DNA from: an uncultured Candidatus Altimarinota bacterium
GTDB lineage: Bacteria; Patescibacteriota; Gracilibacteria; BD1-5; UBA6164
Direction: 5' to 3'
Length of the DNA: 45,178 bases
Assembly (NCBI GenBank): GCA_938015455.1
Contig: CALLPL010000034.1
Span: 1 to 45,178, forward strand
The notes below the pieces were generated by a model, which worked only from the letters and a program-made list of their open reading frames with translations, did no database searches and was not told the DNA's origin. Shown here piece after piece: positions 1 to 45,178 of the stretch (position 1 is its first letter; each line of letters starts with the position of its first letter). The translations under genes were made by a program, and so were the position numbers.

Positions 1-45
1 GCATATATTTCTCTATGAGTAAGTTTAGTATGAGACATTTTGTAA
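1..45 (+). CDS. 3' end of an upstream gene (partial)
   Basis: Frame 1 is open from the window edge to a TAA at 43-45 and encodes a short hydrophobic C-terminus (AYISLGVSLVGDIL) when TGA is read as Gly. The terminator-like hairpin that begins inside its last codons supports a real gene end here. Nothing can be said about function, and 14 codons could be open by chance. Confidence 0.3.
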
Positions 46-92
46 TAATAAGGGTGTAAGCAACTCCTATTATGCAATGTCTCTTTTTATTT
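31..92 (+). terminator. Rho-independent terminator-like hairpin
   Basis: GAGACATT at 32-39 pairs with AATGTCTC at 76-83. A second, imperfect inner stem lies between them, and the outer arm is followed by TTTTTATTT. It would end the gene whose last codons are at 1-45. Confidence 0.5.
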
Positions 93-135
93 CTCAACTA
101 TTGTGCGATTTGAAATAGATTGTAAGGTGATTTAT

Positions 136-163
136 TTGACATATATATAATAATAGTTATAAA
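136..163 (+). promoter_or_regulatory. Promoter, sigma70-like
   Basis: TTGACA at 136-141 and TATAAA at 158-163 are separated by 16 bases, about 30 bases before the first ATG of the plus-strand cluster. Assigned by consensus only. Confidence 0.5.
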
Positions 164-194
164 GTTGTTATCTTAATAACTTATTTATACATAT

Positions 195-824
195 ATGAAT
201 ACTCTTTGATGACTTAGAACATCTATTAGATCAGTGGCTGCTGGGGTAGTAATGTCAGTAGCTTCAGCAGGTGCTGCTTATGCTCAACAAGCTACAACAA
301 TCTTGGCAGGTGATGATGGAGTAATGCCATTAACGAATGACTGTAAGGCATGTCATACACAAGAGATCAAAGATAACTATACTAGAAAGCATGCTTGAAG
401 AATAGACGATAAAGTCGCAGCTAGAGAATTCAAGGATAGGGAAGAGGCAGGTCAGTGCGTATTAGATAATGTTAGTGAAAACTTAACAAGAGGTTTCGAT
501 CATACTTTACTAGATTATGGTGGTGAGGGATGAATATCAGAAACCGTTAACCTTCACCTCAAAAGCTGACAAACTATTCCCACACCAATTATAGCATCAC
601 CAGGGCCTAAAGCAGCTGAAGGACTGAACTTTGCAATGAAAGATGTGTTCAGTAAAAATCCTCAATGACTAAGTCCTGTATGTAGGGTTATAAGTAACAG
701 GCAAATAATTACTTCCGAAACCCTAGAGCAATTCCGAAATATAGAACGTGAACGTGAATTTGATACTACATTAGAGAAACTCAGATCGCTGCTATGAAAT
801 CATTGAGTCAATATGAACCAATAA
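195..824 (+). CDS. Exported protein with one CxxCH motif
   Basis: 209 aa, unrecognised family. The N-terminus has basic residues, a hydrophobic stretch rich in Ala, Val and Ser, and an AYA-QQ signal-peptidase-like site near residue 33, so it is probably secreted. A single CKACH motif, the pattern of covalent c-type haem attachment, follows at about residues 52-56; two more cysteines lie further on. One CxxCH is weak evidence for haem, because CPR bacteria generally lack a recognised cytochrome c maturation system; metal or disulfide chemistry are alternatives. It precedes a His-rich membrane protein and a thioredoxin-like lipoprotein on the same strand, which suggests an envelope redox or metal role. 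Six or more in-frame TGA codons are read as Gly. Confidence 0.7.
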
Positions 825-826
825 AA

Positions 827-856
827 ATAAAAACTCCAATTGGAGTTTTTATTTTA
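827..856 (+). terminator. Rho-independent terminator
   Basis: A perfect 22-base palindrome (829-850, AAAAACTCCAA then TTGGAGTTTTT), followed by ATTTTAT, sits directly after the stop at 822-824. It is symmetric enough to act on both strands. Confidence 0.75.
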
Positions 857-903
857 TCATTTTTTCTATACAATTATCATACAAATAATCAAATATAAGA
901 TTT

Positions 904-1539
904 ATGAGAAAATACGCAATCCACATCATACTTTGAGCGCTCTCACTACTCATACTCCTTGGGATATATCTCTTTGGATATATTCATGCTGGGATTCAGT
1001 TTATTCCTCCACACTTTCATGCAAACTTTGCTATGTATATTAATGGTGAGAGAGTAGATTTTTCTGGTGATGAGTTTATGGAGGATGTTGCTGGTTGCTC
1101 CTTAACTGGAGAAATGCTTCCAAAAGACAGAGTCCATTTACATGAAAACAATGGTGAGACTATCCATATTCACCATGAGTGAGCCTCTTGGGGACATTTT
1201 TTTGCGAATAATGGTTTTACCTTTTGAGAAAGCTTTTTAACAAATAATCAGGAGGAGATATACGTAAACTCACAGACCCGTAAGCTGAGTTTTATCCTCA
1301 ACGATGAACAAGTAGATAATCCTTTTAATAAACTCATAAGGTCTCAGGATAGACTTCTGATAGTTTACGGAGAGGAAAGTCCTGTAGAGCTTCAAACGCT
1401 CTTTGCCTGAGTATCTGATAATGCAGGGGAGTATAACTCAAAGTATGATCCTGGAAGCTGCTGAGGGACAAATGAAAATGGGATAGCTGTTCTCGTTCGC
1501 GATAGACTTGCTGCAATATTTGGAACACATGATCACTAA
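904..1539 (+). CDS. Membrane-anchored His-rich protein
   Basis: 211 aa. One N-terminal membrane helix (about residues 5-28) is followed by an extracytoplasmic domain. Histidines cluster in PPHFHANF (about 36-43) and in VHLHEN, IHIHHEG and WGHFF (about 77-100); the protein ends in HDH. Clusters like these usually bind Cu, Zn or Ni, but that role is inferred and I do not recognise the family with certainty. Two cysteines are also present, one in the SCGGT segment near residue 187. It lies between a CxxCH exported protein and a thioredoxin-fold lipoprotein, so metal handling or oxidative folding in the envelope is the contextual guess. ATG 904 precedes the membrane helix directly. Confidence 0.75.
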
Positions 1540-1603
1540 ACTTAAGTTCTTCTTAAGATATACTCTTATATTTATATAAATTTATACCTTATAACGCTTC
1601 GCT

Positions 1604-2071
1604 ATGAAAAAATTAATAATACTCGTTACCTTATTTATAGGACTCACAAGCTGTGGAACTGTTGGAAATAATACAGATATTATTAACCCTGATGCTGAAT
1701 ACCTTTATTTTTTTGGGGCTACTTGTCCTCATTGCCAAGAACTCAACAAGAGAATAAATGACGAGGACCTCTTCTCGGAGGTATCTGTTGAAAAGAGAGA
1801 AGTGTATTTCAATGATGATAATAGAGAGATATTCAGTGAACTAACAAAAGAACTCGGACTAAAAGAATGAGAAACATGAGTTCCATTTGTGTATGACAAA
1901 ATTTCTAAGACTCATGCAGTATGAGTTGATCCTGCACTAGAACTCTTCAAAAGCAGACTTAATTGAGCAGCAACACAGGGAGTCAAGATAGTACCGTCAG
2001 GAGAAGCAAGTTCAGTAGAAACTCCAGAAGAATCAAATGAAGACACTATTCCTCCTGAAACAGAACAATAA
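1604..2071 (+). CDS. Thioredoxin-like lipoprotein (CPHC)
   Basis: 155 aa. A signal sequence ends in a lipobox, LTSC, with Cys17 as the predicted lipid-attachment site. The mature part starts with a beta strand (YLYFFGA) leading to TCPHCQEL, a thioredoxin-type CxxC active site with the Pro-His pair of DsbA-like enzymes. GVPFVYD near residue 100 supplies the cis-proline loop of the thioredoxin fold. The C-terminus is acidic and low in complexity. It probably acts as a disulfide or thiol exchange protein at the outer face of the membrane; whether it oxidises or reduces cannot be read from the sequence. A strong terminator follows at once, so it is the last gene of the exported cluster. Confidence 0.8.
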
Positions 2072-2085
2072 GATATTACTGAGAA

Positions 2086-2119
2086 TAAAAAAAGAGCTTT
2101 CAAATAGCTCTTTTTTTTG
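2086..2119 (+). terminator. Rho-independent terminator
   Basis: AAAAAAAGAGCT, a short loop and AGCTCTTTTTTTT form a stem with a T-run 15 bases after the thioredoxin-like gene. The complementary A-run upstream means it may also work on the other strand. Confidence 0.85.
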
Positions 2120-2151
2120 TAATATATGAACAATATTTCTCAAGTAGGTAA

Positions 2152-2853
2152 ATGGTACGAAAACACAAAGCGGATCCTGTAAAGTCTAGGCATATTAAAA
2201 AAACAAAATCTGGCCATCAAAGTATAAGCCAAAGAGTGAAAAAGAAAAAACCTGCTCCATACCAAATGCATGATAAGTATTTTGATATGGCAAAAAAAGA
2301 AGGCTACAGAGCACGAAGTGTCTATAAACTCAAGGAAATCCAAGAAGCATTTTGACTCATAGAAGAAAACATGGATATATGTGATATATGAGCTGCCCCT
2401 GGAAGCTTTATTCAATATATTAAGCGAATCATAAGAGATACCTGAAACATAGTTGGGATCGATCTCAAACCTATAGACAAATACTCCCAGAAACATATTA
2501 ATACGCTCGTACATGATATATTTGAGTTTGATACTCTCAGGCCCAGAGTAGAGGAACTTATAGGAGCAGGGAACAAGTTTGATCTCATTACAAGTGACAT
2601 AGCTCCAAATACAACTTGACGCAAAGATATTGATCAATACGCAAGTGTTGAGCTCAACATAGAGACCCTCAAATTTGCAGAGGTGTTCCTCAAGAAATGA
2701 GGAAATCTTGTACTTAAAGTATTCAAAGGAGAGGACTTTCGTGACCTAACTCAGGAAATAGCAAAGTATTTTGAAAAATTTACAGAATTCAAACCATATG
2801 CTTGCCGAGACCGAAGCTTTGAAGAGTATGTTATTTGTTATAATAAGAAATAG
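2152..2853 (+). CDS. rlmE: 23S rRNA 2'-O-methyltransferase RlmE (RrmJ/FtsJ)
   Basis: 233 aa. FtsJ family, which in E. coli methylates the 2'-hydroxyl of U2552 in the 23S A-loop using SAM. A Lys/Arg-rich leader of about 50 residues precedes the domain and probably aids rRNA binding; typical RlmE has a shorter one. Then come YRARSVYKLKEI with the first catalytic Lys, the SAM loop DIGAAPGSF, VGIDLKPI, SDIAPNTTG with the catalytic Asp, and LVLKVFKGEDF with the second catalytic Lys. A final Glu near FEEYV completes the K-D-K-E tetrad. It ends three bases before the next ATG, so the two genes are likely cotranscribed. Confidence 0.9.
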
Positions 2854-2855
2854 TT

Positions 2856-3482
2856 ATGACTCTTCTTGATATACTCCTCTTACTTGGATGACTCGCTGCT
2901 GGATTTCTCTCATTCAGTTCTGGTACAGACAGCTTATATAAGCTCTTTTTATGACTCATTATAGGTTTTTTGGTATATGCCCTCATAGCGTCACAAGTAG
3001 AGCTTACAGAGATTCTCTCTCCATCTCAATACAATACCTATCAAGATTTCCTTGCAAGTCATAGAACAGGGGTTCTCACACTTGCACTTCTTATGGTTCC
3101 ATTCCTTGGAATGTTTTTCATGTTACATAGGAGGATATCTTTTCACTCAGTAGCGAGAAGTCCGTCACACCTCTTATTGGGACTCCTCCTCCCTATATTT
3201 CTAATAGGAATACTCGCCTTCCTTGGTTCTGGAAGTCTCCTATGAGAACATCCAACATGGCAAAGGATATTTGATTTCTTTTCTGGAAGTGGTATCTACA
3301 AGCTCTTTCAAACACTCCCATGGGCTATATTTGCTCTCCTTATGTTCCTCATATTCTATAAGACGCTCTTTGTCTTACTTATCGCATTCTTTACCTGGCT
3401 TTGGACAGAAGTAATATCACAATTCTTCAAAAGCTGGAATGAAGAAAAAAAGCTATTATGAAAACCTGAAAATGACGAGTAA
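2856..3482 (+). CDS. Multi-pass membrane protein
   Basis: 208 aa, with about four hydrophobic spans: residues 2-20, 28-44, 70-87 and 105-130, and another near 150-180. It ends in a charged tail with several Lys and Glu. The start LLDILLLLGGLAAGFLSFSSG recalls CvpA-like proteins, but I see no decisive motif and leave the function open. It begins three bases after the rlmE stop, so it is translationally close to that gene. It converges with mscS on the opposite strand; the spacer holds only a short hairpin. Confidence 0.75.
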
Positions 3483-3514
3483 TGAAGAGAGAGTATCATT
3501 ATTTCCTCTTGAAT

Positions 3515-3539
3515 TCTCCCCTTTATACGAAAGGAGAGA
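3515..3539. terminator. Hairpin between convergent genes
   Basis: TCTCCCCTTT and AAAGGAGAGA form a ten-pair stem with one mismatch in the 59-base gap between convergent genes. No clear T-run follows on either strand, so terminator function is uncertain. Confidence 0.35.
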
Positions 3540-3541
3540 GG

Positions 3542-4678
3542 CTACAGATCACCTTTTTTGATAATCATCTCTGTTGTTGGAAAGGCCATCTCAAGCTTTG
3601 CCTTTGTAAATTGTTTTTTGATCTCGAGATTAATCTCTTCTTTTTCTTTTACAAAATCTAAGTATACAAAAGTATTCGAGAAATAGGTAACAGAAATATT
3701 GAGAGAGAAATCACCAAATGCCTCAAAGTTTACTCTATAACTTTGCAAAGTTTTTTCACTCACATATTCTTCTAGGATACTTTCTATAATCTTTACACCT
3801 TTTTGCATCTGTACAAGACTCGTATCATAGATAAGTCCAATAGAAAAATCAGCTCTACGAAACTCCCTTTGGGATTCATTTTGTATACTCGTTGATATAA
3901 TGTTTTCATTCGGGATCATCACCTCATGCCCAAGTCGATCTATAAGTGTAATGTAGGTAAGTCCAATATCCTTTACTGTTCCTGTGTGAGCATTAATAGT
4001 CACATAGTCTCAAAGTTTAAACGGCTTATTCATAAGTATTGTCATAGCCCCAAAGATATTTGCAATAGACTTCTGAGCAGCAAGCGCTACAGCAATCCCA
4101 GAGACTCAAGCACCAGCAACAAGCGCTGTTACGTCATATCAGAGATTTGAGATAATCGTAATAGCTCAAATAATCCAAACTATCGCAATAATTACTCTTC
4201 TCACAAAGGGCATTAGCGTCTTACTCACGGCCTTCATCTTACTCTCTTCAATAAGTTTATGCGTAAACACCAAATTTATAAGCTTCGTTACAAATACCAG
4301 TAGTATGATAAGTACAGCTATAGATGAAGCTTCTGATATCCACGTATCTATACCTTCAGGGAGTTTTGCAAGCTGCAAGGCAATATAAAATGCTCCAAAA
4401 TACTTAATGATAGATATAAAGCTCTCAAATATATCCAGCATCAGGTCATCAAAGTCTGTTTTTGTTTTTTTAACCAACTTCTCTGCAATGGATTCAATCA
4501 ATTTCTCTATAAATCAAAATACCCCAATTAAAACAAAGAATGCTACAAATGCTGAAATATAACTTAGCATTATTTCTGGAATGATCAGAGACATATCTAT
4601 ACTTCAGAAATACTCAAATAACACTCAAAAATACAGAAGTCCAAGTACAATGAAAATAGTAGAGAATGTATGTTTCAT
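3542..4678 (-). CDS. mscS: Small-conductance mechanosensitive channel, MscS family
   Basis: 378 aa. The family opens under membrane tension and releases solutes on osmotic downshock. Hydrophobic helices at about residues 5-25, 38-58, 85-105 and 118-140 precede the diagnostic pore segment AGAGVSGIAVALAAQKS, rich in Gly and Ala. Next come IFGAMTILMNKPFKLGDYV and the MscS beta domain (GTVKDIGLTYITLI, IPNENIIST). The length is normal for bacterial MscS with extra N-terminal helices. The start ATG 4678 is the only one that includes the first helix. It lies 108 bases downstream of the GCS2-like gene on the same strand and ends convergently with the plus-strand membrane protein. Confidence 0.92.
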
Positions 4679-4786
4679 AGATATAATTAGAGAATATACC
4701 CCTATAGTGTTCGTTTTCTCTCCTGATGCAAGAGGGAAGAGGAAAAAGTATTGACTAACTAGTATTATAATGCTAATCCTTATATT

Positions 4787-6076
4787 TTATTTTCTACTCT
4801 TTTCAATATACAGTTTCAAACTATCTTCTGATTGTATATCATAAGAGCCTCCTGTCTTTTTATCAAGAAATCTTAATACTTCTATCCCTTCATCTTTTGT
4901 TATATAGTTCTTGTTAACCGCAAAATCGATAACCTCTTGTTTGATACTATTATAAATATCTAAGACTGATCTTTTTCATTCCTCATTGAAAAATCATATA
5001 TTTGCTATTAGTCCATTATCTGCAGCTTCGCACATATAGGATTCTACACTACCTAACGGTAAAAGCATATTCCTTGGAGTTTCTAAATAAAAAAGTATAC
5101 AAAATATAGTGAAGCTTCCTAGAAATACTGATCATTCAGAGCTTACCTGCATGGTCAATGGCCTATATTCATACAGTAGGGATTCATCATCTAATATTTT
5201 AAATTGCTGAAAGAGCCAACAAGACTCTCTCTTTAGTTCAAAAGCATTCTTCTCCATGTCAGGATCAATACAAAAATCAAAATCATACTTAAATGAGTTG
5301 AGAAAATCAAAATACTCTTTTAAGTCATCAATATACGGGACTATACCGATTCATGTAGATCCTTCAGTAAAATTATTGCTAAGCATACCAATATTTAGTC
5401 TTGCATCTGACTTTCAGATTATAGGTGAGTTTAAAAAACTAGCATTTGAAGATAAGCCATAAAAAAAAGGCATAAGAGAAAGTCCCACATTATGAAACTT
5501 AATAAAGTCTTCAACTGATTCTAATTTAATATTTATATGTATGCCATTTAATAATGCTAGATTAGCACAGCTATCAGTGATGTCGAAACTTGTTTTATTT
5601 CCTAATAGTAGTGTATACTTTCTTTCTTCCCTAGAGTTCCAATAATCTCTTTCTATTTTATATTTATTTTCTTGGTTCAGATATTCTTTATGTTTATCAA
5701 AGTCAGAATCTATATAAGGAGGCAGGCCTGTTGAAATACAATGTATATTTCTTTCTTTAAAGAAATTGTTGATTTTCTTTTTAGAACTAGAAATTTCTTC
5801 CAGTAAACAGCTCATACTTCAATTTAAGAGTTTTTGATAATTAGAAGAGATCTCTAGTTGAAATGTTCATGACTCTCAGGATATAGTGTCATCAGTATTA
5901 TTCTCTAGAAAAGTATTTGCTGATTTAGGAACTACAAACAAAGAGTTTGAATCTACTAAGAAATACTCACACTCAAATCAATATGTTTTACAATCTCATT
6001 TCGATTTATATATTCAAGGCAGAACCCTATCTAGATATAGATCAAATAACTCTTCTTTTGTCTTAATCCTAGTCAT
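4787..6076 (-). CDS. Glutamate-cysteine ligase-like protein (GCS2 type)
   Basis: 429 aa. GCS2-family enzymes join the gamma-carboxyl of glutamate to cysteine (first step of glutathione synthesis) or form related amides. Family-like features are the nucleotide-binding strand GFECEYFLVD (about residues 33-42), GIHINIKL in mid-protein, NASFLNSPIIGK (compare ANSPF and a G), and YEYRPLTMQ with the substrate Arg. The call rests on pattern similarity, not a full alignment; another carboxylate-amine ligase is possible. ATG 6076 is the first in frame after a TAG. It follows aspS by 90 bases, probably in one transcript. A GshB-like ATP-grasp gene and glutathione-dependent formaldehyde enzymes elsewhere in the window support a thiol role. 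Confidence 0.62.
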
Positions 6077-6166
6077 TATTATAGTTAAGTATTCAATACA
6101 ATATTCTCAAAAACCATTAATAATACTATAAAACTATTTACATAATTTTAAAACATAAGTGAAAGA

Positions 6167-7495
6167 TTATGGCTTCAATCTATTTCTATCTCGTGGAAAT
6201 AGAGATGCAGATCTGACATTATCTAGTCATAAAAGCTGTTGTAAAAATCTTTCAGATCATATCGCAAAACCTCAGTGTGGGATTGTCCCATTCCTATGAA
6301 GCTCTAAAAAGGTATCGAAATCATCTGTATCTAGCCCCTTAAGTCCAATAGCTTCTTTTTGTTGAGCTAAATTATGTATCCGTTGTCATCATGTAGTTAT
6401 TTCCAATCCCCTGAATAGTAAATCAAAACTCTCTGTCCTATCAGAATTTTCTGGATTTGGCATAGTGTAAAACGGCCTCTTCTTTCTAGGAAAGTCTGTT
6501 ATAAATACAAAATCTGATCCTGTTTCTTCTTTTACAATCTTTGAGAGTAATCTTTCTTCTTCTGGTTCCATGTCATCTGGATTCTCAATAAGTTTTCCAG
6601 ATTTCTTAGCTATAAGAGTTTTAGCCTGATCAAAAGTTATTTCAGGAATTCACTCACTTAAATCTGGAACGTCAACCTCTAAAAGCTCTAATTCATTGCT
6701 ATAGTTTGCTCTCAAATCATCTAGCATAAATTTAATCAAACTCGTTTCCAATTCCATTAAATCCCTGTAAGAGTCTATTCCTCATATTTCTACATCAAAG
6801 GATGTATATTCATTCAGATGCCTTCCTGTAGCATGTTTCTCGGCTCTAAATGCTGGCGCAATTTCAAAGACCCTTTGGTAAACTGCAGCCATATATTGTT
6901 TATAGAATTGTGGGCTTTGCGCAAGAGTTGCTTCCTCTCAAAAGTAGTCTAGTTTAAATACATCGGATCATCATTCAGCTCATTTTTCTCATATTTTAGG
7001 ACTATGTATCTCTGTGAATCTTTCCTTCGCTAGAAAATTCCTAAAAGACTGAGATAAAGCATGTGAAAGTGTAAATTTAGCTTTTTCTCGAGTATTTCGG
7101 AGCGATACAATCCTATTATCTAAATCTGTGGATAATTTATTTCAAGTTTCTCTTGCAAAGTTCATCGAAGCAGATCACTCTTCCCGAGTAGAAAGTACCT
7201 CTAAAGCATCTACTCATACTTCAAATCATTCAGGAGCTCGATCATTCACTCTTGGAACCCCAGTTAATTCAATAAAATCGCCTGAACGAATAGTTTTCCC
7301 CATATCTAATAACTCACCTTCAATTACTGCCTGTATTACTCACCTATGGACCTGCACAAAAGAAAAGACAACACTTTGAAGTCTCCTACTTCTTTCTACC
7401 ATACCAGTAAGACTTACATCAGATCATAACTTTTCGCGTAAATCATCGACTCAAAAATAAGTAGATGGAGGTGTTGGTGAAATATTTTTAAACAT
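6167..7495 (-). CDS. aspS: Aspartyl-tRNA synthetase, archaeal/AspS2 type
   Basis: 442 aa class II synthetase. An OB-fold anticodon domain (about residues 1-110, with VEGELL and GDFIELTG) leads to the catalytic core: motif 2-like [19 protein letters not shown], then RPFYTMP and [19 protein letters not shown], which separate AspRS from AsnRS. Motif 3 is [16 protein letters not shown]. The GAD insertion of ordinary bacterial AspRS (about 590 aa) is absent, so this is the short archaeal-like form. Such enzymes are often non-discriminating and charge tRNA-Asn with Asp for later amidation by GatCAB; that is inference, and no gat gene is visible here. It heads the minus-strand run toward the GCS2-like gene and is divergent from the nucleotidyltransferase-like gene. 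Confidence 0.88.
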
Positions 7496-7529
7496 AAATG
7501 AAATTGAATTAAGGAAATATTAATCACTA

Positions 7530-7560
7530 GCATTAAAACAATAATTTTTATTATGTCAAT
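7530..7560 (-). promoter_or_regulatory. Promoter upstream of aspS
   Basis: On the minus strand a TTGACA (about 7554-7559) is followed, after about 17 bases, by a weak TTAATG-type -10, 35-60 bases before the aspS ATG. Part of a divergent promoter region. Confidence 0.45.
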
Positions 7561-7575
7561 ATTTTTTCTTTAATA

Positions 7576-7606
7576 TTGACTTTATTATTTTTTAATTTAT
7601 TATAAT
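7576..7606 (+). promoter_or_regulatory. Promoter upstream of the nucleotidyltransferase-like gene
   Basis: TTGACT (7576-7581) and TATAAT (7601-7606) lie 33 bases before the ATG. The spacing of 19 is slightly long; an alternative TATTAT two bases earlier gives 17. Confidence 0.5.
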
Positions 7607-7638
7607 ACCTTAATATTTTAAATTAGAAATTAACACAC

Positions 7639-8517
7639 ATGATTTTACCAGGCTTAATAAAAATAGACTGAGAACATGACCCATCGCAAGTAATACCAGA
7701 TCCTTTATTTAGATATTTTAGCTCAGCAAAAAATATTGATGATGTGTTCTCTACAATAGGAGTGAATTCTACGGATATAGATTCTCTGATTGCTACATGA
7801 AGCAGGGTTAGAAAATCGTCCAATGAGTTTAGTGATTTTGACTTTGAGATGGTTTTACGCGAAGCTCAGGATATCCAAGAATTAACATTTTTGGCAAGTA
7901 TCGGAGACTCTCGACCAGACCTAGTCTATTTTTATCTTACAACACGATGAGCAATTTTAAGCGAGGTACAAAGTGATTTAGAATCTGCAAAATGGTATCA
8001 GAAATGTTTTGATGACGCTATAGTTGTATTTGGGAAAGATATAAGAGATATAGTAAGCAGCGAGTGTACTCATTCATTCAACTCTAATAGAAGTGAATGA
8101 ATAGAATTAAAATTAAGAAAAATCATAGAATACCTATGAAAAGCTTGTTGATCAGACCAAGAGGCCTTTACATTTTACTGTCTAAAAGAAATTCAAAAAG
8201 CAATTGAAATGACTGTTCTATTTATGAATACCGATAGTAAATTAGTAAGTGAAAAGGATTATCACCAAATCATATACAATTTAGAAGATGTTCCCGAAGG
8301 ATTTAACGAGCAATATAATACACTTACCTCTTCTAAGATTTCGTTAGGTGGAAGAATTAAACTGACCATTGAAATTATCAGGTGAATGATAGAGTTTTTA
8401 AAAAGTAGAGCCGATACTCCTGAATTCTTAGAAAATAAACATTGGCTAGATTACATAGAAAACTTACTTTCAACACTAGATAAAAAAGCAATAGAAAGCA
8501 ACAAATGAATTATTTAA
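7639..8517 (+). CDS. Nucleotidyltransferase-fold protein, unknown substrate
   Basis: 292 aa. The core signature is GSR at residues 54-56 followed by SDFDFE at 65-70. This matches the minimal nucleotidyltransferase motif (GS, ten or so residues, then DxD), where the two Asp bind Mg-NTP. The rest is helical and could be a HEPN-like or aminoglycoside-adenylyltransferase-like C-terminal domain, but no substrate motif is visible. It might modify RNA, a protein or a small molecule; no toxin or resistance partner is recognisable beside it. It has its own divergent promoter and stands apart from trhO downstream. Seven in-frame TGA codons are read as Gly, one of them in the GSR motif itself. Confidence 0.65.
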
Positions 8518-8601
8518 ACCTAGGATTTGGATTTCTGTATTTTTCACTATAATTACTCATAATCGTTCACTACATCTTCCTACACCGAAGATATACGAAT
8601 G

Positions 8602-8625
8602 ATAACGTGCGCACGTTATTTTTAT
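8602..8625. promoter_or_regulatory. Perfect 18-base palindrome before trhO
   Basis: ATAACGTGCGCACGTTAT (8602-8619) is fully self-complementary, followed by TTTTTATA, and ends 18 bases before the trhO ATG. It could be an operator for a dimeric repressor, a 5'UTR hairpin, or a terminator for a short transcript starting near the TATAAT at about 8548. Confidence 0.5.
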
Positions 8626-8637
8626 AAATACATTATT

Positions 8638-9726
8638 ATGAAGCATATAGAAGAGTTTCGTCTTTTGACGTTCTACAAGTTCGTCGACGTCGCAGATCCT
8701 GAGAAAGAGTGTGAGCAGCACCTCATGTTTACCAAAGATATTGGTATGAAGGGGAGAGTCTATATCGGGACTGAGGGAATTTCAAGTACCGTAACTTGAA
8801 ATCAGGGGCAAATAAGAGCTTATAAACTCTATCTAGACAGTCATCCTCTCTGGAAAGATATCCCGGATATAGAGAGTAAATCGTCACCTACAGACTGACA
8901 CCAGTTCACGCGTATGCAGGTTAAAGTCAGGGACGAGATAGTTGCTCTTGGAAAGAAATACTCAAGCAGTGAAGTAGAATCAGCAGGAAACAGAATGGAT
9001 ATAGCTAAGTTTAAGGAGATTATAGACTCTGGGAATATGGATGACTATATTATTTTAGATATGCGAAATAATCATGAGTACAAGCTCGGGCATTTTAAGA
9101 ATGCTATTCCAGCAAATACACTAACTTTCAGGGAACTTGAAGAAAAAATAGAGGAGTATAAAAAAGACTTTTGAGATAAGAAGGTCATCTCTTACTGTAC
9201 CGGTTGAATTCGATGCGAAAAATCAACAGTCATGATGCAAAAAGCAGGACTCAAAAACACCTACCAACTCGATGGTTGAGTCGTAAAGTATATCAATACC
9301 TACAACGATGGGAATTGGCTCGGGAATCTCTACGTCTTTGATGAACGGGTTTCTCAGCAGGTGTGAGATAATAAAACTCATACAACTATAGGAGAATGCC
9401 TCTATTCAGGAAAGAAAACTGATAACTGCGAAAACTGTCGACTCTCGAGCTGCAATGCTCGCCTCATAGCCGATAGGAAAGAATACGTTGCTCACGGAGG
9501 TTTTTGTAGCCAGCAGTGTGCAGACACAGGACTTGAAACCCTCATCGTCCGGACAGATACCTCTTTTGACAAAATAGAGTACAAAAAACAGCGAGGGATT
9601 GTGAAGAGATATCCAGAACTTACAGCTGAAATAGAAGCAAAACTTCGCAAGCATTTAAAGAAACTCCTAGATTGAGTAGAATTTAATCATTCTACTTCCC
9701 AAAAAGAAGACTTTGTGATAGACTAA
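8638..9726 (+). CDS. trhO: tRNA uridine(34) hydroxylase TrhO (rhodanese family)
   Basis: 362 aa. TrhO (YceA) adds oxygen to U34 of certain tRNAs on the way to cmo5U/mo5U. An N-terminal acylphosphatase-like domain (FYKFVDV, GRVYIGTEGISSTV, about residues 10-60) is followed by a rhodanese domain with LDMRNNHEYKLGHF and the active-site loop YCTGGIRCEKS; the first Cys of that loop is the catalytic residue. The C-terminus carries Cys pairs (CENCRLSSCNAR, GFCSQQC), as in the bacterial family, probably binding metal. The ATG at 8638 is preferred over ATG 8599, because 8599 would translate through the palindrome and add a tail absent from the family. Confidence 0.9.
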
Positions 9727-9756
9727 CATAGTAAGTTTTATTCTGAATACGCAACT

Positions 9757-10500
9757 ATGCCTGGCAAACCACTTTATCGTTCTCATGTGGCTAATGAAGT
9801 GAGCCTTAAATGACCTATACTCGAAAGAGTTCCTGAGCAAAAGAGAGAATATTTTTCAAGAATTGTAAGCCGTTTATTAGAAAAAGACGAAATAAAAAAT
9901 GTAAAAATAACAGTAAGAGATATAGACCCCCAAAATAATATCCTAGAGACAGAAGATGAAGACGGAATACGTAGTAGAAACATACAAGATACTAAATTTG
10001 ACCTACAAAGATGACTGTTATATGATGTTGTACAAAGAAGTTATCATAAAAAAACTGTAAATACTTGACCCCTTTCTCATACAAGAGCCCCTCATCCATT
10101 TAAGATTATAGTTGGCTGATGAAGAAAAATAAGTGCAGTAAGCCCTAAACCCGAATTAATTATTATCTCAGAGGAAACAAGAAATAAAAATGTAATTAGC
10201 ATTCTCCAATCGCTTTTCCCTGAAATAAATATCTCTCACTTAAGAGAGATAACAAGTATGCACTATAATATCGTATCTCCTCACGACTCTGAAAAATTTA
10301 TTTCTTTTGTTAAAATTTTTGATGAGCAATGAAATATATCGTCAGACCTCATTAAGAAATGATTTGATTGGGACAGTTTTATATGATTTATTGAAAGGAG
10401 GATAAAACCTGAAAAAATAGAGTGAATATTTTTATCCAATGATTGAAACATTAAAATTACATATTGAGGAACGGTTGCATCATATCAAATAAGTAACTAA
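9757..10500 (+). CDS. Hypothetical protein
   Basis: 247 aa, not recognised. It is soluble and charged, with no signal peptide or membrane span. The middle holds a GGG run (from TGA TGA) in KIIVGGGRKIS, then a beta-rich stretch (KPELIIISEE). A second part, with SHLREITSMHY and FIGFIERRIKPEKIEG, resembles no catalytic motif I know. It begins 30 bases after trhO and ends 17 bases before a strong terminator, so it may share the trhO transcript. The glycines come largely from TGA, supporting translation under code 25. Confidence 0.6.
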
Positions 10501-10516
10501 AATCCTTGCTTTTCCC

Positions 10517-10550
10517 TAATTCTCACTATAATGCGTGAGAATTATTTTTT
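10517..10550 (+). terminator. Rho-independent terminator with TATAAT in the loop
   Basis: TAATTCTCAC (10517-10526) and GTGAGAATTA (10535-10544) form a perfect ten-pair stem, followed by TTTTTT, 12 bases before the ndk ATG. The eight-base loop is TATAATGC. The element is best read as the terminator of the gene ending at 10500, but the loop could also be the ndk -10 box. Confidence 0.75.
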
Positions 10551-10561
10551 TATAAACTTTT

Positions 10562-11005
10562 ATGGAAACTACTCTTATACTATTGAAGCCAGATGCAGTA
10601 GAGCGAGGTCTTATTGGACAAGTAATAGCAAGACTAGAGGCAAAGGGGCTCAAGATCTGTGGACTCAAGATGATGCAGCTCGATGATGCTATCATAGATG
10701 AACATTACGACTTCCTTATGGATAAACCCTTCTTCCCAAAGATTAAGCAGTACATGAGTAGAACTCCTATAGTCGCTCTCGCTGTTTGTGGAGACAGCGC
10801 TATATCAACGGTTCGAACCCTTACTGGTGCTACTAATCCACAAGAAGCACTTCCAGGATCTATTAGAGGAGATCTCGGCCTCACTATCGATGGAAACATC
10901 GTTCATGCGAGCGATTCACCTGAAACAGCAGAAATAGAGCTCAAAAGATTTTTTGGTGGTGAGAACATCTTTGAGTACTCAAGAGGAGTAGACGGAATAC
11001 TCTAG
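10562..11005 (+). CDS. ndk: Nucleoside diphosphate kinase
   Basis: 147 aa, the usual length. It transfers the gamma phosphate from ATP to NDPs through a phosphohistidine. Family marks: TLILLKPDAVERGLIG at the N-terminus, the Kpn-loop region MSRTPIVALAV, GATNPQEALPGSIRGDLG, and the active-site His in NIVHASDSPETAE, followed by EIELKRFF. It has few TGA codons and is readable end to end even in the standard code. Terminators sit on both sides, so it is probably monocistronic. Its frame continues without another stop into polA, but the TAG at 11003 and the hairpin separate them. Confidence 0.97.
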   Translation: METTLILLKPDAVERGLIGQVIARLEAKGLKICGLKMMQLDDAIIDEHYDFLMDKPFFPKIKQYMSRTPIVALAVCGDSAISTVRTLTGATNPQEALPGSIRGDLGLTIDGNIVHASDSPETAEIELKRFFGGENIFEYSRGVDGIL

Positions 11006-11015
11006 CTAAGAAAAA

Positions 11016-11049
11016 TAAAAAAGCCTATCAACATTGATAGGCTTTTTTA
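11016..11049 (+). terminator. Rho-independent terminator after ndk
   Basis: AAAAAAGCCTATCA, loop ACAT, TGATAGGCTTTTTTATT form a long perfect stem with A and T tracts on either side, so it may work in both directions. Confidence 0.9.
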
Positions 11050-11104
11050 TTTTTCTTTATCAAGAAATTCATATACTAAAACATGCATACTTCTAAATAA
11101 AACT

Positions 11105-12601
11105 ATGGCTCAATACTACGATACTCTCCTTGCAGAATACATTAAAAACCCTGGTCAGAGATGACTGGGGCTTGACGCGATAGCAAAGAGAGAGATGAGC
11201 TATGAAATGATAAGCTATAGTGATATTACTGATAAGAAAAAACTAGAATTTCGAGAAGTTGATCTTGAAAGAGCTGCAAAATACTCATGAGAAGATGTAT
11301 ATATCACTTATAAGCTCTTTAAGGAGCAAGAGGAAAAAGAGTATATGCAAAGTGCTACTATGACCCAGCAGGAAAGGAAAGATAAAAAAGATATTCTCAG
11401 AGATATTGAGCTCCCACTCATGCAAGTTCTTTCAAAAATGGAGATGACCGGTATCAAGATAGATAGAGATATTCTCAAAGGTATATGAATGCGCTTAGAA
11501 CAAGCTGTGTGAGAACTTCAAAGAGAGATTCATTGACTTGCGGGAGAAGAATTTAATATCAAATCCCCAAAGCAGGTTGGTGAAATACTCTTTGTTAAAC
11601 TTTGATACCCTACGGGCAAGAAAACAAAAACTGGATATAGCGTAAACGCTGAGGTCCTCGACGGACTTAAGGGAGAGTACCCAATAGCTGAAAAAATAGT
11701 AACTTATAGACATTATTCTAAGCTCCTTTCCACCTATATAGAATGACTCCTTGAAGTAGCGAGTCAGGAGGACCGAGTGCATACGAGTTATAATCAAACT
11801 ATAGCTTCAACGGGAAGACTTTCAAGCACTAATCCTAATCTGCAAAATATTCCGACAGGGGATGATATTGCTGGAGAAATACGTACAGCCTTTGTTCCTG
11901 ATACCTCTAGCGATGAACTCATTGCCTTTGATTATTCTCAGGTTGAAGTTCGTCTGCTTGCTGTTATGAGTGAAGATACAAACTTGCTTAACGCTTTCAA
12001 ACAGGGAAGAGATATTCACCAGGTTACAGCAGAATTTATTTTTTGAAAAAAAGATATCTCCTGAAAACAAAGGCAATTTGCGAAAGCTGTGAATTTTTGA
12101 GTGATTTATGGAATTAGCCCATTTGGTCTCACAAAAATGATAGATGTCTCACAAAAACAGGCAAAGTCATATATAGATGCATTTTATAATAATTATCCCA
12201 AAGTACGGGAGTTCTATGACTCTATCATACTCGGATGCAAACGTAATGGGCATGTAGAAACGATTTTTGGTAGAAAAAGATACATCCCAAGTATCAATGA
12301 CCAAAACAAGATGATACAATCAGGAGCTGAACGAGAAGCTATAAACATGCCCATCCAATGAACCAGCGCTGATATCATAAAAATAGCGATGATACGCATA
12401 CAAAAAATGCTTGACGAGTGAAACTATGAAAGTACAATGCTCCTGCAGGTTCACGATGAGCTCGTATTTAATATAAAGCCAAAAGAAAAGAAAGAACTCA
12501 TAATAAAAATTCCTGAAATAATGGAAAATATTCTCCCAAATTCTCCCATTGACCTCAAGGTTGATATGTGAATATGAAAGAATTGGAAACAAACAAAATA
12601 A
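11105..12601 (+). CDS. polA: DNA polymerase I, polymerase domain with remnant exonuclease
   Basis: 498 aa against about 850-930 for full PolA. The protein starts at YYDTLLAEYIKNPGQRGLG, in the second half of the 3'-5' exonuclease domain. Only the Exo III-like YSGEDVYITYKLF remains; the metal-binding Exo I and II Asp/Glu residues and the whole 5'-3' nuclease domain are absent. The family A polymerase domain is intact: motif A (FDYSQVEVRLLAV), the O-helix region (RQFAKAVNFGVIYG) and motif C (LLQVHDELVF). Synthesis activity is expected, proofreading and RNA-primer removal are not. The 5' nuclease could be encoded elsewhere. No upstream ATG in frame restores the missing part before the ndk stop. 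Confidence 0.92.
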
Positions 12602-12612
12602 TTTAAAAACTC

Positions 12613-12879
12613 ATGCAGGAAACTACAAGCGAAGAGAAATTAGATTACATATACACAAGACTCAAAAAACAAGAAAAATCAGAAAAGATTTGAATGTTTC
12701 TCAAGTGGGGATTTCGCATATTTATAGTGTGATATCTGTATTATTTCATGACGGTATGACTCCCACTTCTAATTGATAAGATGATACCAGATATCCCTAG
12801 TTTCTCAGGACAAGAATCAGGATCTCAAATAAACACGGATCAAATTCAAGATCTTATTGGTGAATATTTTTCTAAATAA
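12613..12879 (+). CDS. Small single-span membrane protein
   Basis: 88 aa. A charged N-terminal segment (about 28 residues, rich in Lys and Glu) leads to one hydrophobic helix (about 32-52, with YLYYFMTVGLPLLI) and a polar C-terminal tail ending in DLIGEYFSK. Family unknown. It starts 11 bases after polA and 5 bases before the next small membrane gene, so the three are probably cotranscribed. Conserved spacing and two in-frame TGA glycines inside the hydrophobic region support a real gene. Confidence 0.65.
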
Positions 12880-12884
12880 TTCTT

Positions 12885-13148
12885 ATGGAAGTACTTGTAG
12901 ACCTAATATATGCAGTTTTACTTGCATGATGAGGATATGCTCTTATTCGCTATAGACGGGATGTTAAGTCATGGACAGGGAATTTTGTTTGGGCAGAGAC
13001 CTATATTGGGAGATGAGGGACCTATAGTGTTATTATTATGATAGCTCTTGGGATGATATTCCTCTGAGTTCTCTATCCATTTTGAGGGATTTCACTCCTC
13101 ACCGGCTGAAATTCTTGACTTGAAAATCCTCCGAGTCTTTTAGAGTAG
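12885..13148 (+). CDS. Small two-span membrane protein
   Basis: 87 aa, family unknown. One hydrophobic helix at residues 3-20 and another at about 48-68, joined by a basic loop (IRYRRDVKSW) that should lie in the cytoplasm. Glycines are abundant and mostly encoded by TGA. It is separated by five bases from the preceding 88-aa membrane gene, and the two products may work together. A promoter for the protease gene follows. Confidence 0.65.
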
Positions 13149-13166
13149 TTTTTCACATAAAAAGTA

Positions 13167-13194
13167 TTTTCATTTACGCGTTCTCTCATACAAT
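13167..13194 (+). promoter_or_regulatory. Promoter upstream of the CtpA-type protease gene
   Basis: TTTTCA (13167-13172) and TACAAT (13189-13194) with a 16-base spacer, about 30 bases before the ATG. An imperfect inverted repeat (TTCTC...GAGAA) surrounds the -10 box. Confidence 0.4.
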
Positions 13195-13224
13195 ATATGA
13201 GAATACTTTTAACTATGCATCCAA

Positions 13225-14760
13225 ATGAATATTTTTTCTAAGAGTTTAATTTTTTCTCTTGTTTTTCTCGTATTTACTACATGAGTATCAGCTAATCCTC
13301 AACAAGTCACAAGAGGAGATGCTTTTATTTTTTTAGCATCTCAGTATCAAGAAACAGTTCCTGAGAGTTTTCAATATATAGACCTCAAATATAAAAATAT
13401 AGACGAATCTTCGCAGATATGAGATGCACTCCAAATGCTCGTTTATCTAGACAGAATTTCTAATTCGAACTCTTCTGTTTTTCCAAATAAGCCTATTGAT
13501 CTATATAGTCTCGAGAAGCTTACAATAAAGATTACAAAAAAGAGTATATCTCTTCCTGGTGATGTTTCATTTAAACAATCTACTCTTGCCACTCAGCAGG
13601 ATTTAATAACTATACAGAAACTATTAGGTCCAAAAACTGAAAAACAAAACACAATTACTATTAGTAGCTGAAGTAATCTCGCAAACAAAGTATCCTCAAA
13701 GCAAGACCTCTTTGAGGATGTATATAAAACACTTTCTGAGTCTCATTATGACCACAATGATTTCACAGATGAACAGTTAATAGACTGAGCTATAAAGTGA
13801 TTAGCAGAGGGGACAGGAGATAAATATACTAGTTATTTCCCTCCTGTAGAGAGTGAAGATTTCTTTGAATGACTTGATGGAGAATACGAATGAATAGGAG
13901 CATATATAGACATGCAAGAGCCTTGAATTCTTCTAATAGTTAGTCCTATAGTTGATTCTCCAGCTGAAACTGCTTGAATTAAATGAGGAGATAGAGTAAC
14001 ACACGTAGATGGTCGAGAAATAACTCCCGAAGACTCTCAAAAAGAAGTTATTTCATGGATAAAAGGACCCAAATGAAGCGTAGTCGAGCTTACAATACTC
14101 AGAGAGTGAGAGACTAATCCTCTTATAATCCCAGTTACTCGAGCAAAAATCATTATAAAAGATATCGAGCATAAAGAGCTCAACCGATCAACTTATTATA
14201 TACAAATTAAAAACTTCTGAGAGCGAGTAGACATGGATTTTGAGAATGCTCTGTGAGTTATTAATGCCTCGCCTAATATTCAGAAAATAATCATAGATCT
14301 CCGTAATAATCCAGGTGGATATCTCGATGAAGTTTCAAAACTCCTCGGGCATATCATTCCAGATGGTCAAACTACAGCTATTGTTAGTAATGGGAAGAAA
14401 GATATTCCATACATCTCTAAATGATATGGAACTCTCAATATCTCAGACTATGAAATAATACTCCTACAAAATGGAGGAACAGCTTCTGCTTCAGAGATTA
14501 TGATTTGAACAATAAAAGATTATTTTCCAGAAGTAACCATTATTGGTGAACAAAGTTTTGGAAAATGATCTGTACAATCTCTGAAAAAATATTATGACGG
14601 ATCAACTCTAAAATACACATCTGCAAAGTGGTATACCGGTAAAACAAGAAAAGCTATTGATGGAGTAGGAATTACTCCTGATCTCCTCTTAGATTTTGAT
14701 AGTGAACTGTATCAAGACAGGGAGATTGATAACCAACTCGAAAAGGCACTAGAGTACTAA
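13225..14760 (+). CDS. Exported C-terminal processing protease (S41, CtpA type)
   Basis: 511 aa. CtpA-type serine proteases cut substrates at hydrophobic C-termini in the envelope. A signal sequence (residues 1-22) is followed by an SLH-like region (GDAFIFLASQ, YIDLKYKNI, DALQMLVYLDRI). The S41 N-terminal helices include YDHNDF and GLAEGTGDKYTSYFPP. A PDZ domain follows (GIGAYIDMQ, SPAETAGIKGGDRV), then the catalytic core with IDLRNNPGGYLDE, ASASE at 420-424 and SFGKGS with Lys447, giving a Ser-Lys dyad. ATG 13225 is chosen over ATG 13215, which meets a stop at once. The SLH-like region may anchor it to the cell surface. It sits four bases before miaB. Confidence 0.88.
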
Positions 14761-14764
14761 TAAT

Positions 14765-16798
14765 ATGCCAAGAAAATATTTCATACAGACATTTTGATGT
14801 CAAATGAATCAGGCTGATAGCGAGAAGATCCACATGGTACTTCTCCAGTCTGGTTTTTTGCGTGCTCCCAATATAGAAGATTCTGATCTCGTCATTTTTA
14901 ATACTTGTAGTGTCAGACAAAAATGAGAGGATCGAGTATTTTGAATGCTCAGAGAGATAGAAAAGTTTAATGAACTCAGAGAAGAGCAGTGAATCCGAGA
15001 AAGTATAATTTCAGGAATTACTGGTTGTATGGTTCGTAAAACCTGAATTGCAAAAAAGCATATATCTGAAGGGAGACAAAAAGAAAGAGAAGCTTCAAAA
15101 AAGATAGAGCTCCTCAAATCAAAGGATAGTATTTTAAACTGTGATGATAAGCTTTTTCCTCGAAGCCCGATTATTGATTTTGTTCTGAGGATCGAAGAAA
15201 CAAAGTATCTTCCTCATATACTCTCAGAAGTATTTTGAGAAAAAGTCTGACAAGAAGATAAATTTGATGACTATCTTAAACAAGTACAACAAAGAGAAAA
15301 CCCTGCTTCAGCGTCAATTATTATACAAACAGGTTGTGATAATTATTGCAGTTTTTGTATTGTTCCATTCACACGCTGATGAGAGATTTCACGAGACCAT
15401 ACAGAAATAGTGCAAGAGTGTCAAGAGGCAGTAGATAAGTGAGCACGAGAAATAACTCTTCTAGGTCAAAATGTAAACTCGTACGGAAAACAAAAAAACC
15501 TCAAACTCTGGAATAGTGAAAAATCAAAGTGGAATAATGAAGAAGTTACTCTTAAGATAGGAATAGACCTCGATGATACACTTTTTGTGGTACTCTGCCA
15601 AGAGGTCATAAATGACTATAACAAGAAGTATAATGAGATCATAAAGCTCTCTCAAATAACTCGCTTTAACCTTAATGGCATTCCCGAACTCCAAGAATCG
15701 TATCATAACTACGAGGATAAACATGAGCTAGATATGCAATTGCACAGCTGATGAAAGCCTGTACTCACAAAACTCAAGCAATTAGGACACGAATTACATG
15801 TTATTACATCTAGACCAGTAGAAGCAAAATCAACATCTAAGAAACTGCTTGAGAAGAACTTTTGAACAGATTTTTTTGATTCAATAACTTTTATAAAAGA
15901 ATCTGGCCATGACAATAAATATGAGGCTGCTAATCAAATGAAGCTAGATATCGTTATAGATGATGGACCACATCATATAGAGTCTTACAAAAAACACTTT
16001 TCTTGAAAAATATGTATTTTTACACAAGGATGGAATAAACATATATGAGAGGACAGCTCCCGAGTATTCAGAATTTATGATTGGTATGACTTTGAGACTC
16101 TTCTCCCTCGTATGCAGTTTCATTCTCCCTTTAGAACACTTCTTGAGGATATAAACAATATACAAGGTCTTGATAGAATTCGCTTTACCTCGAGTAATCC
16201 TCATGATATGACCCAGGATATACTTGACTCACACTTTGATTTAGAACACAACTGTAATTACCTTCATTTTGCACTTCAATCAGGAAGCAGCAAAATGCTC
16301 AAAAAAATGAATCGACGTCATAGTTATGAAGAATTTCATGATATGGTCAGGTATCTTCGAGAAAAAGATCCTCTTTTTTCTATATCAACTGATATCATCG
16401 TCTGATTTAGTGGAGAAACACAGGAAATGTTTGAGGAAACAGTTAGAGCCTTCAAAGAATGCGTCTTTGATTTTGCATATATAGCTCGCTACTCAGTAAG
16501 ACCAAATACTGCAGCAGCTAAGGTTCTCCCTGATGATGTACCTGAAAGCATCAAAGCAGAAAGATGGCATATCCTCAATGCAGTCTTATTAGAGAATATC
16601 AAGGAAAGAAATACTCTCATGATATGAAGAAAGGAAGAAATACTTATATCCGGAGAAAAAGATGCTTATGTATACGGAAGAACTCGAAACTTCAAGGAGG
16701 TTTTTATAGAGAAAGATGAAAAAATACAACTATGAGATATACTAGAAGTAGAAATTACTGAAATGGATAAGTATGTCCTACGTGGGAGACGAGTTTAA
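14765..16798 (+). CDS. miaB: MiaB methylthiotransferase with an inserted HAD domain
   Basis: 677 aa; ordinary MiaB has about 440. MiaB methylthiolates i6A37 of tRNA. The UPF0004 domain carries cluster cysteines C12 (FGCQMN), C48 (NTCSV) and C88 (TGCMV); the radical-SAM motif is C191-x3-C195-x2-C198 (CDNYCSFC). The barrel runs to GQNVNSYGK (234-242), then stops. Residues about 243-450 form a HAD-like unit with GIDLDDTL (Asp268, Asp270), VITSRP (346-351) and [12 protein letters not shown] (Asp399, Asp400), as in 5'(3')-deoxyribonucleotidase-like enzymes. After it the barrel resumes with [38 protein letters not shown] and a TRAM domain. The frame is continuous, with no stop between the parts. 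The 90-185 linker is also longer than usual. Confidence 0.93.
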
Positions 16799-16814
16799 TT
16801 ACTAATAATTCACT

Positions 16815-17072
16815 ATGCTTTGAATGTATCTTCGTATCATTGTTATAGTATGTATAGTATTTCTTACATATGCAGCAGGAGTATACTACTTTCCTTCAGT
16901 AGGAAATAAGATAGACTCAACTCTCTGAACAGAAATGAATAAGAATCTCAGCTTAAAAATTGATAATCTATTCCAGAAGTCTCAAGAGGCCTGAGACGCT
17001 TTCAATAACAAGCTCGATAACCCTGCTCCAAATACGAGTAAAAAGATTGAAGAAAGAAGCACCAACCAATAA
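16815..17072 (+). CDS. Small membrane-anchored protein
   Basis: 85 aa, unknown. One N-terminal hydrophobic helix (residues 4-28, LRIIVIVCIVFLTYAAGVYYF), then a polar, probably helical tail (KIDSTLGTEMNKNLSLKIDNLF) and a low-complexity end. The form suggests a membrane-tethered, extracytoplasmic coiled segment. It begins 16 bases after miaB and is convergent with the 470-aa minus-strand gene. Confidence 0.6.
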
Positions 17073-17078
17073 GTTCAC

Positions 17079-17115
17079 AAAAAAATAAAGCCTCCTTTTC
17101 TATCAAGAAGAAGGC
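17079..17115 (-). terminator. Terminator overlapping the end of the 470-aa gene
   Basis: On the minus strand GCCTTCTT pairs with AAGGAGGC (one mismatch), and TTTATTTTTTT follows. The TAG stop of the minus-strand gene (17100-17102) lies in the loop. In the plus direction there is only a weak T-run. Confidence 0.6.
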
Positions 17116-18512
17116 ACTATATTTTCAGATATAACTCCAAGAAGAGACATTTCTATAGACCTCTTAGTCGCATAAAAACTCTTTTTACTATTTCAAACTC
17201 TTACTGATTCCAGCATTGTCTTAAAATATGAGACTAAACCATTTTTTAGGTATTTATCTCTATTAGCCATTGCTTCAGGCCTTCTTAAATCATGACGTCA
17301 AAGAATATGCCGTTTTCTTTTTAGTTCTTGAAATAATTCAGTTTTATATGCTGAAACATCTTTGTCTTCTCTTAATAAGTTATCTTTAAGGATATCTCCT
17401 AAGTCGTCTAAAAATCTAGCTGAAACTCTTTCTAAATATTCCTCTCATACATATCATTCATCCCTGATTCTCTCTAGAATTCTTCTAAAGTATCAATACA
17501 CTCAATGCATCTGAAGTCCTTTTTCATTACTGTTCTCTGATAAAACAAACTTTATCTCTAGACTTAAATTCTTCGTTTCACCATCCTTAGAATAAGGAGT
17601 ATAAGCCCTAATATCTTCATATCAATCAGCTGTTCATAATTTGCTGGCATTATGCACATTTGGTAAGAGCTTATCTTTGAACTCAGGTGAAAGCTCCTCA
17701 TGATCAATAATTAAGCTTTTATTTTCATGCCAACCATCTCATTTCGCTTTTATATCGTAGATTTTCTTCTTAAAAACTTTTCATACTACAAACTCCATCA
17801 ATAATAATAAATCTTCTCTTTTATCGACCAAAAAAGCAACTCAATATGAATCAGAAGCGTGATCTGAAGTAGAATACCTAGGATCCCGAGCACCCTTAGA
17901 TATATTAGAATTATCAGATTTCTCTCTCTTCACCAAAGAAAAAGGTATTATTCTATCATAAATAGCAACTACTCATTGCCATTCATTTTCATTTTCATTC
18001 ACTATTTGTAAAGGACCACGTAGTTTATTACTTAAAACCCTACTAGTTTTTTCTTTCACAATTTTAATTCTTTCATTATGATCCTGATGTCATTCAAAAA
18101 CAGCAAGAAATTTCTTAGCCACAGTACAAAATATCTTACCTCTTGGCCTATTAGTATGCCTTAAAAATTGCAAAATATCTTGAAATGAAGAAAAAGTAAT
18201 ATCAGAAACTTGTGATAGTTCTTTCTCCGTATAAAATAACTCCTCTTTTAAGTAGTTAATCACATATCTATATATATCATTAACTTTTTTTATTACACCA
18301 TCACTATCCATATCTAGCTCACTCAAGGCTTGCAATGCTTCATCTTCTGTTATTTTTCATTTTTTTAGGTCTTTCAAGAAACGAAAAAATATTTTCTTGA
18401 AAGAAGCATGCCTTGCATTTCAAACCTTATCTATATCTAAAAGACTAGGTTCTCAAGATAAAGATAATCAAGCTCAGGCAGTTCCATTTACAACACTTCA
18501 CTGATTATACAT
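17100..18512 (-). CDS. Hypothetical protein coupled to a methyltransferase
   Basis: 470 aa, not recognised. The N-terminal 60 residues are Gly/Ser-rich, then a helical region (FFRFLKDLKKG, LQALSELDMDSDG). The centre has alternating strands and helices with SDHASDSYGVAFLVDKRED, VFKKKIYDIKAKGDGWHENKS and, later, LSLEIKFVL before MHGVYGYFRRI. The order (a GVAFLV strand, a Lys-rich turn, an exIKF strand, a His-Tyr helix) faintly recalls RelA/SpoT-type synthetase folds, but catalytic residues cannot be assigned, so this stays speculation. Its ATG overlaps the TRM11-like stop by one base (TAATG), indicating translational coupling. It is the last gene of the formaldehyde operon. Confidence 0.65.
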
Positions 18513-19663
18513 TACCGAATCTTTATTTTAAATATTTCTCGCCCAACAACCTGACCAGGTCGTTTATAGAGGAGACTTCATGACTTAGTATGTTTTATAT
18601 CATCCATCCTTGGGAGCAAAGGGAGTGTTTTCCCATACTGTTTTATGATATCATATATTTCTGAGAAATAGTAATACTTTCCTTGTATCTCCCAAAAGGG
18701 GAATGAAATAACTAGAGGCTTTCTGAAGTTAGCTTTTTGAAGTCAAATAAAGAACTTTTTATACATTTCAAGAAGTTGCTTTTTTTCCTCTGTTATTTTT
18801 CAGAGTGTCACTGAATGTGGTAAAAATGCCTGTCCTAAATAGCCCTCTGTTACAATACTATCAGCTTTTTTGAGATAGGGAGAGCTCGATATTCATGTAG
18901 CGTCCAGTACAGACGCATCAGCTGTTTTAATACTGTTATCAAAGCTTTTTCGAGCATAATTAATATTCTTTTTTGTTTTTTCAGTATTTTCAGGAGAGAT
19001 ATCACTTCCATATACCTCTACATTCTGCATGAGTATGGACTCTATGAGAATTGTTCAGAGTCAACAAAATGGATCATATATCTTTGATCATCCTGATATA
19101 TTAATCATGATTTGAGCAAGCTTAGGAGGGAGCATACCAACAAGCATATCTCGAGTCTTTCCATAATCTCTCTTGGAATAGGCATCGATATCTTGAACCC
19201 ACATTGTTTTTCAAACGTATGTCTTTTTATCAGCTTCTATAATCGTAAAGTCTGAGAGCCTTGTTACGAGATCTTCTCCTATAATCTGGGCCGAAGAGAG
19301 ATTTTCAAAATTCTTATTTATAAATCTTCCGGATATTCAGGCAGATTTCAGTGATCTTTTTTGATCCATCAAGATTTTCTTGAGGTTTCATGAACCAAAA
19401 ATAGAAAGTCCATAACGAAACTTTCACTCATGCTCTTGAGCATTCTGAATTATTAACTCAGAAATATCAGACATATTTTTCTCTATTTCTATAATCTTGA
19501 TAACTCCTCACATGCGAGAAGCCTTTTGTATAATTTCCTGTGAAGACGCTATATCAAGTATACAAAACCTATCATCCACAAATATATGGATAGCAGTAGG
19601 GAAGAGCGCGTATATTTCTGCTATAGAGAGTTTATATTCTCGTCAGAGTTGGAATGCGTACAT
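18512..19663 (-). CDS. TRM11/TrmG10-like SAM-dependent methyltransferase
   Basis: 383 aa. The C-terminal half is a Rossmann methyltransferase of the UPF0020 class: RDYGKTRDMLVGMLPPKLAQIMIN, then the SAM loop KIYDPFCGLGTILIES and VYGSDISPEN. Relatives form N2-methylguanosine in tRNA. At the usual catalytic (D/N)PPY position this protein reads TEGYLGQ, so the chemistry or target may differ. The N-terminal half (about 1-160) is probably a degenerate THUMP-like RNA-binding part (FGSGNLKKIL). It starts five bases after the S-formylglutathione hydrolase gene and overlaps the following gene by one base. Confidence 0.75.
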
Positions 19664-19668
19664 AGTGT

Positions 19669-20499
19669 TTAAATATTTTTAAGATGAAATTCTATATGAT
19701 GCTTCAAAAAGCTGGAGATGAAATAATAACTGTGATCATATCACTCTCTCATGTGCAGCTCTAAATCCTGGTTTTGAGCCTTGCATGCTTCTACAAAGTT
19801 TTGAGTCAAAAGTTCTTTTTTGAGAAACTCATCAACTGTTCACTGGTCAATGAGTATAGGATTTTTATTCTGAGCTCAAGAATTAATAAGTTCACATGCA
19901 TCATACTGCTTCCAAGTGCCCTTATCCTCTCAAAGATAGCCAGTAAAAGCCTTTTGTCACCAAGGACAAGAGCTAGGATTGACTATAGGAGAAAAAGCTG
20001 AAACAGACTGATATTTATCTGGATTTTTGAGTCAGAGTATAAGCGCACCATGTCATCACATAGAGTGACCCATAATAGAGATTTTTTCATCAGATATATC
20101 AAAATGTTCTATGAGCATGTTATATATTTCTTGGTTTACATAATCATACATCTGATAGTGATCCTTATATCAGTCAGTAGTTGCATTTACATAAAATCCA
20201 GCTCCTGATCCGAAGTCATAACTCTCATGTTCTCATGGTAGATCGAGTCAACGAGGAGAAGTATCTGGACAGATAATCATCGTAGAAGTATCTCTGAGTA
20301 TTTCTCCTATACCAGATTTTGCCATAAAGTTTTCCTCAGAGCAGGTAAGTCCAGACAGCCAGATAATGGCTGAATCTATTTTCTCTACACCCTGTGGAAG
20401 AAACACAGAGAATTTCATCTCAGTTTGCGTACTCCTTGAATCATGAGAATAGAATCTCAGCTCTCATCCTGAGAGTTTATGAGTCTTTTTTATTTTCAT
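19669..20499 (-). CDS. fghA: S-formylglutathione hydrolase
   Basis: 276 aa, the normal length. It is an alpha/beta hydrolase that splits S-formylglutathione to glutathione and formate, the second step of thiol-dependent formaldehyde removal. Marks: WLSGLTCSEENF with the oxyanion-hole Leu-Thr-Cys, the TSPRGLDLPGE loop, the nucleophile elbow GHSMGGHGA, the Asp in DQGTVDEFL and the His in GYDHSYYF. It lies one base downstream of frmA (TAG, one base, ATG) and five bases upstream of the TRM11-like gene, so it is cotranscribed. With frmA it argues that a glutathione-like thiol exists in this cell. Confidence 0.93.
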
Positions 20500-20500
20500 A

Positions 20501-21610
<1,110 letters not shown>

Positions 21611-21705
21611 GCTTTCAATTTACAAAATAATTTCACCCCAGTTTATTGACTTTGCTACTGAAAGCAATAGAGTTTATAAAGTGATTTAATCTTTATTTAG
21701 TAACA

Positions 21706-22320
21706 ATGGATTTCATGAATTTCTTAGAAAAGATCTTTAAAAAAACAGAAAAACCAAAACAAAAAGACTCCATTACAATTGAAATAAACGATAAGATTAT
21801 GCCTGTTGATAGGTGAGATTTATATGAAGATCCATTAGAAAAGTATATAGAAACTGAAACTATTTGAGAAATAGTAGGAAGTGGTACTATGCAGTTATCT
21901 ACATGAGAGTTAGACTATTGTGATATCAATATAGAAATAAACCCAGAAAGAAACACTCAAGAGAGTATAAAACTAATAATTAAAAAACTAGAAACTATAG
22001 GGATACCTAAATGATCTAAGATAAGAATAGATGGGCAAAAAGAAATAGTAAGTTTTGGTAATAAAGAGTGACTTGCTATATCTCTGGATTGAGTAAATTT
22101 AGATAAAGTAATTTATGAAACATGCGACTCAAACTTAGTAATCTCTGAAATAAAGAAAGCTATTCATGACTCAAGTGAAATTATCCGTTACTGGCAATGA
22201 CCAAAAGAAACGGTGTTATATTTCTACGCTGATTCATATGAAGAAATGACCAGAAAAATATCTGAATTTATATGAAGTTATCCTTTATGTAAATGAGCAA
22301 AGGTTGAACAAATAGCATAA
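21706..22320 (+). CDS. Conserved hypothetical protein
   Basis: 204 aa, soluble. A Lys-rich start (FLEKIFKKTEKPKQKD) leads to DRGDLYEDPLEKYIE, IVGSGTMQLSTGELDYCDINIEI and LETIGIPKGSKIRI. The pattern 'R..YEDPL.......G.v.GgGt......e...cdi.i' is one I associate with small proteins of unknown function, some near immunity proteins, but no toxin partner is visible and I assign no role. It is divergent from frmA with a 95-base gap. It is followed 37 bases later by the hexapeptide-repeat gene. Confidence 0.6.
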
Positions 22321-22357
22321 CTTCCAGAAGACTATGCTTTAGAAAATTTTTAAAAAT

Positions 22358-22960
22358 ATGAACATACAAAACTACATTTCAAACTTAGAAGCTTTCTTCA
22401 TAGTACAAAACCAAGAGGCTTGGAAGATTATTCAACACCTAGAACAGATCATGCTAGAACAGATACAGACTTTATGAGATGACTATGAGATTATAGACCA
22501 TATGGCTGTTCATAAAACAGCTGTTATTGAAAGCAATGTTACGATAAAGTGACCTGCTATCATAGGAAAAGATTGTTTTATTGGAGCTAACTCTTACCTG
22601 CGAAATGGAGTATTTTTATGAACAGGAGTGAAAATATGAATTTGATGTGAAATAAAATCTAGTATTATTTGTAGCTGCTCGAGTATTGCGCACCTAAACT
22701 TTATAGGTGATAGTATTATCTGAGAAAACGTTAACTTCGAAGGAGGTTCTCTCACGGCAAACCATTACAACGAGCGAGAGGATAAAGACATTTTTATAAG
22801 AATAGATTGAGATATCATTAACACTTGAATCCAAAAATTTTGAGCACTCGTTGGTGACAGCTCAAAGATATGAGCAAACGCTGTACTCTCTCCTGGAACT
22901 ATTCTTGGACCAAACAGTATTGTCAAAAGACTGGAGTTAGTAGAGCAGATACAAGATTAA
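22358..22960 (+). CDS. Left-handed beta-helix (hexapeptide) protein, GlmU C-terminal-like
   Basis: 200 aa. After a helical N-terminus (about 1-45), hexapeptide turns begin: AVIESNVTIKGPAIIGKDCFIGANSYLRNG and onward through IGIGCEIKSSI, SIIGENVNFEGGSLTANHYN, SSKIGANAVLSPGTILGPNS. This is the acetyltransferase-type beta helix of GlmU and glucose-1-phosphate thymidylyltransferase-like proteins. The N-terminal uridylyl- or thymidylyltransferase domain is absent, so it is either a stand-alone acyltransferase or a structural remnant. TGA supplies many of the repeat glycines. Its stop overlaps the opposite-strand ispH stop by two bases (22958-22959). Confidence 0.82.
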
Positions 22961-23880
22961 GAGAGTTTAATCTTATACGGAAAAATCATCTTTTCTTCTG
23001 CTGTCACTATTTCCTTCATGAATTTCCCTCAGAGTGATTCAAGATATTTAATCACCTCTTGCACAAGACTATCAGGAACCGAAGCTCCCGAAGATATTCA
23101 GACGTTCTCAATTCACTTTAGGAAATCCTCCGGGATCTCATCGGGAGAATCTATAAGGAGAGAGGGAAGAGAGGCTCGCTCTCCGATAAGCGCAAGTTTC
23201 GTTGAATTACTTGAGTTTTTTGATCCAACGATAATGAGAGCTTCTACTTCTTTCACAAGTTCCTTTACAGCTTCTTGTCTATTGGTAGTTGCGTAACAGA
23301 TATCAGAAAAGCCTGGGAGTTTGATATCAGGGTATTTTTCGAGAGCATAGGCAATTACTTCCTTAGTATCATCAACACTGAGTGTTGTTTGATTCAAGAG
23401 TGCGAGTTTCTGACCTGGATCAAAGCTTAAGCTATCTACATCAGCTTTATTCCCTACAACCGTAATGTTCTCTAGATCATTATCCCTGACTCCAATTGCT
23501 TCCTGATGAGTCTTTTTCCCAATATAAATAATCTTATATCACTCCTTGATAAACTTCTTAGCTTCATTATGTACCTTAATAACCAGAGGGCAACTCGCGT
23601 CTATCGTCCTGAGTCATTTATCTTTTGCAGCCTGCACAAAACTTGGGGCAACTCCGTGAGCCGAAAACACCATGATAGAATCAGTAGGAATACTCTCGAG
23701 ATCATCAGAAAATATCGCTCACTTTCGCTCAAAATAATTCACAATAAATTTATTATGAACGATCTCATGATTTACATAAATCGGAGCTCCATACATATCC
23801 AGGATATCATCCAGCATACCAATAGCTCTGTCAACTCAGGCACAGTAACCACGGGGTGAGGCAATAAGTATATTAAACAT
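22957..23880 (-). CDS. ispH: 4-hydroxy-3-methylbut-2-enyl diphosphate reductase
   Basis: 307 aa. IspH (LytB) makes IPP and DMAPP in the last MEP-pathway step, using a 4Fe-4S cluster held by three cysteines. These are Cys13 (RGYCAGVDRA), the Cys in [11 protein letters not shown] and the Cys in [14 protein letters not shown]. Substrate-binding residues appear in [24 protein letters not shown] and [17 protein letters not shown] is needed for the isopentenyl-A37 that MiaB acts on, which gives a plausible use. It starts two bases after the 44-codon frame upstream, and its TAA overlaps the convergent plus-strand stop. Confidence 0.95.
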
Positions 23881-23882
23881 AA

Positions 23883-24017
23883 CTAGCTATTTTTAGTTAC
23901 TTCTTTCAATAAAGCATCTACTTGATCTCATCTTCTACATGTCTCTTCAGCTATTACAACTCTTAGTCATTCACTTCAAACCAATTCATCCCAGCTCATT
24001 CATTCAAATCTAGACAT
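23883..24017 (-). CDS. Small ORF between adk and ispH
   Basis: 44 codons: an amphipathic, acidic peptide beginning MSRFEGMSWDEL and ending LLKEVTKNS. It lies 15 bases after adk and 2 bases before the ispH ATG (TAG TT ATG), filling the gap exactly, and uses TGA as Gly four times. The tiling suggests a translated small protein or a coupling peptide for ispH. No family is recognised, and chance cannot be excluded at this length. Confidence 0.5.
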
Positions 24018-24032
24018 AACTATAATTTTAAA

Positions 24033-24680
24033 TTAAATACTACAATAATCCTTCTTCTCTGAAAGTCAGAGTTTTTGTTCGAGCTCTGCGAATACTTCGC
24101 CGATGGACTGATCTGCGTTTACCTCTATCACTCTTCATTCCTCGCGTTGCACCTCTACGACGGGGAGAGTGAGGTCTTTATAGAGTTGTATTCTCTTGAG
24201 AATTCCTTCTTCATTATCATCAGCTCTTCGAATAAGTTCTTCTCAGGTCTCTGGATCATGAGTCGTTCCTACCATAAAGGTTTCTCCAGTTGTTTTATTA
24301 AACATTCGGCCAAGGAGTCTCTGCTTAGACTTTTCTTCTGAAAGCTCAAAAAGTACTACTTGATAGTCAGGGAGAAGTCTGTCAAATATTTCCTTATTCC
24401 AATCATTTCTGATAAAGCCATCAAATACAATTATACTATCAGAGTACTCTTTCATCACATTTTCAATTGCATCTTCCATTACTTTTCACCCAAGCTCTCA
24501 ATTTACTTGATCACCTCGATTCATTATTTCTTTAAGTGTTTCTCATAATTCATTTCCACTAGAAATAACACGTCTAAATTCTCCTCACATTTCTAAGATC
24601 TTTGCTCAGTGCTTCTCTTCAAGGAGTCGAGCCTGTGTTCATTTTCCACATCACTGTATTCCACTAAATACTAATTTCAT
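24033..24680 (-). CDS. adk: Adenylate kinase
   Basis: 215 aa. It equilibrates ATP, AMP and ADP. The P-loop is FSGIQGCGKGTQ (residues 5-16), where the more common reading is GPPGAGKGT. The AMP-binding segment follows with EMGGEFRRVISSGNELG and VFDGFIRN, corresponding to the usual DGFPR. The LID region (GRMFNKTTGETFMVG then TGEELIRRADDNEEGILKRI) has no zinc cysteines. ATG 24680 sits directly before the beta strand of the P-loop. It begins 16 bases after the terminator of RNase P RNA and leads toward the 44-codon frame and ispH. Confidence 0.9.
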
Positions 24681-24695
24681 TTTATATTTCTACAT

Positions 24696-24733
24696 AAAAA
24701 AATAATTCCCAAGGAGTATAGGGAATTATTTTT
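24696..24733 (-). terminator. Terminator between rnpB and adk
   Basis: On the minus strand AATAATTCCC, a ten-base loop and GGGAATTATTTTTTT form a ten-pair stem with a T-run. It lies just downstream of RNase P RNA and 16 bases before adk. It has A and T tracts on both sides. Confidence 0.8.
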
Positions 24734-24747
24734 GTTTTTCAAAAAAA

Positions 24748-25104
24748 TGTAAGAGTAATAAGCCGGATTTTGTATCTCAGTATCAATCTATCTAGACTTA
24801 GAATCGCTTCTAAGCTCAAGCTAGGTATCTGCCGGTAAGCGATAGAGAACAATAACTTACCATTAGACCATTCCCATTGCATCACCCTGGGTTTACCACC
24901 ACACCTACATCACTGCAGGGGATCACTCTAAGAGTGACTTTTCACCTTTCACCCTTGCGGGCTAGTATAGTCTCTGCGGCACTAGCCGTTCCTTAAGTTT
25001 ATGAATTATACTCAAGGCCAAGGCCGTTAGCCTTAGGGCTGTTCTCATGATGTCCGGACTTTCCTCACTCTACTAAAAGTAAAGCGTAGATACTTGCTCT
25101 TACA
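24748..25104 (-). ncRNA. rnpB: RNase P RNA (class A)
   Basis: About 357 bases. RNase P RNA is the catalytic part of the enzyme that trims tRNA 5' ends. Conserved elements appear in order on the minus strand: P1 5' arm TGTAAGAG, GAGGAAAGTCCGGAC (CR-I), GAGAACAGCCC, the GGTGAAA region, GTGGTAAACCC, and near the 3' end ACAAAATCCGGCTTA (CR-V), closed by CTCTTACA, which pairs perfectly with the 5' arm. A T7 run follows directly, so P1 may also act as a first terminator. Ends were set from the P1 pairing; a TATACT box lies seven bases before the 5' end. Confidence 0.95.
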
Positions 25105-25110
25105 GGGGAG

Positions 25111-25116
25111 AGTATA
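25111..25116 (-). promoter_or_regulatory. -10 box of rnpB
   Basis: TATACT on the minus strand, seven bases upstream of the P1 5' arm that marks the start of RNase P RNA. The -35 region is weak. Confidence 0.5.
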
Positions 25117-25260
25117 GTGATTTTTGAGAAAATGAAAGCCCGAGTCATAATTCAAGTAAATATATTAACTATAGTATTAGAGTAATATATACATACACTG
25201 TGATATATCGCTAAAAATTAGATATATGTCCATATTTCAACAACTCTCCTCACCATCTCT

Positions 25261-26262
25261 ATGGATAATGCAATGACCTATTGGTCTATATCTTCTCAGG
25301 AACTTTGTAAAGAAGCTCGAAAATTATGACTTACAGTAGATGTACTCTCAAAAGAAAGAAATACCTTCTATATTTCAGATTGAGAGCAAGAAACACTTTT
25401 CAAAAGTACTGATTTCTGAGGAAATTCTTCTTTATGATACAAAATATGTGAAGATAAATGACTCACTTATGATGTATTAGAGAAAAATAATCTCCCTACA
25501 GCAAAATCCGTATATCTTTCTAGGCATTCATTCTTAGATATAAAGCCCAGTGATATATCACATCTTAAGATGCCCTTAATCATAAAACCTCTTTCAGAGT
25601 GACATGGAAAAGGAGTTATGATGTGTATCACCAGTATGAAAGAGTTACGTGAAAAACTGAGTGAATCCTTTAAGCTCTATCATGATATGATAATTCAAGA
25701 ACAGATAGAGGGTGATGAGGTCAGGCTTATAATTGTAAAATGAGAGGTCGTTATAGCCTACAAAAGAATCCCCGCAAGCATAATAGGGGATAATATACAT
25801 ACTATTAAAGAGCTTACCATCATAGAAAACAAATCAAATCCACTTCGAGGAACTGGGTACGAATCTCCTCTTGTATATATCAAAATCGATGATGAGCTCA
25901 TATCTTATATTAAAAAGCAAGGACTAACTATTGATAGTATTCCCAGTGATGCACAGGAAGTTCAATTGAGATGAAACTCTAATACAGGTACCTGATGAAC
26001 TATGAAAAATGTCATGGATACTCTTCATGTATCAACAAAAAAGGCCTGCATAGAAGCAGCTAATCTATTAGGACTTGAAATATCAGGAGTAGACATAATT
26101 GCCCTCGATATATCAAAGCCTCTACACACTCAGTGATGAATCATACTCGAGATAAATGCCACTCCTTGAATTGGTTGAGACAGAGAATCTACTTGAATTA
26201 ATACTGCTCATGAAATACTAAAAAAAGTTTTTAACCTAAAAACTCCCATAACTACAGCATAG
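25261..26262 (+). CDS. ATP-grasp ligase, GshF/cyanophycin-synthetase type (GshB-like)
   Basis: 333 aa. The ATP-grasp core matches the ligase part of bifunctional glutathione synthase GshF and cyanophycin synthetase: LGYKICEDKGLTYDVLEKNNLPTA, LIIKPLSEGHGKGV (ATP Lys and Gly loop), IIQEQIEGDEVRLIIVKGEVVIAYKR, LRGNSNTGTGGTMKNV (compare RxNxSxGG), GLEISGVDI and ILEINATPGI with the Mg-binding Glu and Asn. An N-terminal strand-helix unit (MTYWSISSQELCKEARKLGL) fits a pre-ATP-grasp domain. It could ligate glycine to gamma-Glu-Cys, or make another peptide. The frame has no earlier ATG after a TAG. A GCS2-like partner gene lies at 4787-6076. Confidence 0.75.
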
Positions 26263-26303
26263 TAGAGTTTATCCTAAGAGTCTCTTTCTAAGAAAATAGA
26301 AAA

Positions 26304-28028
26304 CTAAGATTCGCTCACATTTTCACTCGATTTGATTATATCTAAAATTTTTTCAACCTTTCCTTTATTCTCTCATCTCACTGATTTAATATAGTTTCAT
26401 ACAAATGATCTATAATTTATTCACAAATCATTAAAGAGTTCTCAATACCTTTGTTTGAAATGTAATAAGAATGGAGGAATTGCTCGTCACATCACTTTCT
26501 CTCAAGATTGTTCAGGATTAGGATTTACCAAAGAAAAGCGTAGTAATTCACCAAGCATGAGTGGCAATACAATTCATTTGTCTCTTAGCATCTTAGGAGT
26601 TATCTCTCATCCATCTGGATTTACTATAGAATCCACTAGTCCTTGTTCATCTTCTCAATTTTTTGCAAGAAAGAAGCTCAAAGGGTTGTGTTTAGCTCTT
26701 ATTCTATCTATTGTTTCAAGAGCTCACATCCCATAATGCTTTTCTTTTGGATTCACACCTGGAAGATCAAAGTCTTTTCCTCTCTTAAAGCGCAAGAAAA
26801 AATCCTCCACGTTGATACTCTGACTGTCGAGAGTATTCATGATATGTAGAAACCTTTTAAATCTGTCCCCATCTAGTATTTCTCATGCCAACATTCGTGA
26901 CATATACCTGTTAAGAGGCATTTCATCTAAGCTATATCATAATGCTAAATGTTCCATAATATGAGCAACTCATTCTTCTTGTCACATATATGAGAGAGAC
27001 CTTAGATTTCAAATAAGTTTATCATTGTTCTTATCTCCTATAGCGTGTCGTTCAAGCTCATGAGCAATCATGCCAATAATTCTTGATACTTTGAGTTTCT
27101 TATAAGATGTAGGGACAAGAAGGTTTCAATCCATCACCTCAAAATTTGTTCTTTTTTCTTCTAATTTTACCTCAAATCATTCAATTCAGAGTATTTCTCA
27201 AGCAAGCTTAAAAACTTCTACAAAATCTTTCTGAGAAATTTCTTTATCAAGTACCTCTTTATCAAGTCATTCAATTCATAAGAGAGGATCTTCAAGATTT
27301 ATTACTTCTTTTGAGCTACCCTCCTGTGAAACTTGAATACCTTCATCTTCGTGAGAGTTATCATCTACTACGGTTTCTATTTCTCACATAACTTCATGAA
27401 AGAACTTTTCATCACTTTCAGATAACTCTCCTCAATTCTCATCAAAATTCCTATAAATATCTTTAATTGTAGTACGAGCATGGTTTGTCCTCTCATAAAG
27501 TTTCTTTCAAAAAATTTCTTCTTCTAAATCTTCTATTCTTTGTAAATGATCAGCCTTTTCTCATCATTCCCATGCAAAATCATCTCAATCGTCTTGAAAA
27601 GAAAATATTTTCTCTGCTTCTATTGGAATATAAAGTTCAAGTAAATCAAAGAATACAGCTATCTTATCAAAATTTTTCACATAAAATTCATATTTATCTC
27701 ACAGTTCTTTTTTTCATACATCTGATTCTAGATCTTGTCTAATAGAATCAAATTCATCTCTCTTTTCTAATAATTTAACTTTAGCACTTAACACAAAACT
27801 ATCTCAATTTAAATGTTTCGGAAAGACAGTTTCTGAAGTTTCTTCAATTACTCATGAGGAATTTGCCTGTAAGTTTTTCTTAACTACTCAAAGGTAGTCC
27901 TGGAATAAAGTTAAGTTTAAACCTGAATTCTTATCGTAGTTAAATATAAAACCAGTGAGTTTTGAGAAAATAGGAGTGAGAATTTCATCCATTCTATCAC
28001 TAACGTTTCATGTTCTAGGAGTTTCCAT
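26304..28028 (-). CDS. QEGLA-type (DUF1704-like) metallopeptidase
   Basis: 574 aa. The central motif is a zinc-peptidase HExxH variant, IAHELERHAIGDKNN, followed 20 residues on by GQEEGVAHIMEHLAL; this is the HE..xH plus QEGLA arrangement of DUF1704 (relatives include the MATCAP tyrosine peptidases). A long acidic helical N-terminal half (about 1-270) comes first, with many Glu and Asp. The C-terminal part (LKRGKDFDLPG, RIRAKHNPLSFF) probably binds substrate. No signal peptide, so it acts in the cytoplasm. It is divergent from a second, shorter member of the same group at 28169. About 30 TGA glycine codons occur. Confidence 0.75.
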
Positions 28029-28058
28029 TGTTAAAGTATTTATTTATTGCATAAGTAT

Positions 28059-28087
28059 ATCTAAACATAAATAATAACTATTGTCAA
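28059..28087 (-). promoter_or_regulatory. Promoter of the 574-aa peptidase gene
   Basis: Minus-strand TTGACA (28082-28087), a 17-base spacer and TTAGAT (28059-28064), about 30 bases before the ATG. The -35 is a perfect consensus. Confidence 0.55.
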
Positions 28088-28168
28088 ATAATGTAATTGT
28101 TTTTTAATAGAGTAATTATTGTTTCTTTGACTGAATTAGGTATATTAAGAGGAACTAACGCTTATATA

Positions 28169-29296
28169 ATGTTCAAGAAATACTTAAAAAAGATCTCTCA
28201 TATTGAGATAACAGTTATCTGAGGGATCAAGATAGAGGACTGAAAGGTTATTAATACGGGTATTTTCGGAAAAGATTTTTCTTGAGATCCCTTAGATTAC
28301 AAGATTCATTACTTCTCAAAGCTAGAAAAGAAAGAAAGAAAACTTATTGAACTCCAAATAGAGATACAAAAAGAATATCAAGACCAGAAAAAGAAGTGAG
28401 TACTACTCAAAGAAATACATTCTCGCTTACAAAAAATCTCTTTTCTCAAAGATGCCTACGATGTAGAAGCAAATAAAATTGATTCAAATATTTTCGTCTG
28501 TAATACGATCGACTATGACCATTATAATCAATTATTTTATTGAATTACACAATCGCGTTTAAAGAAAGATTATTATTTAAAAGAATGTATACACATAAAG
28601 AGGTTATTCACAAAAAAGGAATTATGCGAAATAATTGAATACTCAAATTCACTTATCCCAAAAATAGACTTTGTATTCGGAGATTATGCAAATTTTTCTC
28701 ATTACAAATGAGCGATACGCATTACTGACAAAAAGAACTATAATATACAAAATATTATAAGTATATTCTTTCATGAAGTAACACACTTCTTCAGGTGAGA
28801 AAATGGACTAAAGAATCTTTGATTTCGCTATAATTTTCAACACTGTGGTATACTCGAAGAGGGAATAGCACTATACAATGAATACAAATATGGGAACAGG
28901 ATAACTCAGTACTGAGAATTTAACCCCTATTATGATATGTGTTACAAGATACTTACAGAGAACATATCTGAAACTGAAAAAAAAGATAAAATCTATCATG
29001 TGCTAAAATGTAAGTGATATACAAGAGAAAAATCATTAACTTACTATTATCGTTTTTATAAATATGCTAGTATATGAACTCACTCTTTCTTCTTAAAAGA
29101 TCTCATCTACACAAAAGGCTATGGAAGTGTAAAAAAACTTCTCTCTCAAGATCCTCGTAATTATGAAAAGATTATGGCATGAAAGATTTGAAGCTATGAG
29201 TTAGAAAATTGAATCCTAAACTCTGAAAATAATTATGACAGTAAGAAATATTTCAATAGTATGGTAAGAGAAATTAAAAAATATTGTAACTCTTAA
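28169..29296 (+). CDS. Second QEGLA/DUF1704-like metallopeptidase
   Basis: 375 aa. Near residue 205 it reads IFFHEVTHFFRGENG, then after a short insert FQHCGILEEGIALYNEY. HExxH, the Arg-x-x-Asn-Gly step and EEGIA match the DUF1704 or QEGLA zinc site, so catalysis is plausible. The N-terminal part has a Lys/Glu coiled-coil stretch (about 50-95). It has no signal peptide. It is divergent from the 574-aa member across 140 bases and is followed nine bases later by a GNAT/FemAB-like gene. The two peptidases share the site but little else by eye, so they are not a recent tandem duplication. Confidence 0.7.
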
Positions 29297-29304
29297 TTAT
29301 AATT

Positions 29305-30066
29305 ATGATGGAAACATTCGAAAAAGTGAGATGGATTACAGATAGTACCTGAAAGGAAGTAAGAGATTTCTTTTCATCCAACTCAAATAGAAAAATAAAT
29401 AAATCCTATGAGCAATTAGATGAATTATCGTTTCAGTATGGATCAACTCTATTAGACGAAAGTAATCTCGTAGAATTTTATGAGCTTTATAAGGAAGAGA
29501 TTTGATCACGTGATAACGCAAAAGTACATGATTTAATTCAGAGATTTACTCCTGAATTAAATGACAAAATTCTTTACCTGTTGTATGTCAGGAATTCTAA
29601 TTGAAATCTGATATGAGGATGAGTATGAATACATCGAAATGATACTTTTACACTATGATTTAAAGCTACAAAGGAGAACTACCCTTTTGAACCTAAACTA
29701 AAAGTTTGAATGTGAATTCTTATAGATCACATGATTTTTCAAATTGCCACCCAGCAGTTAAAAACTTCATATATCTCATTTTGAACGGACAGAAATGGAT
29801 ATGGACTAATATGATCAAAACCAAGTTTAGCAATATCAAAACTCGCTCGAGGATTTCTCCCGAATAGTTTTGATTCAAATAAAAGTATAACTATAGATAC
29901 TGAGCAAATAAAAGAGGATTCAATTATTTTTTCAAATGTAATTGATCACAAGTATACACTTGCTCATCTATACATAAGTAGTAGCGAATGAGAGGAACAA
30001 ATTAAAGATAAATATTGATCACTTATAAATAGCGCTCACATAAAAACTGAGATAATCCGCTATTAA
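29305..30066 (+). CDS. Acyltransferase-fold protein (GNAT/FemAB-like)
   Basis: 253 aa. A helical N-terminal half is followed by a strand pattern LYLLYVRNSNGNLIGGGVGIH and FTLGFKATKEN, then VGMGILIDHMIFQIATQQLKTSYISFGTDRNGYG. This resembles an N-acyltransferase fold with the acyl-CoA or acyl-tRNA binding turn near GMGIL. The resemblance is structural and weak, with no substrate visible. It starts nine bases after the second QEGLA peptidase gene and probably shares its transcript. It is convergent with the lytic transglycosylase gene, leaving seven bases between stops. Confidence 0.5.
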
Positions 30067-30073
30067 ATCCTAG

Positions 30074-30961
30074 CTATTTATTCAAAATAGTAACCTCCCA
30101 ATTACCTTCTGGGAGACTCTCTCAAACAATCCATCTATTTAGGATTTTAATATCTTTATAATTATATCAATTTCTTTTGCACCATGACGCTAGATCTTCT
30201 ATAGATGTAACAAGTATGGTAGTTGTGTCTGGAACATCATATACTCATCAAATAATTTTATCTATAATATCCTTTCTATCGAAGTAGGATTCTATTACAT
30301 ATTTTATCGCTATAATACGAAAGACATAACGAGACGTCTCTTCATTGAGATATAGGTCGTAATAATTATCTACTCCTTGCGACTCCATATCTCTCCTGAG
30401 TCAATTTTCTCACCTATTATAGGCAGCAGCAGCTAAAGCCCAGTCATCAAATTGCTCATACAATTCTCATAGATAGGTTACTGCAGCTCTTGTTGCCTTT
30501 TCAAAATGATATCTTTCATCAACAAGCTCATTGACCTCTAATCCATATCTTTTTGCGGTTTCAGGCATAAACTGCCAAATTCCTGCAGCTCAAGCAGATG
30601 AGACAACATCATTTCTGAGAGCACTTTCTGCAACTGCCATATATTTTAAATCATTTGGGATGCCAGCATTCTCTAACTCTTGCTCTATTAAAGGCACATA
30701 TAGGGGGTAGCGCTTAACATAGAGATAAAATTGATACAGGTTATTCGAACTTTGGAGAAACTCTTTATCAAATCTTTGCTTATTATTTAGATTTCATCAT
30801 CACATCGGAACAAGCTCTCATGCAAAGTTAATTGTTTCTTCTGGGTATGAAAATACAAGGGCATCATCTCCTTCTCTAAAATACGAAAGAAGAAAGACTC
30901 AAATCACTCCAAAAAAGAGTACTCAATAAACGATTCCAAGTAGGGTATTATTTTTTAACAT
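30074..30961 (-). CDS. Lytic transglycosylase, MltD/SLT type
   Basis: 295 aa. It cleaves the MurNAc-GlcNAc bond of peptidoglycan with formation of an anhydro end. An N-terminal membrane helix (about residues 7-26) anchors it, and the SLT domain follows: YVPLIEQELENAGIPNDLKYMAVAESAL with the catalytic Glu, SAGAAGIWQFMPETAKRYGL, and LAAAAYNRGENGLRR. The C-terminal 60 residues have TSIEDLASWCKRNGYNYKDIKILN, a LysM-like pattern expected to bind glycan. The domain order and length match MltD-type enzymes. It lies between the acyltransferase gene and dnaA, divergent from dnaA. Confidence 0.9.
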
Positions 30962-31036
30962 TTCTACAAAAATTAATATACTTTTATCCTTAAACATATT
31001 GTAGACATTTACCAAAGCAAAGCAAAAAATATATTG

Positions 31037-31042
31037 TATAAT
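31037..31042 (+). promoter_or_regulatory. Distal -10-like box upstream of dnaA
   Basis: A perfect TATAAT lies 137 bases before the dnaA ATG in the 217-base gap from the lytic transglycosylase gene. No good -35 is at the right distance, so it is only a candidate. Confidence 0.3.
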
Positions 31043-31081
31043 TTATTTATACAGCAATAGTCGTCAAATCTATTTTTTCTT

Positions 31082-31109
31082 TTGACCCATATGTTTTTTT
31101 CTATATTCT
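31082..31109 (+). promoter_or_regulatory. Proximal dnaA promoter
   Basis: TTGACC (31082-31087), 16 bases, TATTCT (31104-31109). Transcription would start near 31116, at the base of an imperfect hairpin. Confidence 0.45.
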
Positions 31110-31111
31110 AG

Positions 31112-31140
31112 AATACAAGTCTTACCTAAAGACAAGTATT
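31112..31140 (+). promoter_or_regulatory. Hairpin at the dnaA mRNA 5' end
   Basis: AATAC..GTCTT and AAAGAC..GTATT pair with two mismatches around a short ACCT loop, 39 bases before the dnaA ATG and at the predicted mRNA 5' end. No T-run follows, so it is more likely a stability or control element than a terminator. Confidence 0.35.
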
Positions 31141-31178
31141 ATCAATATTCAACACTAGCCCAAAACCTTTAAAAACTT

Positions 31179-32609
31179 ATGGAAAACCACTACAAACTTA
31201 AGAATATTCTTTCTCACATTATAGCTTCTCTTAAAAAGCAGGATTTCTTAGTATATTTCCGTAAAATATCTCTTACAGATATTACTGAAAACTCTGTTAC
31301 CTTTGGAACAGTTTCAAGTTTTATGAAGGATAATCTTGAGGCTAAATTTTATACAACCGTTCTCAAGGCAACACAAAATGAGTTTGGTCCACATATTACA
31401 GAAGTTTCGTTTGTTGTTGATAATACTATTGATAACCCCTCCAATACAGATGCTATTGATTGTCAGACTTTTTATAAAGAAAGCCAAAAAAGTTCAAAAT
31501 GAGCTGAAAAAAAGGCTCAAAGAGAATGAGTGAGTCCTGAAAGAAAGGGAAGTGTAAACTCTCGTTATTCACTCATCAATTTTATAGTATGAGCTGATAA
31601 TCAGCTAGCATTTTCGGCCTGTGAAGCTGTAACAAAAAATCCAGGAAAATCATATAATCCTCTTTATATTTATGGGGATGTTGGCCTTGGAAAAACTCAT
31701 TTATTACAAGCAACTGGAAATGAAATTCAAAAGAAGTTTAAAGATAAAAAAGTAACTTATACTACTGCTGACAAATTTATAACAGAATATGTAACTGCTG
31801 TTAAAAAGAGAAATGTTGAAAGAATGCGGGAAAAATTTCGCGATGTAGATGTACTCATAGTAGATGATGTACAGTTCCTTTCTAAAAAAGAACAAACTCA
31901 AAATGAACTCTACAATGTCTTTAATATTCTCTATGATGGAAATAAACAAATTATCATATCAGGAGATCGTGTTCCAAAAGAACTTACAGAGCTAGAACCT
32001 CGACTCAGGAGTAGATTTGAATGGGGTATTACTGTAGATATAGGACGACCTGACTTTGAAACTCGTCTTGCAATAATACAAGAAAAAGCCAGAGAAAAAG
32101 AATTTATGATACCACAGGATGTTGCAGAGTTTATTGCAGCAAACGTAACAGAAAATGTTCGTGAACTCGAAGGAGTTCTCAATCAAATGATCGCAGAGTA
32201 TGAACTTACAGGAAATACACCAAGCCTCACTCGAATAGCCGAAAAACTTCAAAAACTCAGTTTCACAACGGATATACTCTGAGAATCTCGAAACTCTGGA
32301 AGACAAAGAGCTACAACATCTATCAAAAGTTATGAAGATATCATAGATGCTGTAAGCAGACACTTTTGAATAGAAAAGGACGGGATACTTGGGCAAAATA
32401 GAAAAAAAGAATTCATGATCCCAAGACAAGTAAGTATGTATCTCCTCAAAACTAAGATGAACTATACCTATGAACGAATAGGAAACATCTTCAACGGACG
32501 TAATCACGCATCTGTCCTCTACAGTTGCAACAAACTCGAAAGACTCATCAAAAAAGACAAAAACCTCCTCTACGAAGTAAATGCCATCAAAGATGGAATA
32601 GGAATATAA
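31179..32609 (+). CDS. dnaA: Chromosomal replication initiator DnaA
   Basis: 476 aa, four domains. Domain I (residues 1-80) binds helicase partners. A short variable linker rich in Lys, Ser and Gln follows. The AAA+ core has FIVGADNQLAFSA, Walker A GDVGLGKTHL (about 166-175), Walker B VLIVDDVQFL and sensor II RLRSRFEWG, then the family turn IQEKAREKEFMIP. Domain IV carries the DNA-binding signature with REFMIPRQVSMYLL and GRNHASVLYSCNKLERLI. The start ATG is standard and follows a promoter and hairpin. No DnaA-box cluster was found in the 217-base gap upstream, so oriC is not obvious here. It is convergent with rlmD through a bidirectional terminator. Confidence 0.97.
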
Positions 32610-32633
32610 AAAAGAAGCTTAGGCTTCTTTTTT
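32608..32633. terminator. Bidirectional terminator between dnaA and rlmD
   Basis: AAAAAAGAAGC (32608-32618), loop TTAG, GCTTCTTTTTT (32623-32633): a perfect 11-pair stem with A and T tracts on each side. It begins inside the dnaA TAA and contains the rlmD TAA, so it serves both convergent genes. Confidence 0.9.
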
Positions 32634-34049
32634 TGTGAGACTCACAACCGTCTCTATATGATGCGTATGTGGAAACATATCAACTGCTTGAATCTTTTCA
32701 ATTTTATATTCAGAGTTCTCGAGGATGTATCACAGATCTCGTGCGAGCGTCGCTGGATTACAGCTAACATAGATAATTTGATCTGTTCAGAACTTGAGTA
32801 TGTTTGGGAGTGCTGATGGATGCATTCAGGCTCTTGGAGGGTCAATTATGAGTAAATCAGCCTTCATTCACTTCTCAAGGTAATCTCCTAGAAAATCCTC
32901 TACCTTTGCATTTACAAACTCTACGTTAGTAATAGAGTTTTTTTGAGCATTCTTTGCTCCATTAGAACTGGCTTCTTCATTGAGTTCTACACTTACAACA
33001 TCTCGAGAAATATCCGCAAATATCATCCCTATAGTACCTGTTCATCCGTAGAGATCAAGGACTGTTCAGTTCTCTAGAACGTCCTTTTTTGCGAAATCTT
33101 TCACAAGAGAGTAGAGTATCTCAGCTCCGCGTGAGTTCGTCTGAAAGAAACTCTTTGGTCAGATATCAAAACTTAAACCAAGAAGCTGCTCTGAGATAAC
33201 TTCATTTCCATATATTAACTCCATATCTCCGATAAGCGTATCTGCTTTATTACTATTATGTGAGATATACACTGACTTTATATTTTGTTCTTCTTCCGAA
33301 AGTTCCTTGAAAAAGTTCTTTATATCAGCAAGAACCTTTTCTTCCTCAAAGTTAGTATTCTCATCGCTTTTAAAGTAATCCGGAAATATTGAAAGTACAA
33401 TAAGTATCTCTGAACTAAATCACATTTTCCGCATCATAAAATGTCTCCAGAAACCTGTTCACATCTTTTGATCATGTACTGGAAGACCTGACTTCTTAGC
33501 AAAGTCTTTAACTTTTCTATAGATTCTATTTTGTTCCTCATCGATGAGCAGACATTCATCATAATCCTCTACCTTCGAGAACTCACCTCGTTTATGAAAT
33601 CCAACATTAAAGTCTTGAAAAACTTCCTCTTTATGAGAAATATACTTCCCAAAAGAAAACTCTATTTTATTTCTATATCCAAACTGTTCTGGAGCCGGGA
33701 TAATATCTAGAAAGTTGATCTCTTCCTGATGTTTTCGCACATGAAAGAGAGACTCTTCTATCTGATTTTGCTTGATCTTCAGCTGCTCACTGTACTCTAT
33801 ATTCATCCATGGAGCACCCGGGAAGAGATCATGCGTTCCTGTTTCAATAGGAGATCTCTCTAATACCTCTGTTATCTGAGCCTCATAGAAGTCTTTACGC
33901 TTCTTGTTAATCTTGATATTCACTCTTGATCCAGGTATTGCTCACCCTGTAATAAACGCTACTTTCCCATCCTCCAGTCGAGTAAAGCCTTTTCCTCAAA
34001 AGACTAACTTTTCCACTGTAATATTTTCAATAATTTCTCCTCGTTTCAT
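32619..34049 (-). CDS. rlmD: 23S rRNA (uracil-C5)-methyltransferase, RlmD/RumA type
   Basis: 476 aa. RlmD makes m5U in 23S rRNA with SAM. A TRAM domain opens it (ENITVEKLVFGGKGFTRLEDG, AIPGSRVNIKI). The middle has EFSFGKY and a helical stretch; then come the SAM fold DLYGGTGTIGM and VSVELNEEA, the catalytic IDPPRAGMHP, and the nucleophile SCNPATLARDL. The four Cys of the E. coli iron-sulfur site are not evident, so it may be a cluster-free variant such as RlmCD. The ATG directly follows the T-tract of a terminator hairpin, and its stop lies in the terminator shared with dnaA. Confidence 0.9.
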
Positions 34050-34081
34050 AAAAAATCTCATTCAAATAGTATTTGAATGAG
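34050..34081 (-). terminator. Terminator of the frameshifted gene
   Basis: CTCATTCAAAT, loop of three, ATTTGAATGAG: a perfect 11-pair stem. On the minus strand the T6 run ends at the rlmD start codon. Confidence 0.75.
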
Positions 34082-34117
34082 TGTAGGGAAGAAGCAGGGA
34101 ATTGCAAAATTAAGTAT

Positions 34118-35349
34118 CTAATCCCTTGTCTTTGCACTTGCAGGAATTACTAGATTATTTAATGTAGCAACATCTTGGAACTCTCATTTAAGTTTTTCAA
34201 CCTCTGCTGCTACGAGTACCAATAATTTTTCTGTTGGGTTTCCGTGATGAATTTTAGTATAAAATTCAGCTACCCGAGACTCATCGCCTTTTAACACCAT
34301 GTCTTTAAAATAGTCCTCATTATTTCCTGAAAAGTTTCACAATAAGAAAAGATTAAGAGTCTCTTCGTGCGCTAAAGTAAGAGGAGATATAAAAGGTGAG
34401 TAATCATAAGCTTCTTGGATCCATGATGGAATTTCTTTGTTTCTCTTTTCATAGTAGGCCATAGCACTTTTTAAGAAAAGTTCAAAAGTAGGCTCTTTTT
34501 TCTTATGCTTAATTTCTTGCTTACCCGCTTCGTTTGTAATGTATATATCTTCTCGGTAAAATACACGTTTACATTCATTATCTGTAGCTGCCCGAAAGCC
34601 CTTAAATCAGTGAATAGTTTGTAACGGTCACTTTGCGCTACTTTTAGCATTTTCTATATACTTTCAACCATCACTCTCTCTATTCATAATGAGATGAAGA
34701 CTGCTTATTAAATTTTTCAATACAGCTTTTTTTTGCTCATCTGAAAGATTTTCCCATACATCTCTCCCAGTTCTATAAGTATTTCTATCGTAGACTCGGG
34801 AAGTCAATTTTCTTCAAGAAATTGCCCCAGTGGTATTTTATCTCGTAGACTCTCTTCTATATTATCTCTTTGTATTTGTAGATATCTATTTTCTAGTTCT
34901 GAAGTAATGTTTTTAAATCAGCTTACCCCATTTCCATTGTCACGAACTGCCTTACTATACCTTTTTCTAAAGTCTTTATATCCCTCTATCCATTCACTAC
35001 TCTCTCTGAGAAAGAAATTAGCAACTTGATATTCATCATCGTTAATACTGATAGTAATTTCACCTACGGGACCTGATAGTAAAAAATATTCATCTATATT
35101 ATTTTCTCTTAGATTTTTTACCGCTTCATTTATCACATTTCCAATGCTTGGTTTTCCTATTGAAGAACTTACTTCAACTTGCCATGCTTTCAGAATCGTA
35201 ATAGAGAATATATCCGAATCTGATTGTATTTGGAATTGTCTCAGTTCTTCTCGAGTTTCTTGAGTCACAATACTATTTAATGGATTCTCTATAACAGGAC
35301 AAGTAAGTTCAGTCTTTTCAGTTCATGTAGACGGTGCTTCTCCAGCCAT
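34118..35349 (-). pseudogene. Frameshifted hypothetical gene
   Basis: One gene of about 410 codons interrupted by a single-base shift. From ATG 35349 the frame reads cleanly past SSSIGKPSIGNVINEAVKNL, DEYFLLSGPVGEITISI and EEGLRDK-type helices, then runs into a TAA. The other frame, open from about 34836, continues with TTGAISGRKLTSRVYDR, RTGRDVWENLSDEQKKAV and on to TAG at 34118-34120. The shift maps to the run of four T (plus strand) at 34836-34839, consistent with one lost base in a homopolymer. It may be a sequencing error, a true mutation or a -1 slip. The total, 1232 bases, is one short of a multiple of three. No family is recognised; the protein looks soluble. Confidence 0.75.
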
Positions 35350-35402
35350 ATTTCTCTATAAACTATAATACCTATAGAGTATCATACTTTCAGTAAAAGC
35401 AC

Positions 35403-35432
35403 AAAAAAGCTCCTGAATTCTCAGGAGCTTTT
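35403..35432 (-). terminator. Terminator of groES-groEL
   Basis: AAAAGCTCCTGA, loop of four, TCAGGAGCTTTT: a perfect 12-pair stem, with a T6 run on the minus strand, 13 bases after the groEL stop. Confidence 0.9.
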
Positions 35433-35445
35433 AATATCTAGTTTC

Positions 35446-37095
35446 TTACATCATTCCCATCCCCGGCATTCACGCCATACCTCACATAGCAGGCATTGCT
35501 GACATATCCTCTTTTGATCCTGGAATCGTAGTTATTGCTGATTCTGTGGTTAAAAACATCCCAGCGAGAGATATAGCCTCTTGAAGGGCAATTCTTTCTA
35601 CCTTCTTTGGATCTATGATTCCAGATTCAATCATATCAGTGAATTCTTCAAGTGCAGCGTCATATCAGTAATTTATATCATCCTTTGAAAGTACTTCTTT
35701 TACTACCAGAGCTTCATCTCGTCCTGAATTTTGAACTATCTGTTTGAGGGGATATAGAAGAGATTCTCTTACTATCTCTGCTCAAATATTTTGATCAGCA
35801 CTTCACAAATCTACTCACTCTAATATCTTAGAAGCTCGAAGAAGCGCTATACCTCAACCAGCAACCACTCATTCAGCTACAGCAGCCCTGGTAGCATTCA
35901 GCGCATCTTCTATACGGAGTTTCTTTTCCTTCATCTCTACTTCACTCGCTGCTCATACCTTGATAACAGCAACTCCACCTGCCAATTTTGCAATCCGCTC
36001 AGCAAGTTTTTCCTGGTCATACTTACTCTCAGAACTCCCGTATTGAGCCTTGAGCTCTTGAACTCGAGATTCTATATCTCATGAATCACCTGCGCCTCAG
36101 ATAATAGTTGTTGTTTCTTGTGTTGCGATAACTGCATTCGCTTTACCAAGATCATCAAGTGTCACATTCTCTAGCTTCATCCCGAGTTCATCTGCTATGA
36201 TATTCCCTCCTGTGAGGATTGCTATATCTCTGAGATTATCTTTTTTCTTTTCCCCAAATCCTGGAGCTTTGATACCAAGAATATTGAGAGATCCTTTGAG
36301 TTTATTGAGAATAATAGTCGTGAGAGCCTCTCACTCAATATCTTCAGCTATAATTACCAAATCCTTACTCCCGCTCTCTACGAGTTGTTCCAGAACTGGA
36401 AGAAGCTCCTTCATATTTGAAATCTTCTTATCTGTGATAAGTAGGGAAGTGTTCTTCATCTCGCAGATCATCTTGTCCGTATTTGATACCATATAAGGGC
36501 TCATATATCCCTGATCAAACTGCATTCCTTCAGTTATCTCTACTTCCATTTCAAAGGTTTGCCCCTCTTCTACGCTTATCACCCCATCATTTCCAACTCG
36601 CTGCATCGCTTCTGCTATAATCTCTCAGACCTTTTCATCTTGCGCTGAGATAGTAGCAACCTGAGATACCTCTTCTCGGCTACTAATCTGCGTTGCATTT
36701 TTTGTCAGTTCTTCGACTACCATTTCTCAGGCTCGCTTCATACCATTTTTGAGTTCAACGGCATTTACTCCAGATTTAATATTCTTCATTCATTCTTTTG
36801 CAAGTGCGTAGGTCAAAAGAGTTGCCGTAGTAGTGCCGTCCCCAGCAAGAGTATTGGTCCTCTCTGCGGCCTCTTTCACGAGCTCAGCTCCCATATTTTC
36901 AAATGCATCTTCGAGTTCTATCTCCTTTGCAATAGTAGCGCCATCATTGGTAACCTGAGGAGCACCAAAACCCCTGTCAAAAACCACGTTTCGACCTCTT
37001 GGTCACATAGTCACCGTAACTGTCTTTGCTACCTGTTCTATCCCTCTGAACATACTCTCACGAGCATCATCACTGTATTTAATTTGTTTTGCCAT
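35446..37095 (-). CDS. groEL: Chaperonin GroEL (Hsp60)
   Basis: 549 aa, the normal length. With GroES it encloses unfolded proteins in an ATP-driven double ring. Family marks: VTMGPRGRNV, ATP-site [10 protein letters not shown] and [22 protein letters not shown] in the lower part, and VVAGGGIALLRA. The C-terminus is the Gly-Gly-Met tail (GGMAGMPGMGMM) found in most GroELs. Several conserved glycines are TGA codons, including the one in TMGPRG, which makes this gene a clean test of code 25. It follows groES by four bases. Confidence 0.98.
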
Positions 37096-37099
37096 ATTT

Positions 37100-37378
37100 T
37101 TAATTTATTTTAGCAAGTATATATTCTATAGCTACTACCTTATAGTTCTCATCTTCAACACTTACTTCGTCACCAGCATACTGACCACAGAGCACTTGGT
37201 CTCATACTGAGACATGAGACATATCCACGTCTTTTCTTCCAGGACCAACAGCAAAGACTTCATACACAAATGGTCTGTCTTTATTCGCTCCATCAGGGAG
37301 GTATATTCCAGATTTTGTTACAGAATCTGCTTGCACTCACTTGAGCACGACTCTATCTCATAGTGGCTTAATGTTCAT
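37100..37378 (-). CDS. groES: Co-chaperonin GroES (Hsp10)
   Basis: 92 aa, typical length. It forms the heptameric lid on GroEL. It starts MNIKPLGDRVVLK, contains the mobile loop (GIYLPDGANKDRPF, where E. coli has GGIVLTGSA), then VGPGRKDVDM, VGDQVLC and the C-terminal strand YKVVAIEYILAKIN. The first glycine of the PLGDRV motif is a TGA codon. Operon order groES-groEL is standard; the promoter lies about 45 bases upstream. Confidence 0.97.
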
Positions 37379-37420
37379 GGGTTTTTTACTCTAAAAAATA
37401 AAAATATATTTCTAGAAAGA

Positions 37421-37448
37421 AGTATAAGTGAGCATATATATATATCAA
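37421..37448 (-). promoter_or_regulatory. groES-groEL promoter
   Basis: Minus-strand TTGATA (37443-37448), 16 bases, TATACT (37421-37426). Just downstream is the ten-base palindrome TTTCTAGAAA. No CIRCE-type repeat (TTAGCACTC and its complement) was seen. Confidence 0.5.
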
Positions 37449-37478
37449 GATGTTTTTATAAACTCACTAGATTTTTCT

Positions 37479-38039
37479 CTATGTAATCATTTTCCGCATA
37501 TATATGTATGGCTCGTCTCTTTTGTATTCCTCATATCCTAAGCTTTTATCAAACTTTATTGCTGCATGACTATCTTCGTGAACCATTAAACAACGCTCTT
37601 TCCATCACTTACTTTTAGCTATTTCAAAAAGAACATGATGAAGCTTAGTAGCAATTCCTATTCTCCTATAATCCTGGGAAACACAGTTCATTCCTCAAAA
37701 CAAAACTCAATCTTCTGGATATATAATTATTGAATGAAGTATTCAAATCACCCTGTCAGAATGCATTGCAACAATAAAAAAGACATCGAATGCTCATTTT
37801 TCTGGAGAGCCCATAAATGTGTACCCTGATTGAAGAACTTCTAGTACCCTCTTATTTGAATACTCCCATTCAAAATACCTAATGTCTCAGATGTGACCTC
37901 TATGAGTCTTATCCCAATCTGCCTTTACTGATTCAGGAAAACTATTTCATATGAGTTCTCTCATTTGAGTAATTACATCATCACTAGGAAGATTGTTAGC
38001 ATCAAAAACACTAATATCTAAACCTTGTGTCATTTCCAT
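37479..38039 (-). CDS. GNAT-family N-acetyltransferase
   Basis: 186 aa. The acetyl-CoA pyrophosphate loop is visible as NCVSQDYRRIGIATKLHHVL (R-x-x-G-I-A pattern), after strands DVFFIVAMHSDRVIGILHSII. SHAAIKFDKSLGYEEYK near the end is the usual GNAT closing strand with the catalytic or product-release Tyr. Substrate unknown; a neighbouring recX and the chaperonin operon give no clue. A second ATG (38033) six bases inside is an alternative start. It lies upstream of the groES promoter and is divergent from recX. Confidence 0.8.
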
Positions 38040-38094
38040 AAATTATTAATATTATAAGTATATAATAATACTTTATAGTAGTATATCAACAAAT

Positions 38095-38691
38095 ATGAGT
38101 TATACATATCAACGACTCTACGACTACGCACTCTGGTACTATTTTCGCTACTACCCAAGTAATGCGAGACTTTCACAAAAACTTAGGGAAAAGGGAAGTG
38201 AAGAAGACGCTCAAGAAGTATTTAAAAAGGTAGAACATCTCTTGCAAGAGGAGGAGATTATAAAAGCCAAAATAGACAATTACATCTTTCGAAACAAGAA
38301 CTATCGCTACATCAGACAGAAAATGCGAGAGAAACTCTTTGAGACTGAAAAAGTAGAATCATACCTCGAAAAATATACTTCTTCAGGAGAGAGTATCCTC
38401 ACAGAAGACTTTCTTCGTCGAAAAATAGAAATTCTGATTTCAAAAGGAAAGAGTCAACGATATATCTCTACAAAGCTCTGAGAAACTCCTGAAGACAGAG
38501 AGAAGCTCGAGCCTTTATTTACTGAGTACTTCAGTGATGGGGAAGAAGAGAGTATCAGGAAAGAGTATGAAAAGATCGTTTCTAGAAGTCCCAAACTGCT
38601 CCAGTCATGATTTGAGTGAAAACAAAAAATCACTCAGAAGTTACTTGCTAAGTGATTTCAGTATGATAGGATCAAGAATACTATGCAATAG
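38095..38691 (+). CDS. recX: RecX family protein
   Basis: 198 aa. RecX caps or modulates RecA filaments; here recA is not in the window. The family pattern is three-helix repeats: YDYALWYYFRYYPSNARLSQKLREKG, then VEHLLQEEEIIKAKIDNYIFRNKN and RYIRQKMREKLFETEKVESYLE, then FLRRKIEILISKGKSQRYISTKLG. The length is slightly long because of the C-terminal FTEYFSDGEEES and repeat-like QKITQKLLAKGFQYDRIKN. Start ATG 38095 fits the family N-terminus. Confidence 0.85.
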
Positions 38692-38724
38692 ACACTAAAC
38701 TAAAAACGCTCATATAGCTCCTTT

Positions 38725-39753
38725 TTAAGCCTTAAAATAAGGAATGTCTATCATACTCCATTTAAATTTTTCTCATTCAATTGGTTTTTCAAACTTACTC
38801 GCAGTTCAACCATAATATTTCTGAAGATCTGTAATTATTTTTGTTCCCTCTCATCAACTATGAGTATTAGTAAGATCTTCATCCATAACATCGTTTTCCG
38901 TAGCAATAGAATAAGTATTCTCTTTCAAAATAATCTTTATTTTTCCATTCTTTCCATATTTTCTATAGTTTGCATTAATATTTGAAAATAATACTGAATT
39001 AAATACTTTATTAAATCTAGGCATATAGACAGATCAAGAGTACTGTTGCACTACATATATTTTCATATCAGTATCATCGAAAGCATTATTTAGGTGTGAT
39101 TCAAGATCATACATTGCCATTGAGCCATAATTACCTTCTTTTGATTCTATGAAATCATCTAAAAGCGATAACCATTGACTAACACATTCTACTTCTCCTA
39201 CCAATTTTTGATCCTTTAATCTATCTGATACGTGTACCCTCAACGACATCACTGCCCCCTGAGCCATTCGTTCTATAACTTCATCTGACCAGTCCAAATT
39301 ATATTCTCTCATGTGCTCTTGAAATCCGCTTAATGTCTTGATATACATGTCATCTTCTAATTGTCTAATAAGGTTGATACTACTAGATATAGGGTCAAGT
39401 ACATGAGATAACTGTCTTGCCATAAATTTAGCTTCTGGATCTGATATTTGAGTATCATCAATAATTGATTTCAATCCATAAGCAATCTCAGAAATACTGA
39501 TCATCATTTTCTCAAATCACTCAACCATAACAGTTCAAGTCTGCTTATCGATATCCAAACCTTGGGATTTTAGTTCATTAAATTCAATAATTTTAGCTTT
39601 TAATAATTTTATTGCATTTAAAATCTCTGGAGGAAAAACAGAGTTTAACGTATCTACAGTACTCCTTTTAGTAGCAGATTGAAAATTATGAGTAGAACTC
39701 GGTTCTCGTCATCTATAAAGAGTTTCAGGTCATTTTTCTTTATCCTCTTCCAA
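38725..39753 (-). CDS. Histidine kinase-like protein (non-canonical)
   Basis: About 342 aa, start uncertain. MARQLSHVLDPISSSINLIRQLE looks like a dimerisation and phosphoacceptor helix with a His, and HSGGEGTKIITDLQKYYGG near the C-terminus recalls the G2 box of GHKL ATPases. The usual N and G1 boxes are not clear, so the ATPase may be degenerate, or the protein something else. No membrane span or PAS domain is visible, and no response regulator is adjacent. There is no ATG at the start of the coding-like region; TTG 39753 is proposed, ATG 39528 would give a shorter form. Confidence 0.5.
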
Positions 39754-39816
39754 TATTAAAAATAGAGAAAATATCTATATCCTCTTTATTTTAACATAAA
39801 TTCAACCTAAACTCAA

Positions 39817-41691
39817 TTATAAGACCTTCTCCTCAACCTCTTTCAACACTCTCTCTACAAAATCTTCTACTTTTTCTACTGATTGTTCCTTTGTCTTATA
39901 GTTCCTCACCGCAACAGAGTGAGCTTTCATTTCTTCTTCTCAGACAACCAGAATATAGTTAATATGCATCTTCTCAGCATTGCGAACCTTTTTATTGAGA
40001 CTATCAGAACTATCATCAAGTTGCACCCTGATCCCTGCATCTTTGAGTTTTTTAAATACTTCTTCACTATACGCGTTAAAAGTCTCAGCTACAGGTACGA
40101 TAATCGCTTGACGAGGAGCCATCCAGAGTGGGAAGGTCCCTGCAAAGTGCTCTATAAATACTCACATTCATCGCTCAAGAGATCCGGCTATTGCTCGGTG
40201 AATTACGACTGGACGTTCTTTTTCTCAATCAGAATTCGTAAAACTCAGGTCAAATCTCTCAGGCTGATTAAAATCTACCTGAATTGTCGCAAGTTGCCAC
40301 TCTCGTCCAATAGCGTCCTTGAACATAAAATCAAGTTTTGGTCCATAAAATGCTGCTTCTCACTCGATTCTCTTATACGGTAATTCATTCTCCTGAGACG
40401 CTTCTTCTAGTGCTTTTTCTGATATTTCCCATGCTTCATCCGTTCCAAGATACTTACTCTTATCATCATCACGTACTGAGAGAGATACCCAATAATCATC
40501 AGTAAGACCAAGTGTCGTATAAAACTCTTTTACGATATCTGTAATAGCCTTTACTTCCTGCTTCACTTGATCTATACGACAGAAGAGATGCCCATCATCC
40601 TGAGTGATGGCACGTACGCGCGTAAGTCCAGAGAGTTGTCCTGATTTTTCATCACGGTAAATAGTAGCTGGTTCAAAGTATCTGATTGGCATGTCACGGT
40701 ATGAGAACTGATTATCAGCAAAGAGTTGCATATGATGTGGACAGTTCATAGGCTTCATGATAAAGGCATCTTCCTTTCCTTGAACTCTAAATAGCTCATC
40801 ACCAAACTTAGCAGCATGTCATGAAGTTTCATAGAGAATTTCTTTGGCAATATGAGGAGTCCATACTCTATCATATCATCGTGTTTTATGAAGATCCCAG
40901 AGATAGTCCTCTATAGCCCCTCTCATAATCATACCAGCTGGTTGCATGAGGGGAAGCCCTGGGCCGATAAGTTCTGAAACCGTGAAGAGTTTGAGCTTTG
41001 CTCCAATAATTCTATGATCACGTTTTCGAGCTTCCTCAAGCATTTTCAGATGAATATCAAGTTCTTCTTTATTCTCAAATGCATAAGCATAGATTCGAGT
41101 CAGTTGCTGATTCTTTTCATCTCAGAGCCAGTATGCTCCTGCCGTACGAGCAATTTTGAAGCTATTTGCGTCAAGTGAGCTTGTAGAAGTAACATGCTCT
41201 GGTCCAGCACACATATCGATAAATTTGAGGTTACGAACCTGATCTCCATCCATATGAGCCATGAAATCAAAGTATCATTTTTCTTGTATGTGATTTTGTA
41301 AATCAGAAGCCTGTCCTCATTTTCCTGTATTAATATAAAAACTAATCTTTCCGGTTATTTTCTCAGTATTTTTAAATTTTCCTGATTCGAGCATATCGAT
41401 AATCTCTATCTTAAAGTCCTCTCCCATGAGTTTTATAATCTCTCGAGCCTCATCATAGCTTACCTCAAACACTTGGAAGTCTTGGTTTTGAGAAATAATC
41501 TTCTTCATAGATTTTTCAATCGTCTTAAAATCTTTATCAGAAAACTCCCCGTCTCCAAAATCAAAATCATAGTAGAATCCATCATCTGTATACGGCCCCG
41601 TTGCTATCTTTGTCCCAGGAAAATTTTGCTGCACAGCCTGGGCCATGATATGTGCAAGCGAGTGTCTTTTAGTTTCTAGTGAGTAGTCCAT
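39817..41691 (-). CDS. thrS: Threonyl-tRNA synthetase
   Basis: 624 aa class II synthetase. The N-terminal TGS domain of E. coli ThrRS is absent; the protein starts with the editing domain [11 protein letters not shown], then the editing Cys/His region ([11 protein letters not shown]). Catalytic core: [31 protein letters not shown] (catalytic Zn Cys), motif 2 [17 protein letters not shown], and motif 3 with [20 protein letters not shown]. The anticodon-binding domain ends it ([22 protein letters not shown]). It follows pepE by 21 bases, and both are preceded by a leader whose Thr codons suggest control by threonyl-tRNA supply. Confidence 0.96.
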
Positions 41692-41712
41692 AGTTGTAAA
41701 GTTAGTTAAATA

Positions 41713-42336
41713 TTAGTCATAAATCAGTACTTCTCCATCTCGGAGAGCTTTAAAAAGTCGTTTGTTATCAATGTAGTATTGCACTTCTTTTTCGGTCATA
41801 TCAGACTCTGGGTGATCTGACCTAAAGTGTGGAGAGATAGAGAAATCTAGGATTCCTAACCCCTCCCATATCGTCTCCTTGATATCATCGTAGGGATAGC
41901 ATTCAGCATCGTCACACATTTCTATTCATTTGAGAGAAGGGGCTAGAATACAAATTCATGCGCTATATCAAGCATACACAAAGTCAGGATTATTTTTCTC
42001 ATAGTCTATGAGTATTTCATCAAATCAGCTAAGCTTATACGCTTGTCTCAAAACAAATGTATTTCCTCATGTGACAAACACTCATCCAAACTCTTGTAGT
42101 TTCGTTTCTAGTTCTCCCTGTTTTCAGAAAAAATCCCTCAAATCTAATTTCTCAACTACAATTCATAATACCTCTAATTCTTGCATATCTTTTAAAAGCT
42201 CATTTTGAAGTCATAAGTTAGATTCTGAATTATCGCATGCATTAGGAATAAATGCTATTTTTTTATTGTCTCAAAAAAGCTCGAATAATCTTTCGGGATT
42301 ATCTCAAAGTTTATAGGATGATAAATATTTTTTCAT
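41713..42336 (-). CDS. pepE: Peptidase E-like (S51 dipeptidase family)
   Basis: 207 aa. S51 peptidases remove N-terminal Asp dipeptides with a catalytic Ser in a GxSAG loop; here VYAGYSAGICILAP provides it. VFVTGGNTFVLRQAY supplies the conserved GGN strand, and SPHFRSDHPES the loop with a His that may complete the site. ATG 42336 sits directly after the leader terminator. It is the first gene of the operon with thrS, a combination that could recycle amino acids from peptides to feed threonyl-tRNA, though that link is inference. Confidence 0.8.
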
Positions 42337-42351
42337 GTTCAGATATTAAAA

Positions 42352-42377
42352 AAATCTCTCTATTTCTAGAGAGATTT
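42352..42377 (-). terminator. Attenuator terminator hairpin
   Basis: AAATCTCTC, loop TAGAAATA, GAGAGATTT, then T7 on the minus strand, ending 9 bases before the pepE ATG. A perfect nine-pair stem inside the leader, and its 5' arm overlaps the antiterminator partner. Confidence 0.85.
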
Positions 42378-42402
42378 GTAAGAGTTTCTTGTTTCTTGTA
42401 AC

Positions 42403-42459
42403 TTACAAAATCCCTCTGGAGAGAGTGAGGATAGTAGTGGTTACAAGTTGTGCTAGCAT
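42403..42459 (-). CDS. Leader peptide rich in threonine
   Basis: 18 codons, ATG to TAA: MLAQLVTTTILTLSRGIL. Four of 18 residues are Thr (ACC ACT ACT at codons 7-9, ACT at codon 12), with Ile and Leu around them, a composition like E. coli thrL. The three adjacent Thr codons overlap the end of segment 1, exactly where a stalled ribosome would free segment 2. The TAA lies inside segment 2a. A leader peptide for threonyl-tRNA sensing is inferred; no homologue is claimed. Confidence 0.75.
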   Translation of the reverse strand: MLAQLVTTTILTLSRGIL

Positions 42460-42490
42460 CAGAGTACTTGATTAGCTAAGTAATAATATG

Positions 42491-42518
42491 ATAGTATAGA
42501 AAACAGTTGGCAAGTCAA
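42491..42518 (-). promoter_or_regulatory. Promoter of the pepE-thrS leader
   Basis: Minus-strand TTGACT (42513-42518) followed by TACTAT (42491-42496) at 16 bases; TATACT at 14 bases is an alternative -10. It sets the leader start near 42484. Confidence 0.55.
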
Positions 42519-42557
42519 TTTTTTTCGTTCAGTAGGGAAGTGTGTTACAATACCTAT

Positions 42558-43295
42558 ATGAATTTCGTATATAAACACACAGAAGAAAAAAGACTTATAG
42601 AGAGTCTTTCACGAAGCCAACTCATCTCTGAGAAGCAGCTGTTTGAGATAAAAAATCTGTACTACGAGCGCGTTCCATATCATAATTTTCTCCATGCACT
42701 CAAGGTAGCTGAAGGAGTGCTTAGACTTCCTAGAGATGAATACAACATCATCGAAACGCAAAGTCTTTTTATTGCTGCCTTATTTCATGACGCTTGACAC
42801 ACTGGAACAGCTGAAGATTTAGATGAATTCAGATCACTCGATATGGCATTTCAGTGAATCATAGATTTTGAGAAAAAATATGATTACCAATGAATAGACT
42901 ATAGTATCGTTAGGAAAGCAATTATTGGAACAGTATTCAGAAATAGAGCAAAAAATACTGACTCTTATGCAATACTTTTAGCAGATCTAGATATATCTAC
43001 TCTTGGTATGAGTCTTCCTGAATATTTATACTTTTCTGACTTTCCTTTTTCACTTGAATGCTCTATCAAAATTGAAAACTGGATTCATGATCTAAGTTTC
43101 TTTAAGTTTATCACATGAGTTGATAAAAACATATTTCGTACTAAGACCATAAGAAAATTATACCCAGAAGCTCTTGGAAATATAAGAAAGTATAGTTTAT
43201 TAAAAGAAGAGAATATTAAGAAGATTTATAAATACTGGGAAGCTAAAAATGTTAGTTATGATGACTTTGAAACATTTTTCTATGAAAATATCTAG
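42558..43295 (+). CDS. HD-domain phosphohydrolase
   Basis: 245 aa. The metal-binding pattern is YHNFLHALKVAE, then FIAALFHDAGHTGTAED and a distal Asp (LLADLDISTLG), the H-HD-D set of HD/PDEase domains. Such enzymes hydrolyse phosphodiesters or nucleotides, including cyclic nucleotides; substrate not readable here. The remainder is helical with two or three Trp and Tyr clusters, and the C-terminus is Lys-rich (KIYKYWEAKN). ATG 42558 is preferred over an in-frame TTG 51 bases upstream, because the intervening segment overlaps the promoter of the opposite leader. It precedes pilT by 63 bases, but no operon evidence beyond direction is seen. Confidence 0.75.
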
Positions 43296-43358
43296 CTATT
43301 TTTGCAGCTATCAAAAGTATATGTTAAGATTAAAACATAATCCTTAATACAAACACAT

Positions 43359-44405
43359 ATGATCATTCAAGAATGTCTCAAAAAAGCTCTCGAAGTAGGA
43401 GCCTCAGATATTATTTTATCACCTGGGAGTCACGCTGCACTTAAAAAAAGTGGAGAAATCGTCTATCTCGAAGAGTACGGAATACTTGATAGTGATGAGC
43501 TTGAGAAAGAAATATTTTCTATCATGTCTGTAAAATTTCAAGAAAAATTTAGAAAAGAGATGGAACTTGATTTTTCTATTAACATGAAGGGACATGGAAG
43601 ATTTCGTGTGAATGGTTTTAAACAAAAATGAGGATATGGACTCGTATTTCGTGTTATACCAAGTACTATACCAGAATTTGATACTCTAGGAGTTCCAAAT
43701 ATAATTAAGAGTTTTTCTGATAGGAAAGCAGGTCTTGTGCTGGTAACTTGAGGTGTTGGATCTGGTAAATCTACTACTCTTGCGTCACTCATTAACGAGA
43801 TAAACAAGAACTATAAAAAGCACATCATCACTATCGAGGACCCTATAGAATTTGTTCATGATAGTAAAAAGTCCCTCATTGAACAGCGAGAAATCGGAAG
43901 TACTACTCTCAGTTTTGAGAATGGTCTCAAGTATGCTCTCAGGCAAGCAAGTGATGTAATTATGGTGGGTGAGATGCGTGATCTTGATACTTTTAGACTT
44001 GCACTCAGAGCTGCAGAGACAGGGAATCTTGTATTTGCTACGCTCCATACTTCTGGAGCTGCTCGAACTGTTTCACGTATCATTGATATGTTTCCAGGAG
44101 AAGAGAAATCATATATTAGATCACAGCTTGCAGAGTCGCTGCTCTGAGTAGTATGGCAAGATCTCATTAAAAAAGATGATGGATGAAGGATTGTTGCAAC
44201 TGAGGTAATGATTAAGAACAAAGCTATCGAAAATATGATCAGAGAAGATCACGTTCATCAGATAGATGGAGCAATAGAAACAGGAAAAGCTGACGGAATG
44301 ATCCCTATGAGAAGGTATCTTGATTATCTTTTAAAACAGAAAGAAATTACTCAAGATATATATGACCGATACATGAAAAAATATGGTCTCAAAGACGAAG
44401 ATTAA
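43359..44405 (+). CDS. pilT: PilT type IV pilus retraction ATPase
   Basis: 348 aa, the family length. PilT hexamers depolymerise the pilus to power twitching or DNA uptake. N-terminal PAS-like domain: ASDIILSPGSHAALKKSGEI. The ATPase has Walker A GGVGSGKSTT, the Asp box IEDPIEF, Walker B SDVIMVGEMRD (Glu present), and the His box FATLHTSGA. AIRTVSRIIDMFPGEEK and AESLLGVVWQDLIKK match the end of the PilT ATPase. Type IV pili are nearly universal in CPR genomes. The gene ends 25 bases before a very strong terminator. Confidence 0.95.
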
Positions 44406-44430
44406 TCACGATACGAAAATTGAATTCCAA

Positions 44431-44466
44431 AATAAAAGAGTATACTTCAAAGTATACTCTTTTATT
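44431..44466 (+). terminator. Rho-independent terminator after pilT
   Basis: AATAAAAGAGTATACT, loop TCAA, AGTATACTCTTTTATT: a perfect 16-pair stem. It lies 11 bases before the next ATG and has A and T tracts on each side. Confidence 0.92.
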
Positions 44467-44477
44467 GATATTTTTTT

Positions 44478-45178
44478 ATGAAGACTCCGTTACTTAAGGC
44501 ATCCTCCCTCCTCGTGCTTCTCATGATTTCCAACTCAGCATTCGCACTTACAGCACCTGAAAAGCCTATTATTATAAGTAGAGCTCAATGGTGAGCGGAT
44601 GAAACATACACTCAGCTTAACTCAAGTCACTGGAAGGAAATTCTAGAAAAAAGAGCTAATTACGTAGCTCCCTATGTAGATCCAGCTGCAGCAAAAAAGA
44701 GCAAAGAGGATTACCAAAAATCCATTAACTATATCAATCAAAACTTTGCTGATAATTATAAAGTGAATGAAACCCTCAGATATGATCTCAATGGCTGACC
44801 TAAACTTGCCTGGGCTATAAAGTACTCAGAAAAGGTAAAATCTATAGTTGTACATCATACCTACAGCGAATATGAGAGTAGTGAGCAAGGCATCAAAGAT
44901 ATACATAAATATCATAGTCTTTCTCGGCAATGGGGTGATATAGGGTACAACTATATTATATGATATGATGGGGAAATATATGAATGAAGGAAATGAGGAA
45001 AATACGCAGTTGCTGCACACTCTCAGTGGAACAACTACTCAACCGTGGGAATTTCTATAATGGGAGACTACAATGAAAAACCTATTAATGAAAGTCAGTA
45101 TGCAGCATTAGAGTGACTTATTCAGTACCTAAGCTGGGAATACGGAATAGATCTATCGGATCCATACTATTATCATAC
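44478..45178 (+). CDS. N-acetylmuramoyl-L-alanine amidase, PGRP type (3' end missing)
   Basis: 233 codons visible, cut by the window end. A signal peptide (residues 1-24, ending SAFA) exports it. The domain begins with IISRAQWGADET, the Arg-x-x-Trp-Gly-Ala start of the PGRP/Amidase_2 fold, then an unusual 70-residue helical insert (KSKEDYQKSINYINQNF) before VKSIVVHHTYS with the first zinc His. GYNYIIGYDGEIYEGR and VAAHSQWNNYSTVGISIMGDYN carry the catalytic Tyr and further conserved residues. The second zinc His would lie past the end. It cleaves the MurNAc-L-Ala amide bond of peptidoglycan. Confidence 0.88.

Follow-up and report, generated by a model that had tools for sequence, protein, structure and literature searches.

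How does a bacterium with a recoded stop codon adjust its threonyl-tRNA synthetase (ThrRS), and is the short threonine-rich frame upstream of the synthetase gene part of the answer? We considered a stretch of 45,178 nucleotides (hereafter, the window), which is contig CALLPL010000034.1 of an uncultured Candidatus Altimarinota bacterium. An initial annotation of these letters proposed a ribosome-mediated threonine attenuator in front of "pepE-thrS". Its call of thrS is confirmed by TIGR00418 (629 bits, E = 9.9e-189). The gene contains 10 in-frame TGA codons (glycine in genetic code 25); because the family model nevertheless recognizes it as a normal ThrRS, TGA encodes an amino acid here. The preceding gene, which ends 21 nt before the start of thrS, does encode a Peptidase_S51 protein, but this product, named "pepE" in the annotation, scores 35 bits against the 156-bit cut-off for PepE proper. 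The neighbor upstream of the leader (42507-43295, plus strand) is divergent. Elsewhere, the window encodes a bacterial class A RNase P RNA (24743-25105, minus strand, 168 bits).

The leader and its alternative helices

The leader region (42348-42518, minus strand) begins with a promoter of the sigma-70 type. Next come a frame of 18 codons, four of them for Thr, and an intrinsic terminator; beyond it lie the S51 peptidase gene and then thrS. Every part that had been listed for it (promoter, 18-codon frame, stems, and a terminator with seven Ts) is found in the sequence. In the order of transcription, the features are:

42513..42518 (-): -35 box, TTGACT; TTGAC[AT]-15/16 nt-TANNNT pattern kept in relatives
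42491..42496 (-): -10 box, TACTAT, with a 16-nt spacer from the -35 box
42403..42459 (-): leader peptide frame MLAQLVTTTILTLSRGIL, conserved in relatives; stop codon TAA at 42405-42403
42440..42447 (-): segment 1, CTTGTAAC, 5' arm of the protector (from sequence and folding)
42433..42441 (-): regulatory Thr codons ACC ACT ACT; the fourth, ACT, is at 42426-42424
42402..42417 (-): segment 2a, AGAGGGATTTTGTAAG, 5' arm of the antiterminator, holding the leader stop codon (from folding and covariation)
42395..42402 (-): segment 2b, GTTACAAG, partner of segment 1, with one base in common with 2a (from sequence and folding)
42368..42382 (-): segment 3, CTTACAAATCTCTCT, 3' arm of the antiterminator
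42348..42377 (-): intrinsic terminator AAATCTCTCTAGAAATAGAGAGATTT and T-run (hairpin 42377-42352; T7 42354-42348)
41713..42336 (-): S51 peptidase gene (dipeptidase E-like; PF03575, E = 1.7e-21), the first structural gene
39817..41691 (-): thrS, threonyl-tRNA synthetase

A promoter is present, as had been claimed, but we read its -10 box differently: TACTAT (42496-42491) is the best reading because its 16-nt spacing from TTGACT (42518-42513) is kept in relatives. Transcripts would then start near 42484, which leaves about 25 nt before the leader frame. We see no evident Shine-Dalgarno sequence in front of the frame in the window. The codons of the frame (42459-42403) are ATG CTA GCA CAA CTT GTA ACC ACT ACT ATC CTC ACT CTC TCC AGA GGG ATT TTG TAA. 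Given the local Thr frequency of 4.3%, at least four Thr in 17 codons has a probability of about 0.005.

The antiterminator was first described as 8 bp between TTTGTAAG and CTTACAAA, with three bases shared with the terminator. We replace this with a helix of 15 bp, with one bulged T, between AGAGGGATTTTGTAAG (42417-42402) and CTTACAAATCTCTCT (42382-42368). Of the 11 bases in the 5' arm of the terminator, this helix takes 10, so the antiterminator and the terminator are truly exclusive. The leader's stop codon does lie within segment 2a, as the initial annotation had it (TAA 42405-42403 inside 42402-42417).

The 140-nt leader has a folding energy of -33 kcal/mol (z = -3.7), and none of 200 shuffles folded equally well. 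The minimum free energy structure includes the 1:2 protector. We also scored the conformers, as had been suggested. The predicted probability of the terminator is 0.96 in the ribosome-free RNA, 0.14 when a ribosome occupies the second Thr codon (modeled by covering the RNA to 12 nt past the start of that codon), and 0.96 when the ribosome is at the stop codon. The minimum free energy structure of the stalled state includes the 15-bp antiterminator, and UCUCUC from leader codons 12-14 additionally pairs with the 3' arm of the terminator.

The window contains 36 terminator-like hairpins, of which only three have an antiterminator that is better than shuffles. The thrS leader is far ahead, with z = -7.6 against -2.6. 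This duplex-based test recovers 35 of 48 known leaders.

Conservation and covariation in relatives

We located thrS in 93 of the 99 relatives that we searched and obtained upstream DNA from about 90. The counts below are our own, compiled from these searches, and genomes whose contig ends near thrS were left out. Of the 44 assessable members of the window's family, 42 have a Thr-rich leader frame and then a terminator in front of thrS or the operon that contains it; one of the 42 (G020) has a degenerate leader. In the rest of the order, about 12 of 19 have the leader ahead of thrS, two of them in a weak form with one or two Thr codons (G056 and G062). In one further family, all four members seen have it. 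Among the carriers of the leader, the records that have a name are Candidatus Gracilibacteria, including the complete genome 28_42_T64 (CP042461). The annotation had named close relatives without the Thr codons or the paired segments as evidence against an attenuator, and with 42 of 44 family members carrying the leader, that reading survives the comparison.

The comparison covered 48 leaders, each with a terminator, that precede thrS or the thrS operon. The most frequent form of the peptide is xLAQL[VE]T followed by Thr codons, with a mean of 4.3 Thr codons per leader. From the first Thr codon to the stop, Thr accounts for 42% of residues across these leaders, versus 4.3% in local genes. In 42 of the 48, the promoter pattern TTGAC[AT]-(15/16)-TANNNT is present, 24-35 nt before the start of the leader frame. 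As for codon choice, 34 of 48 leaders use ACC for the first Thr, and the later Thr codons are mostly ACT or ACA; ACC is rare in local genes (7 of 85 Thr codons).

A covariance model built from 30 leaders matched 27 of 192 genomes of the class, from three families only, and almost nothing elsewhere in the phylum. Many of the matches weaker than E of about 0.01, part of which we inspected, span just the terminator end of the model. When we scanned 84,980 species for the leader pattern, the matches with a leader-like frame and a terminator were from Gracilibacteria or other Patescibacteria. The remaining matches lie inside genes and look like chance.

The leader and thrS are adjacent in most relatives. 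An S51 peptidase gene separates them only in the window's genome and, along with extra genes, in G038; in several members of the order, other genes or repeats put the leader 0.5-1.8 kb upstream of thrS. The S51 gene is thus a local insertion, and the proposed attenuator of "pepE-thrS" is better described as a thrS attenuator with a passenger gene: control of thrS is supported, but the peptidase is nearly absent from this position in relatives.

The antiterminator beats dinucleotide shuffles in 37 of the 48 leaders at p ≤ 0.05, with a mean z of -2.4. To ask whether each arm fits its own partner, we permuted partners among leaders, which gives z values that are upper bounds because related sequences are not independent: the 2:3 pairing averages -11.95 kcal/mol with its own partner versus -8.46 when permuted (z = -9.7, 0 of 5,000 permutations), the terminator arms (3:4) have z = -15.6 (0 of 5,000), and a control pairing, 1:3, has z = -0.1. 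With one sequence per distinct terminator arm, z is still -8.8. At most arm positions, segments 2, 3, and 4 change together with both pairings kept; because those pairs were taken from the fold of the individual sequence, the weight rests on the permutation test. In a set of nine close relatives, both bases of the pair change in 6 of 15 antiterminator pairs (0-4 in slid controls) and in 6 of 11 terminator pairs (0-3 in slid controls). Thus, the compensatory changes that the annotation had proposed looking for are found in both the antiterminator and the terminator.

The 1:2 helix is another matter. Its own-versus-permuted z is -2.6, again an upper bound, and the set of nine close relatives has no compensatory changes in it. 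The stem as originally drawn, CTTGTAAC:GTTACAAG, holds for the window and its close kin, but many relatives pair segments 1 and 2 in another register, with GCACAA(C) of segment 1 against (G)TTGTGC of segment 2. A role in pairing is the likely reason that GCACAACTTGNAACC is so well kept. These observations weakly suggest a protector helix.

A proposed switch and its alternatives

We put the probability at roughly 90% that this leader works as a ribosome-mediated transcription attenuator, adjusting the output of ThrRS to the supply of threonyl-tRNA. That the parts exist, are conserved, and exclude each other, and that 2:3 covaries with 3:4, comes directly from the computations, and together with the folding switch this supports the annotation's reading of a classical amino-acid attenuator. 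Use of the promoter, translation of the leader, stalling, and a response to threonine are what we infer from it. If Thr-tRNA(Thr) is ample, the ribosome would reach the stop codon within segment 2 and cover that segment; segment 3 would pair with segment 4, and RNA polymerase would halt at the T-run, before the structural genes. If Thr-tRNA is scarce, the ribosome would stall on ACC ACT ACT and cover segment 1. Segments 2 and 3 would then pair over about 15 bp, no terminator would form, and thrS (and here the S51 peptidase gene) would be transcribed. In an untranslated leader, 1:2 would pair and free segment 3, and the terminator would form. In a good many relatives, equilibrium folding still favors the terminator in the stalled state, so cotranscriptional kinetics would be needed there.

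The strong conservation of the residues before the Thr run (xLAQL[VEG]T family-wide) could also be explained if the LAQL[VE]T leader stalls the ribosome through contacts with the exit tunnel, much as the TnaC and Erm leaders do, rather than through a shortage of Thr-tRNA. We consider this very unlikely. The conservation sits at the nucleotide level (GCACAACTTGNAACC), which fits pairing with segment 2, and the residues vary where pairing permits (LALL, LTQL, VARL, or MHLET). Other families have MKNTTTTTTTITE or MNTVSTTSTTTTT at the same place, and the number of Thr codons ranges from 2 to 7, as in codon-based sensing. Still less probable is a leader that senses tRNA or protein, whether a T-box or an mRNA site bound by ThrRS itself, as in E. 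coli, with the short frame being incidental. T-boxes do precede thrS in some other families of the class: two were found with the covariance model (G077 and G087, at L167 and L176) and two by the motif GGTGGAACCG only (G085 and G096, at L175 and L185). But no Rfam family, T-box or other, covers the window's leader at the gathering threshold, and the T-box model (RF00230) has no match in the window or in its genome. The window's family has a single weak T-box match (G014), and it is on a different contig than thrS. Also, the conserved feature is a translated frame, not a tRNA-binding motif.

As for an ordinary intergenic terminator beside a chance short frame, both elements are common in AT-rich genomes, as the 36 hairpins in the window illustrate. 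Because the upstream neighbor is divergent, however, the terminator has no upstream gene to serve, and its antiterminator stands out even from the few in the window that beat shuffles. The arrangement is conserved over families, and conservation and covariation already refute an accident, whose probability we regard as negligible.

The mechanism of the proposed threonine attenuator is familiar. The classical amino-acid attenuators are the thrABC, trp, his, and pheST leaders of enterobacteria; PMC1262725 cites a comparative survey as its ref. 8. Like them, the Gracilibacteria leader has a peptide rich in the regulatory amino acid, a stop codon inside segment 2, exclusive 2:3 and 3:4 helices with a putative 1:2 helix, and a terminator before the structural gene. 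But the classical thr attenuator controls biosynthesis, whereas this leader would control thrS, in a UGA-recoded CPR host, and the enterobacterial thr leader has no apparent sequence relation to it. In E. coli, ThrRS binds near the start codon of its own mRNA and acts on translation. This is likewise feedback on thrS, but the window has a transcription terminator ahead of the operon, and the 21 nt that separate thrS from the S51 gene leave little room for E. coli-type stem-loops, which resemble tRNA(Thr) and overlap the thrS ribosome binding site. The T-box of thrS, in Firmicutes and in some families of Gracilibacteria, also raises transcription by preventing a terminator; it reads uncharged tRNA(Thr) directly, while in the window's leader the ribosome would read Thr codons. 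The pheST leader of E. coli is a leader-peptide attenuator of an aminoacyl-tRNA synthetase gene. Others are those of leuS and trpS in Streptomyces (Actinobacteria; PMC1262725) and of hisS/hisZ in bacilli (Firmicutes; PMC2965389), which put the same device on a synthetase gene for other amino acids and in other phyla.

Other leaders in the genome and the class

Some members of the class have other kinds of thrS leaders. Besides the T-boxes, Thr-rich frames of unrelated sequence are found at thrS in G082, G092, G093, and G094. The G082 leader passes the antiterminator test (9/9 arm bases, p = 0.003), and our terminator finder reported no terminator at the Thr-rich leaders of the other three. A match to AsdA in L181 was below the gathering score and was set aside. 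The presence of T-boxes and Thr leaders at thrS in one class implies that two ways of sensing the charging of Thr-tRNA interchange there. The two modes stand in for each other at hisS across bacteria as well, according to PMC2965389.

The Thr-leader model also matches two other leaders in the window's own genome, ahead of proS and ahead of a trxB cluster:

C31:12864-12978 (-): proS leader MNKQMNLHLQPLNPSQ (L002/L238), with Pro codons and a terminator, ahead of the prolyl-tRNA synthetase gene
C7:1582-1727 (-): aromatic leader MRQISTWTYFYFYFYHEVRSFCMCLSK (L236), ahead of a small-protein/thioredoxin-reductase cluster

Leaders of the NWHLQPLNL type precede proS in the relatives G003, G004, G005, and G008 (at L280, L282/L243, L283, and L284). 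In the stalled state, the predicted probability of the terminator drops from 0.94 to 0.06 in G003 and from 0.60 to 0.03 in G005; the proS leader of the window's genome has no clear predicted switch. The aromatic-rich leaders take the forms STWTYFYFYFYHE and STWNFFYFFFSK and are followed by a terminator and then by genes for small proteins of no known family and thioredoxin reductase. Leaders of the STWNFFYFFFS type are found in G002 (L235) and G004 (L234). Two of the three aromatic leaders have strong antiterminators (13/13 and 11/11 arm bases).

The Thr, Pro, and aromatic leaders have a common core, CTTGNAAC or CTGCAACC, which lies at the regulatory codons or immediately before them. From the sequences, we read this as one device that was re-used with different codons; alternatively, the core may be kept for pairing only. 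More broadly, leader-peptide attenuation could be a family-wide device built on this core (CTTGNAAC or CTGCAACC), with Thr codons for thrS, Pro codons for proS, and Phe/Tyr codons for the thioredoxin-reductase cluster, and could either have displaced T-boxes at thrS within one CPR class or have given way to them there. We see the chances of this broader proposal as evenly balanced.

We also came across a Leu/Ile/Val-rich leader, MQTVFTALILVLQKSFLKVFFVV (L239 1501-1623, G002:C22), that has a terminator and precedes an unknown gene and a peptidase-like one; its antiterminator has 9/11 arm bases (p = 0.007). In another CPR family, MNIFLNKPTQNKLHHYHQLFQEEVDGF (L297 ~1481-1630, G254) has clustered His codons and a terminator ahead of a 212-aa protein. 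On contig C37 of the window's genome, a His-rich candidate ahead of genes including hisS and a candidate ahead of an aspartokinase-like gene both failed the antiterminator test, and L240 is a plain terminator after a gene.

In the openly accessible literature that we searched, we found no leader-peptide attenuator of thrS, nor any such attenuator in Gracilibacteria or another CPR group, so within that scope the annotation's claim of novelty stands. As far as that literature shows, this is a known mechanism, ribosome-mediated attenuation, on a gene and in a lineage for which we found no earlier report. Because so few CPR bacteria can be grown in culture, almost nothing is known about how they control their genes. 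A leader-peptide attenuator in these cells implies that they couple transcription tightly to translation, sense the charging of tRNA, and regulate an aminoacyl-tRNA synthetase gene. Within one class, a T-box and a leader peptide would sense one signal at one gene. The leaders also offer, for bacteria in which a stop codon has been recoded, a regulon that can be read and tested.
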